A stretch of DNA of 62,200 nt. Source: Tabrizicola thermarum. Lineage in GTDB: Bacteria; Pseudomonadota; Alphaproteobacteria; Rhodobacterales; Rhodobacteraceae. Under the pieces are notes generated by a model. That model saw nothing but the letters and a program-made list of their open reading frames with translations. It was not told the origin of the DNA and did no database searches. The DNA is taken from the NCBI RefSeq assembly GCF_003574395.1, contig NZ_QMJY01000074.1, positions 1 to 62,200 on the forward strand, read 5' to 3'. Of the stretch, positions 1 to 62,200 are shown in pieces (position 1 is the first letter of the stretch; every line of letters begins with the position of its first letter). The position numbers were made by a program, and so were the translations under genes.

Positions 1-17
1 CAGAAAAGGTTGCTCAT
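1..17 (-). CDS. 5' end of an unidentified gene running off the window
   Basis: An ATG whose first codons read Met-Ser-Asn-Leu-Phe leaves the window on the minus strand. It is preceded by a good ribosome binding site (AAGGAGA, about 9 bases upstream on that strand). Only five codons are visible, so no function can be given. It follows the recombined DUF2190 remnant, so it may be another phage gene or the first gene past the scar. Confidence 0.35.
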
Positions 18-78
18 CGGTCAGTCTCCTTGCGGAGCTTGAATCAGGCCGAGCCCACAAAATCAATGGGTCCTGACC

Positions 79-240
79 CTAGATGCCAAGCTCAGACCAG
101 AGATATTCAGACACAATTGGATACAGGTCAAATTCCTTGATCGAGGTTGCGCCCGATACGAGAGTGGCATCAGCTCCCTCTTTTTCAGCCTCGTCAACTT
201 CCGCTTGATCCGTCTTTGCGGTCCAGTAGTAGTGGAGAGC
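79..240 (-). pseudogene. 3' fragment of a non-phage gene fused behind a DUF2190 start (HrgA-like?)
   Basis: On the minus strand, in a frame different from the DUF2190 start just upstream, about 53 codons read as plausible protein and end at TAG. The segment contains LHYYWTAKT, a Glu/Asp-rich stretch and then DLYPIVSEYLWSELGI. From memory, the DLYP..SEYL..ELGI pattern resembles HrgA/COG2958-type proteins linked to restriction loci; this is recognition, not a search result. The segment has lower G+C than its surroundings. It has no start codon of its own, so I read it as a displaced gene fragment. Confidence 0.45.
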
Positions 241-377
241 TCCACCGGGTCGCCCTCGGCCGAGGAATAGGCGGCGATACCGAAGATGCTGCCCACGATC
301 AGCGCGTCGCCAGAGGCGATGCCGCCCGCGGGCGTGGTGACGCGGACGATGTGGCCGTTCTGGAGGTAGTTCTTCAT
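241..377 (-). pseudogene. DUF2190 phage capsid-associated protein, N-terminal remnant
   Basis: The first ~46 codons (starting MKNYLQNGH, then PAGGIASGD and VGSIFGIAAYSSAEGDPVEL) match the N-terminus of DUF2190 proteins, small head-associated proteins encoded beside capsid genes in many Rhodobacteraceae prophages. Family members are about 105-115 residues. Here the family-like sequence stops near residue 47, and the reading frame then runs through unrelated DNA to a stop at position 63. The start lies one base past the stop of the gpW-like gene, the tight spacing expected in a phage head operon. It is therefore a truncated gene with a recombined 3' end. Confidence 0.6.
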
Positions 378-378
378 C

Positions 379-588
379 TCAGAGCCCTTTCGAGGATTGG
401 ATGCGGACGACCGAGATGCGCTCGGTCGCCCCAGCGATCTGCCGATTGAGGTCCGCGAGCGCCGCGGCCATCTCGCCGTCGCTCGCGTAGGTGACGCGCT
501 TGCCGTCGTATTCGACGGTTCGGACGCCCTGATAGCGCGCAGCCATCAGGGCGTCCCGCCAGGCGGTGAGCTGGGCGAGGTCGGTCAT
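379..588 (-). CDS. gpW-like phage head-tail joining protein (prophage remnant)
   Basis: This encodes a 69-residue protein beginning MTDLAQLTAWRDALMAARYQGVRTVEYDG, followed by RVTYASDGEMAAALADLNR. That is the pattern of the short lambda gpW family, which sits at the head-tail joint and stabilises packaged DNA. The ATG at 588 is chosen because it follows the capsid stop directly and gives the usual family length. The gene itself looks intact, but both flanking phage genes are truncated, so it cannot act in a functional phage here. It probably persists as a passive relic. Confidence 0.65.
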   Translation of the reverse strand: MTDLAQLTAWRDALMAARYQGVRTVEYDGKRVTYASDGEMAAALADLNRQIAGATERISVVRIQSSKGL

Positions 589-590
589 GC

Positions 591-930
591 TCACGCCCCG
601 GCATTCATGAACCAGCCCCGATGGTCGATGAACCCGGCCCCGAAATCGAGGATCACCCGGATCTCCACGCCGTCCACGTCCCAGCCCGAACGGCTCTCGA
701 CCTGCGGGCCTTCGGCGCCCGAGAGATAGGCGAACTCCAGTCCGTCGATCTCGCCGGGTTCGGCGGTGACATACCAGCGCGTGGCCGAGGACAGGCGCGG
801 TTCCACCACCAGCGAGAGCGACCCCGAGAACGGGTTCACGTCGGCCGCCGTCGCGGGCGCGATGCTCGCCAGCCACTTCTCGGCCGTGGTCTCCAGCGCG
901 GGCGGGACCAGCAGCCCGAGCGGCTCTCGA
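591..930 (-). pseudogene. Prophage major capsid protein (Mu-like/HK97-like), C-terminal ~112 residues
   Basis: The minus-strand frame reads REPLGLLVPPALETTAEKW, then VNPFSGSLSLVVEPRL, RWYVTAEPGEIDGLEFAYL and VDGVEIRVILDFGAGFIDHRGW before its stop. This is characteristic of the C-terminal end of prohead-protease/major-capsid fusion proteins of Rhodobacteraceae prophages. No start codon precedes it. At about 930 the frame runs into unrelated sequence belonging to a helicase-like gene. A short GTG internal start at 839 is available but has no clear ribosome binding site. This is a truncated gene. Confidence 0.65.
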
Positions 931-1708
931 CCCGCACCTGACCGGACCGGATCATCAACATCCGGCCCAATAGGTCCTGTGCGACCGTACCCGCGTGATA
1001 CTCAATCCCGTCCATTTCGATGACGATCGGCAGGCCGCTGCTGCGGCCAACCGGGGTGAGCAGGAAGTCGACATGCTTGCAGGGCAAGCCCCGGAACCGC
1101 GCGTCAATCTGCACCTGCGGCTCGATCGTCCAGAGGCGCGGAGCGTCCGGTCGACCCGCGCGCAGCACGAACCCACGCCGTCCGCCGGGCAGCACCTGCG
1201 GGATCAGCGCCCCGTCTGCGTAGAAGCCGGAGAGGGGGCGCAGAAGCCGCTTCTCCAGCACGATCTCGACCAGCGCCCCCCGGATTGATGCGTCGATCCC
1301 GGTCTCAGTCTGGGTCACGCTGTCCCATTTCTGAAGGATCGCCTCCATCATCTGGCGCGCGCGATCCCGATCAGGCTCGCCTGGCCCGAACTGTGACCCA
1401 TAGGGCTTGACGCCGCGGAAACACCCGTTCCGGTCCGGCTCCTGGTTGCAGGGGCAGTCCCGGAGCGCCTCCGCCGCGCGGCTGCCAACCTCGCGCATCG
1501 TGCTCGGGTGCTCCGCTATCTGGCGAAGACAGCCAGACACGCCTGGGACGGAATCGTAGAGGTAAAGGCTGCGAACGGTGGTCATCCCGTTCAGCTGCAC
1601 CTGGAAAATGGTGGACCGGATATGGTCGACCTTCCCCGCGAAATGACACCGCATCCCGAAATTGATTGCTGCGACGAAGCTTTTCAGATCATCGTCATCC
1701 GCGTCCCG
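931..1708 (-). pseudogene. C-terminal fragment of a DUF1998-type helicase with a nuclease-like tail
   Basis: About 258 codons are open on the minus strand, including ~18 codons upstream of the first ATG (1654). The sequence has SLYLYDSVPG, a Cys cluster (DCPCNQEPDRNGC) and then a C-terminal block: EPQVQID, KHVDFLLTP, PIVIEMDGIEYHAG, DLLGRMLMIRSG. The first block resembles the zinc-binding DUF1998 region of large DEAD/DEAH helicases. The second follows the [VI]-E-x-D-G-x-x-[YH]-H...D...R pattern of DUF559/Vsr-like endonuclease folds appended to such helicases, many of which belong to defence systems. The motor domains are absent: the left junction is to a transposase remnant and the right to a phage capsid gene. 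The exact family is uncertain. Confidence 0.5.
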
Positions 1709-1846
1709 TATCGCCGCCGCAACAGGATCGAGATCGTGTTCGGCAGGCTGAAGGACTGGCGGCGTATCGCCACCCGCAACGACAGATGCGCCGGAACCTT
1801 CCCCTCAGCCGTCGCACGCGCCGCAGCCGTCATGGTCTGGCCATGA
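1709..1846 (+). pseudogene. IS5-type transposase, C-terminal remnant
   Basis: On the plus strand about 45 codons read YRRRNRIEIVFGRLKDWRRI, then ATRNDRCAGTFPSAVARAAAVMVWP and a stop. This closely resembles the end of IS5-family DDE transposases, including the YRxRNxIE segment holding the final catalytic Glu and the GRLKDWRRIATRYDR tail. Everything upstream is missing and is replaced by the helicase fragment read in the opposite direction. It marks an old insertion followed by deletion, and is not an active element. Confidence 0.7.
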
Positions 1847-1891
1847 GGCGAGAACGAGGCCTGACCTTGGAGCGCAGGGCCAGGTCCGGCT

Positions 1892-3037
1892 TCAGGCCAC
1901 CCGGCGGCCCCGGACCCAGACGCCCCGGACGGCGCCCGCGGTGCCGATGCGGGTGACGCGGATCAGGTCGGCCCGGGCGCCGGGGGTCAGGCGGCCGCGG
2001 TCGGTCAGGCCTGCCGCATCCGCCGGTGCCGCGGTCACCGTGCCGATGCCGCGCGCGGTGTCGCCCCAGAGATCGCCCAGCCGCAGCGCCGCCGACAACA
2101 GCGACGAGGGCACATAATCCGACGAGACGATGTCCAGAAGGCCCGCCTCGGCCAGGTCCTGAGCCGCGACATTGCCGGAATGGCTGCCGCCGCGGATCAG
2201 GTTCGGCGCCCCCATCATCACCAGGATCCCATGGTCCTGACAGGCACGGGCGGCCTCGATCGTGGTCGGAAACTCGGCGAAATGCGCGCCGTGCTCGGCC
2301 GAGCGCTGCACATGGTCGGGCTCGGTATCGTCATGGCTGGCCAGCACCGCGCCATAGCGGCGGGCGGCGGCGACGGCGGCGGCTTCGTGCGCGGCGCCGA
2401 AGCGGTCCTTCAGGTCCAGTTGCCGGGCCACATGGGCGTCCCAGTCGGCGTCCGAGATGCCGTGCTTGCCGACGTAGTATTCCTTCAGCTTGGACATGTC
2501 GCGGAACTGCCGCGCACCCGGGGTGTGGTCCATCAGGCTGACGATGCCGATGCGGTCCTCGGGGCCGAACTTGTCCAGCTCCTCGATCAGCGTTTCGGAA
2601 CAGACCTCGGCGCGCAGGTGCAGGAAATGGCTGATCTTCAGCGCCTCCTGATCGCGCAGGCCCAGAATCTCGTCCGCCAGCGCCCGGGCATATTCGCCGT
2701 AATTCATCTTCGCGTTCGACACCACCGACCCCACGCGCAGCGCGTCGAAGACCGTGGTGATCCCGACCGAGGCAAGCTCGGCATCGTGGGCGATGATCGC
2801 GGCGGCGTGGGGCCAGTTCACCTTCGGGCGGGGCTCGATATGGCGTTCCAGGTTGTCGGTATGCAGCTCGATCAGGCCCGGCAGCACCAGATCGCCCTCG
2901 CAGTCCACCGCGCCCGGCGGGACCGTCGTTCCTTCGGCGATGTCGCTGATCTGCCCGTCCAGAAGCCGGACCTGACCGCGCAGGGTCTCGGTCGGCAGGA
3001 CCAGCATGGCGTTTGCAAGGATCGTTTCGGTCGTCAT
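1892..3037 (-). CDS. phnM: PhnM, alpha-D-ribose 1-methylphosphonate 5-triphosphate diphosphatase
   Basis: This 381-residue amidohydrolase-fold enzyme releases pyrophosphate from ribose 1-methylphosphonate 5-triphosphate, giving the substrate of the C-P lyase PhnJ. The N-terminus shows the composite beta-domain, then GLIELHTDNLERHIEPRP, the PhnM version of the metal-binding HxxxL motif. HDDTEPDHV occurs further on, and the usual GAVRGVWVRGRRVA end closes the chain. Length fits the family. The gene is transcribed leftward and apart from phnGHIJKLN: a DUF1045 gene reads away from it across a 94-bp divergent spacer, so the two probably share a regulatory region. The ATG at 3037 fits the family start. 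Confidence 0.93.
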   Translation of the reverse strand: MTTETILANAMLVLPTETLRGQVRLLDGQISDIAEGTTVPPGAVDCEGDLVLPGLIELHTDNLERHIEPRPKVNWPHAAAIIAHDAELASVGITTVFDALRVGSVVSNAKMNYGEYARALADEILGLRDQEALKISHFLHLRAEVCSETLIEELDKFGPEDRIGIVSLMDHTPGARQFRDMSKLKEYYVGKHGISDADWDAHVARQLDLKDRFGAAHEAAAVAAARRYGAVLASHDDTEPDHVQRSAEHGAHFAEFPTTIEAARACQDHGILVMMGAPNLIRGGSHSGNVAAQDLAEAGLLDIVSSDYVPSSLLSAALRLGDLWGDTARGIGTVTAAPADAAGLTDRGRLTPGARADLIRVTRIGTAGAVRGVWVRGRRVA

Positions 3038-3093
3038 CTCAGCTTCTCTTGTCTTGCGGCCCGGGCGCGGCTGGCGTCTGCTGACACGGGACC

Positions 3094-3109
3094 GTCACAT
3101 GCATGTGAC
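3094..3109. promoter_or_regulatory. Perfect 16-bp palindrome between divergent phnM and DUF1045 genes
   Basis: GTCACATGCATGTGAC is a perfect inverted repeat about 57 bp upstream of phnM and 23 bp upstream of the DUF1045 start. With flanking bases, TGTCAC and TGTGAC fall 11 bp apart in direct orientation, so one half resembles a Pho-box half-site (CTGTCAC) and the other is degenerate. It differs from the AT-rich PhnF-type operator at 8933-8960. It could bind PhoB or another dimeric regulator; the sequence alone does not decide. Confidence 0.45.
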
Positions 3110-3131
3110 AGAACCCCGCTAGGCCGCGCGC

Positions 3132-3818
3132 ATGGACCGGATGAAACGCTTTGCCGTCTACTACGCGCCCCGACCGGGCGCATTTGCCGACCGCACCGCC
3201 CGCTGGCTGGGCTGGGACCCGGTGCTTGGCCAGACCCTGCCGCAGCCGGAGCTGCCAGGCATCGCCGATCCGGCGGCGATCACTGTCGAGCCGCGCCGCT
3301 ACGGTTTTCACGGCACGATCCGCGCGCCGTTCCGGCTGGCCGAGGGGCTGGACGCCGATCAGCTTCGGGACGGCGTCGCCCGCCTTGCCGCCCGTCTGGC
3401 ACCCGTCTCCTGCACCGGGCTTGCGCTTGAGACCCTGCACGGCTTTCTGGCCCTGACCCCCCAGGGCTGCGAGGCAGCACTTCTGGAGCTGGGCGCCCAG
3501 GTGGTAGAGGGGACGAACCCGCTCCGCGCGCCCCTGACCGAGGCCGAGATCGCCCGCCGTCGCCCCGAGACCCTCACTTCCCGCCAGCGCGAGTTGCTGG
3601 ACCGCTGGGGCTATCCCTTCGTGATGGAAGAGTTCCGCTTTCACCTGACCCTGACCGACCGGCTGCCCGCTGACCAGGTTGGCCCTGTCGCGACGGCTCT
3701 GAAAGCGCATTTCACGCCCGTGCTGCCGCAGCCCTTCGTCATCGAGGACCTTTGCCTGTTCGGCGAGGATGCGTCGGGTCGGTTCCATCTGCTGCACCGC
3801 TACGCGCTGACCGGCTGA
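3132..3818 (+). CDS. DUF1045 2H-phosphoesterase-like protein of phosphonate operons
   Basis: This 228-residue protein belongs to the DUF1045 family seen almost only beside C-P lyase genes. Two H-x-T motifs, FHGTIRAPF (His60) and FHLTLTDRL (His171), are the signature of the 2H phosphodiesterase superfamily, whose members typically act on cyclic phosphates or 2'-5' bonds. No phnP gene (the 5-phosphoribosyl 1,2-cyclic phosphate phosphodiesterase of E. coli) is present in this cluster, so a cyclic-phosphate role is attractive but inferred. The gene is divergent from phnM and converges on phnN, with a 19-bp 3' overlap. A start three codons later (MKRF) is equally possible. Confidence 0.85.
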   Translation: MDRMKRFAVYYAPRPGAFADRTARWLGWDPVLGQTLPQPELPGIADPAAITVEPRRYGFHGTIRAPFRLAEGLDADQLRDGVARLAARLAPVSCTGLALETLHGFLALTPQGCEAALLELGAQVVEGTNPLRAPLTEAEIARRRPETLTSRQRELLDRWGYPFVMEEFRFHLTLTDRLPADQVGPVATALKAHFTPVLPQPFVIEDLCLFGEDASGRFHLLHRYALTG

Positions 3819-4324
3819 AGCGCGGCCAGAAGGCGCGCGGTGCCGAGTTCGGGACTGTCGTCGTTGACCACGGTCTGGAAGGCGATCCCCGGCGGCATAT
3901 CGAACGCTGCGCGCGACAGCCGGGCGCGGATGTCCTCGGCGGTTTCGCGGCCCCGGGCGGAAAGGCGGGCGGCCAGCACGATGTCGGGGGCGGTGACCAG
4001 AATGACGCGCAGGTCGGAGAAGATTTGCGCGGCCCGGGGCAGGGCGGCGCGGCTGCCGTTGAACAGGACCGGGCCGGGTCCCGTGACCTGATCCCGGGGG
4101 ATGCCATAGGACAGGCCATGCGCCTGCCAGGTCAGCGCGAAGTCGCCCCGCGCCTCGCGGCAGGCGAAGTCGGCGGGGGTGACGCCCTCGAAGTCCTCGC
4201 CCCCCGCCTCGGTCGGGCGGGTGATGACGCGCCGGACCAGCCGCAGGTCGGGTCGTGCCAGCAGCGCGCCCCGGATCAGCGTGTCCTTGCCCGCGCCTGA
4301 AGGCCCGACGATCGCGACGATCAT
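3800..4324 (-). CDS. phnN: PhnN, ribose 1,5-bisphosphate phosphokinase
   Basis: This 174-residue P-loop kinase of the guanylate-kinase-like group converts ribose 1,5-bisphosphate to PRPP, so the ribosyl product of C-P lyase re-enters nucleotide metabolism. The Walker A motif GPSGAGKDT is at residues 7-15. RRVITRP and the TWQAHGLSYGIP segment match PhnN. It is the last gene of the leftward phnGHIJKLN operon: its ATG overlaps the phnL stop in an ATGA, implying translational coupling, and its end overlaps the convergent DUF1045 gene. Confidence 0.92.
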   Translation of the reverse strand: MIVAIVGPSGAGKDTLIRGALLARPDLRLVRRVITRPTEAGGEDFEGVTPADFACREARGDFALTWQAHGLSYGIPRDQVTGPGPVLFNGSRAALPRAAQIFSDLRVILVTAPDIVLAARLSARGRETAEDIRARLSRAAFDMPPGIAFQTVVNDDSPELGTARLLAALQPVSA

Positions 4325-5004
4325 GCTGCGAGCCGTGGGGTGAAGCCGGTCACATCGACCAGCCGGTCGCAGACGCGCGCCCGGGCGGCCTCGTCGTGGA
4401 AGATTCCCAGGATCGCCGCCCCGCGCGCCTTGGCCTCCTCGATCAGGGTCAGCACCACCTCGCGGTTGGCGGCGTCAAGGCTGGCGGTGGGCTCGTCCAA
4501 TAGAAGCGCGGGATAGGCATGGGCAAAGCCGCGGGCGATGTTGACGCGCTGCTGCTCGCCGCCGGAGAAGGTGGTGGGCGAAAGGGTCCAGAGCCGCTCG
4601 GGGATGTTGAGGCGTCTCAGCAAGTCTGCCGCGCGGTTGCGCGCCTCGTCGGCGGGCGTGCCGAGGGCGAGCAGGGGTTCCGCCACCACCTCCAGCGTGG
4701 GGACGCGGGGGACGACGCGCAGGAACTGACTGACATAGCCAAGGGTATGGCGGCGCAGCGCAATGATCTCGCGCGGAGAGGCAGTTGCCACATCGACCCC
4801 GGCGACGATCAGGCTGCCCGAGCCTGCCAGGTAATTGCCATAGACCATCCGCATCAGCGTGGACTTGCCCGCACCGGACCGGCCGACAAGGCCGACACAT
4901 TCCCCGGGCGCCACGGTCAGCGCAGCACCCGCCATCACCGGGATCACCGCGCCGCCCTGGTTGTGCAGGGTAAAGCTCTTGGCCAGATCATGCACCTCGA
5001 TCAT
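4321..5004 (-). CDS. phnL: PhnL, ABC-type ATPase subunit of the C-P lyase system
   Basis: This 227-residue ABC ATPase is required for C-P lyase function but does not belong to a transporter; in E. coli PhnK and PhnL associate with the PhnGHIJ core. Walker A is GRSGAGKST, the signature is FSGGEQQRVNIARG, Walker B is ALLLDEPTASLD and the switch region GIFHDE is PhnL-like. The start at 5004 (MIEVHDLAKSF) is chosen because it aligns with the family and has GGAA upstream. The 68-bp gap to phnK, unusual in an otherwise overlapping operon, is filled by a G-rich hairpin repeat. Confidence 0.93.
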   Translation of the reverse strand: MIEVHDLAKSFTLHNQGGAVIPVMAGAALTVAPGECVGLVGRSGAGKSTLMRMVYGNYLAGSGSLIVAGVDVATASPREIIALRRHTLGYVSQFLRVVPRVPTLEVVAEPLLALGTPADEARNRAADLLRRLNIPERLWTLSPTTFSGGEQQRVNIARGFAHAYPALLLDEPTASLDAANREVVLTLIEEAKARGAAILGIFHDEAARARVCDRLVDVTGFTPRLAA

Positions 5005-5014
5005 CGGACGTTCC

Positions 5015-5063
5015 TTCATCTGTCCAGAAATATCCCGGGGGGTGCGGGGGGCTGGCCCCCCGC
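5015..5063 (-). repeat. G-rich hairpin / ATATTT intergenic repeat, copy a (phnK-phnL gap)
   Basis: On the minus strand a hairpin (GGGGGGC-CA-GCCCCCC) is followed by GCACCCCCCGGGATATTTC and TGGACAGATGAAGG, which runs into the phnL ribosome binding region. The same hairpin, C-rich spacer and (A)GTATTT core recur at 10512-10564, 41995-42046 and, without the long hairpin, 53321-53362. Here it sits inside an operon, so it is not simply an end-of-operon terminator. It may adjust phnL translation or mRNA stability. Confidence 0.6.
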
Positions 5064-5072
5064 TGTGCCATC

Positions 5073-5858
5073 TCACACCTGAAGGACGGACGACACGAGA
5101 AGCTGGGTATAGGCGTGCTGCGGGTCGTCCAGCACCTGATCGGTCAGGCCCTGTTCCACCACGCGGCCCGACTTCATCACCATCAGCCGATGCGCCAGCA
5201 GGCGGACCACGGCAAGATCGTGGGTGACGATGATGACCGACAGGCCGAGGTCGCGGACAAGCCCACGCAACAGGTCCAGAAGCCGCGCCTGCACGCTGAC
5301 GTCGAGGCCGCCCGTGGGTTCGTCCATGAACACGAGGCGGGGCGAGGTGACGAGGTTCCGCGCGATCTGCAACCGCTGCTGCATCCCGCCCGAGAAGGCC
5401 GAGGGCCGGTCGTCGATCCGGTCGGCGGCGATCTCCACCCGGCCCAGCCAGTCGGTGGCCTTGCCCCGGATCTCGCCATAATGCCGGGCGCCCACGGCCA
5501 TCAGGCGTTCGCCCACATTGCCGCCCGCCGAAACGCCCATGCGCAACCCGTCGCGCGGGTTCTGGTGGACGTAGGCCCAGTCGGTGCGCGACAGCCGCCG
5601 CCGGTCGGTCTCGCTCATCGCCAGCACATCGCGCCCGTCATAGCTGATGCGGCCAAGGTCGGGGCGCTGATGGCCGGCAAGGCAGGACAGTAGCGTCGAC
5701 TTGCCCGAGCCGCTTTCGCCGACGATGCCCAGCACCTCGCCGGGGTAGAGGTCGAAACTGACGTCGGCACATCCGATCCGGGGGCCGTAGCGTTTCGTCA
5801 GGCCCTCGACCCGCAAGAGCGGCTGATCGGTCACGGCCATGCGCTCCAGCATCGTCAT
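5073..5858 (-). CDS. phnK: PhnK, ABC-type ATPase subunit of the C-P lyase system
   Basis: This 261-residue ABC ATPase docks on the PhnGHIJ complex through PhnJ and is needed for phosphonate breakdown. Walker A is GESGSGKST, the signature FSGGMQQRLQIARN and Walker B LVFMDEPTGGLD, with the switch His in IIVTHD. The sequence is close to oligopeptide-type ATPases, as is normal for PhnK. The start at 5858 overlaps the phnJ stop as ATGA, which decides it over an in-frame ATG eight codons further upstream. No permease gene sits beside it. Confidence 0.93.
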   Translation of the reverse strand: MTMLERMAVTDQPLLRVEGLTKRYGPRIGCADVSFDLYPGEVLGIVGESGSGKSTLLSCLAGHQRPDLGRISYDGRDVLAMSETDRRRLSRTDWAYVHQNPRDGLRMGVSAGGNVGERLMAVGARHYGEIRGKATDWLGRVEIAADRIDDRPSAFSGGMQQRLQIARNLVTSPRLVFMDEPTGGLDVSVQARLLDLLRGLVRDLGLSVIIVTHDLAVVRLLAHRLMVMKSGRVVEQGLTDQVLDDPQHAYTQLLVSSVLQV

Positions 5859-6793
5859 CGCGCGCCCTCCGTCCCGGGCCAAATTCCTTCGAAGGAATTT
5901 GCAAAAGTCTTCGAAGACTTTTGATCCCCGCCCAGCCGTCCCGCATGACCCTTCGCCCGCCGCCCTTCGCAGAAATCGGTGTCCGAGCAGACGAACATCC
6001 GCCCGCCCTGATCGTCGGTGATGACCTCGTCCAGATAGCTGTCCTGCGCGCCGCAGAGGTCGCAGTCATGCGGGGCCTTGGAGGTCTGGAACGGATGGTC
6101 GTCAAAATCGAGGCTGACCACCTCGGTCCAGGGCGGCAGGGCATAGATCCGCTGCTCGCGCCCCGCGCCGAACAGCTGTATCGCCGGATTGCCCGAGAGC
6201 TTCGGATTGTCGAACCTGGGGATCGGCGAGGGGTCCATCACATAGCGCCCCTCGACCTTGACCGGATAGGCGTAAGAGGTCGCGATCTGGCCGTGGCGGG
6301 CGATGTCCTCATACAGCTTCACATGCATCAGCCCGTATTCCTCCAGCTCGTGCATCTTCCGCGTTTCGGTCTCGCGCGGCTCCAGAAAGCGCAGGGGTTC
6401 GGGGATCGGAACCTGATAGACGAGGATCTGGCCCGCCTTCAGCGGCGTCTCGGGGATGCGGTGGCGGGTCTGGATCACGGTCGCCTCGGTGGTGGCTTCG
6501 GTGGTGGCCACCCCGGCGGTGCGCTGGAAGAAACGGCGGATGCTGACCGCGTTCGTCGTGTCGTCCGCGCCCTGGTCGATGACCTTCAGCCGGTCCTCGG
6601 GCACAAGGCAGGCCGCCGTCACCTGCACCCCCCCCGTGCCCCAGCCGTAAGGCATCGGCATCTCGCGGCTGGCGAAGGGCACCTGATAGCCCGGCACCGC
6701 GATCCCCTTCAGGATCGCGCGGCGGATCATCCGCTTGGTCTGTTCGTCGAGATAGGCGAAGGTGTAGGCCCCGGCTTCAATATGTTCGGTCAT
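5855..6793 (-). CDS. phnJ: PhnJ, radical-SAM alpha-D-ribose 1-methylphosphonate 5-phosphate C-P lyase
   Basis: This 312-residue catalytic C-P lyase cleaves the carbon-phosphorus bond, releasing the alkane and a ribosyl cyclic phosphate. The Cys pattern C-x2-C-x21-C-x5-C (Cys244, 247, 269, 275) matches PhnJ: three ligands of the 4Fe-4S cluster plus the thiyl-radical Cys. The start overlaps the phnI stop (ATGA). The C-terminus is odd. Residues ~291-304 (QKSSKTFANSFEGI) are encoded by a double palindromic repeat element, and the chain is longer than typical PhnJ (about 280-295 residues). The extension lies beyond the catalytic Cys and may be tolerated as a tail. Confidence 0.94.
   Translation of the reverse strand: MTEHIEAGAYTFAYLDEQTKRMIRRAILKGIAVPGYQVPFASREMPMPYGWGTGGVQVTAACLVPEDRLKVIDQGADDTTNAVSIRRFFQRTAGVATTEATTEATVIQTRHRIPETPLKAGQILVYQVPIPEPLRFLEPRETETRKMHELEEYGLMHVKLYEDIARHGQIATSYAYPVKVEGRYVMDPSPIPRFDNPKLSGNPAIQLFGAGREQRIYALPPWTEVVSLDFDDHPFQTSKAPHDCDLCGAQDSYLDEVITDDQGGRMFVCSDTDFCEGRRAKGHAGRLGGDQKSSKTFANSFEGIWPGTEGAR
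5881..5922. repeat. Double TTCGAA palindrome element, copy A (inside phnJ 3' end)
   Basis: Two perfect 20-bp palindromes, AAATTCCTTCGAAGGAATTT and AAAAGTCTTCGAAGACTTTT, are separated by GC. The same architecture (20-bp palindrome, GC, 20-bp palindrome, each centred on TTCGAA) occurs at 20983-21024 with different arm sequences that remain perfectly self-complementary. This copy is translated as part of PhnJ, adding about 14 residues. Each half could form a stable hairpin in RNA of either strand. Confidence 0.85.
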
Positions 6794-7878
6794 TCCGCCG
6801 CCTCCCGCATTGCCGCCGCCTCGGCCCGCAGCCTGCGCACCAGCTCCAGCTCCGCCTGGAAGTCGACGTAGTGCGGCAGCTTGATGTGTTCGAGGAACCC
6901 GGTGGCCTGGATGTTGTCGCAGTGCATCAGGACGAATTCCTCATCCTGAGCCGGGGCGCCGGTGAAGTCCTCGCCCAGTTCCTGCCAGCGCAAGCTGCGG
7001 TCCACGAGGCTCATCGCGATGGCCTTGCGTTCCGACTGGCCCATGACAAGGCCATAGCCGCGCGTGAACTGCGGCGGCTCGGTGCGGCTGCCCTTGAACT
7101 GGTTCACCGTCTCGCATTCGGTCAGCTCGATCTCGCCGATCTCGACCGCGAAGCCCAGTTCCGGGATCTCGACCTCGACCGCAACCGTGCCGATGCGCAA
7201 TTCGCCGACGAAGGCATGGGTCCGGCCATAGCCGCGCTGGGTGGAATAGGCCAGCGACAGGACAAACCCCTCATCCCCCCGGGTCAGCGCCTGCAACCGC
7301 AAGGCGCGGTCGGCGGGAAGCTCCATCGGCTCGCGCGTCAGGTCGGGGGGGGTGGCATCCGAAGGGGTGGCGGTTTCGATCAACCCGTCGCGGTTGAGGA
7401 AGCTGGTGACATGGGGGACCCGCGCGGCAGGGGCCTCGGGGGGAAGCTCGCGCGCCACAGGGGCCTCGCCCTCGGCCATCAGCGCGAAGTCCAGCAGGCG
7501 GTGCGTGTAATCGAAGGTCGGCCCCAGCACCTGCCCGCCGGGCAGGTCCTTGAAGGTCGCGCTAATGCGCCGGTCCACGGCCATCGCGCCGGTATCCACG
7601 GGGCGCGACCCGGCAAGGCGCGGCAGCGTGGTGCGGTAGGCGCGGATCAGGAACACCGCCTCGATCAGGTCGCCGCGCGCCTGCTTGATCGCCAGCGCGG
7701 CCAGATCGGGGTCGTAAAGCGAGCCCTCGGCCATCACCCGGTTGACCGCCAAAGCCATCTGCTCGCGGATCTGCGGGATGGTCAGTTCGGGCACCGCAGG
7801 ATCGCCCCGGCGTTCCTCGGCCAGCCACTGGTGCGCATTGTCGATGGCGCGTTCGCCACCCTTGACGGCCACATACAT
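6790..7878 (-). CDS. phnI: PhnI, core subunit of the ribosyl phosphonate synthesis complex
   Basis: This 362-residue PhnI starts MYVAVKGGERAIDNAH. With PhnG, PhnH and PhnL it displaces adenine from ATP to form ribose 1-methylphosphonate 5-triphosphate; alone it has nucleosidase activity. The segments TIPQIREQMALAVNRVMAEGSLYDP, the arginine-rich RRISATFKD region and the GFLEHIKLPHYVDFQ stretch near the end are family hallmarks. Its start overlaps the phnH stop (TGATG) and its stop overlaps phnJ (ATGA), so it is mid-operon and translationally coupled on both sides. Confidence 0.94.
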   Translation of the reverse strand: MYVAVKGGERAIDNAHQWLAEERRGDPAVPELTIPQIREQMALAVNRVMAEGSLYDPDLAALAIKQARGDLIEAVFLIRAYRTTLPRLAGSRPVDTGAMAVDRRISATFKDLPGGQVLGPTFDYTHRLLDFALMAEGEAPVARELPPEAPAARVPHVTSFLNRDGLIETATPSDATPPDLTREPMELPADRALRLQALTRGDEGFVLSLAYSTQRGYGRTHAFVGELRIGTVAVEVEIPELGFAVEIGEIELTECETVNQFKGSRTEPPQFTRGYGLVMGQSERKAIAMSLVDRSLRWQELGEDFTGAPAQDEEFVLMHCDNIQATGFLEHIKLPHYVDFQAELELVRRLRAEAAAMREAAE

Positions 7879-8468
7879 CAGATCGCCTCCACGCGGGTGG
7901 ACCGGGGCAGACCGGCGATGCGGTCGCCGGCGGTGAAAAGCGTGTCGAAGCCCAGCGGGAACAGCGCCCGGTTGGCGCGGAAGGCGGCCGTTTCGGGCAG
8001 GTTCAGCCAGGTCGCCGTCTCGATCCCCGGCCCGGTGAGGGCGGGCCCGTGGTTCACCAGCCGGTCGACTTCGACGATCAGCGTGGCCGAGCGGTCGGGA
8101 TAATCGGGCTGGCCGATCCTGAAGCGGCTGACGGGGTGCAGCGCCTCCCAGGTGCCGACCGCAAAGTCGGCCTCCTCGGCCCGGGTCAAAGGCGCGCCGA
8201 TGTGGAAGGCGACCCAGTCGCGCACCTCCGCGCAGTCGGCGCGCCCGGCCAGGTGCAGGCGCGTCGTCGGGTCGGTCAGGACGAGAAGCGCGACCCCGGC
8301 GGCGACGGACAGGGGCTCGGGCGGGCGGGCGCCCTGGACGCGGCGGATGGTGCCGGGGCGGGCCATCGCCTCGAGGATTTCGCGGAAGGCGCGGGCGGAC
8401 TGGATGGGGGCTTCGGTGAAGCCGCCTTCAAGGGCATCGGCGGTGTCGGCAGGGCGGGTGGCGATCAT
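7878..8468 (-). CDS. phnH: PhnH, subunit of the C-P lyase core complex
   Basis: This 196-residue PhnH, a PLP-transferase-like fold lacking PLP, is part of the PhnG2H2I2J2 core. The N-terminal GGFTEAPIQSARAFREILEAMARPG is the conserved family start. Near the C-terminus TATWLNLPETAAFRANRALFPLGFDTLF is also typical. The start at 8468 is fixed by the ATGA overlap with the phnG stop and by the family length; the open frame extends further upstream but only as a shadow of phnG. Confidence 0.93.
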   Translation of the reverse strand: MIATRPADTADALEGGFTEAPIQSARAFREILEAMARPGTIRRVQGARPPEPLSVAAGVALLVLTDPTTRLHLAGRADCAEVRDWVAFHIGAPLTRAEEADFAVGTWEALHPVSRFRIGQPDYPDRSATLIVEVDRLVNHGPALTGPGIETATWLNLPETAAFRANRALFPLGFDTLFTAGDRIAGLPRSTRVEAI

Positions 8469-8914
8469 TTGTCCTCTCCCCGGACCATGGTGAAGAAATC
8501 GACCTTGGTTGCGGCGGCCTTGGCGGCGCGGGCGGCGCGGGCGGCCTCGGCCTCGGCGGCCAGCGGCTTCAGGACCCGCATTGCAAGGTCCGCCGCCGCC
8601 CCGGTCTGCATCAGCGCATCCACCGCCGCCGCGCGCAGCGCATGGGCCCTGTCGCGGCCCTGCACCCAGGCATGGCCAACCTCGCCCGTCGCCAGCCGGA
8701 TCGAGGCGCGGGTGACCGTCATCTCGCCCAGGTTGAAGGCCGCCCCGGTGCCGCCGACCCGGCCCCGGACCATCACCGCGCCGATCTCGGGCTGGCGGAG
8801 GACGTGGTGCGGCGGCAGGTCGGGGAAAAGGGCCGCGAGGCGGGCAGGCGGCGCCTTGGCCAGCGTGGCCATCCAGGACTTGCGCGCCAGAGGGGAGGCG
8901 TCGGTCATCGGCAT
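8465..8914 (-). CDS. phnG: PhnG, subunit of the C-P lyase core complex
   Basis: This 149-residue PhnG is the first gene of the leftward phnGHIJKLN operon. PhnG works with PhnH, PhnI and PhnL in coupling the phosphonate to the ribose of ATP. The PPHHVLRQPEIGAVMVRGRVGGTGAAFNLGEMTVTRA region is diagnostic, followed by GHAWVQGRDRAHAL. The ATG at 8914 or the one two codons later could start it; neither has a strong ribosome binding site. A PhnF-type operator lies 19 bp upstream, so repression by PhnF is likely to act here. Confidence 0.93.
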   Translation of the reverse strand: MPMTDASPLARKSWMATLAKAPPARLAALFPDLPPHHVLRQPEIGAVMVRGRVGGTGAAFNLGEMTVTRASIRLATGEVGHAWVQGRDRAHALRAAAVDALMQTGAAADLAMRVLKPLAAEAEAARAARAAKAAATKVDFFTMVRGEDK

Positions 8915-8932
8915 CTCGACAGGTTGAGGGGG

Positions 8933-8960
8933 TTGTATAGTTTACTAGACAACTATACAA
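8933..8960. promoter_or_regulatory. PhnF-type operator between phnG and phnF
   Basis: A 28-bp inverted repeat has perfect 10-bp arms, TTGTATAGTT and AACTATACAA, around an 8-base centre. Nested in it is a second near-palindrome, TTGTATAGTTTACTAGACAA, so two half-overlapping GntR-type sites may be present. It lies between divergent phnG and phnF, immediately upstream of phnG. AT-rich TNTAG-type palindromes are the usual targets of HutC-class GntR repressors such as PhnF. Strength and autoregulation are inferred. Confidence 0.75.
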
Positions 8961-9026
8961 ATCATACCTGATCCGCGGCGTGGGGCCAACCGGAGTGTTG
9001 TGAATTTTTCATGACGGGAGGCAGGT

Positions 9027-9740
9027 TTGGCAAAGCAGGCGATCTGGGCGGCGATTGCGGAAGGCCTTTCGGGGGACATCGCGGCGGGGCATTACCGCCC
9101 CGGTGATCGGCTCCCGACCGAGGCGGCGCTGGCCGCGCGCTTCGGGGTGAACCGGCACACGGTCCGGCATGCGCTGGCCGCGCTGGCCGAACGGGGGGTG
9201 GTCCATTCCCGGCAGGGCGCGGGGGTCTTCGTGGCGCAGAGGCCGACCGATTATCCCCTGGGCCGGAGGGTGCGGTTCCACCAGAACGTGCTGGCGGCGG
9301 GGCAGACGCCCTCGCGCCGGATCAGCCGGAGCGAGACGCGGGCAAGCGATGCCGAGGAGGCGCGGACGTTGCGGCTGAAGGCTGGCGACCCGGTGCTGGT
9401 TGTCGAGGGGGTGTCGCTTGCGGATGGACAGCCGATCGCGGCCTTCCGGTCGATCTTTCCGGCGGCGCGGTTCCCGGGGCTTTCCGAGGCGGTGCAGGAG
9501 ACGGGGTCGATCACGCAGGCGCTCGCGGCCCTGGGGCTGACCGACTACACGCGGGCCGAGACGCGGCTGACGGCGCAGCTGGCCGACCCGGTGCTGGCGC
9601 TGGCGCTGGCGGTAAGGACGGGTGCGCCGGTGATGCGGTCGGTGGCGGTGAACGTGGACCCGAAGGGTGTGCCGGTGGAACTGGGCACGACCTGGTTCGC
9701 GGGCGAGAGGGTGACGCTGACGGTGGCCGATCAGCCCTGA
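9027..9740 (+). CDS. phnF: PhnF, GntR/HutC-family transcriptional repressor of phosphonate genes
   Basis: This 237-residue regulator is divergent from phnG. The N-terminal winged helix reads GDRLPTEAALAARFGVNRHTVRHALAALAERGVV, the GntR signature, and is followed by a UTRA ligand-binding domain of HutC type. The start is the TTG at 9027, chosen because it follows a GGGAGG ribosome binding site at proper distance; the nearby ATG at 9011 is out of frame. The target is probably the 8933-8960 palindrome, which would couple phnG-N repression to its own expression. The end overlaps the convergent hexapeptide transferase gene by 10 bp. Confidence 0.92.
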   Translation: MAKQAIWAAIAEGLSGDIAAGHYRPGDRLPTEAALAARFGVNRHTVRHALAALAERGVVHSRQGAGVFVAQRPTDYPLGRRVRFHQNVLAAGQTPSRRISRSETRASDAEEARTLRLKAGDPVLVVEGVSLADGQPIAAFRSIFPAARFPGLSEAVQETGSITQALAALGLTDYTRAETRLTAQLADPVLALALAVRTGAPVMRSVAVNVDPKGVPVELGTTWFAGERVTLTVADQP

Positions 9741-10405
9741 TACTTGTCGAGGAAGGCCTCGGCCTGCAGCGAGCGGAAGTCGGTCAGCGCAGCGCGGAGG
9801 CGGGCGTGATCCCAGTCCCACCACGACAGGGCCATCAGGCGGTCGATGGTCCGGGCATCGAAACGGGCGCGGAGCGGCCGGGCCGGGGAGCCCGCGACGA
9901 TCGTGAAGGGGGCGACGTCCTTCGTGACCACAGCCCCCGAGGCGACGATCGCCCCGGCGCCGATGGTGACTTCGGGCTTGATGATGGCGCCATGGCCGAT
10001 CCAGCAGTCGGGGCCGAGCGTGGTGCGCCGCGCGGCGCGGGCGGCGAAGAAGTCCGGGTCGTCCTCGACGTCGTCCCAGTAGTAGGAAGAGCGGTAGAGG
10101 AAATGGTGCTGGGCGGCGTGGGTGAAGGGGTGGTCGGTCGGACCGATCCGGGTCATCGCCGCGATGTTGGAGAAGCGGCCGACGGTGGTGTTGGCGATGT
10201 CGGCAAGGCGGTCGCAGTAGGAATAGGCTTCGAAGGTGGAATTGAGGATGCGGGCGCCTTCGCCGACCTCGGTCCAGGGCTCGAACGTGGAGTTGTGGAC
10301 CTGGGCGGTGGGGTGGATCACCGCGCCGTCGGGGGACAGGCGCTGCCCACGCGTGGGCAGGGAGTCGGGGCCAGTGTTTTCAAGGGCTTCCGTGTGGGCG
10401 TTCAT
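9731..10405 (-). CDS. Hexapeptide-repeat acetyltransferase of phosphonate operons
   Basis: This 224-residue left-handed beta-helix acyltransferase belongs to the family found with C-P lyase genes. Imperfect hexapeptide repeats run through residues ~30-80 and ~120-170 (HPTAQVHNSTFEPW, IGHGAIIKPEVTIGAGAIVASGAVVTKDV), with the WWDWDH segment near the C-terminus. Xenobiotic-acetyltransferase-like enzymes use acetyl-CoA; the substrate here could be an aminoalkylphosphonate, as for PhnO, but that is an analogy. It is the last gene of the leftward phnCDE1E2 group, 176 bp after phnE2, with a repeat in between. The start at 10405 is chosen by family alignment. Confidence 0.85.
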   Translation of the reverse strand: MNAHTEALENTGPDSLPTRGQRLSPDGAVIHPTAQVHNSTFEPWTEVGEGARILNSTFEAYSYCDRLADIANTTVGRFSNIAAMTRIGPTDHPFTHAAQHHFLYRSSYYWDDVEDDPDFFAARAARRTTLGPDCWIGHGAIIKPEVTIGAGAIVASGAVVTKDVAPFTIVAGSPARPLRARFDARTIDRLMALSWWDWDHARLRAALTDFRSLQAEAFLDKYQG

Positions 10406-10511
10406 CTTTTCTTGACCTGTGGCGGTCTGCCGTGCCGCGGCGGTTTCCTGAATGGAGCGCCTGCGGCGCAAGGCTTTTGTCTCGTCGTCGGGCTTCGCCT
10501 CCTCCTCGGTG

Positions 10512-10564
10512 GATGAGGGGCGCTGCCCCTCAAACTCCCCGGAGTATTTCCGAAAAGAGCAAGG
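10512..10564 (+). repeat. G-rich hairpin / AGTATTT intergenic repeat, copy b
   Basis: On the plus strand, TGAGGGGCGCTGCCCCTCA forms a hairpin followed by AACTCCCCGGAGTATTTC and CGAAAAGAGCAAGG. The AGTATTTCCGAAAAGAGCAA core is identical to copy c (41995-42046, opposite strand) and differs by one base from copy d (53321-53362). It lies just past the phnE2 stop and before the hexapeptide transferase gene, so it separates two parts of one transcription unit. Confidence 0.65.
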
Positions 10565-10581
10565 AGGGGCGGGGGCTTGAC

Positions 10582-11907
10582 CTAGCTGCCCTTGATGAGC
10601 TTCTTCCGCAGCCAGCCAGAGAGGCTGTCCATCAGCATCACCATCAGGACGATGAGGACCATGTAATAGGCGACCTCCTCCCAGTCCTTCTGGGTGATGA
10701 TCGCCTGGGTCAGAAGCAGCCCGATCCCGCCGCCGACGATGGCGCCGATCACGGTGGCGCTGCGGGTATTGGATTCAAGGTAGTAGAGGACCTGGCTGAG
10801 CAGGACCGGGGTGATCTGGGGAATGACGCCGAACCGGGCGCGTTGCAGGGAGTTGGCGCCGGTGGACTGGATGCCTTCGACCTGCTTTTCGTCGATGTTT
10901 TCCAGGGCTTCCGAGAACATCTTGCCGAAGCTGCCGCTGTCGGTCAGCGCGATGGCGATGGCGCCGGTCATCGGGCCGGGGCCGAAGGCGCGGGAGAGGA
11001 CGATGGTCCAGATCAGGCCATCCACGCCGCGGACGAAGTCGAAGACGCGGCGGGCGGCAAAGCGCAGGGGGCCGAGCGGGTTGAAGTTGCGCGCGGCGAG
11101 GAACGACAGCGGCAGGGCGATGAGCGCGGCGGTCATCGTGCCGAGGAAGGCCATCAGGATCGTCTCGAAGATCGCCCAGGCCACGTCGCCATGCCGCCAC
11201 ATCTTGTTGGTCCAGAATTCCGACAGCATGTAGCCGAGGTTCGAGCGGCTGGGGTCGATCCGGTCGCCCGACAGGGCGAGGCGCGCAAGCTCGGCGAAGG
11301 ACTTGCCGTGGAAGGGGCTGTCGAGGGTGAAGAACCACAGCTCCCAGCCGGGCTCGTACTTGAAGGTCTCGACCTTGGCGCGACTGTAGTTGAAGCGGCC
11401 CGCATCGGTGGTCACGGCGACCTTGTTGTCCGAGATGCTGATCCAGTCCGGGATCGGTTCCGGCGCGGTCACGACGGGCTTGCCGCCTTCGGGGCGGATG
11501 TCGATGGTGCCGTAGCCGGGCACGACATAGCGTGCGCCGTCGCCGTCATAGGTGACGATGTGGCCACGGCCGAGGTCGATCGTGGTCACGTCGCCGTCGA
11601 TGCGCACCCAGTCGGGCAGGAGGCCCGGCGGATAGGTGCCCTTGGTCTCGCCCTCGATGGCGACGGTCACCGTGTCGGTGCGGTTGTCGCGGGTGACATG
11701 CGTCTTGTGCATCCAGAAGTCGGACAGAAGGATCGCGGCGTTGTCGAAGCGGGCGCGCTGGGCGAGCCCGGCAAGGTCGAAGCTGATCGCGGCGTAGATG
11801 AGGTAGGCCAGGATCGCCGCCGGGATGGCAAAGGCCATGCGGCGTTTGCGGGCGAAGCTGGCGGTGACGGTCTCGGCCAGCGAGGGGGCGGTTGCGGTCA
11901 TCGTCAT
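10582..11907 (-). CDS. phnE: PhnE2, phosphonate ABC transporter permease with a large inserted domain
   Basis: This 441-residue inner-membrane permease pairs with the other PhnE and with PhnC/PhnD. The C-terminal ~230 residues are an ordinary PhnE permease (FETILMAFLGTMTAALIALPLSFLAARN, then GVDGLIWTIVLSRAFGPGPMTGAIAIALTDSG and the EAA-like loop STGANSLQRARFGVIPQITPVL). Between the first membrane helix (~24-45) and the rest is an extra soluble segment of about 150 residues with two similar halves (PDWVRIDGD.. and PDWISISDN..). Ordinary PhnE is about 260-290 residues. The insert would face the periplasm if helix 1 runs inside-out. Tandem phnE genes are common in this family. Confidence 0.9.
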   Translation of the reverse strand: MTMTATAPSLAETVTASFARKRRMAFAIPAAILAYLIYAAISFDLAGLAQRARFDNAAILLSDFWMHKTHVTRDNRTDTVTVAIEGETKGTYPPGLLPDWVRIDGDVTTIDLGRGHIVTYDGDGARYVVPGYGTIDIRPEGGKPVVTAPEPIPDWISISDNKVAVTTDAGRFNYSRAKVETFKYEPGWELWFFTLDSPFHGKSFAELARLALSGDRIDPSRSNLGYMLSEFWTNKMWRHGDVAWAIFETILMAFLGTMTAALIALPLSFLAARNFNPLGPLRFAARRVFDFVRGVDGLIWTIVLSRAFGPGPMTGAIAIALTDSGSFGKMFSEALENIDEKQVEGIQSTGANSLQRARFGVIPQITPVLLSQVLYYLESNTRSATVIGAIVGGGIGLLLTQAIITQKDWEEVAYYMVLIVLMVMLMDSLSGWLRKKLIKGS

Positions 11908-11910
11908 GGT

Positions 11911-12789
11911 CTAGTGCCCCTTCACCAGCTTGTGGCGGAAATGGTCCGACACATGGTCGATCACCACGATGGCCAGGAACAGAAGCGCGAAGATCGCCAC
12001 CACCTCGTCATAGCGGCCCTGGCCCCATTGCATCGCGAGTTTCAGGTCGTGGCCGATGCCGCCCTCACCCACGAAGCCGAGGATCGCAGAGGCACGCACG
12101 TTGATCTCGAACCGCAGAAGCGCGTAGGACAGCCAGTTGGGGGCCACCTGCGGGATGACGCCCAGCCACATGCGCTGCGACCAGTTGGCGCCCACCGATT
12201 GCAGACCCTCGACGGGTTTGAGGTCGGCGTTCTCGGCGACTTCCGAGAAGAGCTTGCCAAGCGCGCCGCCGGTATGCAGCGCGATGGCGATGACGGCGGG
12301 CACCGGGCCGCCGCCGAGGATGTAGATCAGCACCAGCGCGATGACGATTTCGGGAATGGCGCGCAGGCCGTCCATCGTGCGGCGGAAGACCGGGATCAGG
12401 GCGGGCCAGCGGGCGAGGCCACGCGTGGCCAGAAGCGACAGCGACATCGCGGCCAGCGCGCCGATCAGCGTGGCGACGGCGGCGATGTTCACCGTCTCGA
12501 TCAGGGCGGGGACGTGGTCCCAGAACAGACCGGGCAGGTTCGCGCGGTTGGTCCAGGCTTCGGACAGCACCTCGGAGGGGAAGTCGAAGACCTGGTGCAG
12601 GCCGTTCAGGAAGCCGCCCGCGTTGCGGTGTTCGGCAAGTTTCCAGCCCGAGGCCATGAGCGCGACGAACACGACCAGAAGAATGCCGCCATACATCCGC
12701 TTGCGGCGGACCATGTCGAGATAGGCTTCATTGCGGTTGGACAGATCGGGGCGTTGGCCCTGACCTGGTCCGAAGGCGACATCGACCAT
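11911..12789 (-). CDS. phnE: PhnE1, phosphonate ABC transporter permease
   Basis: This 292-residue permease has about six membrane helices and the PhnE pattern: TVNIAAVATLIGALAAMSLSLLATRGL, DGLRAIPEIVIALVLIYILGGGPVPAVIAIALHTGGALGKLFSE and the coupling loop GLQSVGANWSQRMWLGVIPQVAPNWLSYALLR. It forms the translocation path with PhnE2, whose start follows after 3 bp. The gene is 60 bp from phnD, and that gap holds a strong terminator-like hairpin, which should make permease mRNA less abundant than binding-protein mRNA. Confidence 0.93.
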   Translation of the reverse strand: MVDVAFGPGQGQRPDLSNRNEAYLDMVRRKRMYGGILLVVFVALMASGWKLAEHRNAGGFLNGLHQVFDFPSEVLSEAWTNRANLPGLFWDHVPALIETVNIAAVATLIGALAAMSLSLLATRGLARWPALIPVFRRTMDGLRAIPEIVIALVLIYILGGGPVPAVIAIALHTGGALGKLFSEVAENADLKPVEGLQSVGANWSQRMWLGVIPQVAPNWLSYALLRFEINVRASAILGFVGEGGIGHDLKLAMQWGQGRYDEVVAIFALLFLAIVVIDHVSDHFRHKLVKGH

Positions 12790-12805
12790 GGGATCATCCG
12801 GGTAT

Positions 12806-12841
12806 GAAAAAGCCGGACCCCGGGGAGCGGCGGGGTCCGGC
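12806..12841 (-). terminator. Intra-operon terminator/attenuator between phnD and phnE1
   Basis: Read on the minus strand (the direction of the operon), GCCGGACCCC pairs perfectly with GGGGTCCGGC around a 10-base loop and is followed by CTTTTTC. This is a good Rho-independent terminator placed directly after the binding-protein gene and before the permeases. Read-through would be needed to express phnE1E2, so the expected effect is high PhnD and low PhnE, common in ABC importer operons. Confidence 0.8.
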
Positions 12842-12849
12842 CGGGGGGC

Positions 12850-13746
12850 TTACATGCCTTCCTGAAGTTTCCGTGCGGCGATGACGCCGAGATAGTCCTC
12901 GTGCTTGACCGGGACGAAGTCCTTGGCCTCGCCGGCAGCGACGTTGTAGGCGCAGGTCGGATCGTCGGCCCACATCGTGTCGAGCATGGCGACCATCTTG
13001 TCCTTGACCTCCTGCGGCAGGGCGCGGCGCAGCACCATCGGGCCTTCGGGGATCAGCTTGGAACGCCAGATTTCCTTGATCGTGGACATGTCGATCAGGC
13101 CCGCATCGGCGGCCTTGCGGAAGGCGCCCGAGTTGTAGCCGTCTTCCCAGTTGCCCAGGCCGTCCGACCAGCTGACGCCCGCGTCGAAATCGCCATTGGC
13201 GACGCCGACGATGGTCTGCTCGTGCCCGCCCGACATCTTCACCTGGCCGAAATAGTCTTCCAGCTTGCCGTATTTCTCGGTCAGTTCGGCGGCGGGGATC
13301 AGATAGCCCGAAGCCGAGTTCGGGTCGGCGAAGGCGAAGACCTTGCCCTTGGCGTCGTCCATCGAGTTGATGCCCGAATCGACCTTGGCGAAGCCGATGG
13401 AATAGTAGCCGGTCGAGCCGTCCACGTTCTGCTTGGTCAGCACGACATCGACGGCTTCGGGGTTGGTCAGATAGACCTTGGCATAGGCTGACGGCCCGAG
13501 CCAGGCGAAGTCGAGCGTGCCGCCGAGGAGGCCTTGGATCACGCCGTCATAGTCGGCAGGGGTGAAGAGCTTGACCGGAACGCCGAGGAGTTCCTCGGTC
13601 TTGACGCGCAGGCATTCGGTCGAGGCCAGACGGTCCTGGGCGTTCTCGCCGCCCAGGATGCCGATGTTGAATTCCTTGATCTCTTGCGCGAAGGCCGAGG
13701 TGGCCATCAGCGAGACAAGGGCAGTTGCAGTCAGCAGCTTTTGCAT
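12850..13746 (-). CDS. phnD: PhnD, periplasmic phosphonate-binding protein
   Basis: This 298-residue solute-binding protein delivers phosphonates to PhnCE. A Sec signal peptide is visible (MQKLLTATALVSLMATSAFA, cleavage after AFA). The mature chain shows NIGILGGENAQDRL, FTPADYDGVIQGLLGGTLDFAWLGPSAY, the SSGYLIPA-like SASGYLIPA anion-binding loop, and DFDAGVSWSDGL, all typical of PhnD. It lies between phnC and phnE1 in the leftward transport operon. Substrate range cannot be read from sequence. Confidence 0.94.
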   Translation of the reverse strand: MQKLLTATALVSLMATSAFAQEIKEFNIGILGGENAQDRLASTECLRVKTEELLGVPVKLFTPADYDGVIQGLLGGTLDFAWLGPSAYAKVYLTNPEAVDVVLTKQNVDGSTGYYSIGFAKVDSGINSMDDAKGKVFAFADPNSASGYLIPAAELTEKYGKLEDYFGQVKMSGGHEQTIVGVANGDFDAGVSWSDGLGNWEDGYNSGAFRKAADAGLIDMSTIKEIWRSKLIPEGPMVLRRALPQEVKDKMVAMLDTMWADDPTCAYNVAAGEAKDFVPVKHEDYLGVIAARKLQEGM

Positions 13747-13783
13747 GGGAGCTCCATGAAGGTTGTGGCCGTTGGGCCGGGGG

Positions 13784-14602
13784 TCACGACAGCATCAGGT
13801 CGGCGTAGGACCGGTCGGCTGCGGTGTCGGTGGGGATCGAGGTCGAGGTGGCGGCCTCGTTGAAGCTGTCGTCGGCGCCGTAGATCTCGCGTGCGACACT
13901 GGTGGACAGCTGGTCGGGGGTGCCGTCAAAGACGATGCGGCCGTCGCGCATGCCGATCACCCGGTCACAGTAGCGCCGCGCGGTGTCCAGCGTGTGGAGG
14001 TTGGCGATGACCATGCGCCCGTCCTCGACGTTGATCTGCCTCAGCGCGTCCATGACGATCTGGGCGTTCATCGGGTCGAGGCTGGCGATGGGTTCGTCGG
14101 CCAGGATGATCTTGGGGTCCTGCATGAGCGCCCGGGCGATGGCGACGCGCTGCTGCTGGCCGCCCGACAGCGCCTCGGCGCGTTTGGGGGCCTGTTCGGC
14201 GATGCCGAGGCGGTCGAGGATGGCAAGCGCGCGCAGGATGTCGGCGCGGGGCCAGAGGTTGAACATGGTCTGAAGGGTGGAGCGGCGGTTCAGGATGCCG
14301 TGGAGGACGTTGGAGGCCACGTCCATCCGGGGCACCAGGTTGAACTGCTGGAAGATCATCGCGCATTGCGACTGCCAGGCCCGCGCCTCGGCGCCCTTCA
14401 GCGCCAGCACGTTGCGGCCCTCGACCAGAATCTCGCCCGAGGTCGCGTCCAGAAGCCGGTTCATCATCCGCAGGAAGGTGGATTTCCCCGCGCCGGACCG
14501 GCCGATGATCCCGACAAAGGCCGGGCGGTCGATGGCAAAGCTGATGTTGTCCACGGCGGCCTTCTGGCCGAACATCCGCGTCACGCCCCGCACATCCAGC
14601 AT
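13784..14602 (-). CDS. phnC: PhnC, phosphonate ABC transporter ATP-binding protein
   Basis: This 272-residue ATPase powers phosphonate import. Walker A is GRSGAGKST, the Q-loop is IFQQFNLV, the signature is [15 protein letters not shown], Walker B is [12 protein letters not shown] and the switch is IANLHT, the PhnC variant. The start at 14602 ([12 protein letters not shown]) has AAGGGA upstream; the open frame continues further up only by chance. The chain ends in a Ser/Thr/Asp-rich tail of ~20 residues. It is the first gene of phnCDE1E2, with a Pho-box-like sequence about 70-85 bp upstream. Confidence 0.94.
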
Positions 14603-14668
14603 CGGTGGTCCCTTCCCCTTGGTCTGGACGCGTCGTAGCGGGCGGATGTGACAGGCCGTAAAAGGCTG

Positions 14669-14687
14669 GGTGAAGGTTATGTGACGC
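14669..14687 (-). promoter_or_regulatory. Candidate Pho box upstream of phnC
   Basis: On the minus strand GCGTCACATAACCTTCACC contains two TCAC half-sites exactly 11 bp apart, the spacing of the direct repeats in a PhoB binding site. It lies about 66-85 bp before the phnC start, next to the acyltransferase stop. The halves deviate from the E. coli CTGTCAT consensus, so this is a moderate candidate. Induction of the transporter by phosphate limitation would be expected. Confidence 0.5.
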
Positions 14688-14693
14688 CTCGGG

Positions 14694-15605
14694 CTACCAT
14701 TTGACGTGGGCGGGCCAGATGTAGGTCTCGTCCGGGTCGGCCAGCGCGGGGGCAGCCAGCGCCATGCAGCGGCGGCGCAGATGGAGGGCGATCTCGTCGC
14801 GCTCGAGCAAGGCGAGATCGGCCGCCGAAATCGGGGCGCCGATGCGCAGCTCCACCGCACGGCCGATCAGGCGGCGGGTCTCGCGGAAGATCAGCGCCAC
14901 GCGCAGCGGGTAGGAGCTGTGGCTGGCCAGCTGGAACAGGCGCGAGTTCTGGCCGGAGAAATGCACCGGCAGCGTCGTCACCCCGGGAAGGGTGGCCAGG
15001 CGGCCGACAAAGGGATGCCAGGGTGCATCCACCGCGCGGCCCTTCAGCGGGCGGTTGGCGGTGGCGACCCCTCCGGCCGGAAAGACCGCGACGACCTTGC
15101 CCGCCATCAGAAGCGACGCCGCCCGGCGCCGGGTCTCGGCGGTCAGCCGCCGCGCTTCGGGCGTGCCCGAGAAATCGACCGGCAGCAGGTAGGGATCGAC
15201 TTCCGGCACCCGGCACAGAAGGCTGTTGGTCAGGATCTGCACATTGCCGCGCAGGTCCATCCCCAGATGGCCCAGCGCCAGCCCGTCCACCACGCCGAAG
15301 GGATGGTTGGCGACCAGAAGCACTCCGCCCGTGCGGGGCAGGCGGTCCAGATGCTGCGCGCCCTCGGTGATCCGCAGCGCGATCCGCAGCTTGCGCAGCG
15401 CGGCGGCAAAGACGGGTTCTCCGGCCCAGCGGTCGAAGTTGACCCAGTCGAGATAAAGCCGGCGCAGGTAGGGCTGGCCGGTCAGCGCCTCGACCGCGCG
15501 GATCAGACCCTGACGAAACCAGGACTGGCCGGAATGGGCATAGCTGAAATCGACGACAGGGGCAGGGGGCGGCAGGGGCGCGTCGCTCAGAAGGTCGGTG
15601 AACAT
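14694..15605 (-). CDS. Lysophospholipid acyltransferase-family protein (hemolysin/OlsB-like)
   Basis: This 303-residue PlsC-superfamily acyltransferase has the catalytic block I as NHPFGVVDG, block III-like [11 protein letters not shown] in place of the usual FPEG, and an [15 protein letters not shown] end, as in the putative hemolysin group (COG3176). Members acylate glycerol-phosphate or amino-acid lipids such as lyso-ornithine lipid; the acceptor here is unknown. The start at 15605 is the first ATG giving a family-like N-terminus. The gene lies downstream of a 783-bp gene-poor stretch and just upstream of phnC on the same strand. A membrane-associated cytoplasmic location is expected. Confidence 0.75.
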
Positions 15606-16388
15606 TGGGTCCTCATCGCGGGATGTGAGTGCAGGGTCCGGCCGGAACGCCGGGGCGACCGTTGCTGGCCAGAGCGTTCCGGTCGCGGGTCTTGGGCGCG
15701 GTGCTGGCAGCAAGGATGGTCGGGCGCGGCGATGATCCGGGAAGGGGCCTGAACCGGCCCTGTCACGCGCCATGGCGCGGCCATCCTGTCGAGGTCGCTC
15801 ACGACAGGGCGGCTCCCGTCTGCGGACCGCGCTTTGCCGGAGAGGGCACGATTCGACCGAAGGCTTGCAGGTTTTGCACGACGGGACCCGAGTGAACCGA
15901 AGATTGCGACAGGCATACCATCGCCGGATGACGCCGAGGCGGCCGTGGCGTTACAGATTCATGACCGAAGCATGGACCCCGTCCATCAGCTGTCGTCAGT
16001 CCGCTGCCGCGCGTCTGACCCGCGCGCAGGCCCGCGCGGCATCAGGACGGCAGCGGGACACCGGCATCGACTTGCCAGACCGACCGGTCGTGTCAACAAA
16101 GGGCTTGAAACCTCCGGCGTTCCGCGCAACCTGTGCCCGACCGCCGGAAGGGCGACGATCGGGAACCATGGACAACTTGGCTGGCTTTGGCGCAGGTGGC
16201 TTGCTGTGGCTTGGCTCGTTCGGGGTCGGTTCGGCCCTGAGCGTCGTCGGGGCAGGGCTGTCCGCTTGCCATGATGGCGTCACGGCGATCCGGCAGGATC
16301 CGACCGGGACGTGGCGATCCGGGCGGGGGTTCCCTGCGGTGCGGATGTCAGGGCCAGGGTCCGACGGATTTCGGGACATCCGGTCCTG
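15606..16388. other. 783-bp stretch without a convincing gene
   Basis: This is the spacer between the divergent acyltransferase and GMC oxidoreductase genes. Several frames are open by chance in this GC-rich DNA (one of ~200 codons from 15772), but they show no family resemblance, no clear ribosome binding site and arginine-rich composition typical of shadow frames. I see no RNA gene, repeat or terminator. It presumably contains promoters for both flanking genes, which I cannot place with confidence. Confidence 0.5.
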
Positions 16389-18017
16389 ATGCTGCGGTCG
16401 TGGAAACCTTCGGTCGTGGCCGGGCGCGCCGTCGATGAGCAGGCGGTCGACCGCGTCTGGGACGCGATCGTCATCGGCACGGGCATCGGCGGCGGGCTTG
16501 CCGGGCGCAGGCTGGCCGAAAGCGGGCTGTCGGTGCTGTTCGTGGAAAAGGGACCGCTGGGCTATCGCACGGAAAACCAGGAACTGCGCAGTGACGTGAA
16601 TGACTACCACACCCGGCAGATGCGGGGGTTCTGGCCGACCAGGATCGAGGTGCGGCTGGATGGCGGGCGGCCGCAGCAGTTCTTTGCCCCGATCGGCAGC
16701 GGCGTCGGCGGCACCTCGGTCTTCTACGCCGCGGCGGTGGAACGGCCCGAACGCCATGACATGGAAACCGTCGGCGAGATGCAGCACCCCACCGGGGGCT
16801 GGCCGGTCGGCTATGACGCCTTTGCCCCCTATTTCGACCAGGCGGCCGAGCTGCTGTCGATCCGGGGCGAGGGCGACCCGGCCTCGGGACTGCCTGCGCC
16901 CTGTCTGGCCGCTCCGCCGCTGACCGGGGCCGAGGCGGCGCTGTTCGACGACCTGCGCAGTCTGGGTCTTCACCCCTACCGCGCGCATGAGGCCCTGCGC
17001 CGGGTGCCGGGCTGCACGGATTGTCTGGGCCGCAAATGCCCGCTGCCCTGCAAGATGGACGGGCGCTCGGCCGGGGTGGAACCGGCGATGGAGACGGGCC
17101 GGGTGATGCTGCTGGCGGATACCTCGGTCGAGGAACTGATCGAGTCCGGCGGGCGGATCACGCAGGTCAGGGTGCGCCGGGGCGGGCGCGACATGGTCCT
17201 GACCGGGCAGGTGGTGGTTCTGGCTGCGGGCGCGCTGCATTCGCCGCGCATCCTGCTGGCTTCCACCGGGACCCATGCCGAGGGCTGCGCCAATTCCAGC
17301 GGCTGGGTCGGGCGGGGGCTGATGTTCCACCTCAGCGAGATGCTGGCGCTATGGCCGCGCCGGGGTTCGCCGGCCGCAGGCGCGACGCGGTCGGTGGCGT
17401 TCCGCGACCTTTATGCGCATGAGGGCCGGCGGCTGGGGCTGGTGCAGTCGATGGGTGTCGCCGCCGATGCCGGTCAGATCGCAAGTCATCTGAAGGAGAG
17501 GATCTCCCGGACCGGGCTGCGGCGGGTGCCGGGCATCGGGCGGATGGCGACGCTGGCGGCGCGGCTGGCCGCGGTGGTCTTCGGCAAGGCGACGGTCTTC
17601 GTGGGCATCCTGGAAGACCTGCCCTATCCCGAGAACCGCGTGCTCTGCCATCCCGACGACCCGGAGATGCCCCTGATCGACTACCGTCTGAACCCCGAGC
17701 TTCTGGAGCGTCGCGCCATTTTCCGCCGTGTGATCCGCAACCGGCTTGGCCGCTGGCGCACGCTGCTGCTAGGCTTCGGCCCGGCGCTGAACTACGGCCA
17801 TTCCTGCGGGACGCTGCGGTTCGGGGCTGACCCCAGGACCTCGGTGCTGGATGCCAACTGCAAGGCGCATGATCTTGACAACCTCTATGTCGCCGACGCG
17901 TCCTTCCTGCCCACGTCGATGGGGGTGAACCCCAGTCTGACGATCGCAGCCAATGCCTTGCGGGTCGCCGACGTGATCGTGGCCCGCCACCGGGCCGAAA
18001 GGCGGAAAGCCGTATGA
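16389..18017 (+). CDS. GMC-family FAD-dependent oxidoreductase
   Basis: This 542-residue flavoprotein has the N-terminal dinucleotide-binding motif GTGIGGGLAGRRLAESG, then the GSGVGGTSVFYAAAVERP substrate/flavin loop, LAAGALHSPRILL, and a C-terminal GMC_oxred_C region ending NPSLTIAANALRVAD. A Cys-rich stretch CTDCLGRKCPLPC around residue ~225 is found in cholesterol-oxidase-like or ferredoxin-like GMC members and may bind a cluster or zinc. The ATG at 16389 places the nucleotide fold ~25 residues in. The stop overlaps the next gene (ATGATG), so it is coupled to the SDR gene. The substrate is unknown, probably an alcohol or sterol-like compound. Confidence 0.8.
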   Translation: MLRSWKPSVVAGRAVDEQAVDRVWDAIVIGTGIGGGLAGRRLAESGLSVLFVEKGPLGYRTENQELRSDVNDYHTRQMRGFWPTRIEVRLDGGRPQQFFAPIGSGVGGTSVFYAAAVERPERHDMETVGEMQHPTGGWPVGYDAFAPYFDQAAELLSIRGEGDPASGLPAPCLAAPPLTGAEAALFDDLRSLGLHPYRAHEALRRVPGCTDCLGRKCPLPCKMDGRSAGVEPAMETGRVMLLADTSVEELIESGGRITQVRVRRGGRDMVLTGQVVVLAAGALHSPRILLASTGTHAEGCANSSGWVGRGLMFHLSEMLALWPRRGSPAAGATRSVAFRDLYAHEGRRLGLVQSMGVAADAGQIASHLKERISRTGLRRVPGIGRMATLAARLAAVVFGKATVFVGILEDLPYPENRVLCHPDDPEMPLIDYRLNPELLERRAIFRRVIRNRLGRWRTLLLGFGPALNYGHSCGTLRFGADPRTSVLDANCKAHDLDNLYVADASFLPTSMGVNPSLTIAANALRVADVIVARHRAERRKAV

Positions 18018-18778
18018 TGCAGGACAGCCCGATCAGGCCGGACGCCCCCGACGGGGTCGCCGTGGTCACCGGCGCGGGCAGCGATCTGGGCCGCGCGCTG
18101 ACCGCAGCCCTTGCCCTGCGCGGGCTGGCGGTCGCGGGCATCTCGGCCACGCCCTTCGAGCCCGGGCATGAGGGCGTGATCCCCGTCCTCGCCGATGTCC
18201 GCGACCCGGTGGCCGTGACGGAGGCCTTCAACAGGATCCGCGAGATCCTGGGCGCTCCGACAATCCTGATAAACGGCGCCGAGACCTATCCGCACCGCGA
18301 CATCCTCGAGGAAACGCCGTCCAGTTTCATGGACACGGTGCAACTGAACCTGGGCGGGGCGTTCAACTGCTGCCACGCCGTCCTGCCCGAAATGGTGGCG
18401 CGGGGGCAGGGCCGCATCATCAACATCGTGACCTTCGCCGATGTGATGCCCGCACCCCTGGCGGCGGGCTATTCGGTGTCGAAAGGCGCGCTGCGCATCC
18501 TGACCCGCGCGCTGGTGGCCGATCTGGGCGACCGATTCCCCGGCATCGTCATCACCGACTGGGTCCCCGGCACCCACACCCCGCGCAAGGGCATCCCGGA
18601 TGGCGTCGATCCGCGTGTCGCCGCCGAATGGGGCGCGAACCTTGCGCTGATCCGCGACCGCGCGATCAATGGCCTTGTGTTCCTGCAGGACCGCGAGCAT
18701 CTGCCGCCCCGGTCGCTGCGCGGGCGCGTCAAGGACCGCGTTCTGGGCCGTGGCCGGGTGCGGGTCCGGCTGCGCTGA
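18014..18778 (+). CDS. Short-chain dehydrogenase/reductase coupled to the GMC oxidoreductase
   Basis: This 254-residue Rossmann-fold protein has cofactor motif TGAGSDLGRAL, the NNAG-equivalent INGAE (degenerate) and catalytic YSVSK with the preceding Ser replaced in IVTFADVM. The Tyr-x3-Lys pair is intact, but the canonical Ser of SDR enzymes is not obvious, so activity is uncertain. The C-terminus is basic (RGRVKDRVLGRGRVRVRLR). The gene overlaps the GMC gene by 4 bp, suggesting they act in one oxidation/reduction pathway. No further pathway genes are adjacent; fabD follows 76 bp later. Confidence 0.75.
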   Translation: MMQDSPIRPDAPDGVAVVTGAGSDLGRALTAALALRGLAVAGISATPFEPGHEGVIPVLADVRDPVAVTEAFNRIREILGAPTILINGAETYPHRDILEETPSSFMDTVQLNLGGAFNCCHAVLPEMVARGQGRIINIVTFADVMPAPLAAGYSVSKGALRILTRALVADLGDRFPGIVITDWVPGTHTPRKGIPDGVDPRVAAEWGANLALIRDRAINGLVFLQDREHLPPRSLRGRVKDRVLGRGRVRVRLR

Positions 18779-18854
18779 CCTTCGGCCCGGAATGTGGGGG
18801 TGATTGCATGACCCGCCCTGCCGCGCTATCCCCGACAAAACGCATGGGGGATAC

Positions 18855-19784
18855 ATGAGCCGCGCATTCGTCTTTCCGGGGCAGGGCGCCCAGACCATCG
18901 GCATGGGCAAGGCGCTCGCCGAGGCCTATCCGGCCGCCAGGGCCGTCTTCGACGAGGTCGATGCCGCGCTGGGCGAGAAACTCTCTGCGCTGATCTGGGA
19001 GGGCGACATCGCCGAGCTGACCCTGACGCAGAACGCCCAGCCGGCCCTGATGGCCACCTCGATCGCCGCGCTCCGGGCGCTGGAGGCCGAGGGCTTCGGC
19101 CTCGATCAGGCCAGCTTCGTCGCCGGGCATTCCTTAGGCGAATATTCCGCCCTCTGCGCCGCCGGTTCGCTGACCCTGTCCGACACCGCCCGCCTTCTGC
19201 GCATCCGCGGCCGCGCGATGCAGGAGGCCGTGCCCGTGGGCGTGGGCGCGATGGCCGCGCTTCTGGGCCTGGACTTCGAAACCGCGACCGCCGTTGCGCA
19301 AGAGGCCGCCCAGGGCGAGGTCTGCCAGGCCGCCAACGACAACGACCCCGCGCAGGTCGTCGTGTCAGGCCACAAGGGCGCCGTCGAACGCGCGGTCGAG
19401 ATCGCCAGGGCCAGGGGCGCGAAACGCGCGCTGCTGCTCCCCGTCTCCGCCCCCTTCCACTGCGCCCTGATGCAGCCCGCCGCCCGGGTGATGACCGAGG
19501 CGCTGGCCGCCGTCCCGATCCTGAAGCCCGCCGTCCCGGTGGTGGTCAACGTCCGCGCCGAAGCGGTGATGGAGCCCGACCGGATCAAGGATCTGCTCAT
19601 CGCCCAGGTCACCGGCTCGGTCCGCTGGCGCGAATCCGTCCTCTGGATGGAAAAGGCGGGTGTCACCGAGTTCTGGGAGATCGGCGCCGGCAAGGCGCTG
19701 TCGGGCATGATCAAGCGCATCGCCCAGGGTGCCGCCACGCGCGCCATCGGCACGCCCGAAGACATTGCCGCCCTGAAGGGCTGA
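18855..19784 (+). CDS. fabD: FabD, malonyl-CoA:ACP transacylase
   Basis: This 309-residue enzyme loads malonate from CoA onto acyl carrier protein for fatty acid synthesis. The nucleophile lies in GHSLGEYSAL (Ser93) and the catalytic His in PVSAPFHCALM (His202); the GQGAQ oxyanion motif is at residues 9-13. Length fits the family. The ATG at 18855 starts the conserved SRAFVFPGQGAQ. fabG follows after 11 bp, so the two are co-transcribed, with acpP next. Confidence 0.96.
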   Translation: MSRAFVFPGQGAQTIGMGKALAEAYPAARAVFDEVDAALGEKLSALIWEGDIAELTLTQNAQPALMATSIAALRALEAEGFGLDQASFVAGHSLGEYSALCAAGSLTLSDTARLLRIRGRAMQEAVPVGVGAMAALLGLDFETATAVAQEAAQGEVCQAANDNDPAQVVVSGHKGAVERAVEIARARGAKRALLLPVSAPFHCALMQPAARVMTEALAAVPILKPAVPVVVNVRAEAVMEPDRIKDLLIAQVTGSVRWRESVLWMEKAGVTEFWEIGAGKALSGMIKRIAQGAATRAIGTPEDIAALKG

Positions 19785-19795
19785 AAGGACATCCC

Positions 19796-20533
19796 ATGTT
19801 TGACTTGACCGGCAAATCTGCCCTTGTCACCGGCGCAAGCGGCGGGATCGGCGCCGAGATCGCCCGCACGCTGCACGCCGCCGGGGCCACCGTCGGCCTT
19901 TCGGGCACCCGCGTCGAACCGCTGGAGGCGCTGGCGGCCGATCTGGGCTCCCGCGCCCATGTCCTGCCCTGCAACCTGTCGAACCCCGAAGAGGTCGAGG
20001 GCCTGGTGAAACGCGCGGCCGAGGCGATGGGGGCGGTGGATATCCTTGTCAACAACGCAGGCATCACCCGCGACGGGCTGGCCATGCGGATGTCGGACGA
20101 GGACTGGCAAGCGGTGATCGACGTGAACCTGACCGCACCCTTCCGCCTCTGCCGCGCGGCGATCCGGGGCATGATGAAGGCGCGCTGGGGGCGGATCGTC
20201 AACATCTCCTCGGTCGTGGGGCGCGCGGGCAATGCGGGACAGGCGAACTATGCCGCCTCGAAAGGCGGCCTCGTCGCCATGTCCAAGTCGCTGGCCGAGG
20301 AAGTCGCCAGCCGCGGCATCACGGTGAACTGCGTGGCGCCCGGCTTCATCGAAACCGCGATGACCGAAAAGCTGAACGACCAGCAGCGCGCCACGATTCT
20401 CGCCTCGGTGCCCGCAGGCCGGATGGGCACGCCGCAGGAAATCGCCGCTGCCGTGCTGTATCTCGCCTCGATGGAAGCGGCCTATGTGACCGGCGCCACG
20501 TTGCATGTGAACGGCGGGATGGACATGGTCTGA
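19796..20533 (+). CDS. fabG: FabG, 3-oxoacyl-ACP reductase
   Basis: This 245-residue NADPH-dependent SDR reduces 3-oxoacyl-ACP in the elongation cycle. The glycine-rich motif TGASGGIG is at residues 12-19, NNAG at 86-89, and the catalytic triad Ser139, Tyr152, Lys156 lies in NISSVVG and YAASK. The C-terminus VTGATLHVNGGMDMV is the conserved FabG end. It directly follows fabD with a good ribosome binding site (GAAAGGA) and precedes acpP, the standard fab cluster order. Confidence 0.96.
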   Translation: MFDLTGKSALVTGASGGIGAEIARTLHAAGATVGLSGTRVEPLEALAADLGSRAHVLPCNLSNPEEVEGLVKRAAEAMGAVDILVNNAGITRDGLAMRMSDEDWQAVIDVNLTAPFRLCRAAIRGMMKARWGRIVNISSVVGRAGNAGQANYAASKGGLVAMSKSLAEEVASRGITVNCVAPGFIETAMTEKLNDQQRATILASVPAGRMGTPQEIAAAVLYLASMEAAYVTGATLHVNGGMDMV

Positions 20534-20564
20534 CACGCGCCCCGCGCAAGTCGGGTTAAAGCGT

Positions 20565-20593
20565 TTGCCATGCGCGCCGACCCTTGCTATAGG
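20565..20593 (+). promoter_or_regulatory. Probable acpP promoter
   Basis: TTGCCA and TATAGG are separated by 17 bp, with a TGC extension before the -10 box, in the 139-bp gap between fabG and acpP. This would give acpP its own transcript with a leader of about 70 nt, in keeping with the very high demand for acyl carrier protein. Assigned by eye from the sigma-70 pattern. Confidence 0.6.
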
Positions 20594-20672
20594 CGCGCAG
20601 GATTGAGGCCCGGGAAGCCGGGAAGAACGGTAAAGGCCGGGAGTGAGCCCGCGCCAAGATAGAGGAACGGAC

Positions 20673-20906
20673 ATGAGCGACATCGCTGATCGCGTGAAGA
20701 AGATCGTCGTCGAGCATCTGGGCGTCGAAGCCGACAAGGTGACGGAATCGGCCTCGTTCATCGACGACCTGGGTGCGGATTCGCTCGACACGGTCGAGCT
20801 GGTCATGGCTTTCGAGGAAGAATTCGGGATCGAGATCCCCGATGACGCCGCCGAGACCATCCAGACCTTCGGCGACGCGGTGAAGTTCATCTCGGAAGCC
20901 GCCTAA
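20673..20906 (+). CDS. acpP: Acyl carrier protein AcpP
   Basis: This 77-residue acidic carrier protein holds growing acyl chains on a 4'-phosphopantetheine attached to Ser37 in [18 protein letters not shown]. The starting helix [18 protein letters not shown] is the usual one. The ATG at 20673 has an AGAGGAA ribosome binding site. It has its own promoter and is followed by a strong terminator, so it is probably the most highly expressed transcript of the fab block. The partner synthase fabF lies 1.3 kb downstream, past the ureohydrolase gene. Confidence 0.98.
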
Positions 20907-20933
20907 GGCGCTTTCGTCCGGTTTCGGACCGCA

Positions 20934-20957
20934 GGGCACCCTTCGGGGTGCCTTTTG
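20934..20957 (+). terminator. Rho-independent terminator of acpP
   Basis: GGCACCC and GGGTGCC pair around a TTCG tetraloop and are followed by TTTT, 28 bp after the acpP stop. This is a standard stable terminator hairpin. Confidence 0.9.
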
Positions 20958-20982
20958 CGTTCAGGGTCGGGCAGCGCGGTGC

Positions 20983-21024
20983 AAATCTTTTCGAAAAGAT
21001 TTGCAAAATCCTTCGAAGGATTTT
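20983..21024. repeat. Double TTCGAA palindrome element, copy B
   Basis: AAATCTTTTCGAAAAGATTT, then GC, then AAAATCCTTCGAAGGATTTT: two perfect 20-bp palindromes with the same GC spacer as copy A (5881-5922). Compared with A, arm bases change in pairs, so both palindromes remain perfect. This copy is intergenic, 26 bp past the acpP terminator and ~105 bp before the ureohydrolase gene. Confidence 0.85.
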
Positions 21025-21128
21025 GGCCCGGCCGCGCCGTATCGGCGAAGGTGCGCCGCTGCGCCCGTCTATGGCCTTGCCAGCCTGTCAGCCGACCCGC
21101 AGATTGAGGTCGGGATGAGGAGGCGCGC

Positions 21129-22076
21129 ATGACCGGCAACAGCGCACTTGGCACCATGTTCGGCGCGTCCGGCGTCGAAACCTTCATGGGCATCCCGCGC
21201 ACCCGCGACCTGTCGCGGATGACCGCCGGGATGGCGCTGATCGGGGCGGACGGCTGCACGCCTTACCCCTCGGTCGGTTTCTACTGTGCGGGCGGCCCGG
21301 CGGCGATCCGGGCGGCGGGGGCGGCTTATGCGGCGAACCTCGGGCACATGAATTTCGATCTGGGCGGGCCGGTCTTTCCCGGTGGCGTCTCTGCCGTGGA
21401 TGCGGGCGACCTGCCGCAGGACATCGCGGACCCGGCGGGAAACCGGGCGCGGATCTTCGGGGCGGTCAGCCAGGTGCTGGACCGGGGCGGGGTGCCGATG
21501 CTGATCGGTGGCGACGACAGCCTGCCGATCCCGATGATCGAGGCTTATGGCGCGCGGGGGCGGGGCTGCACGATCCTCCAGATCGACGCGCATATCGACT
21601 GGCGCGACGAGGTGCAGGGCGAACGGCTGGGCCTGTCCTCGACCATGCGGCGGGCGTCAGAGATGGAGCATGTCGAGGCGATCATCCAGGTCGGCCAGCG
21701 CGGCATCGGCTCGGCCCGGGTGCAGGATGTGGCGGATGCAGAGGCCTGGGGGGTGGGCCTTGTTCCCGCCGGAGAAGTCGCGCGTTACGGGATCGTCCGG
21801 GCGCTGGACCTGATCTCGGACGGGGCCGAGGTGATCGTCTGCCTCGACCTCGATGCGCTTGACCCTTCCGTGATGCCTGCCGTGATCGGGCGGACGGCGG
21901 GAGGGCTTGGCTACTGGCAGGTGCTGGAGCTGATCGCGGGCGTGGCAGAAAAGGCGCGGATCGTGGGGTTCGACATGGTGGAGTTCATGCCCGACCGCGA
22001 TATCGACGGGCAGGGTGCGGCGGTGGCGGCGCAGCTTCTGGCCGCCGTCATGGGCATCGTGGCGCGGCAGGGGTAA
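21129..22076 (+). CDS. Arginase/agmatinase-family ureohydrolase, GGDDS variant
   Basis: This 315-residue protein has the ureohydrolase fold. Metal ligands are visible in DAHIDWRD and CLDLDALDPS, which match the second and third family signatures. The first signature, normally GGDHS, reads GGDDS here, so the first metal-binding His is replaced by Asp. A subset of agmatinase-like proteins carries this change; whether they use one or two Mn ions, or a guanidino substrate other than agmatine, I cannot tell. The gene stands alone between acpP and fabF with its own GAGGAGG-like ribosome binding site. No speA or urease genes are near. Confidence 0.85.
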   Translation: MTGNSALGTMFGASGVETFMGIPRTRDLSRMTAGMALIGADGCTPYPSVGFYCAGGPAAIRAAGAAYAANLGHMNFDLGGPVFPGGVSAVDAGDLPQDIADPAGNRARIFGAVSQVLDRGGVPMLIGGDDSLPIPMIEAYGARGRGCTILQIDAHIDWRDEVQGERLGLSSTMRRASEMEHVEAIIQVGQRGIGSARVQDVADAEAWGVGLVPAGEVARYGIVRALDLISDGAEVIVCLDLDALDPSVMPAVIGRTAGGLGYWQVLELIAGVAEKARIVGFDMVEFMPDRDIDGQGAAVAAQLLAAVMGIVARQG

Positions 22077-22247
22077 GAGTTAACCGATCCTGAACGCCCA
22101 CAGGCAAGCCTTTGATTTCGCTGCATCCCAAAAAGGCGCCGCGCGCGGCGCGCCCCTCGCCCCGCCGATCCGCCCGCCCCAAGGTTGCGCGGGGCAGGGG
22201 GGCCGTGTATCACCCGGGGCAAAGCCTGATCCGTGAGGGAGAAGAGA

Positions 22248-23507
22248 ATGCGGCGTGTCGTCGTCACCGGTCTTGGAATGGTCACCCCTCTGGCCTGCGG
22301 GGTGGAAGAGACCTGGAGCCGCCTTCTGGCCGGTCAGTCCGGGGCCGGGACGATCACCAGGTTCGATACCTCGAACGTCGTCACCCAATATGCCTGCGAG
22401 ATCCCGAAGGGCGACGGCAGCGACGGCACCTTCAACCCCGACGACTGGATGGAGCCGAAGGAACAGCGCAAGGTCGACGACTTCATCATCTACGGGATGG
22501 CGGCGGCCGTGCAGGCGGTGCGGGATGCGGGATGGGAGAACCCGTCCGAAGAGGAAAAGCTGCGCACCGGAGTGATGATCGGCTCGGGCATCGGCGGGCT
22601 GAGCTCGATCGCCGAGACGGCGCTTCTCATCAAGGAGAAGGGCCCGAAGCGGGTCTCGCCCTTCTTCATTCCGGGCGCTCTCATCAATCTGGCGTCGGGG
22701 CAGGTCTCGATCCGGTTCGGCTTCAAGGGGCCGAACCATGCGGTGGTGACGGCCTGCTCGACCGGCGCCCATGCCATCGGCGATGCGGCGCGGCTGATCC
22801 AGTGGGGCGATGCCGACGTGATGATCGCGGGCGGGACGGAAAGCCCGATCAGCGAGATCGGGATCGCCGGGTTCAACGCCTGCAAGGCCCTGTCGACGAA
22901 GCGGGCTGATGAGCCGGAAAAGGCCTCCCGTCCCTATGACGCCGACCGCGACGGCTTCGTGATGGGCGAAGGCGCCGGCGTGGTGGTGCTGGAGGAGCTG
23001 GAACACGCCAGGGCCCGCGGCGCGAAGATCTATGCCGAGGTGCTGGGCTATGGCCTGTCGGGCGATGCCTACCACATCACCGCGCCCAGCGAGGACGGCG
23101 ATGGCGGGTTCCGGTCCATGTCGGCGGCGCTGAAGCGGGCGGGGCTCGCGCCCTCGGCCATCGACTACATCAACGCGCATGGCACCTCGACCATGGCCGA
23201 CACGATCGAACTGGGCGCGGTGGAGCGGCTGTTGGGCGACCACGCGCCGAACGCGACCATGTCTTCGACCAAGTCGTCGATCGGGCATCTGCTGGGGGCG
23301 GCGGGCGCGGTGGAGGCGATCTTCTGCGTGCTGGCGTTGCGGGATCAGGTCGCTCCGCCGACGATCAACCTGGACAACCCGGCCGTCCAGCCGAAGCTGG
23401 ATCTGGCGCCCAACAGGGCGGTGAAGCGCAGGATCGACGTGGCGCTGTCCAACAGCTTCGGCTTCGGCGGGACGAACGCAAGCCTTGTCCTGGGCAAGGT
23501 GCGCTAG
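22248..23507 (+). CDS. fabF: FabF, 3-oxoacyl-ACP synthase II
   Basis: This 419-residue condensing enzyme elongates acyl-ACP with malonyl-ACP, including cis-vaccenate formation. The active-site Cys170 is in VVTACSTGAHAIGDA; the two His residues are in INAHGTST and SIGHLLGAAG. The start MRRVVVTGLGMVTPL at 22248 follows GAGGGAGAAG. mltG begins 3 bp after the stop, so the two share a transcript, the usual arrangement in alphaproteobacteria (where acpP-fabF-mltG adjoin; here a ureohydrolase gene intervenes). Confidence 0.96.
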   Translation: MRRVVVTGLGMVTPLACGVEETWSRLLAGQSGAGTITRFDTSNVVTQYACEIPKGDGSDGTFNPDDWMEPKEQRKVDDFIIYGMAAAVQAVRDAGWENPSEEEKLRTGVMIGSGIGGLSSIAETALLIKEKGPKRVSPFFIPGALINLASGQVSIRFGFKGPNHAVVTACSTGAHAIGDAARLIQWGDADVMIAGGTESPISEIGIAGFNACKALSTKRADEPEKASRPYDADRDGFVMGEGAGVVVLEELEHARARGAKIYAEVLGYGLSGDAYHITAPSEDGDGGFRSMSAALKRAGLAPSAIDYINAHGTSTMADTIELGAVERLLGDHAPNATMSSTKSSIGHLLGAAGAVEAIFCVLALRDQVAPPTINLDNPAVQPKLDLAPNRAVKRRIDVALSNSFGFGGTNASLVLGKVR

Positions 23508-23509
23508 GG

Positions 23510-24688
23510 ATGTGGCGGTCCATCGCCTCGAACGCGCTGACGCTGTTCATCGTGATCCTTGTCGCGGTGGCGGCGCTGGTGGCCTGGGGGCGGAACGAGT
23601 TTGTCGCGCCCGGACCGCTTGCCGCGCCGATCTGTCTGGAAGTCGAGCGCGGGGCGAGTCTGTCAGCGGTCAGCCGGAACCTGGAGGAGCGCGGCGTCAT
23701 CACCGATGCGCGCATCTTCCGCATCGGGGCGGAATATGCCGATCTGGCGGATGACCTGAAATTCGGCAGCTATACGGTTCCGGCCCAGGCCAGCATGTCG
23801 CAGGTGCTGGAGGCGATCACCGCGACCGGACGGTCCACCTGCGGGCGCGACTTGAATTTCCGCATCGGCGTCACGACGGCCGAAGTGGTGCTGAGCGAGC
23901 TGGACCTGACGACGAATTCCTATGCCGAGGTCGTGCGCTTTGTTCCCGGTGCCGATCCCCTGCCGCCGGAGTATCTGGAGGTCTCGGACGACCCGGCGCT
24001 GGTCTTCCGCATCACGGTGGCCGAGGGCGTGACCAGCTGGCAGATCGTCGATGCGCTGAAAAAGGCGGATTTCCTGCGCGGCTCTTTGGAAACCGTGCCG
24101 CCGGAGGGCTCGCTGGCGCCGGGCGGATACGAAGTCGAACGCGGGACGGAGCGTGCCTCGATCATCGCAAAGATGACCGAGAAGCAGGCGGCGATCCTGG
24201 CCGAGGCCTGGGCCAACCGGGCCGAGGGCCTGCCCTATGACACACCGGAAGAGGCGCTGATCATGGCCTCGATCATCGAGAAGGAGACCGGGGTGCCCGA
24301 GGAGCGCGGCAGGGTGGCCAGCGTCTTCATCAACCGCTTGCGGAAGGGGATGCGGTTGCAGACCGACCCGGCGGTGATCTACGGCATCACCAAGGGCGAG
24401 GGCGTGCTGGGGCGCGGTTTGCGCCAAAGCGAACTGCGCCGCGAGACGCCCTACAACACCTATGTCATCTCTGGCCTGCCCCCGACCCCGATCGCCAATC
24501 CCGGTGTCGAGGCGATCAAGGCGGCGGTCAATCCCGACAAGACCGACTATCTGTTCTTCGTGGCCGATGGCACCGGGGGACATGCCTTTGCCGCAACCCT
24601 GGAAGAGCACAACCGCAACGTGGCCGCCTGGCGCAAGATCGAAGCGGCGCAGGGAGCGGCGGAAGAAGGCGGCGTGCAGGGCGAGTGA
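23510..24688 (+). CDS. mltG: MltG, endolytic murein transglycosylase
   Basis: This 392-residue inner-membrane protein cleaves nascent glycan strands to set their length. One N-terminal membrane helix spans residues ~9-26. LysM-like and YceG domains follow, with the catalytic Glu in ALIMASIIEKETGVPEERG and the family segment FINRLRKGMRLQTDPAVIYG. The end NPDKTDYLFFVADGTGGHAFAATLEEHNRNV is standard. It is the last gene before the gene transfer agent cluster, whose promoter starts about 60 bp after its stop. Confidence 0.95.
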   Translation: MWRSIASNALTLFIVILVAVAALVAWGRNEFVAPGPLAAPICLEVERGASLSAVSRNLEERGVITDARIFRIGAEYADLADDLKFGSYTVPAQASMSQVLEAITATGRSTCGRDLNFRIGVTTAEVVLSELDLTTNSYAEVVRFVPGADPLPPEYLEVSDDPALVFRITVAEGVTSWQIVDALKKADFLRGSLETVPPEGSLAPGGYEVERGTERASIIAKMTEKQAAILAEAWANRAEGLPYDTPEEALIMASIIEKETGVPEERGRVASVFINRLRKGMRLQTDPAVIYGITKGEGVLGRGLRQSELRRETPYNTYVISGLPPTPIANPGVEAIKAAVNPDKTDYLFFVADGTGGHAFAATLEEHNRNVAAWRKIEAAQGAAEEGGVQGE

Positions 24689-24745
24689 AGGTTAACCGAA
24701 GGTTAAGCCTGCGCCCTTCAAGCCATTGATAATAAAGTATTTATC

Positions 24746-24774
24746 TTGACTTTCCGCGCGGTCTGATGTAGACA
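24746..24774 (+). promoter_or_regulatory. Probable promoter of the GTA cluster
   Basis: TTGACT and TAGACA are 17 bp apart in an AT-rich pocket (TTGATAATAAAGTATTTATC precedes it) that stands out in this GC-rich genome. The expected start of transcription is about 24781, one base before the ATG of a 26-codon leader ORF. In R. capsulatus the main GTA promoter lies in the equivalent interval and is activated by GafA; I cannot identify its binding site here. Confidence 0.6.
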
Positions 24775-24781
24775 TCGTGGC

Positions 24782-24862
24782 ATGCTGGAAGAAGTGTCGA
24801 AGCGGCCCGGGGTGGCTCCCCGCAGGCCGCTTTTCCATTTCCTTCGTGCGGGGGCAGCATGA
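24782..24862 (+). CDS. Putative 26-residue leader peptide spanning the GTA attenuator hairpin
   Basis: An ATG immediately after the predicted transcription start opens a 26-codon frame (MLEEVSKRPGVAPRRPLFHF, then LRAGAA) ending in TGA at 24860. The terminator-like hairpin 24802-24834 lies wholly inside the frame, so ribosomes translating it would disrupt the hairpin. If the promoter is right, the message is leaderless for this frame. Whether the peptide is made is unknown; the geometry is that of a translation-coupled attenuator. Confidence 0.4.
   Translation: MLEEVSKRPGVAPRRPLFHFLRAGAA
24802..24834 (+). terminator. Terminator-like hairpin in the GTA leader
   Basis: GCGGCC pairs with GGCCGC, with an inner CGGGG/CCCCG stem, loop TGGCT, a CA bulge, and is followed directly by TTTT. 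It lies between the presumed GTA promoter and g1, about 47 bp before the g1 ATG. It would end transcription from both mltG read-through and the GTA promoter unless overcome, so GTA expression could be set by anti-termination or translation of the leader. Confidence 0.65.
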
Positions 24863-24880
24863 GGGGTGAACGGATCTGGA

Positions 24881-25210
24881 ATGACAGTGAGGTTTTCGGG
24901 GGAAGGCCCCACGCCTGAAGAGGTGCTGGCGGCCACGGAAAAGTTTTACGGCCTTGCGGTGATGGAGCTGGAGCGCACCATCGAAGCCCTGCGGGCCGGG
25001 GAATTCGCAGAAGTCAGGGCAGCGCAGACAGCGATCCGCGATCTTCGCGCGACCGCCGTCCAGGTGCTGGAGGAAAGGGGCAAAGTTGACAAACTCCGCA
25101 AGCAGATTGCCGGCCACGTCGGAGCCGGGGGGGCACTCGACCTTGACAGTGCCCGAGCTGAAATCGGGCGCCGCCTGGCTTGCCTCCGCAACGCCGGAGG
25201 AGGTGGATGA
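24881..25210 (+). CDS. GTA g1, small terminase-like DNA packaging protein
   Basis: This 109-residue protein (from the ATG; a GTG at 24866 would add five residues) is at the g1 position of the RcGTA cluster. In R. capsulatus this product acts as the small terminase subunit, but packaging is sequence-independent. The sequence is mostly helical: FSGEGPTPEEVLAATEKFYGLAVMELERTIEALRAGEFAE, a basic middle, and DLDSARAEIGRRLACLRNAG. It overlaps the large terminase frame by about 125 bp if g2 starts at its TTG. The ATG at 24881 starts the conserved region. Confidence 0.8.
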   Translation: MTVRFSGEGPTPEEVLAATEKFYGLAVMELERTIEALRAGEFAEVRAAQTAIRDLRATAVQVLEERGKVDKLRKQIAGHVGAGGALDLDSARAEIGRRLACLRNAGGGG

Positions 25211-26498
25211 GTTTCTGGGTGGCCTGAGCCAGAACGCGCTGCTGGCGCTGCCCTGGGTGTTCGAGTTCTGGGCGCTGCCGCATCAGTTGCCGCCACGGGG
25301 GGCCTGGAAGACCTGGGTCATCATGGGCGGGCGCGGCGCGGGCAAGACGCGGGCCGGGTCGGAATGGGTGCGCGCGCAGGTCGAGGGTGCAGGGCCGGGC
25401 GACCCGGGCAAGTGCAAGCGGGTGGCGCTGGTGGGTGAGACGATCGACCAGGTGCGCGACGTGATGGTGCTGGGGGAAAGCGGGATCGTCGCCTGCTCTC
25501 CGCCCGACCGCAAGCCGGAGTGGCAGGCGTCGAAGAACCAGCTTCTGTGGCCGAACGGGGCGGTGGCGCAGGTGTTCTCGGCGCATGAGCCCGAGGCGCT
25601 GCGGGGGCCGCAGTTCGATGCGGCCTGGGCGGATGAGCTGGGCAAGTGGAAGAAGGGGGCGGAGGCCTGGGATCAGCTGCAGTTCGCGCTGCGGCTGGGG
25701 CGGAACCCGCAGCAGGTGGTGACGACGACGCCGCGCAATGTGGCGGTGCTGAAGGCGATCCTGAAGAACCCCTCGACAGTCATCACCCATGCGCCGACCG
25801 AGGCGAACCGGGCCTATCTGGCGGAAAGTTTCCTTGCGGAGGTGCAGGCGCGCTATGGCGGGACGAAGTTCGGCCGGCAGGAGCTGGAGGGCGTGCTGAT
25901 CGAGGAGGCGGACGGGGCGCTGTGGACGCACCAGATGCTGGAGGCGGCGCGGGTGGACGAGGTGCCGGTGTTCAACCGGGTTGTGGTGGCGGTGGACCCT
26001 CCGGTCACGTCGATGAAGTCGAGCGACGAGTGCGGGATCATCGTGGTCGGCGCCGATACGCGGGGCGAGCCGAAGGACTGGCGCGCGGTGGTGCTGGAGG
26101 ATGCCTCGGTCAAGGGCGCGACGCCGGAGGGCTGGGCGCGGGCGGCGCTGGCGGCGATGGAGCGGCACGGGGCGGACCGGCTGGTGGCCGAGGTGAACCA
26201 GGGCGGCGATCTGGTGGAGCAGATGGTGCGGATGATCGACCCGCTGGTGCCGTTCCGGGCGGTCCATGCGACACGGGCGAAATGGCTGCGCGCCGAGCCG
26301 GTGGCGGCCTTGTACGAGCAGGGCCGGGTTCGCCATGTCCGAGGCCTGGGCGCGCTGGAAGAGCAGATGGGCAATATGACGGCGGTGGGCTGGCAGGGGG
26401 CGGGGTCGCCGGACCGGCTGGACGCGCTGGTCTGGGCGCTGACGGACCTGATGCTGATGCCGTTGCACGGCGGCCGACCCAGCGTTCGGTCGCTTTAG
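25086..26498 (+). CDS. GTA g2, large terminase (ATPase-nuclease)
   Basis: This phage terminase motor is up to 470 residues and pumps and cuts host DNA into GTA heads. Walker A GGRGAGKT is at residues 81-88, Walker B-like FDAAWADELGKW follows, and the coupling motif TTTPRN is visible. The RNase-H-like nuclease domain starts at VVVAVDPP with later acidic residues (LVAEVNQGGD, SPDRLDALVWAL). The first in-frame start is a TTG at 25086 inside g1; a later GTG/TTG near 25140 is possible, so the start is uncertain. Members of this family are highly conserved in Rhodobacterales. Confidence 0.94.
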   Translation: MTNSASRLPATSEPGGHSTLTVPELKSGAAWLASATPEEVDEFLGGLSQNALLALPWVFEFWALPHQLPPRGAWKTWVIMGGRGAGKTRAGSEWVRAQVEGAGPGDPGKCKRVALVGETIDQVRDVMVLGESGIVACSPPDRKPEWQASKNQLLWPNGAVAQVFSAHEPEALRGPQFDAAWADELGKWKKGAEAWDQLQFALRLGRNPQQVVTTTPRNVAVLKAILKNPSTVITHAPTEANRAYLAESFLAEVQARYGGTKFGRQELEGVLIEEADGALWTHQMLEAARVDEVPVFNRVVVAVDPPVTSMKSSDECGIIVVGADTRGEPKDWRAVVLEDASVKGATPEGWARAALAAMERHGADRLVAEVNQGGDLVEQMVRMIDPLVPFRAVHATRAKWLRAEPVAALYEQGRVRHVRGLGALEEQMGNMTAVGWQGAGSPDRLDALVWALTDLMLMPLHGGRPSVRSL

Positions 26499-26587
26499 CG
26501 GATCCAGAGGAATTGCGGGTCATATGGCCGGGCGCATCAGGCAGCCCGGACGGTCGGGCACGGCCCGGGGCATGAAGGAGTGCGAGG

Positions 26588-27766
26588 ATGGTCTTCGATT
26601 TTCTGCGGAAGGCGCCGGTGGCGGCGGTTCCGGAACGCAAGGCTTCGGCCGTGGGTCGGGTGATCGCCTGGGGAGCCGCGGGCCGCGTGGCCTGGAGCCC
26701 TCGGGACACGGTCAGCCTGACGCGGACGGGGTTTCAGGGCAATCCGGTGGGGTTCCGCGTCGTGCGGCTGATCGCCGAGGCGGCGGCGGCGCTGCCTCTG
26801 GTGTGCCAGACACATGAGCAAAGGTTCGAAAGCCATCCAGTGATGGACCTGATCTCGCGTCCCAATGGCGCGCAGGGGCGGGCGGAGTTTCTGGAGGCGG
26901 TCTATGGCTATCTGCTGTTGTCCGGGAACGCCTATGTCGAGGCGGTGCCGGGCGTCGGCGCGATGCCGGGCGAGCTGCATGTGCTGCGGTCGGACCGGAT
27001 GAACCTGGTCCCCGGAGCGGATGGTTGGCCGGTGGCCTATGACTACACGGTCAGCGGACGGACGCATCGCTATGACGTGACGGGGGAGATGAGCCCGATC
27101 TGTCACCTCAAGACCTTCCATCCGCAGGACGACCACTACGGCTTTTCGCCGATGCAGGCGGCGGCGGTGGCGGTGGATGTGCACAACAGCGCTTCCAGCT
27201 GGTCGAAGGCGCTGCTGGACAACGCCGCGCGGCCTTCGGGGGCGATCGTCTACAAGGGCGCGGACGGGGCGGCGAGCCTGTCGTCGGACCAGTACGAGCG
27301 GCTGGTAGCCGAGATGGAGGCGCATCATCAGGGGGCCCGCAACGCTGGCCGTCCGATGCTGCTGGAAGGGGGCTTGGACTGGAAGCCGATGGGGTTCAGC
27401 CCCAGCGACATGGAGTTCCAGAAGACCAAGGAAGCCGCCGCGCGGGAGATCGCCATTGCCTTCGGCGTGCCGCCGATGCTTCTGGGCATCCCGGGCGACG
27501 CGACCTATGCCAATTATCAGGAGGCCAACCGGGCCTTCTTCCGGCTGACCGTGTTGCCGCTGGCGACCAAGGTCCTGGCGGACCTCGCGCATTGGCTGTC
27601 GCGGTTCGCCGGCGAGGAGGTGGACCTGAAACCCGATCTGGATCAGGTGCCCGCGCTGGCAAGCGAGCGGGACCAGCAATGGGCGCGGGTGGCGGCGGCC
27701 GATTTTCTGACGGTGGCGGAAAAGCGGATGCTGCTGGGTCTGCCGAAGCTGACGGAGGCGGAATGA
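26588..27766 (+). CDS. GTA g3, portal protein
   Basis: This 392-residue HK97-family portal protein forms the dodecameric ring through which DNA enters the GTA head. Family segments are GFRVVRLIAEAAAALPL, GYLLLSGNAYVEAV, HLKTFHPQDDHYGFSPMQAA and IAIAFGVPPMLLGIPGDATYANYQEANRAFF. The ATG at 26588 has AAGGAG six bases upstream. Its stop overlaps g3.5 (ATGA). The 89-bp spacer from g2 holds nothing recognisable. Confidence 0.95.
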   Translation: MVFDFLRKAPVAAVPERKASAVGRVIAWGAAGRVAWSPRDTVSLTRTGFQGNPVGFRVVRLIAEAAAALPLVCQTHEQRFESHPVMDLISRPNGAQGRAEFLEAVYGYLLLSGNAYVEAVPGVGAMPGELHVLRSDRMNLVPGADGWPVAYDYTVSGRTHRYDVTGEMSPICHLKTFHPQDDHYGFSPMQAAAVAVDVHNSASSWSKALLDNAARPSGAIVYKGADGAASLSSDQYERLVAEMEAHHQGARNAGRPMLLEGGLDWKPMGFSPSDMEFQKTKEAAAREIAIAFGVPPMLLGIPGDATYANYQEANRAFFRLTVLPLATKVLADLAHWLSRFAGEEVDLKPDLDQVPALASERDQQWARVAAADFLTVAEKRMLLGLPKLTEAE

Positions 27767-28008
27767 CCGCGCGACGGAGCGAGGGCGGATCGCGCTTTGT
27801 CTACGACAGTTTCGATGCGGCTGCGGCGCGGATCGAGGCGAACGAGCGCGTGGCGAACGAGCGCTGGGCGGCGCTGGAGTATCGGCTGGGGCTGATCGAG
27901 GCCACGCTGGAGCGGTTGGAAAAACGGATCTGGGTCGGCGTCTACGGTGTGGCGGCGTTCCTGTTGGCGCAGATGGCCGAGACGGTCATCAGGGCAGCGA
28001 TGAGGTGA
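27763..28008 (+). CDS. GTA g3.5, small membrane-anchored protein
   Basis: This 81-residue protein lies between portal and protease genes, as in RcGTA g3.5. The first ~60 residues are charged and helical (AAARIEANERVANERWAALEYRLGLIEATLERLEKRI, likely coiled coil), then VGVYGVAAFLLAQMAETVI forms one membrane-spanning helix. The start overlaps the portal stop. Its role in GTA production is not established. Confidence 0.8.
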   Translation: MTARRSEGGSRFVYDSFDAAAARIEANERVANERWAALEYRLGLIEATLERLEKRIWVGVYGVAAFLLAQMAETVIRAAMR

Positions 28009-28012
28009 GGCG

Positions 28013-28564
28013 ATGAGCGAATACGGAGCGCCGGAGCGGAAGTTCCAGCAGAGTGACGCGGGCCTGGTGGTGACAGAGGGCCATGTGGTGGAGGGCTATG
28101 CGTCCCTTTTCGGCAAGACCGACCAGGGTGGCGACATCGTGCAGAAGGGCGCCTATGCCTCGAGCCTGAAGCGGCTGGCTGCGCGGGGCGGGCGGGTCAA
28201 GATGCTGTGGCAGCACGATCCGGGCCAGCCCATCGGCGTCTGGGACGAGGTGCGCGAGGATGCCACCGGCCTCTGGGTCAAGGGGCGCATCCTGACCGAG
28301 GTGGAGCGGGGCCGCGAAGTGGCGGCGCTGGTTCAGGCCGGGGCGATCGACGGGCTCTCCATCGGCTATCGCACGGTCAAGGCGGAACGCGACGGCAAGG
28401 GCAAGCGCCTGTTGTCGGAGCTGGAGCTTTGGGAAGTGTCGCTGGTGACCTTCCCGATGCTTCCCGAGGCGCGGGTCGCGGCCAAGGCGGATGCCCTGGA
28501 CGACGACTGGCGCGACATGGCGGCGGTCTTCGAGGACGCGCGCCGCAGTCTGGCCGGGCGATAG
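28013..28564 (+). CDS. GTA g4, HK97-family prohead protease
   Basis: This 183-residue serine protease matures the GTA capsid. Catalytic His68 is in MLWQHDPGQPIG and Ser116 in DGLSIGYR, the paired motifs of the HK97 protease family. The domain VEGYASLFGKTDQGGDIVQKGAY is also conserved. It lies directly upstream of the major capsid gene, whose N-terminal ~100 residues it probably removes. Confidence 0.95.
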   Translation: MSEYGAPERKFQQSDAGLVVTEGHVVEGYASLFGKTDQGGDIVQKGAYASSLKRLAARGGRVKMLWQHDPGQPIGVWDEVREDATGLWVKGRILTEVERGREVAALVQAGAIDGLSIGYRTVKAERDGKGKRLLSELELWEVSLVTFPMLPEARVAAKADALDDDWRDMAAVFEDARRSLAGR

Positions 28565-28599
28565 CGCGGCGTCCCAAGTGACAGAAGAAGGATGAAGAG

Positions 28600-29811
28600 A
28601 TGACCGAGACGAAGGCTCGGGCCGGGGAAGGTTTGCCCCGTGCCCAGACTCTGACCAACCCGTCTCCGGCCGCCGAGGCGAAGGCGGCCATGACCGGGTT
28701 CCTGAACGAATTCAAACGCTTTCAGGACGAAGTGAAATCCACGCTGAAACATCAGGAAGAGCGACTGACCATGCTGAACGCAAAGACGATGGCCTATGGC
28801 CGCCCCGCACTTTCGGCCCGCGCGGAAACCGAGGCGCCGCATCAGAAGGCGTTCAACGCCTATCTGCGGACCGGGGACGATGACGGCCTGCGCGGCCTGA
28901 CCCTGGAAGGCAAGGCGATGTCCACCGCCGTGGCCGCCGATGGTGGCTATCTGGTCGATCCGCAGACGGCCGACCGCATCCAGTCGCTGCTTCTGTCCAC
29001 CTCCAGCCTGCGGTCGGTGGCGAATGTGGTGCAGGTCGAGGCGACCAGCTTCGACGTGATCGTGGACCGGTCGGAAGTTGGCTCGGGCTGGGCCACCGAA
29101 ACGGCGGCCACGACCGAGACCGCGACCCCGATCATCGAGCGCATCTCGATCAAGCTGCACGAGCTGGCGGCGATGCCCAAGGCCAGCCAGCGCCTGCTGG
29201 ACGACAGCGCCTTCGACGTCGAGGGCTGGCTGGCCGAAAAGATCGCCACCCGTTTCACCCGTGCCGAGGCTGCGGCTTTCATCAACGGCGACGGCGTGGA
29301 CAAGCCGCGCGGCATCCTCTTGCCGACCAAGGTGGCGGATGCGACCTGGACCTGGGGCAACATCGGCTATGTGCCCACGGGGGCGGCCTCGGACTTTGCC
29401 ACCACCAACCCGGCCGATTGCATCGTCAACCTGGTCTATGCGCTTGGCGCGGACTACCGGGCCAACGGCACCTTCCTGATGAACTCGAAGACCGTGGGCG
29501 CGGTGCGCAAGATGAAGGACGCGGACGGCCGCTTCCTGTGGTCGGATGGCCTGGCGGCGGGCGAGCCGTCGCGTCTGATGGGCTATCCGGTCGTGGTCAG
29601 CGAGGACATGCCGGATGTGGCGGCCAACGCCTATCCCATCGCCTTCGGCGACTTCCGCGCCGGCTACACCATCGCGGAACGCCCTGACCTGCGGATCCTG
29701 CGTGACCCGTTCAGCGCCAAGCCCAATGTCCTGTTCTACGCCAACAAGCGCGTGGGCGGCGACATCACCGACTTTGCGGCGATCAAGCTGCTGAAGGTCG
29801 CGGTGTCGTGA
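28600..29811 (+). CDS. GTA g5, major capsid protein
   Basis: This 403-residue HK97-fold capsid protein builds the small GTA head. The first ~100 residues are a charged, helical delta-domain (NEFKRFQDEVKSTLKHQEERL) expected to be cut off by g4. The mature part shows KAMSTAVAADGGYLVDPQTADRI, ELAAMPKASQRLLDDSAFDVEGWLAEKIATRFTRAEAAAFINGDG, GRFLWSDGLAAGEPSRLMGYPVV and a RADGDITDFAAIK-like end. Full family length. Ribosome binding site GAAGGATG precedes the start. Confidence 0.96.
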   Translation: MTETKARAGEGLPRAQTLTNPSPAAEAKAAMTGFLNEFKRFQDEVKSTLKHQEERLTMLNAKTMAYGRPALSARAETEAPHQKAFNAYLRTGDDDGLRGLTLEGKAMSTAVAADGGYLVDPQTADRIQSLLLSTSSLRSVANVVQVEATSFDVIVDRSEVGSGWATETAATTETATPIIERISIKLHELAAMPKASQRLLDDSAFDVEGWLAEKIATRFTRAEAAAFINGDGVDKPRGILLPTKVADATWTWGNIGYVPTGAASDFATTNPADCIVNLVYALGADYRANGTFLMNSKTVGAVRKMKDADGRFLWSDGLAAGEPSRLMGYPVVVSEDMPDVAANAYPIAFGDFRAGYTIAERPDLRILRDPFSAKPNVLFYANKRVGGDITDFAAIKLLKVAVS

Positions 29812-29888
29812 CCTGCTGGCCCGGTCCCTTGAGGGGCCGGGCCGACCCTGTGCCCCAATCAGACGCGGCCGCTGGCGGAGAGTGACCC

Positions 29889-30485
29889 ATGATGTTGACC
29901 GAAGAGACCCAGGTGCCCTTGGTGGCGCTGCCGGTGGAGGAGATGAAGGACCATCTGCGGATGGGGTCCGGCTTTGCCGATGACGGTCTGCAGGACGGGC
30001 TGATAGAGACCTATCTTCGCGCCGCGATGGCGGCGATCGAGGGGCGGATCGGCAAGATGCTGTTCCAGCGCCGGTTTCTGTGGGTGCTGGACTGCTGGCG
30101 CGACGACGAGCAGGCGCTGCCGGTGTCGCCGGTGTCGGGGATCGTGAGCGTCACGCTGGTCGACGCGGCGGGCGGTGAGGTCGTGGTGCCTGCCACGGCG
30201 TATCGGCTTGTCCCCGACCTGCATCGCCCGCGTCTTGCGGGAAAGGGCACGGGACTGCCGACGATCCCGAGCGAAGGTCTGGTGAAAATCGTTTTCGACG
30301 CCGGGTTCGGTGCGGCCTGGACGGATGTTCCGGTGGACCTGCGGCAGGCGGTGCTGCTGCTGGCGGGCGAATACTATGAGCACCGGCATGACGACGGCGC
30401 GCAGGCTGCCGGGCTGCCTTTCGGCGTCGTCACCCTGATCGAGCGCGGGCGGACGGTCCGCATCCTGGGCGGGGGCAAGAAATGA
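29889..30485 (+). CDS. GTA g6, head-tail connector (adaptor) protein
   Basis: This 198-residue gp6-like adaptor binds under the portal. The N-terminal LPVEEMKDHLRMGSGFADDGLQDGLIETYLRAAMAAIEGRIGKML is the family's helical pair; the C-terminal LRQAVLLLAGEYYEHRHD is also typical. There are two adjacent ATG codons at 29889 and 29892. The stop overlaps g7 by 4 bp, beginning a run of overlapping connector genes. Confidence 0.9.
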   Translation: MMLTEETQVPLVALPVEEMKDHLRMGSGFADDGLQDGLIETYLRAAMAAIEGRIGKMLFQRRFLWVLDCWRDDEQALPVSPVSGIVSVTLVDAAGGEVVVPATAYRLVPDLHRPRLAGKGTGLPTIPSEGLVKIVFDAGFGAAWTDVPVDLRQAVLLLAGEYYEHRHDDGAQAAGLPFGVVTLIERGRTVRILGGGKK

Positions 30486-30820
30486 ACGCCCCCCATCTGA
30501 ACCGGTCGCTGGTGCTGGAGGGGGTTGTCCGGACCCCGGACGGCGCAGGCGGCTTCACGCTGTCCTGGACGCCGCTGGGCACGCTTTGGGCCGAGGTCCT
30601 GCCGGGGTCGGGCGGCGACACCCCGGGCGAAGAGCGGCTTCTTTCGGCCGTCCCCTACCGGATCACGGTCCGCGGGGCTCCGGTCGGGTCGGGGTCGCGC
30701 CCGGTGGCGGGGCAGCGGTTCCGTGAGGGGACGCGGCTGTTCCTGATCCAGGCGGTCACCGAGCGCGACCCGTTTGGCCGTTTCCTGACCTGTTTTGCCC
30801 GCGAGGAGGTGCCGAAATGA
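30482..30820 (+). CDS. GTA g7, head-tail stopper protein
   Basis: This 112-residue phage head-tail joining protein is the stopper that seals the connector. Recognised by position and by LNRSLVLEGVVRTPDGAGGFTLSWTPLGTLWAEV, a beta-rich fold with the ERLLSAVPYRITVRGAP strand and GTRLFLIQAVTERDPFGRFLTCFAREE end. It overlaps g6 and g8 by ATGA-type junctions. Confidence 0.9.
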   Translation: MNAPHLNRSLVLEGVVRTPDGAGGFTLSWTPLGTLWAEVLPGSGGDTPGEERLLSAVPYRITVRGAPVGSGSRPVAGQRFREGTRLFLIQAVTERDPFGRFLTCFAREEVPK

Positions 30821-31212
30821 GCTATGGTGCAGCGCCCGCCCTGCAAACGGCGGTGTTCCAGCGGCTGTCGACCTGGCCTGCCCTGGCCGGGGTGGCGATC
30901 TACGATGCGGTGCCGCCGAACGTGACCGGGACCTTCGTCCTGCTGGGGCCGGAAGAGGCGCGCGACCAGTCCGACAAGTCGGGCGCGGGCGCCGAGCATC
31001 AGATGGTCATCAGTGTCATCACCGATGCCACGGGTTTTCTGTCGATCAAGACCATCGCTGCCGACATTTCGGACGCGCTGATCGGAGCGCCGTTGACCCT
31101 GAGCCGGGGCGCCCTGGTCAGCATGTTCTTCCTGCGGGCCATCGCCCGTCGGATCGAAGAGGGCGAAACCCGACGCATCGACCTGACGTTCCGGGCGCGG
31201 GTTCAGTTGTAG
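30817..31212 (+). CDS. GTA g8, tail terminator (DUF3168)
   Basis: This 131-residue DUF3168-family tail terminator ends tail-tube growth and joins tail to head. Typical segments are ALQTAVFQRLSTWPALAG, YDAVPPNVTGTFVLLGPEEARDQSDKS and the long strand LVSMFFLRAIARRIEEGETRRIDLTFRARVQL. It overlaps g7. The 82 bp after it, before the major tail gene, contain a stable hairpin. Confidence 0.9.
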   Translation: MSYGAAPALQTAVFQRLSTWPALAGVAIYDAVPPNVTGTFVLLGPEEARDQSDKSGAGAEHQMVISVITDATGFLSIKTIAADISDALIGAPLTLSRGALVSMFFLRAIARRIEEGETRRIDLTFRARVQL

Positions 31213-31229
31213 CGCCCATTATCCCCATC

Positions 31230-31252
31230 CTCTCTCCCCCTGCGGGAGAGGG
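31230..31252. repeat. Hairpin between GTA g8 and g9
   Basis: CTCTCCC and GGGAGAG pair around CCTGC, followed by GGGGGCGCCAGGCGCC, which can form a second small stem. There is no T-run, so it is not an intrinsic terminator. It sits just before the major tail protein gene, the GTA product needed in most copies, and might mark an RNA-processing or stability site; it may equally be a dispersed repeat inserted in the operon. Confidence 0.5.
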
Positions 31253-31294
31253 GGGCGCCAGGCGCCACCTATCCCATCATGACGGAGAGCGAAG

Positions 31295-31708
31295 ATGGCT
31301 GTGCAAAGCGGCAAGGATCTGCTGATCAAGATCGACCAGACGGGGGACGGCCAGTTCGTCACCATCGCGGGCCTGCGGGCAACGCGGATCAGCTTCAACA
31401 CGGAATCGGTGGACGTCACCAGTCTGGAAAGCCAGGGCGGCTGGCGTGAGCTTCTGGCCGGGGCGGGAGTCAAGTCCGCCGCGATCTCGGGGTCGGGCGT
31501 GTTCCGCGACGAGGCGACCGACGAACGCGCGCGGCAGGTGTTCTTCAACGGCGAGATCCCGGATTTTCAGGTGGTGATCCCGAGTTTCGGAGTGATCGAG
31601 GGCCCGTTCCAGATCACCTCGATCGAATATTCGGGCAGCCACAACGACGAGGCCAGCTACGAGATGGCAATGGCCTCGGCCGGGGCGCTGACCTTCACGG
31701 CGCTTTGA
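31295..31708 (+). CDS. GTA g9, major tail protein
   Basis: This 137-residue tail-tube protein begins MAVQSGKDLLIKIDQTGDGQFVTIAGLRATRISFNTESVDVTS and contains GGWRELLAGAGVKSAAISGSGVF and a EGPFQITSIEYSGSHNDEASYEMAMASAGALTF end, all characteristic of the TIGR02126-type GTA/phage major tail family. Ribosome binding site GAGAGCGAAG. g10 starts 1 bp after the stop. Confidence 0.95.
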   Translation: MAVQSGKDLLIKIDQTGDGQFVTIAGLRATRISFNTESVDVTSLESQGGWRELLAGAGVKSAAISGSGVFRDEATDERARQVFFNGEIPDFQVVIPSFGVIEGPFQITSIEYSGSHNDEASYEMAMASAGALTFTAL

Positions 31709-31709
31709 C

Positions 31710-32030
31710 ATGGCGAACCCCTGGGCAGGTGAGGTCGCCATCGTCCTCGATGGACAGCGTCATGTGGCGAAGCTGACGCTGGGCGCGCTGGCCGAGCTGG
31801 AGGAGGCGCTGGAGACGGGGTCGCTTCTGGACCTGGTGCAGCGGTTCGAGGAGCGACGGTTTTCGACGCGGGACGTGCTGGCGCTGATCGTCGCGGGGCT
31901 GCGAGGCGGTGGCTGGCAGGGCACGGCGGCGGACCTGTTGCGCGTCGAAATCGGCGGCGGGCCGGTCGAGGCGGCGCGGGCGGCAGCCGAACTCCTGGCC
32001 CGGGCCTTCTCGCTGCCCGGCGAGCCATGA
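31710..32030 (+). CDS. GTA g10, tail assembly chaperone-like GTA family protein
   Basis: This 106-residue protein of the gene-transfer-agent family lies between the tube and tape-measure genes, where tail assembly chaperones are encoded. Sequence: GEVAIVLDGQRHVAKLTLGALAELEEAL, then a helical region ending RAAAELLARAFSLPGEP. It overlaps g10.1 by ATGA. In long-tailed phages a frameshift can fuse such a pair; no slippery sequence is evident here. Confidence 0.85.
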   Translation: MANPWAGEVAIVLDGQRHVAKLTLGALAELEEALETGSLLDLVQRFEERRFSTRDVLALIVAGLRGGGWQGTAADLLRVEIGGGPVEAARAAAELLARAFSLPGEP

Positions 32031-32266
32031 GCGGGATCGACTGGCGCGGTCTCATGCAGGCGGGCCTGCATGGGTTGAGGCTGGAGCCTGCGGTTTTCTG
32101 GCGGCTCACGCCGGTCGAACTGAAGATCATGCTGGGGCGGGAAGGTCTGGTCCCGCCCCTGACACGCGCGCGGTTGGCCGAGCTGGCGGCAGCGTTCCCG
32201 GATGTGAGGAAGGAACAGGGCGATGGCGGATATCGGAACGATGCAGGAGCAGCTGAGGGCGCTTGA
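32027..32266 (+). CDS. GTA g10.1, phage tail assembly chaperone
   Basis: This 79-residue protein (IDWRGLMQAGLHGLRLEPAVFWRLTPVELKIMLGREG) belongs to the small phage tail assembly chaperone family with the F-W-x-L-T-P-x-E core. It starts inside the g10 stop and its last ~14 codons overlap the tape-measure gene start at 32223. Tail chaperones coat the tape-measure protein before the tube polymerises. Confidence 0.85.
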   Translation: MSGIDWRGLMQAGLHGLRLEPAVFWRLTPVELKIMLGREGLVPPLTRARLAELAAAFPDVRKEQGDGGYRNDAGAAEGA

Positions 32267-32873
32267 AGCGCAGTTGGGGTCTTCGGTGTCGATGGTGGCG
32301 GCGTTCGACGGCGAACTGGCCCGGATGAAGGAGACGATGGTCTTCACCGGGCGCGAAGTGAACACGTTGTCGAACGGGATCAGCGGGGGCCTGCGAAAGG
32401 CCTTCGACGGGCTGGTCTTCGACGGGATGAAGCTGAACGACGCCCTGAAGACCGTGGCCAACACCATCGTTGACACGGTCTACTCGATCGCGCTGAAGCC
32501 GGTGACGAACGCGCTTGGCGGTTTTCTGGCGCAGGGCGTGGCCGGGCTGATGGGCGGGGGCATGCCCTTTGCCAAGGGTGGCACGTTCAGTCAGGGCAAG
32601 GTGATGCCCTTTGCCAAAGGCGGGATCGTCGGCTCTCCGACAACGTTTCCCATGCGGGGCGGGATGGGCCTGATGGGCGAGGCGGGCCCCGAGGCGATCA
32701 TGCCGCTGGCACGCGGGCCGGACGGCCGGCTAGGCGTTCAGACGGCGGGAGGCCGGGCGGTGAACGTGGTGATGAACATCACCACCCCGGATGTCCAGGG
32801 CTTTCAACGCAGTCAAAGCCAGGTGGCTGCCCAGGTCAGTCGCGCGCTGTCGCGCGGCCAGCGGAACAGGTGA
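32223..32873 (+). CDS. GTA g11, tail tape-measure protein
   Basis: This 216-residue tape measure sets the short GTA tail length, which explains its small size relative to phage homologues. It starts MADIGTMQEQLRALEAQLGSS, has a hydrophobic middle (VDTVYSIALKPVTNALGGFLAQGVAGLMGGGMPFAKGGTF) and the family's GGIVGSPTTFPMRGGMGLMGEAGPEAIMPL segment. The overlap with g10.1 indicates translational coupling. Confidence 0.93.
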   Translation: MADIGTMQEQLRALEAQLGSSVSMVAAFDGELARMKETMVFTGREVNTLSNGISGGLRKAFDGLVFDGMKLNDALKTVANTIVDTVYSIALKPVTNALGGFLAQGVAGLMGGGMPFAKGGTFSQGKVMPFAKGGIVGSPTTFPMRGGMGLMGEAGPEAIMPLARGPDGRLGVQTAGGRAVNVVMNITTPDVQGFQRSQSQVAAQVSRALSRGQRNR

Positions 32874-32882
32874 GGACGAGAC

Positions 32883-33515
32883 ATGGCCTTTCATGAAGTA
32901 CGCTTTCCCGCAAACCTGAGCTTTGGCTCGGTCGGCGGGCCCGAGCGCCGGACCGAGATCGTCACCCTTGCCAACGGTTTCGAGGAGAGGAACACGCCCT
33001 GGCAGCACTCGCGCCGCCGGTATGATGCGGGTGTGGGTTTGCGGTCATTGAACGATATCGAGACGCTGATCGCTTTCTTCGAGGCGCGGGCCGGGCAGAT
33101 GCACGGATTTCGCTGGAAGGACTGGTCCGACTACAAGTCATGCCTGCCTCTTGCGACGCCCACGCCAGAGGATCAGCTGATCGGGATCGGTGACGGCGTC
33201 ACGACCGTCTTCCAGTTGCAGAAGACCTATGTTTCGGGCCTGCAAAGCTATACCCGGCCGATCCGGAAACCGGTCGCGGGCACGGTCCTTGTCGCCGTGG
33301 CCGGGGACCAGAAGATCGAAAGCCTTGAGTTCTCGGTCGATGTGGCGACTGGGGAAGTGGCATTCGTGCTGCCCCCGGACCTGGGGACCCGGGTCACCGC
33401 CGGTTTCGAGTTCGACGTTCCGGTGCGATTTGACGCCGACGCGATCCAGACTTCGGTCGCGTCGTTCCAGGCGGGCGACGTGCCGACCGTTCCGGTGGTG
33501 GAGATCAGGCTATGA
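32883..33515 (+). CDS. GTA g12, distal tail protein (DUF2460)
   Basis: This 210-residue DUF2460 protein forms the distal tail ring. It starts MAFHEVRFPANLSFGSVGGPERRTEIVTLANGFEERNTPW and contains HGFRWKDWSDYKSC and the FQLQKTY..Y.R.I.KP region, with a DVPTVPVVEIRL end. It overlaps g13 by 4 bp. G+C and third-position bias begin to fall slightly from here to g15. Confidence 0.94.
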   Translation: MAFHEVRFPANLSFGSVGGPERRTEIVTLANGFEERNTPWQHSRRRYDAGVGLRSLNDIETLIAFFEARAGQMHGFRWKDWSDYKSCLPLATPTPEDQLIGIGDGVTTVFQLQKTYVSGLQSYTRPIRKPVAGTVLVAVAGDQKIESLEFSVDVATGEVAFVLPPDLGTRVTAGFEFDVPVRFDADAIQTSVASFQAGDVPTVPVVEIRL

Positions 33516-34408
33516 CGCGAGACGCGCTTCTTGACCATCTGGCAAGCGGAGTGACCACGGTCTGCCGTGCCTGGACCATCACGCGCCGCGACGGTCTGGT
33601 GCTGGGATTCACCGATCACGACCGCGAAATCGAGGTCGATGGCATCCTCTGTCGCGCGGACACCGGGATGACGGCGCGGGTTCTGAACCAGACCACAGGT
33701 CTGTCAGTGGACAATACCGAGGCCTTCGGTGCACTGAGTGCAAGTTCGATCACCGAAGCCGACCTTTTGGCGGGTCGGTTCGACGGGGCAGAAGTGAGGG
33801 CCTTTCTGGTCAACTGGCAGTCGCCGGGCGACTATATCGAGCAGTTCCGCGGGTATCTGGGTGAGGTGTCGCGGTCTGGCGGCGCGTTCAAGGCCGAGTT
33901 GCGGGGCCTGAGCGAGCGGCTGAACCGCCCCCACGGCTTGGCCTACACCCCGGGCTGTTCGGCAGTTCTGGGGGACGCGCGCTGTCGCTTCGATCTGGGG
34001 CAACCCGGCTTTTCCGTCGTTGCCACGGTGGACGTTGTCGACGAGGAGCGCGGATTTGTCCTGACCGGGGTGAGCGGTTTTGATGATCGCTGGTTCGAGG
34101 GCGGTCGGTTTGAAGTCCTGACCGGCGCCGCAGCTGGTCTGTTCGGTGTGGTCAAGAATGATCGGCAAGAGGGAAGCAGGCGCCTGATCGACCTGTGGCA
34201 GTCGATTGGGGCAGCGATGGTTGCCGGTGACACGGTCAGGCTCCAGGCGGGCTGCGACAAGACGACGACCACTTGTCGGACGAAGTTTGCCAACTTCCTC
34301 AACTTCCGGGGTTTTCCGCACATTCCGGGTGAGGACTGGCTGGCGTCGTATCCGGTGCCGGACCGTGCCGCCAGCGGAGCGACGCGGGTGGGCGGGAGTG
34401 TTCCATGA
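33512..34408 (+). CDS. GTA g13, tail hub protein (DUF2163)
   Basis: This 298-residue DUF2163 hub protein carries an FeS-binding-like Cys pattern in the R. capsulatus homologue. Here Cys residues cluster near the middle and end (GCSAVLGDARCRFDLGQ, AGCDKTTTTCRTKFANFLNFRGFPHIPGEDWL), the family hallmark. It starts MTRDALLDHLASGVTTVCRAWTITRRDG. It overlaps both g12 and g14 by ATGA-type junctions. Confidence 0.94.
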   Translation: MTRDALLDHLASGVTTVCRAWTITRRDGLVLGFTDHDREIEVDGILCRADTGMTARVLNQTTGLSVDNTEAFGALSASSITEADLLAGRFDGAEVRAFLVNWQSPGDYIEQFRGYLGEVSRSGGAFKAELRGLSERLNRPHGLAYTPGCSAVLGDARCRFDLGQPGFSVVATVDVVDEERGFVLTGVSGFDDRWFEGGRFEVLTGAAAGLFGVVKNDRQEGSRRLIDLWQSIGAAMVAGDTVRLQAGCDKTTTTCRTKFANFLNFRGFPHIPGEDWLASYPVPDRAASGATRVGGSVP

Positions 34409-34848
34409 CCGTGGCAGAGCGTGCGCTGGCCGAGGCGCGGGCCTGGATCGGCACGCCGTATCAGCACCAGGCCAGCGTCAAGGGGGTTGGGACCGATTGC
34501 CTTGGCCTGTTGCGAGGTGTCTGGCGGGCACTTTACGGAACGGAACCGGAAGAGGTTCCCGCCTACACCGAGGATTGGGCAGAGCCGACCCATTGCGAGG
34601 TGCTTCTGGCAGCGGCCTCGCGGTGGTTGATTGCCAAGGAATTGGCCCGGCAGGCGCCCGGCGACGTTCTGGTCTTCCGCATGAGGGACGGCAGTATCGC
34701 CAAGCATCTGGGTTTGCAGTCCCGGATCGGGGCGCATCCGCGGTTCATCCACTCTTACACAGGCCACGGCGTGATCGAGAGTTCGTTGTCAGCCCCCTGG
34801 CAGCGCCGGATCGCGGCGCGGTTTTGCTTTCCAGAAGGAGCCAGATGA
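34405..34848 (+). CDS. GTA g14, NlpC/P60-family cell-wall peptidase
   Basis: This 147-residue cysteine peptidase helps the GTA cross the recipient's peptidoglycan. Catalytic Cys32 lies in GVGTDCLGLLRGVW and His101 in SIAKHLGL, with a later polar residue in HPRFIHSY. Its stop abuts the g15 start with no gap (TGA then ATG). Confidence 0.94.
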   Translation: MTVAERALAEARAWIGTPYQHQASVKGVGTDCLGLLRGVWRALYGTEPEEVPAYTEDWAEPTHCEVLLAAASRWLIAKELARQAPGDVLVFRMRDGSIAKHLGLQSRIGAHPRFIHSYTGHGVIESSLSAPWQRRIAARFCFPEGAR

Positions 34849-37800
34849 ATGGCGACATTGCTTCTTTCTGCCGCAGGCGCGGCGCTTGGCGCCGGTTTCG
34901 GCGGTTCGGTGCTTGGGCTTTCGGGGGCGGTCATCGGCCGGGCGATCGGTGCGACGATCGGTCGGGCAATCGACCAGCGCGTTCTTGGCGCAGGGTCCGA
35001 GCCGGTTGACATCGGCCGCATCGAGCGCCTGCGCCTGACCGGCGCCGGGGAAGGTGCGGCAATCGGGCAGATCTGGGGACGGATGCGCGTGTCCGGGCAG
35101 GTCATCTGGGCAACCAATTTCGTCGAAACGATCCGTCGCCGCAGGACCGGCAAGGGCGCCCCAAAGCCGAAGGTGAACGAGTACAGCTACTCTGTCAGCC
35201 TCGCGATCGCGCTTTGCGAGGGGGAGATCCTACGGGTTGGCCGGATCTGGGCGGACGGCAACGAGATCTCGGCCCGTGACCTTAACATGCGTGTTTATAC
35301 CGGGAGTGAGACCCAGCTTCCCGACCCGTTGCTGGAGGCAATCGAGGGGAGCGGAAAGGCACCCGCCTATCGCGGTGTAGCTTACGTTGTGATCGAGGAC
35401 CTGGAGTTGTCGTCCTATGGCAATCGGGTGCCGCAGTTCAGCTTTGAAGTCGTTCGCGCCGCGCAGGGGCCGGCGGTCCAGTCCTCGCAGACACTGGATC
35501 AGGTGGTCAGAGGTGTGGCGCTTATTCCCGGAACCGGCGAATACGGGCTGGCAACGACGCCGGTGCACTATGCCGAGGGGCTTGGCCGAAATCGGACGGC
35601 GAATGTCCATTCTCCGTCCGGAATGACGGATTTTGCGACCAGTCTGAGCCAGCTGACCGAAGAACTGCCGAACGTCGGGGCGGTCTCGCTGGTCGTATCG
35701 TGGTTCGGGGACGACCTGCGCTGCTCATCCTGCACGATCCGTCCGAAAGTCGAGCAGACGCTTCGAGACGGTGTCGGAATGCCGTGGCGGTCGGGCGGCA
35801 TCACGCGCGCCCATGCGCAGGAGGTGCCGAAGGTCGATGGTGTCTCTGTCTATGGGGGAACCCCATCGGACGCATCGGTGATCGAGGCCATCAGGGCCTT
35901 GAGGGACAGCGGCAAGGAGGTGATGTTCTACCCGTTCATCCTGATGGACCAGGTTCCAGGCAATGTTCTGCCCGATCCGTGGTCGGGCGCGGTGACGCAA
36001 CCTGCCTTGCCATGGCGCGGACGCGTGACGCTTTCGACGGCTCCTGGTCGTCCGGGCTCGCCCGATCGCACTGCGGCTGCTGCTGCAGAGGTTGCGGCTT
36101 TCTTCGGCGCGGCGCAGCCTGGTGACTTCGTCGTCAGCGGCGAAAGCGTCACCTATGCCGGACCGAACGACTGGGGGTTCCGGCGGTTCATTCTGCACTA
36201 CGCTCATCTCTGTGCCGCTGCGGGAGGTGTGGAATCCTTCTGCATCGGATCGGAAATGCGGTCTCTGACGCAGATCCGGGGGGCGGGCGATGTCTTTCCG
36301 GCGGTGGTGGCGCTGAGGTCTCTGGCGGCGGATGTCCGGTCGATCCTTGGGCCGAACGTGAAGATCAGCTACGCGGCGGATTGGTCCGAATATTTCGGAT
36401 ACCACGTGGACGGGGACATCTATTTCCACCTTGATCCGCTATGGGCAGACCCGAACATCGATTTTGTCGGCATCGACAATTACATGCCCCTGTCGGACTG
36501 GCGTGACGGCGAGGATCATGCCGATGCCGGTTTCGGCTCGATCTACAACCCGGCTTACCTGATGTCCAACATCGCGGGCGGCGAGGGCTACGACTGGTAC
36601 TATGACGGCACGGAAGGGGCGCTTGCCCAGCGGCGCCTACCGATCACGGATGGCGAATACGGCGAGCCCTGGGTCTTTCGCTACAAGGATATCCGGTCGT
36701 GGTGGTCAAACCTGCACTACGAACGGCGGAATGGCGAGCGCCTGTCAGAGCCTACGGCCTGGAGTCCTGCGTCCAAACCGATCCGTTTCACCGAATATGG
36801 CTGTGCTGCGGTGGACAAGGGCACAAACCAGCCGAACAAGTTCGTGGACGTGAAGTCTTCGGAATCCGGTCTGCCTGCCTGGTCGAACGGTCGGCGGGAC
36901 GATCTCATCCAGATGCAGTATCTGTTGGCGATGGGGTCTTTCTGGTCAAAGGCCGAAAACAACCCGGTCTCGCCAGTCTATGCTGGGCAAATGGTCGACA
37001 CGAGTCATGCCTATGCCTGGGCCTGGGATGCGCGGCCTTTCCCGGAATTCCCCGGGCAGTCCGACATCTGGAATGACGGAGACAATTACGCGCGCGGTCA
37101 TTGGCTGAATGGTCGGGCCTCGAACCAGCCGCTCGCGTCCGTCGTGAGCGAAATCTGTCACCGATCCGGCGCAGACCAGATCGATGTGCAATTCCTGTTC
37201 GGACTGGTCCGGGGCTACCAGCAGGCCGATCTGGCAACTGCCCGCTCCAGTCTGCAGCCATTGATGCTGGCCTTCGGCTTTGATGCCTTCGAACGGGAGG
37301 GGAAAATTGTCTTCCGGACCAGGGATGCACGGCTTCAGGCCAGCCTTGGCCCGGATGACCTTGCCCTGTCGCCTGACATCGACGGCAGCATCGAAGCGAC
37401 GCGCCTGGCCGAGTCCGAAACGGCCGGCACGATCCGCCTGGGTTTTGTCGATGCCCAGTCGAGTTACGAGGTCCGCGCAGTCGAAACCCGGTTCCCGGAT
37501 GAAGAGGCACTTACCGTTTCGCAGACTGACTTGCCACTGGCCCTGACGCGCATCGAAGGGCTGACGGCTGTCGAGCGCTGGTTGGCCGAAGCGCGCGTCG
37601 CCCGTGACACGATCAGGTTCTCCTTGCCGAAGTCTCGGCTTTCCATCGGGGCCGGCGACGTCGTCGGCTATGACGGTCGGCGTTTCCGGGTGGACCGTGT
37701 CGAGCAGGCCGAGGGCCAGATACTGGAAGCCGTTCGGGTCGAACCGGGCGTCTATCTGCCCTCGGACCGCATCGACGAGACGATCTCGGTTCGCGCGTTC

Positions 37801-38742
37801 TCGGCGCCGGTCCCGGTTGTTCCGGTGTTCCTGGATCTTCCGCTTCTGACGGGAACCGAGGTCCCCCATGCGCCACATGTCGCCGTGGCCGCGCAACCCT
37901 GGCCCGGCACGGTGGCCATCTGGTCGTCTGCGGAAGATGCAGGGTATGAGATCAACCGCCTTGTCGCGGCCTCGGCCGTGATTGGCGTCACCGAGTCACC
38001 GATGACAGCACACCGGCCTGGGCTCTGGGACCGTGGGCCGCCGCTCCGGGTCAGGCTTGTCGGAGGAGAGTTGACGTCTGCCAGTGCGGTGTCGGTGCTG
38101 AATGGTGCCAATGCGATGGCCATCGGCGATGGCAGCGGCGCCAACTGGGAAGTTTTCCAGTTCCGAACGGCAGATCTCGTCGGGCCGGATACTTATGAGT
38201 TGTCCGAAAGGCTGCGTGGGCAGCTTGGCACGGACGGCGTGATGCCGTCCATCTGGCCCACTGGAAGTACGGTGGTCCTGCTGGACCTTGCCCTTTCGCA
38301 GCTTGACCTTGCCGCTTCTGCCCGCGGGCTTGCCCGCTACTATCGCGTGGGGGCGGCGTCGCGCGGCTACGATGATGTCAACACCGTCCTGAGGGTCGAG
38401 GCCTTCGACGGGATCGGGTTGCGGCCCTATCCGGTGGCCCATCTCCGCCCGACGGTCCTTGCCGGTGACGTGACCTTGACATGGAAACGCAGGACACGGA
38501 TCGACGGTGACAGTTGGCAATCCTCGGAAGTGCCCTTGGGCGAGGAGACCGAAGGCTATCTGGTGCGGGTTCTGCAAGGGACGACCACCATGGCAGAATA
38601 TTCGGTCAGTCAGCCGTCCTTCACCTATACTGCCGCGATGCGGGCAGCTGACATGGTTGCCGGGCCGTTCCAGCTGTCGGTCGCCCAGCTGTCGTCAAGT
38701 TTCGGGCCGGGGCCTTTCAGACAGGTCAACGTCGTCGTGTAG
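34849..38742 (+). CDS. GTA g15, baseplate 'megatron' / host-specificity protein
   Basis: This 1297-residue tail-tip protein is the largest GTA product. The N-terminal ~90 residues are glycine/alanine-rich with a hydrophobic segment (GAALGAGFGGSVLGLSGAVIGRAIGATIG). A TIM-barrel-like glycoside-hydrolase domain follows in the middle (~residues 420-740: YAADWSEYFGYH, FVGIDNYMPLSDWRDGEDHAD, RFTEYGCAAVDKGTNQPNKFVD). A phage-tail beta domain then continues to a C-terminal fibronectin-like receptor-binding part ending FGPGPFRQVNVVV. Length agrees with RcGTA g15. No frameshift is evident, so the structural cluster appears complete. Confidence 0.95.
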   Translation: MATLLLSAAGAALGAGFGGSVLGLSGAVIGRAIGATIGRAIDQRVLGAGSEPVDIGRIERLRLTGAGEGAAIGQIWGRMRVSGQVIWATNFVETIRRRRTGKGAPKPKVNEYSYSVSLAIALCEGEILRVGRIWADGNEISARDLNMRVYTGSETQLPDPLLEAIEGSGKAPAYRGVAYVVIEDLELSSYGNRVPQFSFEVVRAAQGPAVQSSQTLDQVVRGVALIPGTGEYGLATTPVHYAEGLGRNRTANVHSPSGMTDFATSLSQLTEELPNVGAVSLVVSWFGDDLRCSSCTIRPKVEQTLRDGVGMPWRSGGITRAHAQEVPKVDGVSVYGGTPSDASVIEAIRALRDSGKEVMFYPFILMDQVPGNVLPDPWSGAVTQPALPWRGRVTLSTAPGRPGSPDRTAAAAAEVAAFFGAAQPGDFVVSGESVTYAGPNDWGFRRFILHYAHLCAAAGGVESFCIGSEMRSLTQIRGAGDVFPAVVALRSLAADVRSILGPNVKISYAADWSEYFGYHVDGDIYFHLDPLWADPNIDFVGIDNYMPLSDWRDGEDHADAGFGSIYNPAYLMSNIAGGEGYDWYYDGTEGALAQRRLPITDGEYGEPWVFRYKDIRSWWSNLHYERRNGERLSEPTAWSPASKPIRFTEYGCAAVDKGTNQPNKFVDVKSSESGLPAWSNGRRDDLIQMQYLLAMGSFWSKAENNPVSPVYAGQMVDTSHAYAWAWDARPFPEFPGQSDIWNDGDNYARGHWLNGRASNQPLASVVSEICHRSGADQIDVQFLFGLVRGYQQADLATARSSLQPLMLAFGFDAFEREGKIVFRTRDARLQASLGPDDLALSPDIDGSIEATRLAESETAGTIRLGFVDAQSSYEVRAVETRFPDEEALTVSQTDLPLALTRIEGLTAVERWLAEARVARDTIRFSLPKSRLSIGAGDVVGYDGRRFRVDRVEQAEGQILEAVRVEPGVYLPSDRIDETISVRAFSAPVPVVPVFLDLPLLTGTEVPHAPHVAVAAQPWPGTVAIWSSAEDAGYEINRLVAASAVIGVTESPMTAHRPGLWDRGPPLRVRLVGGELTSASAVSVLNGANAMAIGDGSGANWEVFQFRTADLVGPDTYELSERLRGQLGTDGVMPSIWPTGSTVVLLDLALSQLDLAASARGLARYYRVGAASRGYDDVNTVLRVEAFDGIGLRPYPVAHLRPTVLAGDVTLTWKRRTRIDGDSWQSSEVPLGEETEGYLVRVLQGTTTMAEYSVSQPSFTYTAAMRAADMVAGPFQLSVAQLSSSFGPGPFRQVNVVV

Positions 38743-38770
38743 TGCCGCAGCCAGGACCTGGGAAATGCAA

Positions 38771-38802
38771 GGCGGCAGGCTGTTTTGAAAAGGCCTGCCG
38801 CC
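38771..38802. terminator. Strong hairpin after the GTA cluster
   Basis: GGCGGCAGGC pairs perfectly with GCCTGCCGCC around a 12-base loop, 29 bp after g15. There is no clear T-run on the plus strand, so it may act as a Rho-dependent or RNA-protecting 3' hairpin rather than a classic intrinsic terminator. It is the only structure separating the GTA operon from cysE. Confidence 0.6.
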
Positions 38803-38939
38803 GCCGCGCAGCGTGAACGACCTTGGCTGACGGATGTCGTCCGGCCTCCATCACCGGCTGTGATGACTGGGGTCACGGAAATGCATCTCGAATGTCGCAA
38901 CCGATGTGGTATGACTATGCCACAATCGGAGACGTCGCC

Positions 38940-39746
38940 ATGCTTGAGACCAGACCAAGAGTTGCCGCGGTAGATCCGGTATGGCGGCGCGTCTGCGAAG
39001 AGGCGGTCGAAGCCATCCGCAATGAACCGCTGCTTGGCGGGCTCATCCATTCCGGGCTTCTCCACCATTCGTCGCTGGAACGCGCCTTGGCCTACCGTTT
39101 TTCGCTGAAACTCGCCTCGGGCGAGATGAGCGAGCAGATCCTCCGCGAAATCGCCGATCAGGCCTATGATGCCGACCCCGGGATCGGCGCAGCCGCACGC
39201 TCCGACCTGATGGCCGTGTACGAGCGTGACCCGGCTTGCCACCGCTTCCTGCAACCGCTGCTTTTCTTCAAGGGCTACCAGGCCGTCCAGGCTTACCGGA
39301 TCGGCCATTGGCTTTGGCAGACTGGCCGCATCGATCTCGCCTACTTCGTGCAGATGCGGGTGTCCGAGGTCTTCGGCGTCGACATTCACCCCGCTGCCCG
39401 TATCGGCAAGGGGATCATGATCGACCACGCCCATTCCATCGTCATCGGGGAAACCGCCGTGGTCGGCGACAACGTGTCCATGCTGCATTCCGTCACCCTT
39501 GGTGGAACCGGCAAGGAGGACGGCGATCGGCACCCGAAGATCGGCGACGGTGTCCTGATCGGGGCAGGGGCCAAGGTGCTGGGCAATATCCGGGTCGGGC
39601 AGTGCTCGCGGATCGCAGCCGGGTCGGTGGTTCTGGAAGACGTGCCGTGCAATACCACCGTGGCCGGGGTTCCGGCTCGCGTGGTCGGCAAGGCCGGATG
39701 CGCGCAGCCGGCACTCAACATGGATCAGATCCTGAAGGCCGAATGA
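38940..39746 (+). CDS. cysE: CysE, serine O-acetyltransferase
   Basis: This 268-residue enzyme makes O-acetylserine for cysteine synthesis. The N-terminal helical domain (PVWRRVCEEAVEAIRNEPLLGGLIHSGLLHHSSLERALAYRFS) is followed by hexapeptide repeats with DIHPAARIGKGIMIDHAHSIVIGE and SVTLGGTGKEDGDRHPKIGDGVLIGAGAKVLGNI, the CysE signature. The ATG at 38940 gives the family length; the open frame begins earlier. The C-terminus is longer than E. coli CysE and lacks its final Ile, so feedback control may differ. It is the first gene after the GTA, a neighbour often seen in Rhodobacterales. Confidence 0.95.
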   Translation: MLETRPRVAAVDPVWRRVCEEAVEAIRNEPLLGGLIHSGLLHHSSLERALAYRFSLKLASGEMSEQILREIADQAYDADPGIGAAARSDLMAVYERDPACHRFLQPLLFFKGYQAVQAYRIGHWLWQTGRIDLAYFVQMRVSEVFGVDIHPAARIGKGIMIDHAHSIVIGETAVVGDNVSMLHSVTLGGTGKEDGDRHPKIGDGVLIGAGAKVLGNIRVGQCSRIAAGSVVLEDVPCNTTVAGVPARVVGKAGCAQPALNMDQILKAE

Positions 39747-39756
39747 CCGTCCAGGC

Positions 39757-40404
39757 ATGATCGCGTCCCTACGCTCCTTCGCGGCAAGACTGACCGGTCT
39801 GGCGATCTCGACCTTTGCCCGTTTCATGACGGCGCCCCGGGCCATCTGGCACGGGATCGAACCCGTGCCGCGCCAGCGCGTCTACTTCGCCAATCACGCG
39901 TCGAACGGCGATTTCGTCCTGCTCTGGACCGCACTTCCCAGCCCCCTTCGCCGCCAGACCCGGCCGGTCGCCGCGCTTGACTACTGGTTGACCTCGCCCC
40001 TTCGCGCCTTCATCGGGCGCGATGTCTTCAACGCGGTCCTCATCGACCGCCGACCCGAGGCCCGGACCGAGGACCCGGTCGCCCAGATGGTCGCCGCCCT
40101 CGACCAGGGCTCCTCGCTCATCATCTTTCCCGAAGGCCAGCGCAACAGTTCCGACGCGCCGCTTCTGCCCTTCAAGTCAGGCCTTTATCACCTTGCCAGG
40201 GCGCGGCCCCAGGTGGACCTTGTCCCTGTCTGGATCGCGAACCTCAACCGCGTCATGCCAAAGGGTGAAATCATTCCCGTCCCCCTGATCTGCACCCTCA
40301 CCTTCGGCGCTCCGATCCATGTCGAGCCCGAGGAGACCAGGGACGCCTTCCTCGCCCGCGCCACCCGGGCGCTTCTCGCCCTGACCCCCCCGGCGGCGGC
40401 ATGA
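39757..40404 (+). CDS. 1-acyl-glycerol-3-phosphate acyltransferase-like protein
   Basis: This 215-residue PlsC-family enzyme has NHASNGDFVLLW (block I, NHx4D) and SLIIFPEGQRNSSDAPLLPFKSGLYHLA (block III). It begins an overlapping operon: its stop overlaps the CdsA-like gene, which overlaps a CDP-alcohol phosphatidyltransferase gene. Together they would acylate, activate with CTP and transfer, suggesting a dedicated route to one phospholipid or lipid anchor. The essential plsC and cdsA are probably elsewhere. It starts 10 bp after cysE. Confidence 0.85.
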   Translation: MIASLRSFAARLTGLAISTFARFMTAPRAIWHGIEPVPRQRVYFANHASNGDFVLLWTALPSPLRRQTRPVAALDYWLTSPLRAFIGRDVFNAVLIDRRPEARTEDPVAQMVAALDQGSSLIIFPEGQRNSSDAPLLPFKSGLYHLARARPQVDLVPVWIANLNRVMPKGEIIPVPLICTLTFGAPIHVEPEETRDAFLARATRALLALTPPAAA

Positions 40405-41345
40405 CCTCCCCTCATCTCCTCTGGCTTCTGGCCGGCGTCGGCACGATCCTCGTCCTCGCCTCGGTGATCGGAGAGATCCTCCGCCTCCGTCTTTCCCCCG
40501 CCGGCGAAAACCCGGTGATCGAGAACCTGAACGCCCGCATCAATGCCTGGTGGGTGATGGTGATCTGCCTGGCACTTGCCTTCATTGCAGGCAAGCCGGG
40601 CGTCGTCCTCCTCTTCGCGCTCTGCTCCTTCGCCGCGCTGCGAGAGTTCATGACGCTGACCACCCACAACCGCGCCGACCACTGGTCGCTCGTCGCCTGC
40701 TTCTTCCTGATCCTGCCGCTGCAGTACTGGTTCATCGCCACGGACTGGTACGGGATGTATTCGATCTTCATCCCGGTCTACGCCTTCCTGCTTCTGCCGG
40801 TCGCCTCTGCCCTGCGCGGCTCCACCCGGGATTTCCTGATCCGCGTCTCGGAAACCCAGTGGGCGCTGATGATCTGCGTCTACTGCGCCAGCCACGTCCC
40901 CGCGCTCCTCTACCTGCAGATCCCGGGGTTCGAGGGCCGCAACGTCATCCTCATCGCCTACCTCATTTTCGTCGTGCAGCTTTCGGACGTGCTGCAATAT
41001 GTCTGGGGCAAGCTCCTCGGCCGCACCAGTGTCGCCCCGACCCTCTCGCCCTCCAAGACCTGGGAGGGCCTGATCGGCGGCACCCTCTCGGCCACCGCCA
41101 TCGGCACCGCGCTCTACTGGATGACCCCGTTCTCGCCCCTTGAAGCCGCAGGCATGTGCCTCCTCATCACGCTCATGGGCTTCTTCGGCGGCCTCGTCAT
41201 GTCGGCGATCAAGCGCGACCGGGGGATCAAGGACTGGGGCCACCTCATCGCAGGCCACGGCGGCTTCCTTGACCGGCTCGACTCTGTGATCTTCGCCGCC
41301 CCCATCTTCTTCCACGTCACCCGCTGGGTCTGGTCCACGACATGA
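40401..41345 (+). CDS. Phosphatidate cytidylyltransferase paralogue (CdsA/YnbB-like)
   Basis: This 314-residue integral membrane protein has about eight helices. The CdsA signature appears as TLSPSKTWEGLIGGTLSATA and later SAIKRDRGIKDWGHLIAGHGGFLDRLDSVIF, which bind metal and CTP. It would form a CDP-activated lipid. The long cytoplasmic loop after helix 1 (RLSPAGENPVIENLNARINAWW) is characteristic of the YnbB-type subgroup rather than housekeeping CdsA. Coupled by 4-bp overlaps to both neighbours. Confidence 0.88.
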   Translation: MTSPHLLWLLAGVGTILVLASVIGEILRLRLSPAGENPVIENLNARINAWWVMVICLALAFIAGKPGVVLLFALCSFAALREFMTLTTHNRADHWSLVACFFLILPLQYWFIATDWYGMYSIFIPVYAFLLLPVASALRGSTRDFLIRVSETQWALMICVYCASHVPALLYLQIPGFEGRNVILIAYLIFVVQLSDVLQYVWGKLLGRTSVAPTLSPSKTWEGLIGGTLSATAIGTALYWMTPFSPLEAAGMCLLITLMGFFGGLVMSAIKRDRGIKDWGHLIAGHGGFLDRLDSVIFAAPIFFHVTRWVWSTT

Positions 41346-41968
41346 GCGACCAGAACCGCCGCCCGCTCACCTCGCGCAACTCCGCCTGGGCCGCCCGCCT
41401 CGCCTCCCGGGCCGTGGCAAGGGGGATCGCGCCGAACCGGATCTCCCAGGCCTCGATGGGCTTCGCCGCTGCGGGTTTCTTCCTTTATGCACTGTCCACG
41501 CAGGTCGCCGGGCTGACACAGTCCGTCTTCCTGATCGTCGCCGCCGCCACGATCCAGGCCCGCCTCGTCTGCAACCTGATCGACGGCATGGTCGCCATCG
41601 AGGGCGGCCGCGGCGCCAGGGACGGCCCCTTCTGGAACGAGGCCCCGGACCGCGTCTCCGATTTCCTCTTCTTCGCCGGCGCGGGCCTCGCCGCCGGGCA
41701 CCCCTCCCTCGGCCTCCTTGTCGCCAGCCTCGCCATCGCCACCGCCTACATCCGCGAGCTTGGCCGCGCCGAGGGCTTCCCGCCCGACTTCTCCGGCCCC
41801 CTCGCCAAGCCGCAGCGCATGGCCATCCTCACCGCAGGCACTGTCCTCGCAGCACTTTTCGCCAGCGAGCGGATCCTGACCGTCACGCTCTGGATCGTCG
41901 CCCTTGGCACCGCAGCAACGATCCTCCGCAGGTCCTCGACCCTCATCGAAAAGCTGAAGTCGCGGTAA
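41342..41968 (+). CDS. CDP-alcohol phosphatidyltransferase-family protein (YnbA-like, variant motif)
   Basis: This 208-residue membrane protein should transfer a phosphatidyl group from the CDP-lipid made by the preceding gene to an alcohol. The usual motif DxxDGxxAR(x8)GxxxDxxxD appears as N-x2-DG-x2-AI(x8)G-x3-N-x3-D-x3-D (LIDGMVAIEGG...GPFWNEAPDRVSD). Two of the four metal-binding Asp are Asn, and a further Asp follows four residues on. From memory this NE-x-PDR pattern recurs in a distinct subgroup with E. coli YnbA, so it is probably functional rather than decayed. The acceptor alcohol is unknown. Confidence 0.82.
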   Translation: MSDQNRRPLTSRNSAWAARLASRAVARGIAPNRISQASMGFAAAGFFLYALSTQVAGLTQSVFLIVAAATIQARLVCNLIDGMVAIEGGRGARDGPFWNEAPDRVSDFLFFAGAGLAAGHPSLGLLVASLAIATAYIRELGRAEGFPPDFSGPLAKPQRMAILTAGTVLAALFASERILTVTLWIVALGTAATILRRSSTLIEKLKSR

Positions 41969-41994
41969 GAAAAAGGGGACCTTCCGGCCCCCAT

Positions 41995-42046
41995 TTGCTC
42001 TTTTCGGAAATACTCCACGGGGGTGCGGGGGTGTGAAACCCCCGCT
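41995..42046 (-). repeat. G-rich hairpin / AGTATTT intergenic repeat, copy c
   Basis: On the minus strand GCGGGGG-TTTCACA-CCCCCGC forms a hairpin followed by ACCCCCGTGGAGTATTTCC and GAAAAGAGCAA. The core is identical to copy b. It lies between the convergent ends of the lipid operon and pdhC, where a terminator is expected for both. Confidence 0.65.
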
Positions 42047-42054
42047 CCGCCGGT

Positions 42055-43392
42055 TCAGGCCAGCATCACCATCGGGTTTTCCAGCGCCTCGATCACGGCC
42101 TTCAGGAACTCGGCCCCCAAGGCCCCGTCGATCACCCGGTGATCCACCGACAGCGTCATCGACATGACCGTCGCCACCCCGATGGTCCCGTCCGCCATGA
42201 CGACTGGCTTCTTCACGCCCGCGCCCACGGCGAGAATCGAGCCATGCGGCGGGTTGATGACCGCGTCGAAATTCTCGATCCCCATCATGCCAAGGTTCGA
42301 AATCGCAAAGGACCCGCCCTGATACTCGTGCGGCGCCAGCTTCTTCGACTTCGCGCGGGCGGCCAGGTCCTTCATCTCTGCCGACAGAGCACTCAGTGAC
42401 TTCTTCTCCGCATCGCGCAGGACGGGGGTGAACAGGCCCCCGTCCACCGCGACCGCCACCGCCACATCCGAGGGCTTCAGCCGCAGGATCCGGTCGCCCG
42501 CCCAGACGGCATTGGCATTCGGCACCGCCTGCAAGGCCATCGCGCAGGCCTTGATGATGAAGTCGTTGACCGACAGCTTCACCCCGCGCCCTTCCAGCTG
42601 CCTGTTCAGCTGCTCGCGGAACGCCATCAGCGCATCCAGCCGCACCTCGCGGCGCAGGTAGAAATGCGGGATGGTCTGCTTGGCCTCGGTCAGCCGCGCC
42701 GCGATGGTCCGGCGCATCCCGTCCAGCGGCACTTCCTCGAAAGGACGATCCGCATACATCTTCAGCACGGTCTCCGCCGCCATGCCCGCAGGCATCGCCG
42801 TCGCCGCCGCTGCCGGAGCCGCCGCCGGGGCAGGGGCCGCCTTCGGAGCCTCGGCAACCGCCGCCGCCGCCGCAGGCTGCACCGCCGCCGGGACCGCGCC
42901 CTCGACGTCCGCCCGCACGATCCGCCCATGCGGGCCCGAGCCTTTCACCGTCGTCAGGTCCAGCCCCTTCTCCCGGGCAATCCGCCGCGCCAGGGGCGAG
43001 GCGAAGACGCGCGCAGCACCCGCAACCGGGGCAGGGGCCGCGACCGGCGCAGCCACCGGGGCCGGTGCCGACGCGCCGCCCGACGAGGCCCCGGCCGAAA
43101 CGGCGGACGAGGGGGCTTTGGGCGCCGCGACCGCAGCCGAAGCATCCTCTCCCTCATCCAGCAGCACAGCGATGGGCGTGTTCACCTTCACCCCCGCAGT
43201 CCCCTCGGCCACCAGGATCTTGCCGACGACCCCCTCGTCGACCGCCTCGAACTCCATCGTCGCCTTGTCGGTCTCGATCTCGGCCAGGATCTGGCCCGAC
43301 TTGACCACATCCCCCTCCTTGACCAGCCACTTGGCCAGCGTCCCCTCTTCCATCGTCGGGGACAGCGCAGGCATCAGAATTTCGGTCGCCAT
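42055..43392 (-). CDS. pdhC: PdhC, dihydrolipoamide acetyltransferase (E2) of pyruvate dehydrogenase
   Basis: This 445-residue E2 core subunit transfers acetyl from lipoamide to CoA. One lipoyl domain occupies residues ~1-78, with the lipoylated Lys in [11 protein letters not shown]. An Ala/Pro-rich linker follows, then the E1/E3-binding domain ([29 protein letters not shown]) and the catalytic acyltransferase domain ending [15 protein letters not shown], with the active-site His in DHR. It is the last gene of leftward pdhA-pdhB-pdhC, 9 bp after pdhB. Confidence 0.96.
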
Positions 43393-43401
43393 GGCTTCAC
43401 C

Positions 43402-44778
<1,377 letters not shown>

Positions 44779-44792
44779 GTCTCTCTCCCCCC

Positions 44793-45779
44793 TTACACCG
44801 TGATATCCGTCCAAAGCTCGGACAGGTCCGGCTCCGGGCTTTCCTTGGCGAATTCCGCACTTTCGTTCACGATCGCCTTGATCTCCTTGTCGATGGCCTT
44901 CAGCTCCTCATCCGAGGCGAGGCCCCCCTGCGTCAGCAGGTCCCGGACATGCTCGATGCAGTCCTTCTCGGTCTTGATCTTCTCGACCTCCTCGCGCGTG
45001 CGGTATTTCGCCGGGTCCGACATCGAGTGTCCACGATAGCGATAGGTCATCATTTCCAGGATATAGGGGCCCTTGCCGGCCCGGCAGTGCGCCACGGCCT
45101 TCTCGCCCGCCGCCTTCACCGCCAGCACGTCCATCCCGTCCACCTGCTCGCCCGGGATGCCATAGGCAAGGCCCCGGCCATACAGCGTCGTCGATTTCGT
45201 GGACCGCTTCACGCTGGTCCCCATCGCATACTGGTTGTTCTCGATGACGAAGATCACCGGCAGGTCCCACAGCTCCGCCATGTTGTAGGTCTCGTAGACC
45301 TGGCCCTGGTTGGCCGCGCCGTCGCCGAAATAGGTGAAGGTCACGTTGTCGTTGCCCAGATACTTGTCCGCAAAGGCGAGCCCGGCCCCCAGCGGCACCT
45401 GAGCGCCAACAATCCCGTGCCCGCCGTAGAAATGTTTCTCTTTCGAGAACATGTGCATCGAACCGCCCTTGCCCTTGGAATAGCCCCCGATGCGGCCGGT
45501 CAGTTCTGCCATCACCCCCTTCGGGTCCATGCCGCAGGCCAGCATATGTCCGTGGTCGCGGTAGCTCGTGATGCGCTTGTCGCCCGCTTTCGCGGCGGCC
45601 TCCAGGCCGACGACCACCGCTTCCTGCCCGATATAAAGGTGGCAGAATCCGCCGATCAGGCCCATGCCGTAAAGCTGCCCCGCCTTCTCCTCGAACCGCC
45701 GGATGAGAAGCATCTCGCGGTAATATTTCAGCAGGTCGTCCTTCGAGACATTCGGTCTCGCGTCGGGCTTCTTGGCCAT
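44793..45779 (-). CDS. pdhA: PdhA, pyruvate dehydrogenase E1 alpha subunit
   Basis: This 328-residue ThDP enzyme subunit carries the thiamine-binding motif [31 protein letters not shown] and the loop [15 protein letters not shown]. It is the first gene of pdhABC, read leftward. A start-proximal promoter region with a CG-centred palindrome lies ~38-51 bp upstream, consistent with control by a LacI-family carbon regulator. The 14-bp gap to pdhB points to one transcript. Confidence 0.96.
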
Positions 45780-45816
45780 CGGGCTCCTCCCTGGGGCTTT
45801 GCAGGTGCAGAAAATA

Positions 45817-45830
45817 GTTTAGCGTTAAAC
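45817..45830. promoter_or_regulatory. CG-centred palindrome upstream of pdhA (LacI-type operator candidate)
   Basis: GTTTAGCGTTAAAC has six of seven base pairs symmetric around a central CG, the shape of LacI-family operators. Its position 38-51 bp before the pdhA ATG fits repression or activation at the pdh promoter. In alphaproteobacteria LacI-type regulators such as CceR/PckR control central carbon genes; whether this site belongs to one of them is not known. No matching site precedes pgk, fbaB or eno here. Confidence 0.4.
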
Positions 45831-46063
45831 CATCCATACAGCATCGGTGTTTATTGGGTCAAAAGAAATCTCGCGGCCAGGTTGGCAGCGCGCGACATGG
45901 CACCCATGCACGGCGGGCAGGGCTTGGGGATGCGATCCGCCTCACAAAGTCAACACCGGATCGCGCCTGCGCGCGCATGAATGGACCTCATGGGCCTTGC
46001 AGACGCCGGAAATTCGCCGAAGTCCGCGCCGGTTCCGATGATTATGGCAGCGTTCGCAGGGGC

Positions 46064-46366
46064 TTAGCGGATGGCGATCTCATCCGCTCGCATGTAGCCC
46101 AGCACGTCGCGGGCCTGCTGGTCCAGCAGATCGAGGTCCAGATAGGTGTCCGACAGCCGGTGCGTCAGGTTCTGCATCTCGGCCAGTTCCGCCGTCAGCC
46201 GGTCCCGCTCCGCTTCCAGAGAAGCCGCCTCGGCCTTGATCGCGACGCGGGCGAACATGCCGTAATCGCCCTGCACTGCGGCAAAGGTGAAATAGACCCC
46301 AAGAACCATGGCGAAGGCCAGATAGACCAGCCCGCCATAACCGCGTTGCGTGTGTGCTGCCGACAT
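46064..46366 (-). CDS. ftsB: FtsB/DivIC-family septum formation protein
   Basis: This 100-residue bitopic protein has a short cytoplasmic start, one membrane helix (GGLVYLAFAMVLGVYFTFAAV, residues ~11-31) and a periplasmic coiled coil (AEAASLEAERDRLTAELAEMQNLTHRL) ending DLDLLDQQARDVLGYMRADEIAIR. This matches FtsB, a partner of FtsL and FtsQ in the divisome. It lies downstream of pgk-fbaB and upstream of pdhA on the same strand, a frequent neighbourhood in alphaproteobacteria. Confidence 0.9.
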   Translation of the reverse strand: MSAAHTQRGYGGLVYLAFAMVLGVYFTFAAVQGDYGMFARVAIKAEAASLEAERDRLTAELAEMQNLTHRLSDTYLDLDLLDQQARDVLGYMRADEIAIR

Positions 46367-46510
46367 GCGCCCTACTCCGGCCCCTCTGCCGGGGACCTGC
46401 GTCGAATCATGGCACAGACCGAATCGCTTGTGAATCCCGAAAATGCACAGCCTTCAAAGGCTTGATCGAACAGGGGGCCTAGGGCCCCCGATGCCGTCCG
46501 CCCGAAGCCG

Positions 46511-47395
46511 TCAGGTAATCGAGGCCGCGTAGATCCCGTCCACCGCGCCTTGCAGCACGCGGTCGAACTCGGCATCCGACTGCCGGGCCGACAGCCCCTC
46601 GGTCAAGGCCCGGCTGAAGCTGGCGATGATCCCGTGGTTCTGCGCCAGGATCTCGTTCGCCTTGTCGCGGGAATAGCCGCCCGACAGCGCCACGACCTTC
46701 AGCACCTTCGGATGCCTTACCAGCGGCTGGTAGAAATCCGGCACCGTGGGCAGCGACAGCTTCAGCATCACCTGGCCGTCAAGCCCTTCCAGATGCTTCA
46801 GGATTTCCTCCTGCAACATCGCCTCGGCCTCGGCCTTGTCGGGAATCGAGATCGTGACCTCCGGCTCGAGGATCGGCATCAGCCCATGCGCCGCCACCTG
46901 CCGGCCGATCTCGAACTGCTGCGCCACGATGGCGGCGATCCCCTTGCGGTTCGCCGCATTGATGACCGACCGTTCCTTGGTGCCGAAAATCCCCGCCTTC
47001 ACCGCGCGGTCCAAAAGCGCGTCGAGCCCCGGGATCGGCTTCATCAGCTGAACCCCGTCCGCTTCCGGCTCCAGCCCCTTGTCGATCTTCAGGAACGGCA
47101 CCACGCCGCGCTTTTCCCACAGGTAGGTCGCCGTGGGGATGCCGTCGATGGTGCGGTCCATCGTCTGCTCGAACAGGATCGCCCCCACCACCTTGTCGCC
47201 GGTGAAGGCGGGGGACTTGATGATCCGCGCCCGCATCGCATGGATCAGGTCGAACATCTCGTTTTCGCCGGAATATTCGCTTTCCGAAATCCCATAAAGT
47301 TTCAAGGCCTTGGGGGTCGATCCGCCCGACTGGTCCAGCGCGGCGATGAAGCCCCGCCCGTTGCGCACCTGTTCGGTCATCTTCGCGTTGGTCAT
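46511..47395 (-). CDS. fbaB: Class I fructose-bisphosphate aldolase
   Basis: This 294-residue Schiff-base aldolase interconverts fructose 1,6-bisphosphate and triose phosphates. GFIAALDQSGGSTPKAL near the N-terminus and the catalytic Lys region QVMLKLSLPTVPDFYQ identify the class I family. The start at 47395 (MTNAKMTEQVRNGRGF) fits the family; the upstream extension overlaps the pgk end and is not needed. It lies 41 bp after pgk on the same strand, so the two glycolytic/Calvin enzymes are co-expressed. Confidence 0.94.
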   Translation of the reverse strand: MTNAKMTEQVRNGRGFIAALDQSGGSTPKALKLYGISESEYSGENEMFDLIHAMRARIIKSPAFTGDKVVGAILFEQTMDRTIDGIPTATYLWEKRGVVPFLKIDKGLEPEADGVQLMKPIPGLDALLDRAVKAGIFGTKERSVINAANRKGIAAIVAQQFEIGRQVAAHGLMPILEPEVTISIPDKAEAEAMLQEEILKHLEGLDGQVMLKLSLPTVPDFYQPLVRHPKVLKVVALSGGYSRDKANEILAQNHGIIASFSRALTEGLSARQSDAEFDRVLQGAVDGIYAASIT

Positions 47396-47436
47396 GTCCG
47401 TCTCCCGACTGTCCGTGCTGGCATAGACCCTGCGGC

Positions 47437-48627
47437 CTAGCCCATCAAGGCCTTCACGCCCGGCAATTCCTTGCCTTCCATCCATTCCAGGAAGGCCCCG
47501 CCAGCCGTCGAGATGAAGGTGAAATCTTCAGCCACCCCCGCCGCGTTCAGCGCGGCTACCGTATCGCCCCCGCCCGCCACCGAGATCAGCTTGCCCTCGC
47601 GCGTCAACCGCGCCGCAGCCTGCGCCGCCGCATTGGTCGCGGCATCGAACGGCTTGATCTCGAAGGCGCCGAGGGGCCCGTTCCAGATCAGCGTCCGCGC
47701 CTCGGCAAAGACTGCCTCCAGCCGCGCCACCGTCTCGGGCCCGGCATCCAGGATCATCGCATCCGGCGGGCATTTGTGCACGCTGACGGTCTGGCTTTCG
47801 GCCCCCGCCTTGAACTCGCGCGCGACGACCACATCCACCGGCAGGTGGATCTGGCAGCCCGCCTTCTGCGCCCGGTGCCGGATCTCGCGCGCGGTTTCCG
47901 CCATCTCGCGTTCCGCCAGGGACCGGCCCACCTCGATCCCCTCGGCCACAAGGAAGGTGTTCGCCATCCCCCCGCCGATCACAAGATGATCGACTTTGGT
48001 CACGAGGTTCGCCAGAAGCTCGATCTTGGTCGAAACCTTCGCGCCGCCCACCACCGCCACCACCGGCCGCTGCGGATTGCCCAAAGCCGCCTCCAGCGCG
48101 CGCAGCTCGGCCTCCATCAACCGGCCCGCCGCCGCAGGCAGCAACCGAGCCAGCCCCTCCGTCGAGGCATGCGCCCGGTGCGCCGCCGAAAACGCGTCGT
48201 TCACATAGACATCGCCCAGCTTGGCCATCTGTGCGGCCAGGTCGGGGTCGTTCTTCTCCTCGCCCGGATGAAAGCGGGTGTTTTCCAGCAGCACGACCTC
48301 GCCCGGCCCCGCCTTGGCAATGGCCGCGGCCGCCACATCCCCCACGCAATCCGCCGCAAAGACGACCTTCCGCCCCAGCGAGCCCGCCAAGGCGTCCACC
48401 ACATGCGAAAGGCTCATCTCCGGCACCACCTTGCCCTTCGGCCGGTCGAAATGCGCCAGAAGCACGACCTTTCCGCCCTTCGCCACGATGTCGTCGACCG
48501 TCGGCCTGATCTTGTCGATCCGGGTCATGTCGGTGACACGGCCCGCCTCCATCGGCACGTTGATATCCACACGCACCAGAACGGTCTTGCCGCCAAGCTC
48601 CATGTCGTCCAGCGTTTTCCAGGCCAT
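47437..48627 (-). CDS. pgk: Phosphoglycerate kinase
   Basis: This 396-residue glycolytic and gluconeogenic kinase has [18 protein letters not shown] (substrate binding), [40 protein letters not shown] and the nucleotide-binding [13 protein letters not shown], all in order. Length and ends match the family. The start at 48627 has GGAGAGAC upstream. It is divergent from the cyclophilin genes across ~140 bp and precedes fbaB on its transcript. Confidence 0.97.
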
Positions 48628-48767
48628 CCGCGTCTCTCCATCCTTTGGGGTGCACATCGCTTTTGGCGCGGGGATCACGCCCACGTCAACCGCTTCTCGC
48701 GCTTTGCGCTTCCCTTGGCCGGATGCCGCCGCTACGGTCGCGCCCGACGAAAACCAAGGAGACCCCG

Positions 48768-49283
48768 ATGCCCGACATCAAGGACCCGGAGAACACGATC
48801 ATCCTCACGCTGAAGGACGGCGAAGTGGTGATCGAGCTTCTCGCCGACGTGGCCCCGAAGCACACCGAACGGATGAAGCAGCTTGCCCGCGACAAGGCCT
48901 ATGACAATGTGGCCTTCCACCGGGTGATCGACGGCTTCATGGCCCAGACCGGCGATGTGGAGAACGCAAACATGGCCTCTCCCAACTACAACCCGCGCCG
49001 GGCGGGGACGGGCGGGTCGCAGTACCCGGACCTTCCGGCCGAGTTTTCCAAGCTGCCGCATGACCGGGGCACGCTGGGCGCGGCGCGGTCGCAGAACCCG
49101 AACTCGGCCAACAGCCAGTTCTTCATCAACTTCCGCGACAACCATTTCCTGAACGGCCAGTACACCGTCTACGGCCGGGTCATCAGCGGGATGGAGCACG
49201 TGGACAAGATCGCCCGGGGCGAGCCGCCGGCCAACCCCGACCGCATGATCTCTGTCAGGGTGGCCGCCGATGTCCAGGCTTGA
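48768..49283 (+). CDS. ppiB: Cytoplasmic cyclophilin-type peptidyl-prolyl isomerase
   Basis: This 171-residue cyclophilin has no signal peptide. Conserved residues are in [19 protein letters not shown], the active-site FHRV, and [32 protein letters not shown]. It catalyses cis-trans isomerisation at proline. The ATG at 48768 follows AAGGAGA. Its end overlaps the next cyclophilin gene by 14 bp, giving a tandem cytoplasmic/exported pair. Confidence 0.94.
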
Positions 49284-49887
49284 TCGCATCCTTGCAGGCG
49301 GCCTCTTCGCCGCCGGTCTCGCCGTCGTCGTCGGCTACGGCATCAGCCAGACCGGCCCGGCCCAGGCCCAGGCCGCAGATGGCCCCGGCCCGAACCTCGT
49401 GATAGAGATTGCGGGACAGGCCAATGGCACCGTGGTCATCGACCTGCTGCCCGAGGTCGCGCCGAAGCACGTCGCGCAGATCGTCGCTCTGGCCAGGCAG
49501 GGCGCCTACGACAACGTGGTCTTTCACCGGGTGATCGACGGCTTCATGGCCCAGACCGGTGACGTGCAATACGGCAAGGCCGGCGGGGACCTGTCGATGG
49601 CCGGCATGGGCGGCTCGGCGATGCCCGATATTCCGGCCGAGTTCACCAACGCGCTGTCGTTCCAGCGCGGCGTCGTCGGCATGGCCCGCGCCCAGGATCC
49701 GAACAGCGCCAACAGCCAGTTCTTCATCACCTTCGGCGATGCGAGCTTCCTCGACGGTCAGTACACCATCGTCGGCAACGTCGTCTCGGGGATGGAGGTC
49801 GTCGATGCGATCAAGCGCGGCGACGGCCGGAATGGCGAAGTGTCCGGTGCCCCCGACGTGATGACCAGGGTCACCGTCCAGGAGTGA
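49270..49887 (+). CDS. Exported cyclophilin-type peptidyl-prolyl isomerase
   Basis: This 205-residue cyclophilin has an N-terminal signal/anchor (RILAGGLFAAGLAVVVGYGISQ, cleavage possible after AQA), so it acts in the periplasm. The domain is intact: [53 protein letters not shown]. It is translationally coupled to the cytoplasmic paralogue (14-bp overlap). The pair probably arose by tandem duplication followed by gain of export in this copy. Confidence 0.93.
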   Translation: MSRLDRILAGGLFAAGLAVVVGYGISQTGPAQAQAADGPGPNLVIEIAGQANGTVVIDLLPEVAPKHVAQIVALARQGAYDNVVFHRVIDGFMAQTGDVQYGKAGGDLSMAGMGGSAMPDIPAEFTNALSFQRGVVGMARAQDPNSANSQFFITFGDASFLDGQYTIVGNVVSGMEVVDAIKRGDGRNGEVSGAPDVMTRVTVQE

Positions 49888-49892
49888 CATGC

Positions 49893-49919
49893 GTAGGGTG
49901 GGCAATCTGCCCACCCTAC
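49893..49919. repeat. Perfect 12-bp-stem hairpin between convergent ppi and tyrS genes
   Basis: GTAGGGTGGGCA and TGCCCACCCTAC are perfectly complementary around ATC, 5 bp after the exported cyclophilin stop and directly next to the tyrS stop. It can serve as a bidirectional terminator though it lacks a T-run. The GTAGGGTGGGCA arm is widely dispersed in bacterial genomes as a REP-like palindrome, so it may be a mobile repeat unit. Confidence 0.7.
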
Positions 49920-51170
49920 CTACCCGATCACCACCAGCGCGTGGCGCTTCTTGCCCGCCGTCAGCTTCATCGGCTCGAGCAGATGGCTTGCCCCGAAGCG
50001 CAGGCCCGCGTCGGTGACGATCTCGTCGTTCACCTTCGCCCCGCCCTCGGCGATCAGCCGTTTCGCGTCCTTGCCGCTGGCCGCCAGCCCCGCCCGCACG
50101 AACAGCTGCACGATCCCCACCCCCTCGGCCAGTTCCGACACATCCAGCCTGACCGTAGGCAGGTCCTCGCCGATCCCGCCCTTCTCGAACACCTCCCGCG
50201 CCGTGGCTTCCGCCGCCGCCGCCGCCTCGGCCCCGTGCAGAAGCGTCGTGACCGCATTGGCCAGCACGATCTTCGCGCTGTTGATCTCCGACCCGCCAAG
50301 GCTGCCCAGCCGATCACACTCATCCACCGGCAGCTCGGTGTAGAGTTTCAGGAACCGCCCCACATCCGCATCCGTCGTGTTGCGCCAGAACTGCCAGAAT
50401 TCGTAGGGCGAATACAGGTCCCCATTCAGCCAGACCGCGCCGGACTGGCTTTTCCCCATCTTCTTCCCGTCGCTCGTGGTCAGAAGCGGAGACGTCAGCC
50501 CGTAAACCTCGCCGTCTATCACCCGCCGCGTCAGATCCACCCCGTTGACGATGTTGCCCCACTGGTCCGACCCGCCCATCTGCAACAGACAGCCATGGCG
50601 CCGGTACAGCTCCAGGAAGTCGTAGGCCTGCAGGATCATGTAGTTGAATTCCAGGAAGGACAGCGACTGTTCCCGATCCAGCCGAGACTTCACGCTCTCG
50701 AAGCTCAGCATCCGGTTCACGCTGAAATGCCGCCCGATGTCGCGCAGGAAGCCGATGTAGTTCAGCCCGTCCAGCCATTCGGCGTTGTCGACCATGATCG
50801 CGTCGGTCGCGCCCTCGCCAAACCGCACATAGGGCGAGAACGCCCGCTTGATGCCCTCGATGTTCGCCGCAATCTGCGCATCCGTCAGCAGGGGCCGCTC
50901 CTCGGCCCGGAAGGACGGATCGCCGATCTTGGTTGTGCCCCCGCCCATCAGCACGATGGGTTTTCCGCCTGACTTCTGCAGCCAGCGCAGCATCATGATC
51001 TGGATCAGGCTGCCGACATGCAAGGAGGTGGCCGTCGCGTCGAAGCCGATATAGCCCGGCACCACACCCTTCAACAATGCTTCGTCAAGCGCCTGATAAT
51101 CCGTGCAATCGGCAACAAAGCCGCGCTCGAACATCACGCGCATGAAGTCAGATTTCGGATGGTAGTGCAT
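49920..51170 (-). CDS. tyrS: Tyrosyl-tRNA synthetase
   Basis: This 416-residue class I synthetase charges tRNA-Tyr. The ATP-binding HIGH-type motif is HVGSL in [17 protein letters not shown], and the KMSKS-type loop is KKMGKS in [17 protein letters not shown]. The S4-like RNA-binding domain is C-terminal ([27 protein letters not shown]). Length and architecture are normal. It is divergent from anmK with a ~56-bp spacer. Confidence 0.96.
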
Positions 51171-51226
51171 GGCCGCCTCGGTCTAGGATGCGCGCGGGTA
51201 TAGCTTCGCTAGGGGCGCAAGGGAAG

Positions 51227-52324
51227 ATGCGGAAGGACGGGGCCTTGTGGGCGCTGGGGGCGATGTCGGGCACGTCGCTCGATGGCGTCGACGCCGCGAT
51301 GATAAAGACCGACGGTCACGCGGTCTTTGCCTTCGGCCCCTCGGCCTATCGCCCCTACACGCCCGAGGAACAGGCGATCCTTCGCGCAGCCCTCGGCCAC
51401 TGGCCGGGCGATCCGGAAACCCTGGCCGCCGCCGAGGTGGTCGAAACCGCCCATGCCGAAGTTCTCGCCCGCTTCACCGGGGCCGAGGTGCTGGGCTTTC
51501 ATGGCCAGACCCTGGCGCATGACCCCGCGGGCCGGGGCACGCACCAATGCGGCAACGGAGGGGTCCTGGCCCAGCTTCTCGGCCTGCCCACGGTCTGGGA
51601 TTTCCGTTCGGCCGACGTGACCATAGGCGGGCAGGGGGCGCCGCTGGCACCCTTCTACCATTTCGCGCTTGCCCGCCGGATCGGCGCAACACAGCCGCTG
51701 GCCTTTCTCAACCTCGGCGGGGTCGGCAACCTGACCTGGATCGACCCGACCGCCCCCGGCCCGGAGAACCCCGGTGCGCTTCTGGCCTTCGACACCGGCC
51801 CCGCAAACGCGCCGATCAACGACCTGATGCGGGACCGCCTCGGTCTCGATCACGACGAAGGCGGCCGGCTGGCCGCCCAGGGCGAGGTGGACGAGGATTT
51901 CGTCGCCTCGGTCCTCAAGGCCCCCTGGTTCGATGCCCCGCCTCCGAAGTCGCTGGACCGCAACGATTTTCACGGCCTGATCGACCGGCTGGAAATGCTG
52001 TCCGACGCCGATGCCGCAGCAACCCTCACCGCCATCGCCGCCGCCTCGGTTGCCGCCGCCCCGATCCATTTCCCCGCGCCGGTGACGCGCATCCTCGTCA
52101 CCGGCGGCGGGCGGCACAACCCGGTGCTGATGGCCGAGCTGCGCCGCCGCATTTCGGTGCGGATCGACCCGGTCGAGGCCGAGGGCCTCGACGGCGACAT
52201 GCTGGAGGCGCAGGCCTTCGCCTTCCTTGCGGTCCGCGTCCTGCGCAAGATGGCGACCTCGGGCCCCGATACCACCGGGGCACCCGCGCTGGTCGGCGGG
52301 GGGCAGATCAGCCGGCCCGACTGA
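51227..52324 (+). CDS. anmK: Anhydro-N-acetylmuramic acid kinase
   Basis: This 365-residue sugar kinase phosphorylates anhydroMurNAc in peptidoglycan recycling. Conserved elements are [14 protein letters not shown] (phosphate loop, residues ~11-24), [56 protein letters not shown] and [11 protein letters not shown]. An ATG at 51188 would add 13 residues not typical of the family, so 51227, with AAGGGA near it, is preferred. Its 3' end overlaps convergent rarD by 17 bp. Confidence 0.94.
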
Positions 52325-53243
52325 ACCGCGCCATCAGGATCGGCAGCGAATAGATCACCAGCGCGGCCCAGATCAGGCTGAAGGCCGCCAGTTTCACCCC
52401 GCTGAACGGCTCGCCGAAGACAAAGACCGCGGTCAGGAAAATCATCGTCGGTGCGATGTATTGCATGATCGCGATGGTCGACAGGGTCAGCCGCTTGGCC
52501 CCGTTGGCGTAGATCATCAAGGGCACCGCCGTGACGATCCCGCAGCCCAGCAGAAGCGCATTGTCCCAGGCAACGCCTTGCAGGAAGTGCCCGGTTCCCT
52601 GCGCCTGCAACCAGCCGATATACCCCAGCGCCGGGATCAAGAGGATCAGCACCTCCAGCGTGAAGCCCTGGTTCGGCCCGATCGGCAGCCGCCGCTTGAG
52701 GTAGGCATAGACCCCCCAGGTCAGCGTCAGTCCCAGCGCCACCACCGGCAACCGCCCCGCCTCCCAGGTCAGGATGCCCACCGCCACCACCGCCAGCGCG
52801 ATCGCCGCCCCCTGCATCCGCCCCATCCGCTCGCCCAAGAGAACCGCGCCCAGGAAGATCGAAAACAAGGGGTTGATGTAATACCCGAGTGCGGCATCCA
52901 GCGCATGCCCCGACCCGATGGCCCAGACATAGATCCCCCAGTTGACGCTGATCAGCGCCGCCGTCAGCGCGCCCATCGCCAGCATCCTCGGGGATTGCAA
53001 AGCCGCCTTCAGATCCGCCGTCCGCCCCAGCCATGCGATCACCGCCACGGCAATCGGCACCGACCAGACCACCCGGTGCGCGATCACCTCGACCGGAGGG
53101 ATATGCGCCAGCGCCTTCATGTAGATCGGCAGAAAGCCCCACATGAGGTAAGCCGTCAGGGCATAAAGAAAGCCGGACAGGCTGTCACCGGTCGTCGCCC
53201 CCGGGACAGCATCTGGGCGGGGCAGGGCAGGGGTATCGCTCAT
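52308..53243 (-). CDS. rarD: RarD-type EamA/DMT-family transporter
   Basis: This 311-residue membrane protein has ten predicted helices in two EamA halves. [64 protein letters not shown] and [22 protein letters not shown] are specific to the RarD subgroup. RarD is linked to chloramphenicol sensitivity in E. coli, but its substrate is unknown. It is the first of a leftward gene with ~126 bp to the truncated cupin gene upstream. Confidence 0.93.
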
Positions 53244-53320
53244 GCCCTCTGCCTATCCAAAGCCCCCGCCGACAACCACCCCGATCTTGTGCCCCGCACA
53301 ATCCCGGCCCCGCGCCCCAA

Positions 53321-53362
53321 GGCATCTTGCTCTTTTCCGAAATACTCCCGCCGGAGGCATCC
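53321..53362 (-). repeat. AGTATTT intergenic repeat, copy d (short hairpin)
   Basis: On the minus strand GGATGCCTCCGGCGGGAGTATTTC is followed by GGAAAAGAGCAAGATG. The AGTATTTC-GAAAAGAGCAA core matches copies b and c with one substitution. The G-rich hairpin is replaced by a shorter CTCC-GGC-GGAG stem. It lies between the cupin and rarD genes. Confidence 0.6.
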
Positions 53363-53369
53363 GACCGCG

Positions 53370-53687
53370 TCACCCAGGCGGTCCTGAGGGCCTCACGCGC
53401 GCCCGTCGCTTGCCCCGCCCGGACGCAGACCTGTCACCCGGCACCCGCACCTCCCGCGCCGCCGTCTCTCCCAGCGACAGCACCAGGGGCGCGCCCGCGT
53501 GCCACAGCCGGATCTCGTCGGCATCCACCCGGTGCCAATGCGACTGCTCGCCCGCGCGCAGCAGGAACAGGATCGCCGTGCCCGAGGCCCGGCCCGCGAC
53601 CTCCGGCCCGACCCATGTCTCCCGGTACCACCCACCCTCGGGATGCGGCCGCAAGCCCAGCTGCGCGATGATCGCTTCTGCGCTCAT
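53370..53687 (-). pseudogene. DUF985 cupin-family protein, truncated
   Basis: 105 codons start MSAEAIIAQLGLRPHPEGGWYRETW and continue SGTAILFLLRAGEQSHWHRVDADEIRLWHAGAPLVLSLGET, the first half of the DUF985 (cupin_5) fold with its metal-type His residues. Family proteins run to ~140-165 residues. After GETAA the sequence becomes arginine-rich and stops, and the expected second half (a PAGWWQAA-like block) is not found in any frame up to the AGTATTT repeat. A deletion linked to that repeat is plausible. It remains coupled to the pseudouridine synthase by an ATGA overlap. Confidence 0.65.
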
Positions 53688-54214
53688 GCTTCCCTCCACT
53701 GCCCCGGGGCCAGCCCCTCCAGCGTCCAGTCCCCCACGCGCCACCTGATCAGCCGCAGACAGGGCAGCCCCACCGCCGCACACATGCGCCGCACCTGCCG
53801 GTTCCGCCCCTCGCGGATGGTGAGTTCGATCCACCCGTCCGGCACCGACTTGCGCACCCGGATGGGCGGCGTCCGGGGCCAGAGCCACCCCGGCTCCGCC
53901 ACAGCCTTCGCCTTCGCGGGCAAGGTCGGCCCGTCGTTCAGCAGCAGCCCCAGGCGCAACCTCTCCAGCGCATCCTCGCCGACCACCCCCTCGACCTGCG
54001 CGAAATAGGTCTTCTCCTGCTTGAACTTCGGATCCGCAATCCGCGCCTGCAAGCGCCCGTCATCGGTCAGCACCACCAGCCCCTCGGAATCCCGGTCCAG
54101 CCGCCCCGCCGGATAGACCCCCTTCCGGGCTACGTAATCCGCCAGCACCGCCCTATCCCCGTCGCGCGAGAACTGGCACAGGACATCATAGGGTTTGTTC
54201 AGCAGGATCAGCAT
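53684..54214 (-). CDS. RsuA/RluE-family rRNA pseudouridine synthase
   Basis: This 176-residue single-domain pseudouridine synthase lacks an S4 domain, as in RluE. The catalytic Asp is in YPAGRLDRDSEGLVVLTDDG; LNKPYDVLCQFS at the start and IREGRNRQVRRMCAAVGLPCLRLIR near the end are family motifs. It probably modifies one uridine of 23S rRNA. The start at 54214 gives the conserved MLILLNKPY. It precedes the cupin remnant on the same transcript and follows eno on the same strand. Confidence 0.9.
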   Translation of the reverse strand: MLILLNKPYDVLCQFSRDGDRAVLADYVARKGVYPAGRLDRDSEGLVVLTDDGRLQARIADPKFKQEKTYFAQVEGVVGEDALERLRLGLLLNDGPTLPAKAKAVAEPGWLWPRTPPIRVRKSVPDGWIELTIREGRNRQVRRMCAAVGLPCLRLIRWRVGDWTLEGLAPGQWREA

Positions 54215-54240
54215 ATCCCCTTGCTGCCATGACCGGGCAC

Positions 54241-54271
54241 AAAAGCAAACGGGCACCCGAAGGCGCCCGCC
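54241..54271 (-). terminator. Rho-independent terminator downstream of eno
   Basis: On the minus strand GGGCGCC-TTCG-GGTGCCC (one G-T pair) is followed by GTTTGCTTTTG. It lies about 55-80 bp after the eno stop, past a perfect palindrome, and separates eno from the pseudouridine synthase gene. Confidence 0.75.
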
Positions 54272-54292
54272 GATTTCTTCCAGGAAACCGGA

Positions 54293-54314
54293 CCGGAATT
54301 TTCGAAAATTCCGG
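54293..54314. repeat. Single TTCGAA-centred 22-bp palindrome after eno
   Basis: CCGGAATTTTCGAAAATTCC plus GG is a perfect 22-bp inverted repeat centred on TTCGAA. It resembles one half of the double elements at 5881-5922 and 20983-21024. It lies between the eno stop and its terminator, so it is transcribed as part of the eno 3' UTR. Confidence 0.75.
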
Positions 54315-54323
54315 CCCTGACCC

Positions 54324-55652
<1,329 letters not shown>

Positions 55653-56555
55653 TCACGGCACAGAGGAAGCGCGTTTCCTCGCCCGTTCCCGGGCGAAGGC
55701 GTATAGTCCCGATCCGACGACCAGACCCGCGCCCAGCAGGGTCGAGGCCTCGGGCCGTTCGCCCAGAAATACCATCGCGATCACCATCGCGAATACCAGC
55801 CGGGTGTAACGGAACGGTGCCACGACCGAGACCTCGCCCAGCCGCATCGCCGCGACCACCGCGTAATAGCCGAACAGGCCCGAGACCAGCGCGCCCCCCA
55901 GCCCCGCCCATTGCCCCGGCGTCGGCGGCACGAAACTCTGCCCCATCCCCGCCATCAGCAGCGCCCCCGAGGGCACCAGCCCCAGATAGGCCCAGGTCGC
56001 CACCTGAAACGTCCCGATCCGTGCGGGCATCACCCGCGTCGCCAGGTCCCGCGCTGCCAGCACCACCACGCAGGCCACCGTCAACAGCCCCGTCGGATCG
56101 AACGCCGCATCCCAGGGCTTCAGGATCACCAGGACGCCCGCGAACCCCACCAGGATCGAGACCCACCGCCGCCAGCCGACCTTTTCGCCCAGAAACAGCG
56201 CCGCCCCCGCCACGACCACAAGGGGCGAGGCCTGCAACAGCGCCGAGGTCATCGTCAGCGGCGCCAGCGCCAGCGCCAGGATATACAGAACCGCCGCCGC
56301 CGCCTCGGCCAGCGTCCGCACCAGCGCCATGCCCCGCAAAGCCTCCAGCGACAGCACCCGCTGCCGCTGCCCCGCCGCCAGCGCCCAGAAGACGCAGGCC
56401 CCCGCCGCCCCGGTCAGCGCCAGAACCTGCCCCGGCGGCAGGGCCTCGGCCGACCATTTCAGGAACAGATCCTCGACGGCAAAGAACGCCATCGAGCCCA
56501 CCATCAGCCCAGCTGCCCGGGTGTTGTCGGCGGCGTCAGTGGGGCGGGGGGGCAT
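55653..56555 (-). CDS. EamA/DMT-family transporter
   Basis: This 300-residue protein has about ten membrane helices in two EamA repeats (MVGSMAFFAVEDLFLKWSAEALPPGQVLAL, LLQASPLVVVAGAALFLGEKVGWRRW, FRYTRLVFAMVIAMVFLGERPEASTLLGAGLVVGSGLYAFARE). The FLGE pattern in both halves is typical of the S-adenosylmethionine/nucleotide-sugar-like DMT branch. The substrate is unknown. It lies upstream of eno on the same strand and is divergent from a second EamA gene. Confidence 0.88.
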   Translation of the reverse strand: MPPRPTDAADNTRAAGLMVGSMAFFAVEDLFLKWSAEALPPGQVLALTGAAGACVFWALAAGQRQRVLSLEALRGMALVRTLAEAAAAVLYILALALAPLTMTSALLQASPLVVVAGAALFLGEKVGWRRWVSILVGFAGVLVILKPWDAAFDPTGLLTVACVVVLAARDLATRVMPARIGTFQVATWAYLGLVPSGALLMAGMGQSFVPPTPGQWAGLGGALVSGLFGYYAVVAAMRLGEVSVVAPFRYTRLVFAMVIAMVFLGERPEASTLLGAGLVVGSGLYAFARERARKRASSVP

Positions 56556-56830
56556 GGCGGTCTCCGGTCAGGCCCACAGGCCTACACCGGCCCCCGGCGG
56601 AAGGAAACCGTCAGCGATACAGCCGCAGCACCCCCGACAGGTCGTGCCAGCGGTTGCCCCCGACGACCCCTGCGCCAGGCTCGGGACGCCCCTGGCGCTT
56701 ACCACCGCGATTGCGATCTTCACCAATGTCCTGCCGAAGCTCATTGCCACACTCCTTCACCCGAAGGTGGCTGCCTTCCTTGCCGCCGCCCGCCGGTCAA
56801 TGCAAAAGGGGCGCAGGGCAGGGGGGAAAG
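56556..56830. other. 275-bp spacer between two divergent EamA transporter genes
   Basis: No convincing gene. On the minus strand ~30 codons near 56640-56750 (MSFGRTLVKIAIAVVSARGV) vaguely resemble the start of small YidB/DUF937-like proteins and then become Gly/Cys-rich, so a decayed gene is possible. The divergent start sites lie at either end; no operator is obvious. Confidence 0.35.
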
Positions 56831-57718
56831 ATGCGCAAGACGAAACTCGACGGGGCCGGGGTGGCGATGCTCCTTGGCGTGCAGGGCCTCCTCGCCGTCA
56901 ACCAGATCATCATCAAGCTGGTGAACGCGGGCCTCCAACCCGTGTTCTTTGCGGGCCTCCGCTCGCTTCTTGCCATCGGCTTCGTCTGGGCCTGGCTGGT
57001 CTGGAAAGGCCGCCCGCCGCGCCTGCATCGCGCGGCCTGGGGCACCGGCCTTCTCATCGGCAGCCTCTTTGCCGCCGAATTCCTGTTCCTCTTCCTTGCC
57101 ATCGACCTGACGACCGTCGGCCGCTCGGCCATCATCATGTATTCGATGCCGGTCTGGTTCGCGATCCTTGCCCATTTCGGCCTGGGCGAACGGATCACCG
57201 GCCCCCGCGCCGCCGGTCTTGCCCTTGCCTTCACCGGCTGCGCCGCCGCGATCCTGTCGCGCCCCGACACCGGAGAGGCGAGCCTGGCGGGCGATCTCTG
57301 CGCGCTTGGCGCCGCCTGGGGCTGGGCGCTGACCGCCTATGTCGCCCGCCGCCCGGTGATGCGCGAGGAAGGCGCCGAGATGCAGCTTTTCTGGATGGTC
57401 CTCGTCTCGGCCCCGATCCTGCTCGGTGCCTCGCTCTTCTTCGGCCCCCTGATCCGCGACCTCCACGCCCTGCATATCGCAGGTCTGGTCTTCCAGTCCT
57501 CGGTCGTCGTCGCGGGCGGCTTCATCGCCTGGCTCTGGCTGCTGTCGGTCTATCCCTCGTCCACCGTGGCCTCGTTTTCCTTCCTCACGCCGATCCTCGC
57601 GCTTCTCCTCGGCGCACTCCTCTTTGGCGAAACCATCGGCCTGCCGATTCTCCTTGCGGCTGCACTGGTGGCAGCCGGGATCGTCCTGATGAATCGGCCT
57701 GTTGCCGCGAAGCCATAG
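56831..57718 (+). CDS. EamA/DMT-family transporter (second copy)
   Basis: This 295-residue ten-helix drug/metabolite transporter starts LDGAGVAMLLGVQGLLAVNQIIIKLVNAGLQPVFFAGLRSLLAIG. It contains FLFLAIDLTTVGRSAIIMYSMPVWFAILAHFGLGERITGPRAAGL and ends SFLTPILALLLGALLFGETIGLPILLAAALVAAGIVLMNRP. Related in fold but not close in sequence to the neighbouring EamA protein. AAAG before ATG 56831 gives a weak ribosome binding site. Substrate unknown. Confidence 0.88.
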   Translation: MRKTKLDGAGVAMLLGVQGLLAVNQIIIKLVNAGLQPVFFAGLRSLLAIGFVWAWLVWKGRPPRLHRAAWGTGLLIGSLFAAEFLFLFLAIDLTTVGRSAIIMYSMPVWFAILAHFGLGERITGPRAAGLALAFTGCAAAILSRPDTGEASLAGDLCALGAAWGWALTAYVARRPVMREEGAEMQLFWMVLVSAPILLGASLFFGPLIRDLHALHIAGLVFQSSVVVAGGFIAWLWLLSVYPSSTVASFSFLTPILALLLGALLFGETIGLPILLAAALVAAGIVLMNRPVAAKP

Positions 57719-57973
57719 CCCGCTGGCGCGGGGAATCGCGCAAGTCGACCGACGCCCCGGACCGAGGGCCGCAGAAGGCCGCCCCGCAACCGCGCCGAGA
57801 GCTTGGGAAATCCGGCACTCTTCACAAATTGCGCGAACTCTGTCCCCAGCTCTGTCCACATCCCCGGCTCACAACCCGTCGCGGCCGCGTGATGTGCCCG
57901 GCAAATCGTCAAGCCGGAAAATTCGCATCAGCGCGAAATTTTTCCGTTGATAGGACGGGAAGATTACGACACT
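57719..57973. other. Gene-free upstream part of the nrdJ leader region
   Basis: Between the EamA gene and the nrdJ promoter I see no frame with family resemblance. A weak GC-rich hairpin (GAGGGCCGCAGAAGGCCGCCC) follows the EamA stop by ~50 bp. The distal part becomes AT-richer (AAATTTTTCCG) as it nears the promoter. No cobalamin riboswitch consensus was recognised here or in the leader. Confidence 0.4.
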
Positions 57974-58009
57974 TTGACAAAGCGGCGGGGACAACCACTA
58001 AATCTAGTG
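57974..58009 (+). promoter_or_regulatory. nrdJ promoter overlapped by an NrdR-box-like palindrome
   Basis: TTGACA and ACTAAA are 17 bp apart. CACTAAATCTAGTG (six of seven pairs symmetric) covers the -10 box and resembles the NrdR consensus CAC[AT]ATATAT[AT]GTG. Binding there would block RNA polymerase when deoxynucleotides are plentiful. A second NrdR box usually lies ~15 bp away; none with the right spacing is clear. The leader to the nrdJ ATG is about 180 nt. Confidence 0.6.
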
Positions 58010-58189
58010 CCGCAGCGAACAGGCAGATCGACCCACACAAAGGGCATCCAAATCGGATGCGGCCCTCTTGGCGGACTGTGACCGTCAGGACCGGACCTCT
58101 GTTGCCTGATCGCTGTCGCGCAAGGTCGGACGTCCCCGCGATCGGACACAAGCAAGGGCCGTTGGGCCCACAAAAAGGAGATCAGGGGC

Positions 58190-61100
58190 ATGAAGATCGA
58201 GCGGAAGTTCACGACCGAAGCGACCGGCGCCTATGGCGCGATGGCCTTCACCACCACCGTTTCCGAAATCCGCAACCCGGACGGCAAGGTCGTCTTCCGC
58301 AACGACGCCGTCGAGATCCCCGAGGGCTGGAGCCAGGTCGCCTCCGACGTGCTCGCCCAGAAATATTTCCGCAAGGCGGGCGTTCCGGCCGTTCTGAAGA
58401 AGGTCAAGGAAAAGGGCGTGCCCGAATTCCTGTGGCGGTCGGTCCCCGATGAGGAAGCTCTGGCCAAACTGCCCGAAGATCAACGCTTTGTCGGCGAAAC
58501 CTCAGCCAAGCAGGTCTTTGACCGCCTTGCCGGGGCCTGGGCCTATTGGGGCTGGAAGGGCGGCTATTTCACCACCGAATCCGACGCTCGCGCCTATTAT
58601 GACGAGATGCGCTTCATGCTCGCGCGCCAGATGGCCGCGCCGAACTCGCCGCAGTGGTTCAACACCGGCCTGCACTGGGCCTATGGCATCGACGGGCCGA
58701 GCCAGGGCCACTTCTACGTCGACCACGCCACGGGCAAGCTGACCAAATCCACCAGCGCCTACGAACACCCCCAGCCGCACGCCTGCTTCATCCAGTCGGT
58801 CAAGGATGACCTCGTCGGCGACGGCGGCATCATGGACCTCTGGGTGCGCGAGGCGCGGCTGTTCAAATACGGCTCGGGCACCGGCACCAACTTCTCCTCC
58901 TTGCGCGGGGAAGGGGAAAAGCTGTCCGGCGGCGGCAAGTCCTCGGGCCTGATGGGCTTTCTCAAGATCGGCGACCGCGCGGCGGGGGCGATCAAGTCGG
59001 GCGGCACCACGCGGCGCGCGGCGAAGATGGTGATCTGCGACATGGATCACCCCGATATCGAGCAGTTCATCAACTGGAAGGTCATCGAGGAACAGAAGGT
59101 CGCCAGCCTCGTCGCCGGGTCCAAGATGCATGAGGCCCGCCTCAACGACATCTTCGCCGCGATCCGCCAGTGGGACGGGGCTGAGGCCGACGCCACCGAC
59201 CCGGCGAAGAACGCCGCGCTGAAAGCCGCGATCAAGGCGGCCAAGAAGGCGATGATCCCCGACACCTACACCAACCGGGTGCTGCAATACGCGCGTCAGG
59301 GCTTCACCTCGATCGAATTCCCGACCTACGACACCGACTGGGATTCCGAGGCCTACATCTCGGTCTCCGGCCAGAACTCCAACAACTCGGTCCGCGTGAC
59401 CGACGCCTTCCTGCGCGCGGTGAAGGAGGACAAGCCGTGGGAGCTGATCCGCCGCACCGACGGCAAGGTCGCCAAGACCGTCTCGGCGCGCGAGCTCTGG
59501 GACCAGATCGGCCACGCCGCCTGGGCCTGCGCCGACCCCGGCATCCAGTTCCACGACACGGTGAACGCCTGGCACACCTGCCCCGAGGACGGCCCGATCC
59601 GCGGCTCGAACCCCTGCTCGGAATACATGTTCCTTGACGACACGGCCTGCAACCTGGCGTCGATGAACCTCTTGACCTTCCACAGGAACGGCAAATTCGA
59701 CGCCGATGCCTATGTCCACGCGTCCCGGCTCTGGACCGTGACGCTGGAAATCAGCGTGATGATGGCGCAGTTCCCCTCGAAGGAAATCGCGCAACTCAGC
59801 TACGACTTCCGCACCCTCGGCCTCGGCTACGCCAACATCGGCGGGCTCCTCATGAACATGGGCCTCGGCTACGACAGCGACGAAGGCCGCGCCCTTTGCG
59901 GCGCGCTCACGGCGATCATGACCGGCGTCGCCTATGCGACCTCGGCCGAGATGGCCAGGGAACTCGGCCCCTTCGCGGGCTATGAGCGCAACAAGCAGCA
60001 CATGCTCCGCGTCATCCGCAACCACCGCGCCGCCGCGCACGGGCTGCCCTACGAGGGCCTGAACGTCCCCGTCGTCGCCCTTGACCAGGCGAACTGCCCC
60101 GACCAGACCCTTGTCGCCCTGGCCAAATCCGCCTGGGACGAGGCCCTGCGCCTGGGCGAGGCCCACGGCTACCGCAACGCCCAGACCACCGTGATCGCCC
60201 CCACCGGCACCATCGGCCTTGTGATGGACTGCGATACCACCGGCATCGAACCCGACTTCGCGCTGGTCAAGTTCAAGAAACTGGCCGGCGGCGGCTACTT
60301 CAAGATCATCAACCAGTCGGTCCCCGCGGCGCTGGAAACCCTCGGCTACTCCACCAGCCAAGCGGCGGAAATCGTCGCCTACGCCGTCGGCCACGGCTCG
60401 CTCGGCCAGGCGCCCGGCATCAACCACACCGCCCTCATCGGCCACGGCTTCGGCCCCCGCGAGATCGAAAAGATCGAAGCCGCCCTGCCGTCCGCCTTCG
60501 ACATCCGCTTCGTCTTCAACCAGTGGACCCTGGGCGAGGACTTCTGCAAGGGCACCCTCGGCATCCCGGCCGAACGCCTTGCCGACCCCACCTTCGACCT
60601 CCTGCGTCACCTCGGCTTCACCAAGGCCCAGATCGACGCCGCCAACGACCATGTCTGCGGCACCATGACCCTGGAAGGCGCCCCCTTCCTCAAGCCCGAA
60701 CACTACCACGTCTTTGACTGCGCCAACCCCTGCGGCAAGACCGGCAAGCGCTTCCTCAGCGTGGAGTCGCACATCAAGATGATGGCCGCCGCCCAGTCCT
60801 TCATCTCGGGCGCGATCTCCAAGACCATCAACATGCCGAACAACGCCACCATCGCCGAAGTGCTGGCGGCCTATGAACTGTCGCACTCGCTCGGCATCAA
60901 GGCTAACGCGCTCTACCGCGACGGCTCCAAGCTCAGCCAACCCCTCGCCTCGGCGCTGATCGAGGACGACGACGAGGCCGAGGAGACCCTCGCCAACGGC
61001 TCGATCACAGAGAAGGCCCAGGTCGTCGCCGAAAAGATCGTCGAGAAGGTGATCGTCAAGGAAATCGTCCGCAGCCACCGCGAGAAGCTGCCCGAACGCC

Positions 61101-61864
61101 GCAAGGGCTATACCCAGAAGGCCATCGTGGGCGGCCACAAGGTCTATCTGCGCACGGGCGAATATGCCGACGGCTCGCTGGGCGAGATCTTCATCGACAT
61201 GCACAAGGAAGGCGCGGGCTTCCGGGCGATGATGAACAACTTCGCCATCGCGGTTTCCGTGGGCCTGCAATACGGCGTGCCGCTGGAGGAATTCGTCGAG
61301 GCCTTCACCTTCACCCGGTTCGAACCGGCCGGCATGGTGCAGGGCAACGACTCGATCAAGAACGCGACCTCGATCCTCGACTACATCTTCCGCGAACTGG
61401 CGGTTTCCTACCTCGACCGCACCGACCTCGCCCATGTCGCACCGAAGGGGGCCGCCTTCGACGACCTCGGCCGGGGCGACGAGGAAGGCAAGCGCAACAT
61501 CGCCGAACCTTCGGACGTCGCTGCCTCGAAATCGCTGGAGGTCCTGAAACAGGTCGCCTCGACCGGCTACATGAGGAAACGCCTGCCGCAGGAATTCACC
61601 GTCCTGCAAGGCGGGGTAGGGGCCACCGCGCTCGCCACCGGCACCGACGCCCTGTCGATGCTGATGCCCGAGACGCGCGTGACCGGCTTCTCGGAGACGA
61701 CCTCGACCTTCGCAATCGGCTCGGTCACCTCCGACGCCCGGTCCAAGGCCAAGCTGCAGGGCTACACCGGGGATTCGTGCCCGGAGTGCGGGAACTACAC
61801 GATGGTGCGGAACGGGTCGTGCCTGAAGTGCAACAGCTGCGGCGCGACGACCGGGTGCAGCTGA
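58190..61864 (+). CDS. nrdJ: NrdJ, adenosylcobalamin-dependent ribonucleoside-diphosphate reductase
   Basis: This 1224-residue class II ribonucleotide reductase makes deoxynucleotides using coenzyme B12, independent of oxygen. Seen in order: [24 protein letters not shown], the [11 protein letters not shown] loop, the substrate-site [36 protein letters not shown] (active-site Cys and the N-x-Cys-x-Glu motif), [21 protein letters not shown], and a C-terminal zinc-ribbon [22 protein letters not shown]. Full length for the large NrdJ form. The start at 58190 follows AAAAAGGAGATC. Monocistronic, with its own promoter and terminator. Confidence 0.97.
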
Positions 61865-61889
61865 GCCTTTGATCTGCGGACCAAACATG

Positions 61890-61920
61890 ACGGCGGGCCA
61901 TGTGCCCGCCGTTTTCTGTT
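61890..61920 (+). terminator. Rho-independent terminator of nrdJ
   Basis: ACGGCGGGC and GCCCGCCGT pair around CATGT and are followed by TTTCTGTTTCC, 26 bp after the nrdJ stop. This is a strong intrinsic terminator. Confidence 0.9.
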
Positions 61921-61939
61921 TCCTTCTTGGGGTTGAGCC

Positions 61940-62118
61940 ATGAGAACTATCGTTGAGCGAATGCTGCCGCAGCAGTTCCTGCTTGATCTGGGAACCTACA
62001 TGCAGACCGCTGCTCATATCGAACTGGCCGTGTGGCAGACCACCATGCATGCAGAAGGGATCGACCCACACTCCGTTGAAGAGTATCGCAGCTACGTCAG
62101 TCTCAAGCTCAAGACTCA
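61940..62118 (+). pseudogene. Hypothetical protein gene, 5' part, interrupted
   Basis: About 60 codons start MRTIVERMLPQQFLLDLGTY and continue MQTAAHIELAVWQTTMHAEGIDPHSVEEYRSYVSLKLKT, a plausible soluble helical protein. GGGGTTGAG precedes the ATG. After LKLKT the frame enters sequence that looks like an insertion-sequence end and stops 11 codons later. G+C here is clearly lower than in nrdJ, suggesting foreign origin. I do not recognise the family. Confidence 0.45.
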
Positions 62119-62200
62119 GGGATGCTGTCCCGTCGAGTGGTGTAGCTGGCGCTGATCGTCACCGTGATGTTCGGCGCGGGCCTGCTTGATCAGGATGCCA
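62119..62200. mobile_element. Probable end of an insertion sequence (IS256-like?) leaving the window
   Basis: From 62119 the DNA reads GGATGCTGTCCCGTCGAGTG then GTGTAGCTGGCGC, which recalls the TGTCCC...AGTGGTGTAGC termini of IS256-type elements, and it abruptly ends the upstream gene. Only 82 bp are visible and no transposase frame can be confirmed, so both the element and its family are tentative. Confidence 0.3.

What the first reader, a model, noticed from the sequence alone, without database searches (positions are those of the whole stretch)
5881..5922. Composite element of two perfect 20-bp TTCGAA palindromes, conserved by paired base changes
Copies at 5881-5922 and 20983-21024 share an exact plan: 20-bp perfect palindrome, GC, 20-bp perfect palindrome, each centred on TTCGAA. 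The arms differ between copies (TTCC/GGAA versus TCTT/AAGA in the first unit; GTC/GAC versus TCC/GGA in the second), yet every palindrome stays perfect. Paired changes preserving symmetry imply selection on the folded or dimer-bound form, not on the sequence. A single-unit relative lies at 54293-54314. I know of no named family for it.
Basis: partly seen in the sequence, partly recalled or inferred. Interest (0 to 1): 0.75.

Follow-up and report, generated by a model that had tools for sequence, protein, structure and literature searches.

The report
Paired hairpin repeats behind bacterial genes
A purple-bacterium genome carries dozens of copies of a 44-letter element made of two different, nearly perfect DNA palindromes placed back to back, mostly just behind genes; it looks like a new lineage-specific relative of known bacterial palindromic repeats, with an unusual rule that the two halves are never alike.

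Summary
The unit is a 22-bp palindrome CAAA-N4-TTCGAA-N4-TTTG; two units abut (the 'GC' is one unit's last and the next unit's first base). The own genome has 47 TTCGAA pairs at this spacing, control 0; in the 46 read, 81 of 90 units are symmetric at all 7 inner arm pairs, and partner arms always differ by at least 2 of 8 bases. The '54293 single' is a sister type with its own neighbour hairpin. Copies sit mostly within 15 nt of stop codons, often filling convergent gaps. All 32 genomes of the genus have 3-46 matches, yet sites are polymorphic: 5 of 30 at phnJ, 4 of 30 at acpP. It is a REP/BIME-like repeat; a Y1 transposase and the GTAG head are missing. Symmetry with changing arms fits hairpins better than a protein dimer. 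G-U pairs are as rare as A-C and 11 of 19 single-pair changes are flips, pointing to symmetry kept at DNA level (template switching or need on both strands). Likely role: two-way gene-end boundary; unproven.

The parts
5880..5901 (.). unit CAAA-TTCC-TTCGAA-GGAA-TTTG of the dyad given
   Evidence: folds as a 9-bp hairpin
5902..5923 (.). unit CAAA-AGTC-TTCGAA-GACT-TTTG, abutting the former
   Evidence: both hairpins together -17.1 kcal/mol, z -4.7
5855..6793 (-). phnJ; the dyad lies in frame near its 3' end, giving extra C-terminal residues beyond the Pfam PhnJ profile; TGA/ATG overlap with the next gene kept
5073..5858 (-). ABC-transporter ATPase gene after phnJ (phnK by position; name recalled)
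20982..21003 (.). unit CAAA-TCTT-TTCGAA-AAGA-TTTG of the second dyad
21004..21025 (.). unit CAAA-ATCC-TTCGAA-GGAT-TTTG, abutting the former
20673..20906 (+). acyl carrier protein gene upstream of the second dyad
20935..20956 (+). GC-rich hairpin plus TTTT behind acpP, read by eye as its ordinary intrinsic terminator, upstream of the dyad
   Evidence: sequence; a like hairpin in 28 of 30 genus loci, own included; not reported by the simple scan
54293..54314 (.). sister-type unit CCGGAATT-TTCGAA-AATTCCGG behind the enolase gene
54270..54291 (-). partner hairpin CCGGTTTC-CTGGAA-GAAATCGG, one G-U pair on the enolase sense strand
54324..55601 (-). enolase gene upstream of the sister-type array

Best explanation
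A lineage-specific family of short interspersed palindromic repeats of the REP/BIME kind. The module is a pair (sometimes three) of abutting, non-identical inverted repeats of about 22 bp that can fold as separate hairpins; shown. It sits mostly just behind genes, on either or both strands, and is present or absent at the same site in different species; shown (transposition, transfer or losses of an old copy are not told apart). Both arms are kept complementary at the DNA level, most likely by template switching during replication together with a need for the hairpin on both strands; inferred. Identical or near-identical neighbours are excluded, because they would fold across each other or be deleted by slippage; the exclusion is shown, the cause inferred. 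Its most likely use to the cell is as a two-way gene-end boundary: hairpins at the 3' ends of mRNAs from either side that slow 3'-to-5' decay and read-through; inferred, about 0.35 by itself.
For: Copies: 47 TTCGAA pairs in the own genome and 46 in R. calidifons, control 0 in both; at least one in each is chance by its inner bases. Core spacing 16 in 35 and 17 in 11 of the 46 read. Symmetry: 81 of 90 own units perfect at 7 inner arm pairs although that search fixed no arm base. Rule: no partner arms closer than 2 of 8 bases, 0 of 133 against a mean of 43.9 and a minimum of 26 in 5000 shuffles; own genome alone 0 of 25 against a mean of 8.9. Position: of 155 dyads 86 co-directional, 51 convergent, 5 divergent, 3 inside an ORF end, 10 not classifiable; all gene pairs in those loci, dyad pairs included, 518 co-directional, 121 convergent, 132 divergent; 56 of 86 co-directional copies within 15 nt of the upstream stop, 17 of 86 within 15 nt of the downstream start. 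Polymorphism. DNA-level symmetry: 6 G-U, 6 A-C and 9 other mismatches among 280 single-sense units, where the ancestral stems of B. cereus terminators had 4.02% G-U pairs (PMC5381666, passage); 11 of 19 single-pair ortholog changes are A:T/T:A or G:C/C:G flips, which a single G-U intermediate does not give.
Against: No RNA or termination data were available. The acpP dyad lies behind a terminator-like hairpin, so it may not be in the mature mRNA. Absence of the dyad at the same site in 25 of 30 (phnJ) and 26 of 30 (acpP) loci argues against a strong role there. A narrower count gave G-U 8 against A-C 3 in sense orientation, the direction expected of RNA; the wider count did not keep it. In long co-directional gaps (over 150 free bases) only 6 of 19 dyads are within 15 nt of the stop. 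No mobilising enzyme was found.
Confidence: 0.6

Rival explanations
1. RNA-level 3' element: a co-transcribed double hairpin whose pairing is kept by ordinary compensatory selection, protecting mRNA 3' ends from exonucleases (as the structure between malE and malF) or acting as a bidirectional terminator.
For: Two hairpins fold better than all 200 shuffles at both window dyads; position close behind stops and in convergent gaps; the R. sphaeroides PNPase paper offers stable structures that stop decay as a possible explanation of some 3' ends (PMC7866481, passages); malE case in PMC5927463 (passages).
Against: G-U pairs are as rare as A-C even where only one strand is the sense strand (6 and 6 in 280 units); the centre's orientation is not tied to the gene (31 sense, 21 antisense); single stems of -5.5 to -8.3 kcal/mol are weak; no proper U tract, only one weak minus-strand terminator-like match at one of two dyads.
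Confidence: 0.3
2. Translation brake: a hairpin within 15 nt of the stop codon stalls terminating ribosomes, as reported for REPs in E. coli.
For: 56 of 86 co-directional copies lie within 15 nt of the stop; the E. coli effect is described in PMC12306157 (passages).
Against: 30 of 86 are further away; at phnJ the dyad is itself in the reading frame; a near-stop place is also what a two-way 3' element in a compact genome would show.
Confidence: 0.1
3. Selfish or drifting repeat without cell function, spread by an unknown enzyme or recombination; symmetry is only template switching and recent copying.
For: 3 to 46 matches among 32 genomes of the genus; presence/absence at phnJ and acpP and one copy decayed by eye in L317; in-frame position in phnJ tolerated; a different hairpin pair at one site in R. 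calidifons with flanks about 92% alike.
Against: Stop-codon and convergent bias; heterotypic rule; dyads standing at orthologous places with changed arms in species whose flanks are only some 71-90% alike (loci chosen for holding dyads).
Confidence: 0.3
4. Paired binding site for a dimeric DNA-binding protein (road-block, nucleoid or gyrase-type site).
For: 22-bp repeat puts both units on nearly one helical face (inference); strand symmetry; BIMEs bind gyrase and IHF (PMC2817692, passages).
Against: Half-sites are rarely mixed within a unit; centres vary to non-palindromic ones with perfect arms; partners never share arms.
Confidence: 0.1

Closest known systems
REP / BIME elements with RAYT transposases (PMC2817692, passages)
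   Same: Short interspersed palindromes, mostly extragenic, often composite; palindromy preserved through complementary changes is reported there for Stenotrophomonas REPs too; many E. coli REPs lie close behind stop codons (PMC12306157, passages).
   Different: Mostly perfect 22-bp units without a GTAG head; abutting, never-identical partners; no Y1 transposase found in the own genome; fewer copies than the >100 usual for REPs.
Rickettsia palindromic elements, RPE (PMC10969869, passages)
   Same: Palindromic repeat that can sit in frame inside a gene (phnJ here).
   Different: RPEs are about 150 bp and often in genes; here 44 bp and inside an ORF end in 3 of 155 rows, two of them orthologs.
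Bidirectional intrinsic terminators (PMC5381666, passages)
   Same: Symmetric hairpin between convergent genes; compensatory changes.
   Different: Two hairpins, repeated family sequence, T run of 3-4 inside the stem, G-U nearly absent.
Caulobacter CIR and other MITEs (named in PMC10969869, passages)
   Same: Intergenic repeats, some of them in 3' untranslated regions.
   Different: No terminal repeats with target duplication recognised by eye here; the CIR sequence was not compared.

Membership tests
REP (RAYT-associated) | GTAG/GTGG-type head before the palindrome | tested here: not met
   Units start CAA, CAG, CCG or CGA and the flanks show no fixed GTAG, read by eye; REP heads as listed in PMC2817692 (passages)
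REP (RAYT-associated) | Y1/RAYT transposase (PF01797) in the genome | tested here: not met
   0 matches at E <= 0.001 in the own genome; the control rings in 5 of 14 known genomes; relatives not tested
REP (RAYT-associated) | Repetitive and extragenic | tested here: met
   142 of 145 classifiable dyads extragenic by my gene calls; 47 pairs in the own genome
BIME | Several palindromic units in alternating orientation with inter-unit sequence | tested here: inconclusive
   Two to three units abut; perfect palindromes have no orientation
Intrinsic terminator | GC-rich stem followed by a T tract | tested here: inconclusive
   Scan finds one weak minus-strand match at one dyad (shuffles mean 0.4) and none at the other; the same scan missed the acpP hairpin, so it is a weak test
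Known structured RNA (Rfam 15) | Match at gathering score | tested here: not met
   0 matches in the window
MITE | Terminal inverted repeats, target-site duplication, parent IS | not tested
   Filled and empty phnJ and acpP sites were only read by eye; no duplication was evident
RPE-like | In-frame place inside protein genes | tested here: met
   phnJ extended in frame in 5 of 30 relatives; exceptional for this family (3 of 155 rows)

The most novel reading that the evidence does not exclude
The pair is one functional device: a strand-symmetric double hairpin with an orthogonality rule (partner arms at least two mismatches apart) that marks gene ends for transcription from both sides, its arms free to change because replication template switching keeps rewriting one arm from the other. 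Different hairpin pairs replace each other at the same gene ends across Rhodobacteraceae, so the site and the architecture, not the sequence, would be inherited.
Probability: 0.25. Interest if true: 0.75.

Novelty: new variant of a known kind. Interest (0 to 1): 0.52.

Why it matters
It gives a natural set of dozens of near-perfect palindromes per genome, with orthologs in several species, on which the old question whether compensatory stem changes come from selection or from template switching can be tested directly. If the gene-end role holds, it would explain how compact convergent genes of this clade set their 3' ends. The heterotypic rule is a simple, falsifiable design principle for tandem hairpins.

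Tried and rejected
Loop code: variant centres first looked oriented with the gene; on 52 single-sense cases it was 31 to 21 (TTTGAA 17:7, TTGGAA 12:13, TTAGAA 2:1), so dropped. Sense-strand wobble as proof of RNA: 8:3 became 6:6 in a set with more loci but stricter anchors, which left out one array rich in mismatches (L197). Order of stronger and weaker hairpin relative to transcription: 26 first, 28 second, 26 ties. Outer GC stem around the dyad: looked at by eye, not consistent, not counted. RAYT mobilisation: no PF01797 match in the own genome. Plasmid carriage: one blastn search of 48 bases, with the low-complexity filter on, no match. Rfam: none. Literature, open-access PMC only: no paper with TTCGAA, palindrom and Rhodobacter together; of five arm sequences, three papers hold one, and the two listed are on unrelated topics; other searches were seen as listings and gave general relatives, some of which I opened for passages. 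A report in a subscription journal cannot be excluded; I recall, from no call, that old atp-operon work on Rhodopseudomonas blastica may have remarked on intergenic dyads.

Limits: gene calls come from my simple codon-usage caller trained on the window. The acpP and phnJ samples were not chosen for the element, but hold the 30 best-scoring of 59 and of 47 genomes with a match, hence the nearest relatives. Ortholog pairs are not independent. Own-genome symmetry was computed on 46 of 47 matches; the one not fetched looks like chance by its inner bases. The phnJ tree is mostly unresolved (18 of 27 inner branches open).

Full report
Observation. Both dyads are in the window as described, and their palindromes are perfect. 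The true unit is 22 bp, CAAA-N4-TTCGAA-N4-TTTG, and two units abut, so 'GC' is the end of one and the start of the next. In 20 trinucleotide-matched simulated windows the longest palindrome was 20 bp; the window has five of 22 to 26 bp.

Genome-wide. The own genome (unnamed, 3.65 Mb, 76 contigs) holds 62 strict units and 26 dyads with strict inner arms, with 0 for the reversed pattern. With only the two TTCGAA cores fixed it holds 47 pairs, control 0, of which 46 were read: core spacing 16 in 35 and 17 in 11; 90 units, 81 symmetric at all 7 inner arm pairs, 4 at six, 5 at five. The same-genus genome G191, which is Rhodobacter calidifons M37P by equal contig lengths, has 46. At least one match in each list looks like chance by its inner bases. 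At the 9 places where no strict partner was seen, a partner with CAAG/CTTG arms, a changed centre (TTCAAA) or one mismatch was present. A sister type has CCGG/CGAT arms and comes as twos and threes; the window's 54293 unit is of that type, with a neighbour at 54270-54291.

Distribution. Strict units occur at 9 or more copies in 8 of 198 genomes of the family; low counts in others are partly chance, as the control shows. The exact dyad is in 2 of 398 genomes sampled across the phylum, the own genome being one. In the genus, 32 of 32 genomes have 3 to 46 TTCGAA pairs, control 0 to 2, so the lowest counts may be partly chance. Hairpin-like matches with the same outer arms but centres TTTGAA, TTGGAA or TTAGAA occur in 70 of 394 family genomes, some lone ones being chance.

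Heterotypic rule. Among 155 dyads read without conditions on the outer arms, 133 had both units perfect and none had identical units. In these 133 partner arms differ by 2 (31), 3 (66) or 4 (36) bases, never 0 or 1, where shuffling gives 43.9 such pairs on average. In the own genome 46 of 46 pairs obey it. Which unit comes first relative to transcription does not matter: stronger first 26, second 28, tie 26.

Place. Of 155 dyads, 86 lie between co-directional genes, 51 between convergent, 5 between divergent ones, 3 inside an ORF end, 9 too near a locus edge, 1 without a gene call. In 43 of the 51 convergent gaps the whole gap is 78 nt or less, dyad included. In co-directional gaps 56 of 86 are within 15 nt of the upstream stop; in gaps with over 150 free bases only 6 of 19 are, so the hugging is weaker there.

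Evolution. Of 76 dyad pairs matched by both flanks, 89 units are unchanged and 63 changed; of these 35 are symmetric in both species and 28 involve an imperfect copy. One series shows a half-changed state: ACTT/AAGT in the own genome, an asymmetric copy in R. calidifons, TCTT/AAGA in two further loci. Nineteen changed units differ by a single pair: 11 flips (A:T/T:A or G:C/C:G), 4 other transversions, 4 transitions. Over all 60 pair changes flips are 25, transitions 26 and others 9, where random swaps from the unit pool give 32%, 57% and 10%, so replacement of whole units is not excluded. Among 280 units with one sense strand, inner-arm mismatches are 6 G-U, 6 A-C and 9 other; a narrower count had 8 G-U and 3 A-C. 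Bacillus terminator stems had 4.02% G-U pairs (PMC5381666, passage). Template switching is known to homogenise arms and invert spacers (PMC8604942, passages; PMC8794818, abstract), and the centre's orientation here is indeed not fixed, 31 to 21.

Presence and absence. In two samples not chosen for the element, the dyad follows acpP in 4 of 30 loci of the genus and sits at phnJ in 5 of 30 relatives, one of the five with altered centres and one mismatch; one acpP site shows a decayed copy by eye. At phnJ it lies in frame, adds residues beyond the Pfam domain, and keeps the TGA/ATG overlap with the next gene. On the acpP tree the holders are scattered, G772 and G777 standing inside or beside supported groups of non-holders; the phnJ tree is mostly unresolved. 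At some other sites a different hairpin pair stands in place of the dyad, once in R. calidifons with flanks about 92% alike (loci chosen for hairpins).

Reading. The hairpin form is favoured over a bound dimer because half-sites are rarely mixed and perfect arms also surround non-palindromic centres. The rarity of G-U, the flips and the free centre orientation favour symmetry kept at the DNA level, on both strands, over simple RNA compensation; the flips alone are few and not independent. The position favours a two-way gene-end role, but the polymorphism shows it is dispensable at single sites. Compared with REP/BIME elements the architecture is alike, while the GTAG head and the Y1 transposase are missing, so I do not file it as a RAYT-REP. 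Novelty: a new variant of a known kind.

Noticed in passing
L318, L319, L330, L333, L335, L337 (downstream of acpP): Palindromes (G)GTGGGC...GCCCACC with GTAG or CTAC at one or both ends, like classical REPs, stand behind acpP in genomes of the genus that lack the TTCGAA dyad there.
   Followed up: no
window 20935-20956: GC-rich hairpin plus TTTT behind acpP; a like hairpin was flagged in 28 of 30 genus loci.
   Followed up: partly
dyads of all loci: Only 1 of 63 distinct dyads has a stop triplet in any of six frames; arm shuffles give 93%, but column-matched draws only 4%, so it follows from the consensus.
   Followed up: partly
L143 6020-6137, L079 4770-4837, L127 7198-7266, L187 3661-3764: Other arrays of two to four perfect hairpins with different arms and centres behind genes in related genomes.
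   Followed up: partly
window 10343-10360 and 22136-22151: Two further long GC-rich palindromes (18 and 16 bp) that do not resemble the family.
   Followed up: no
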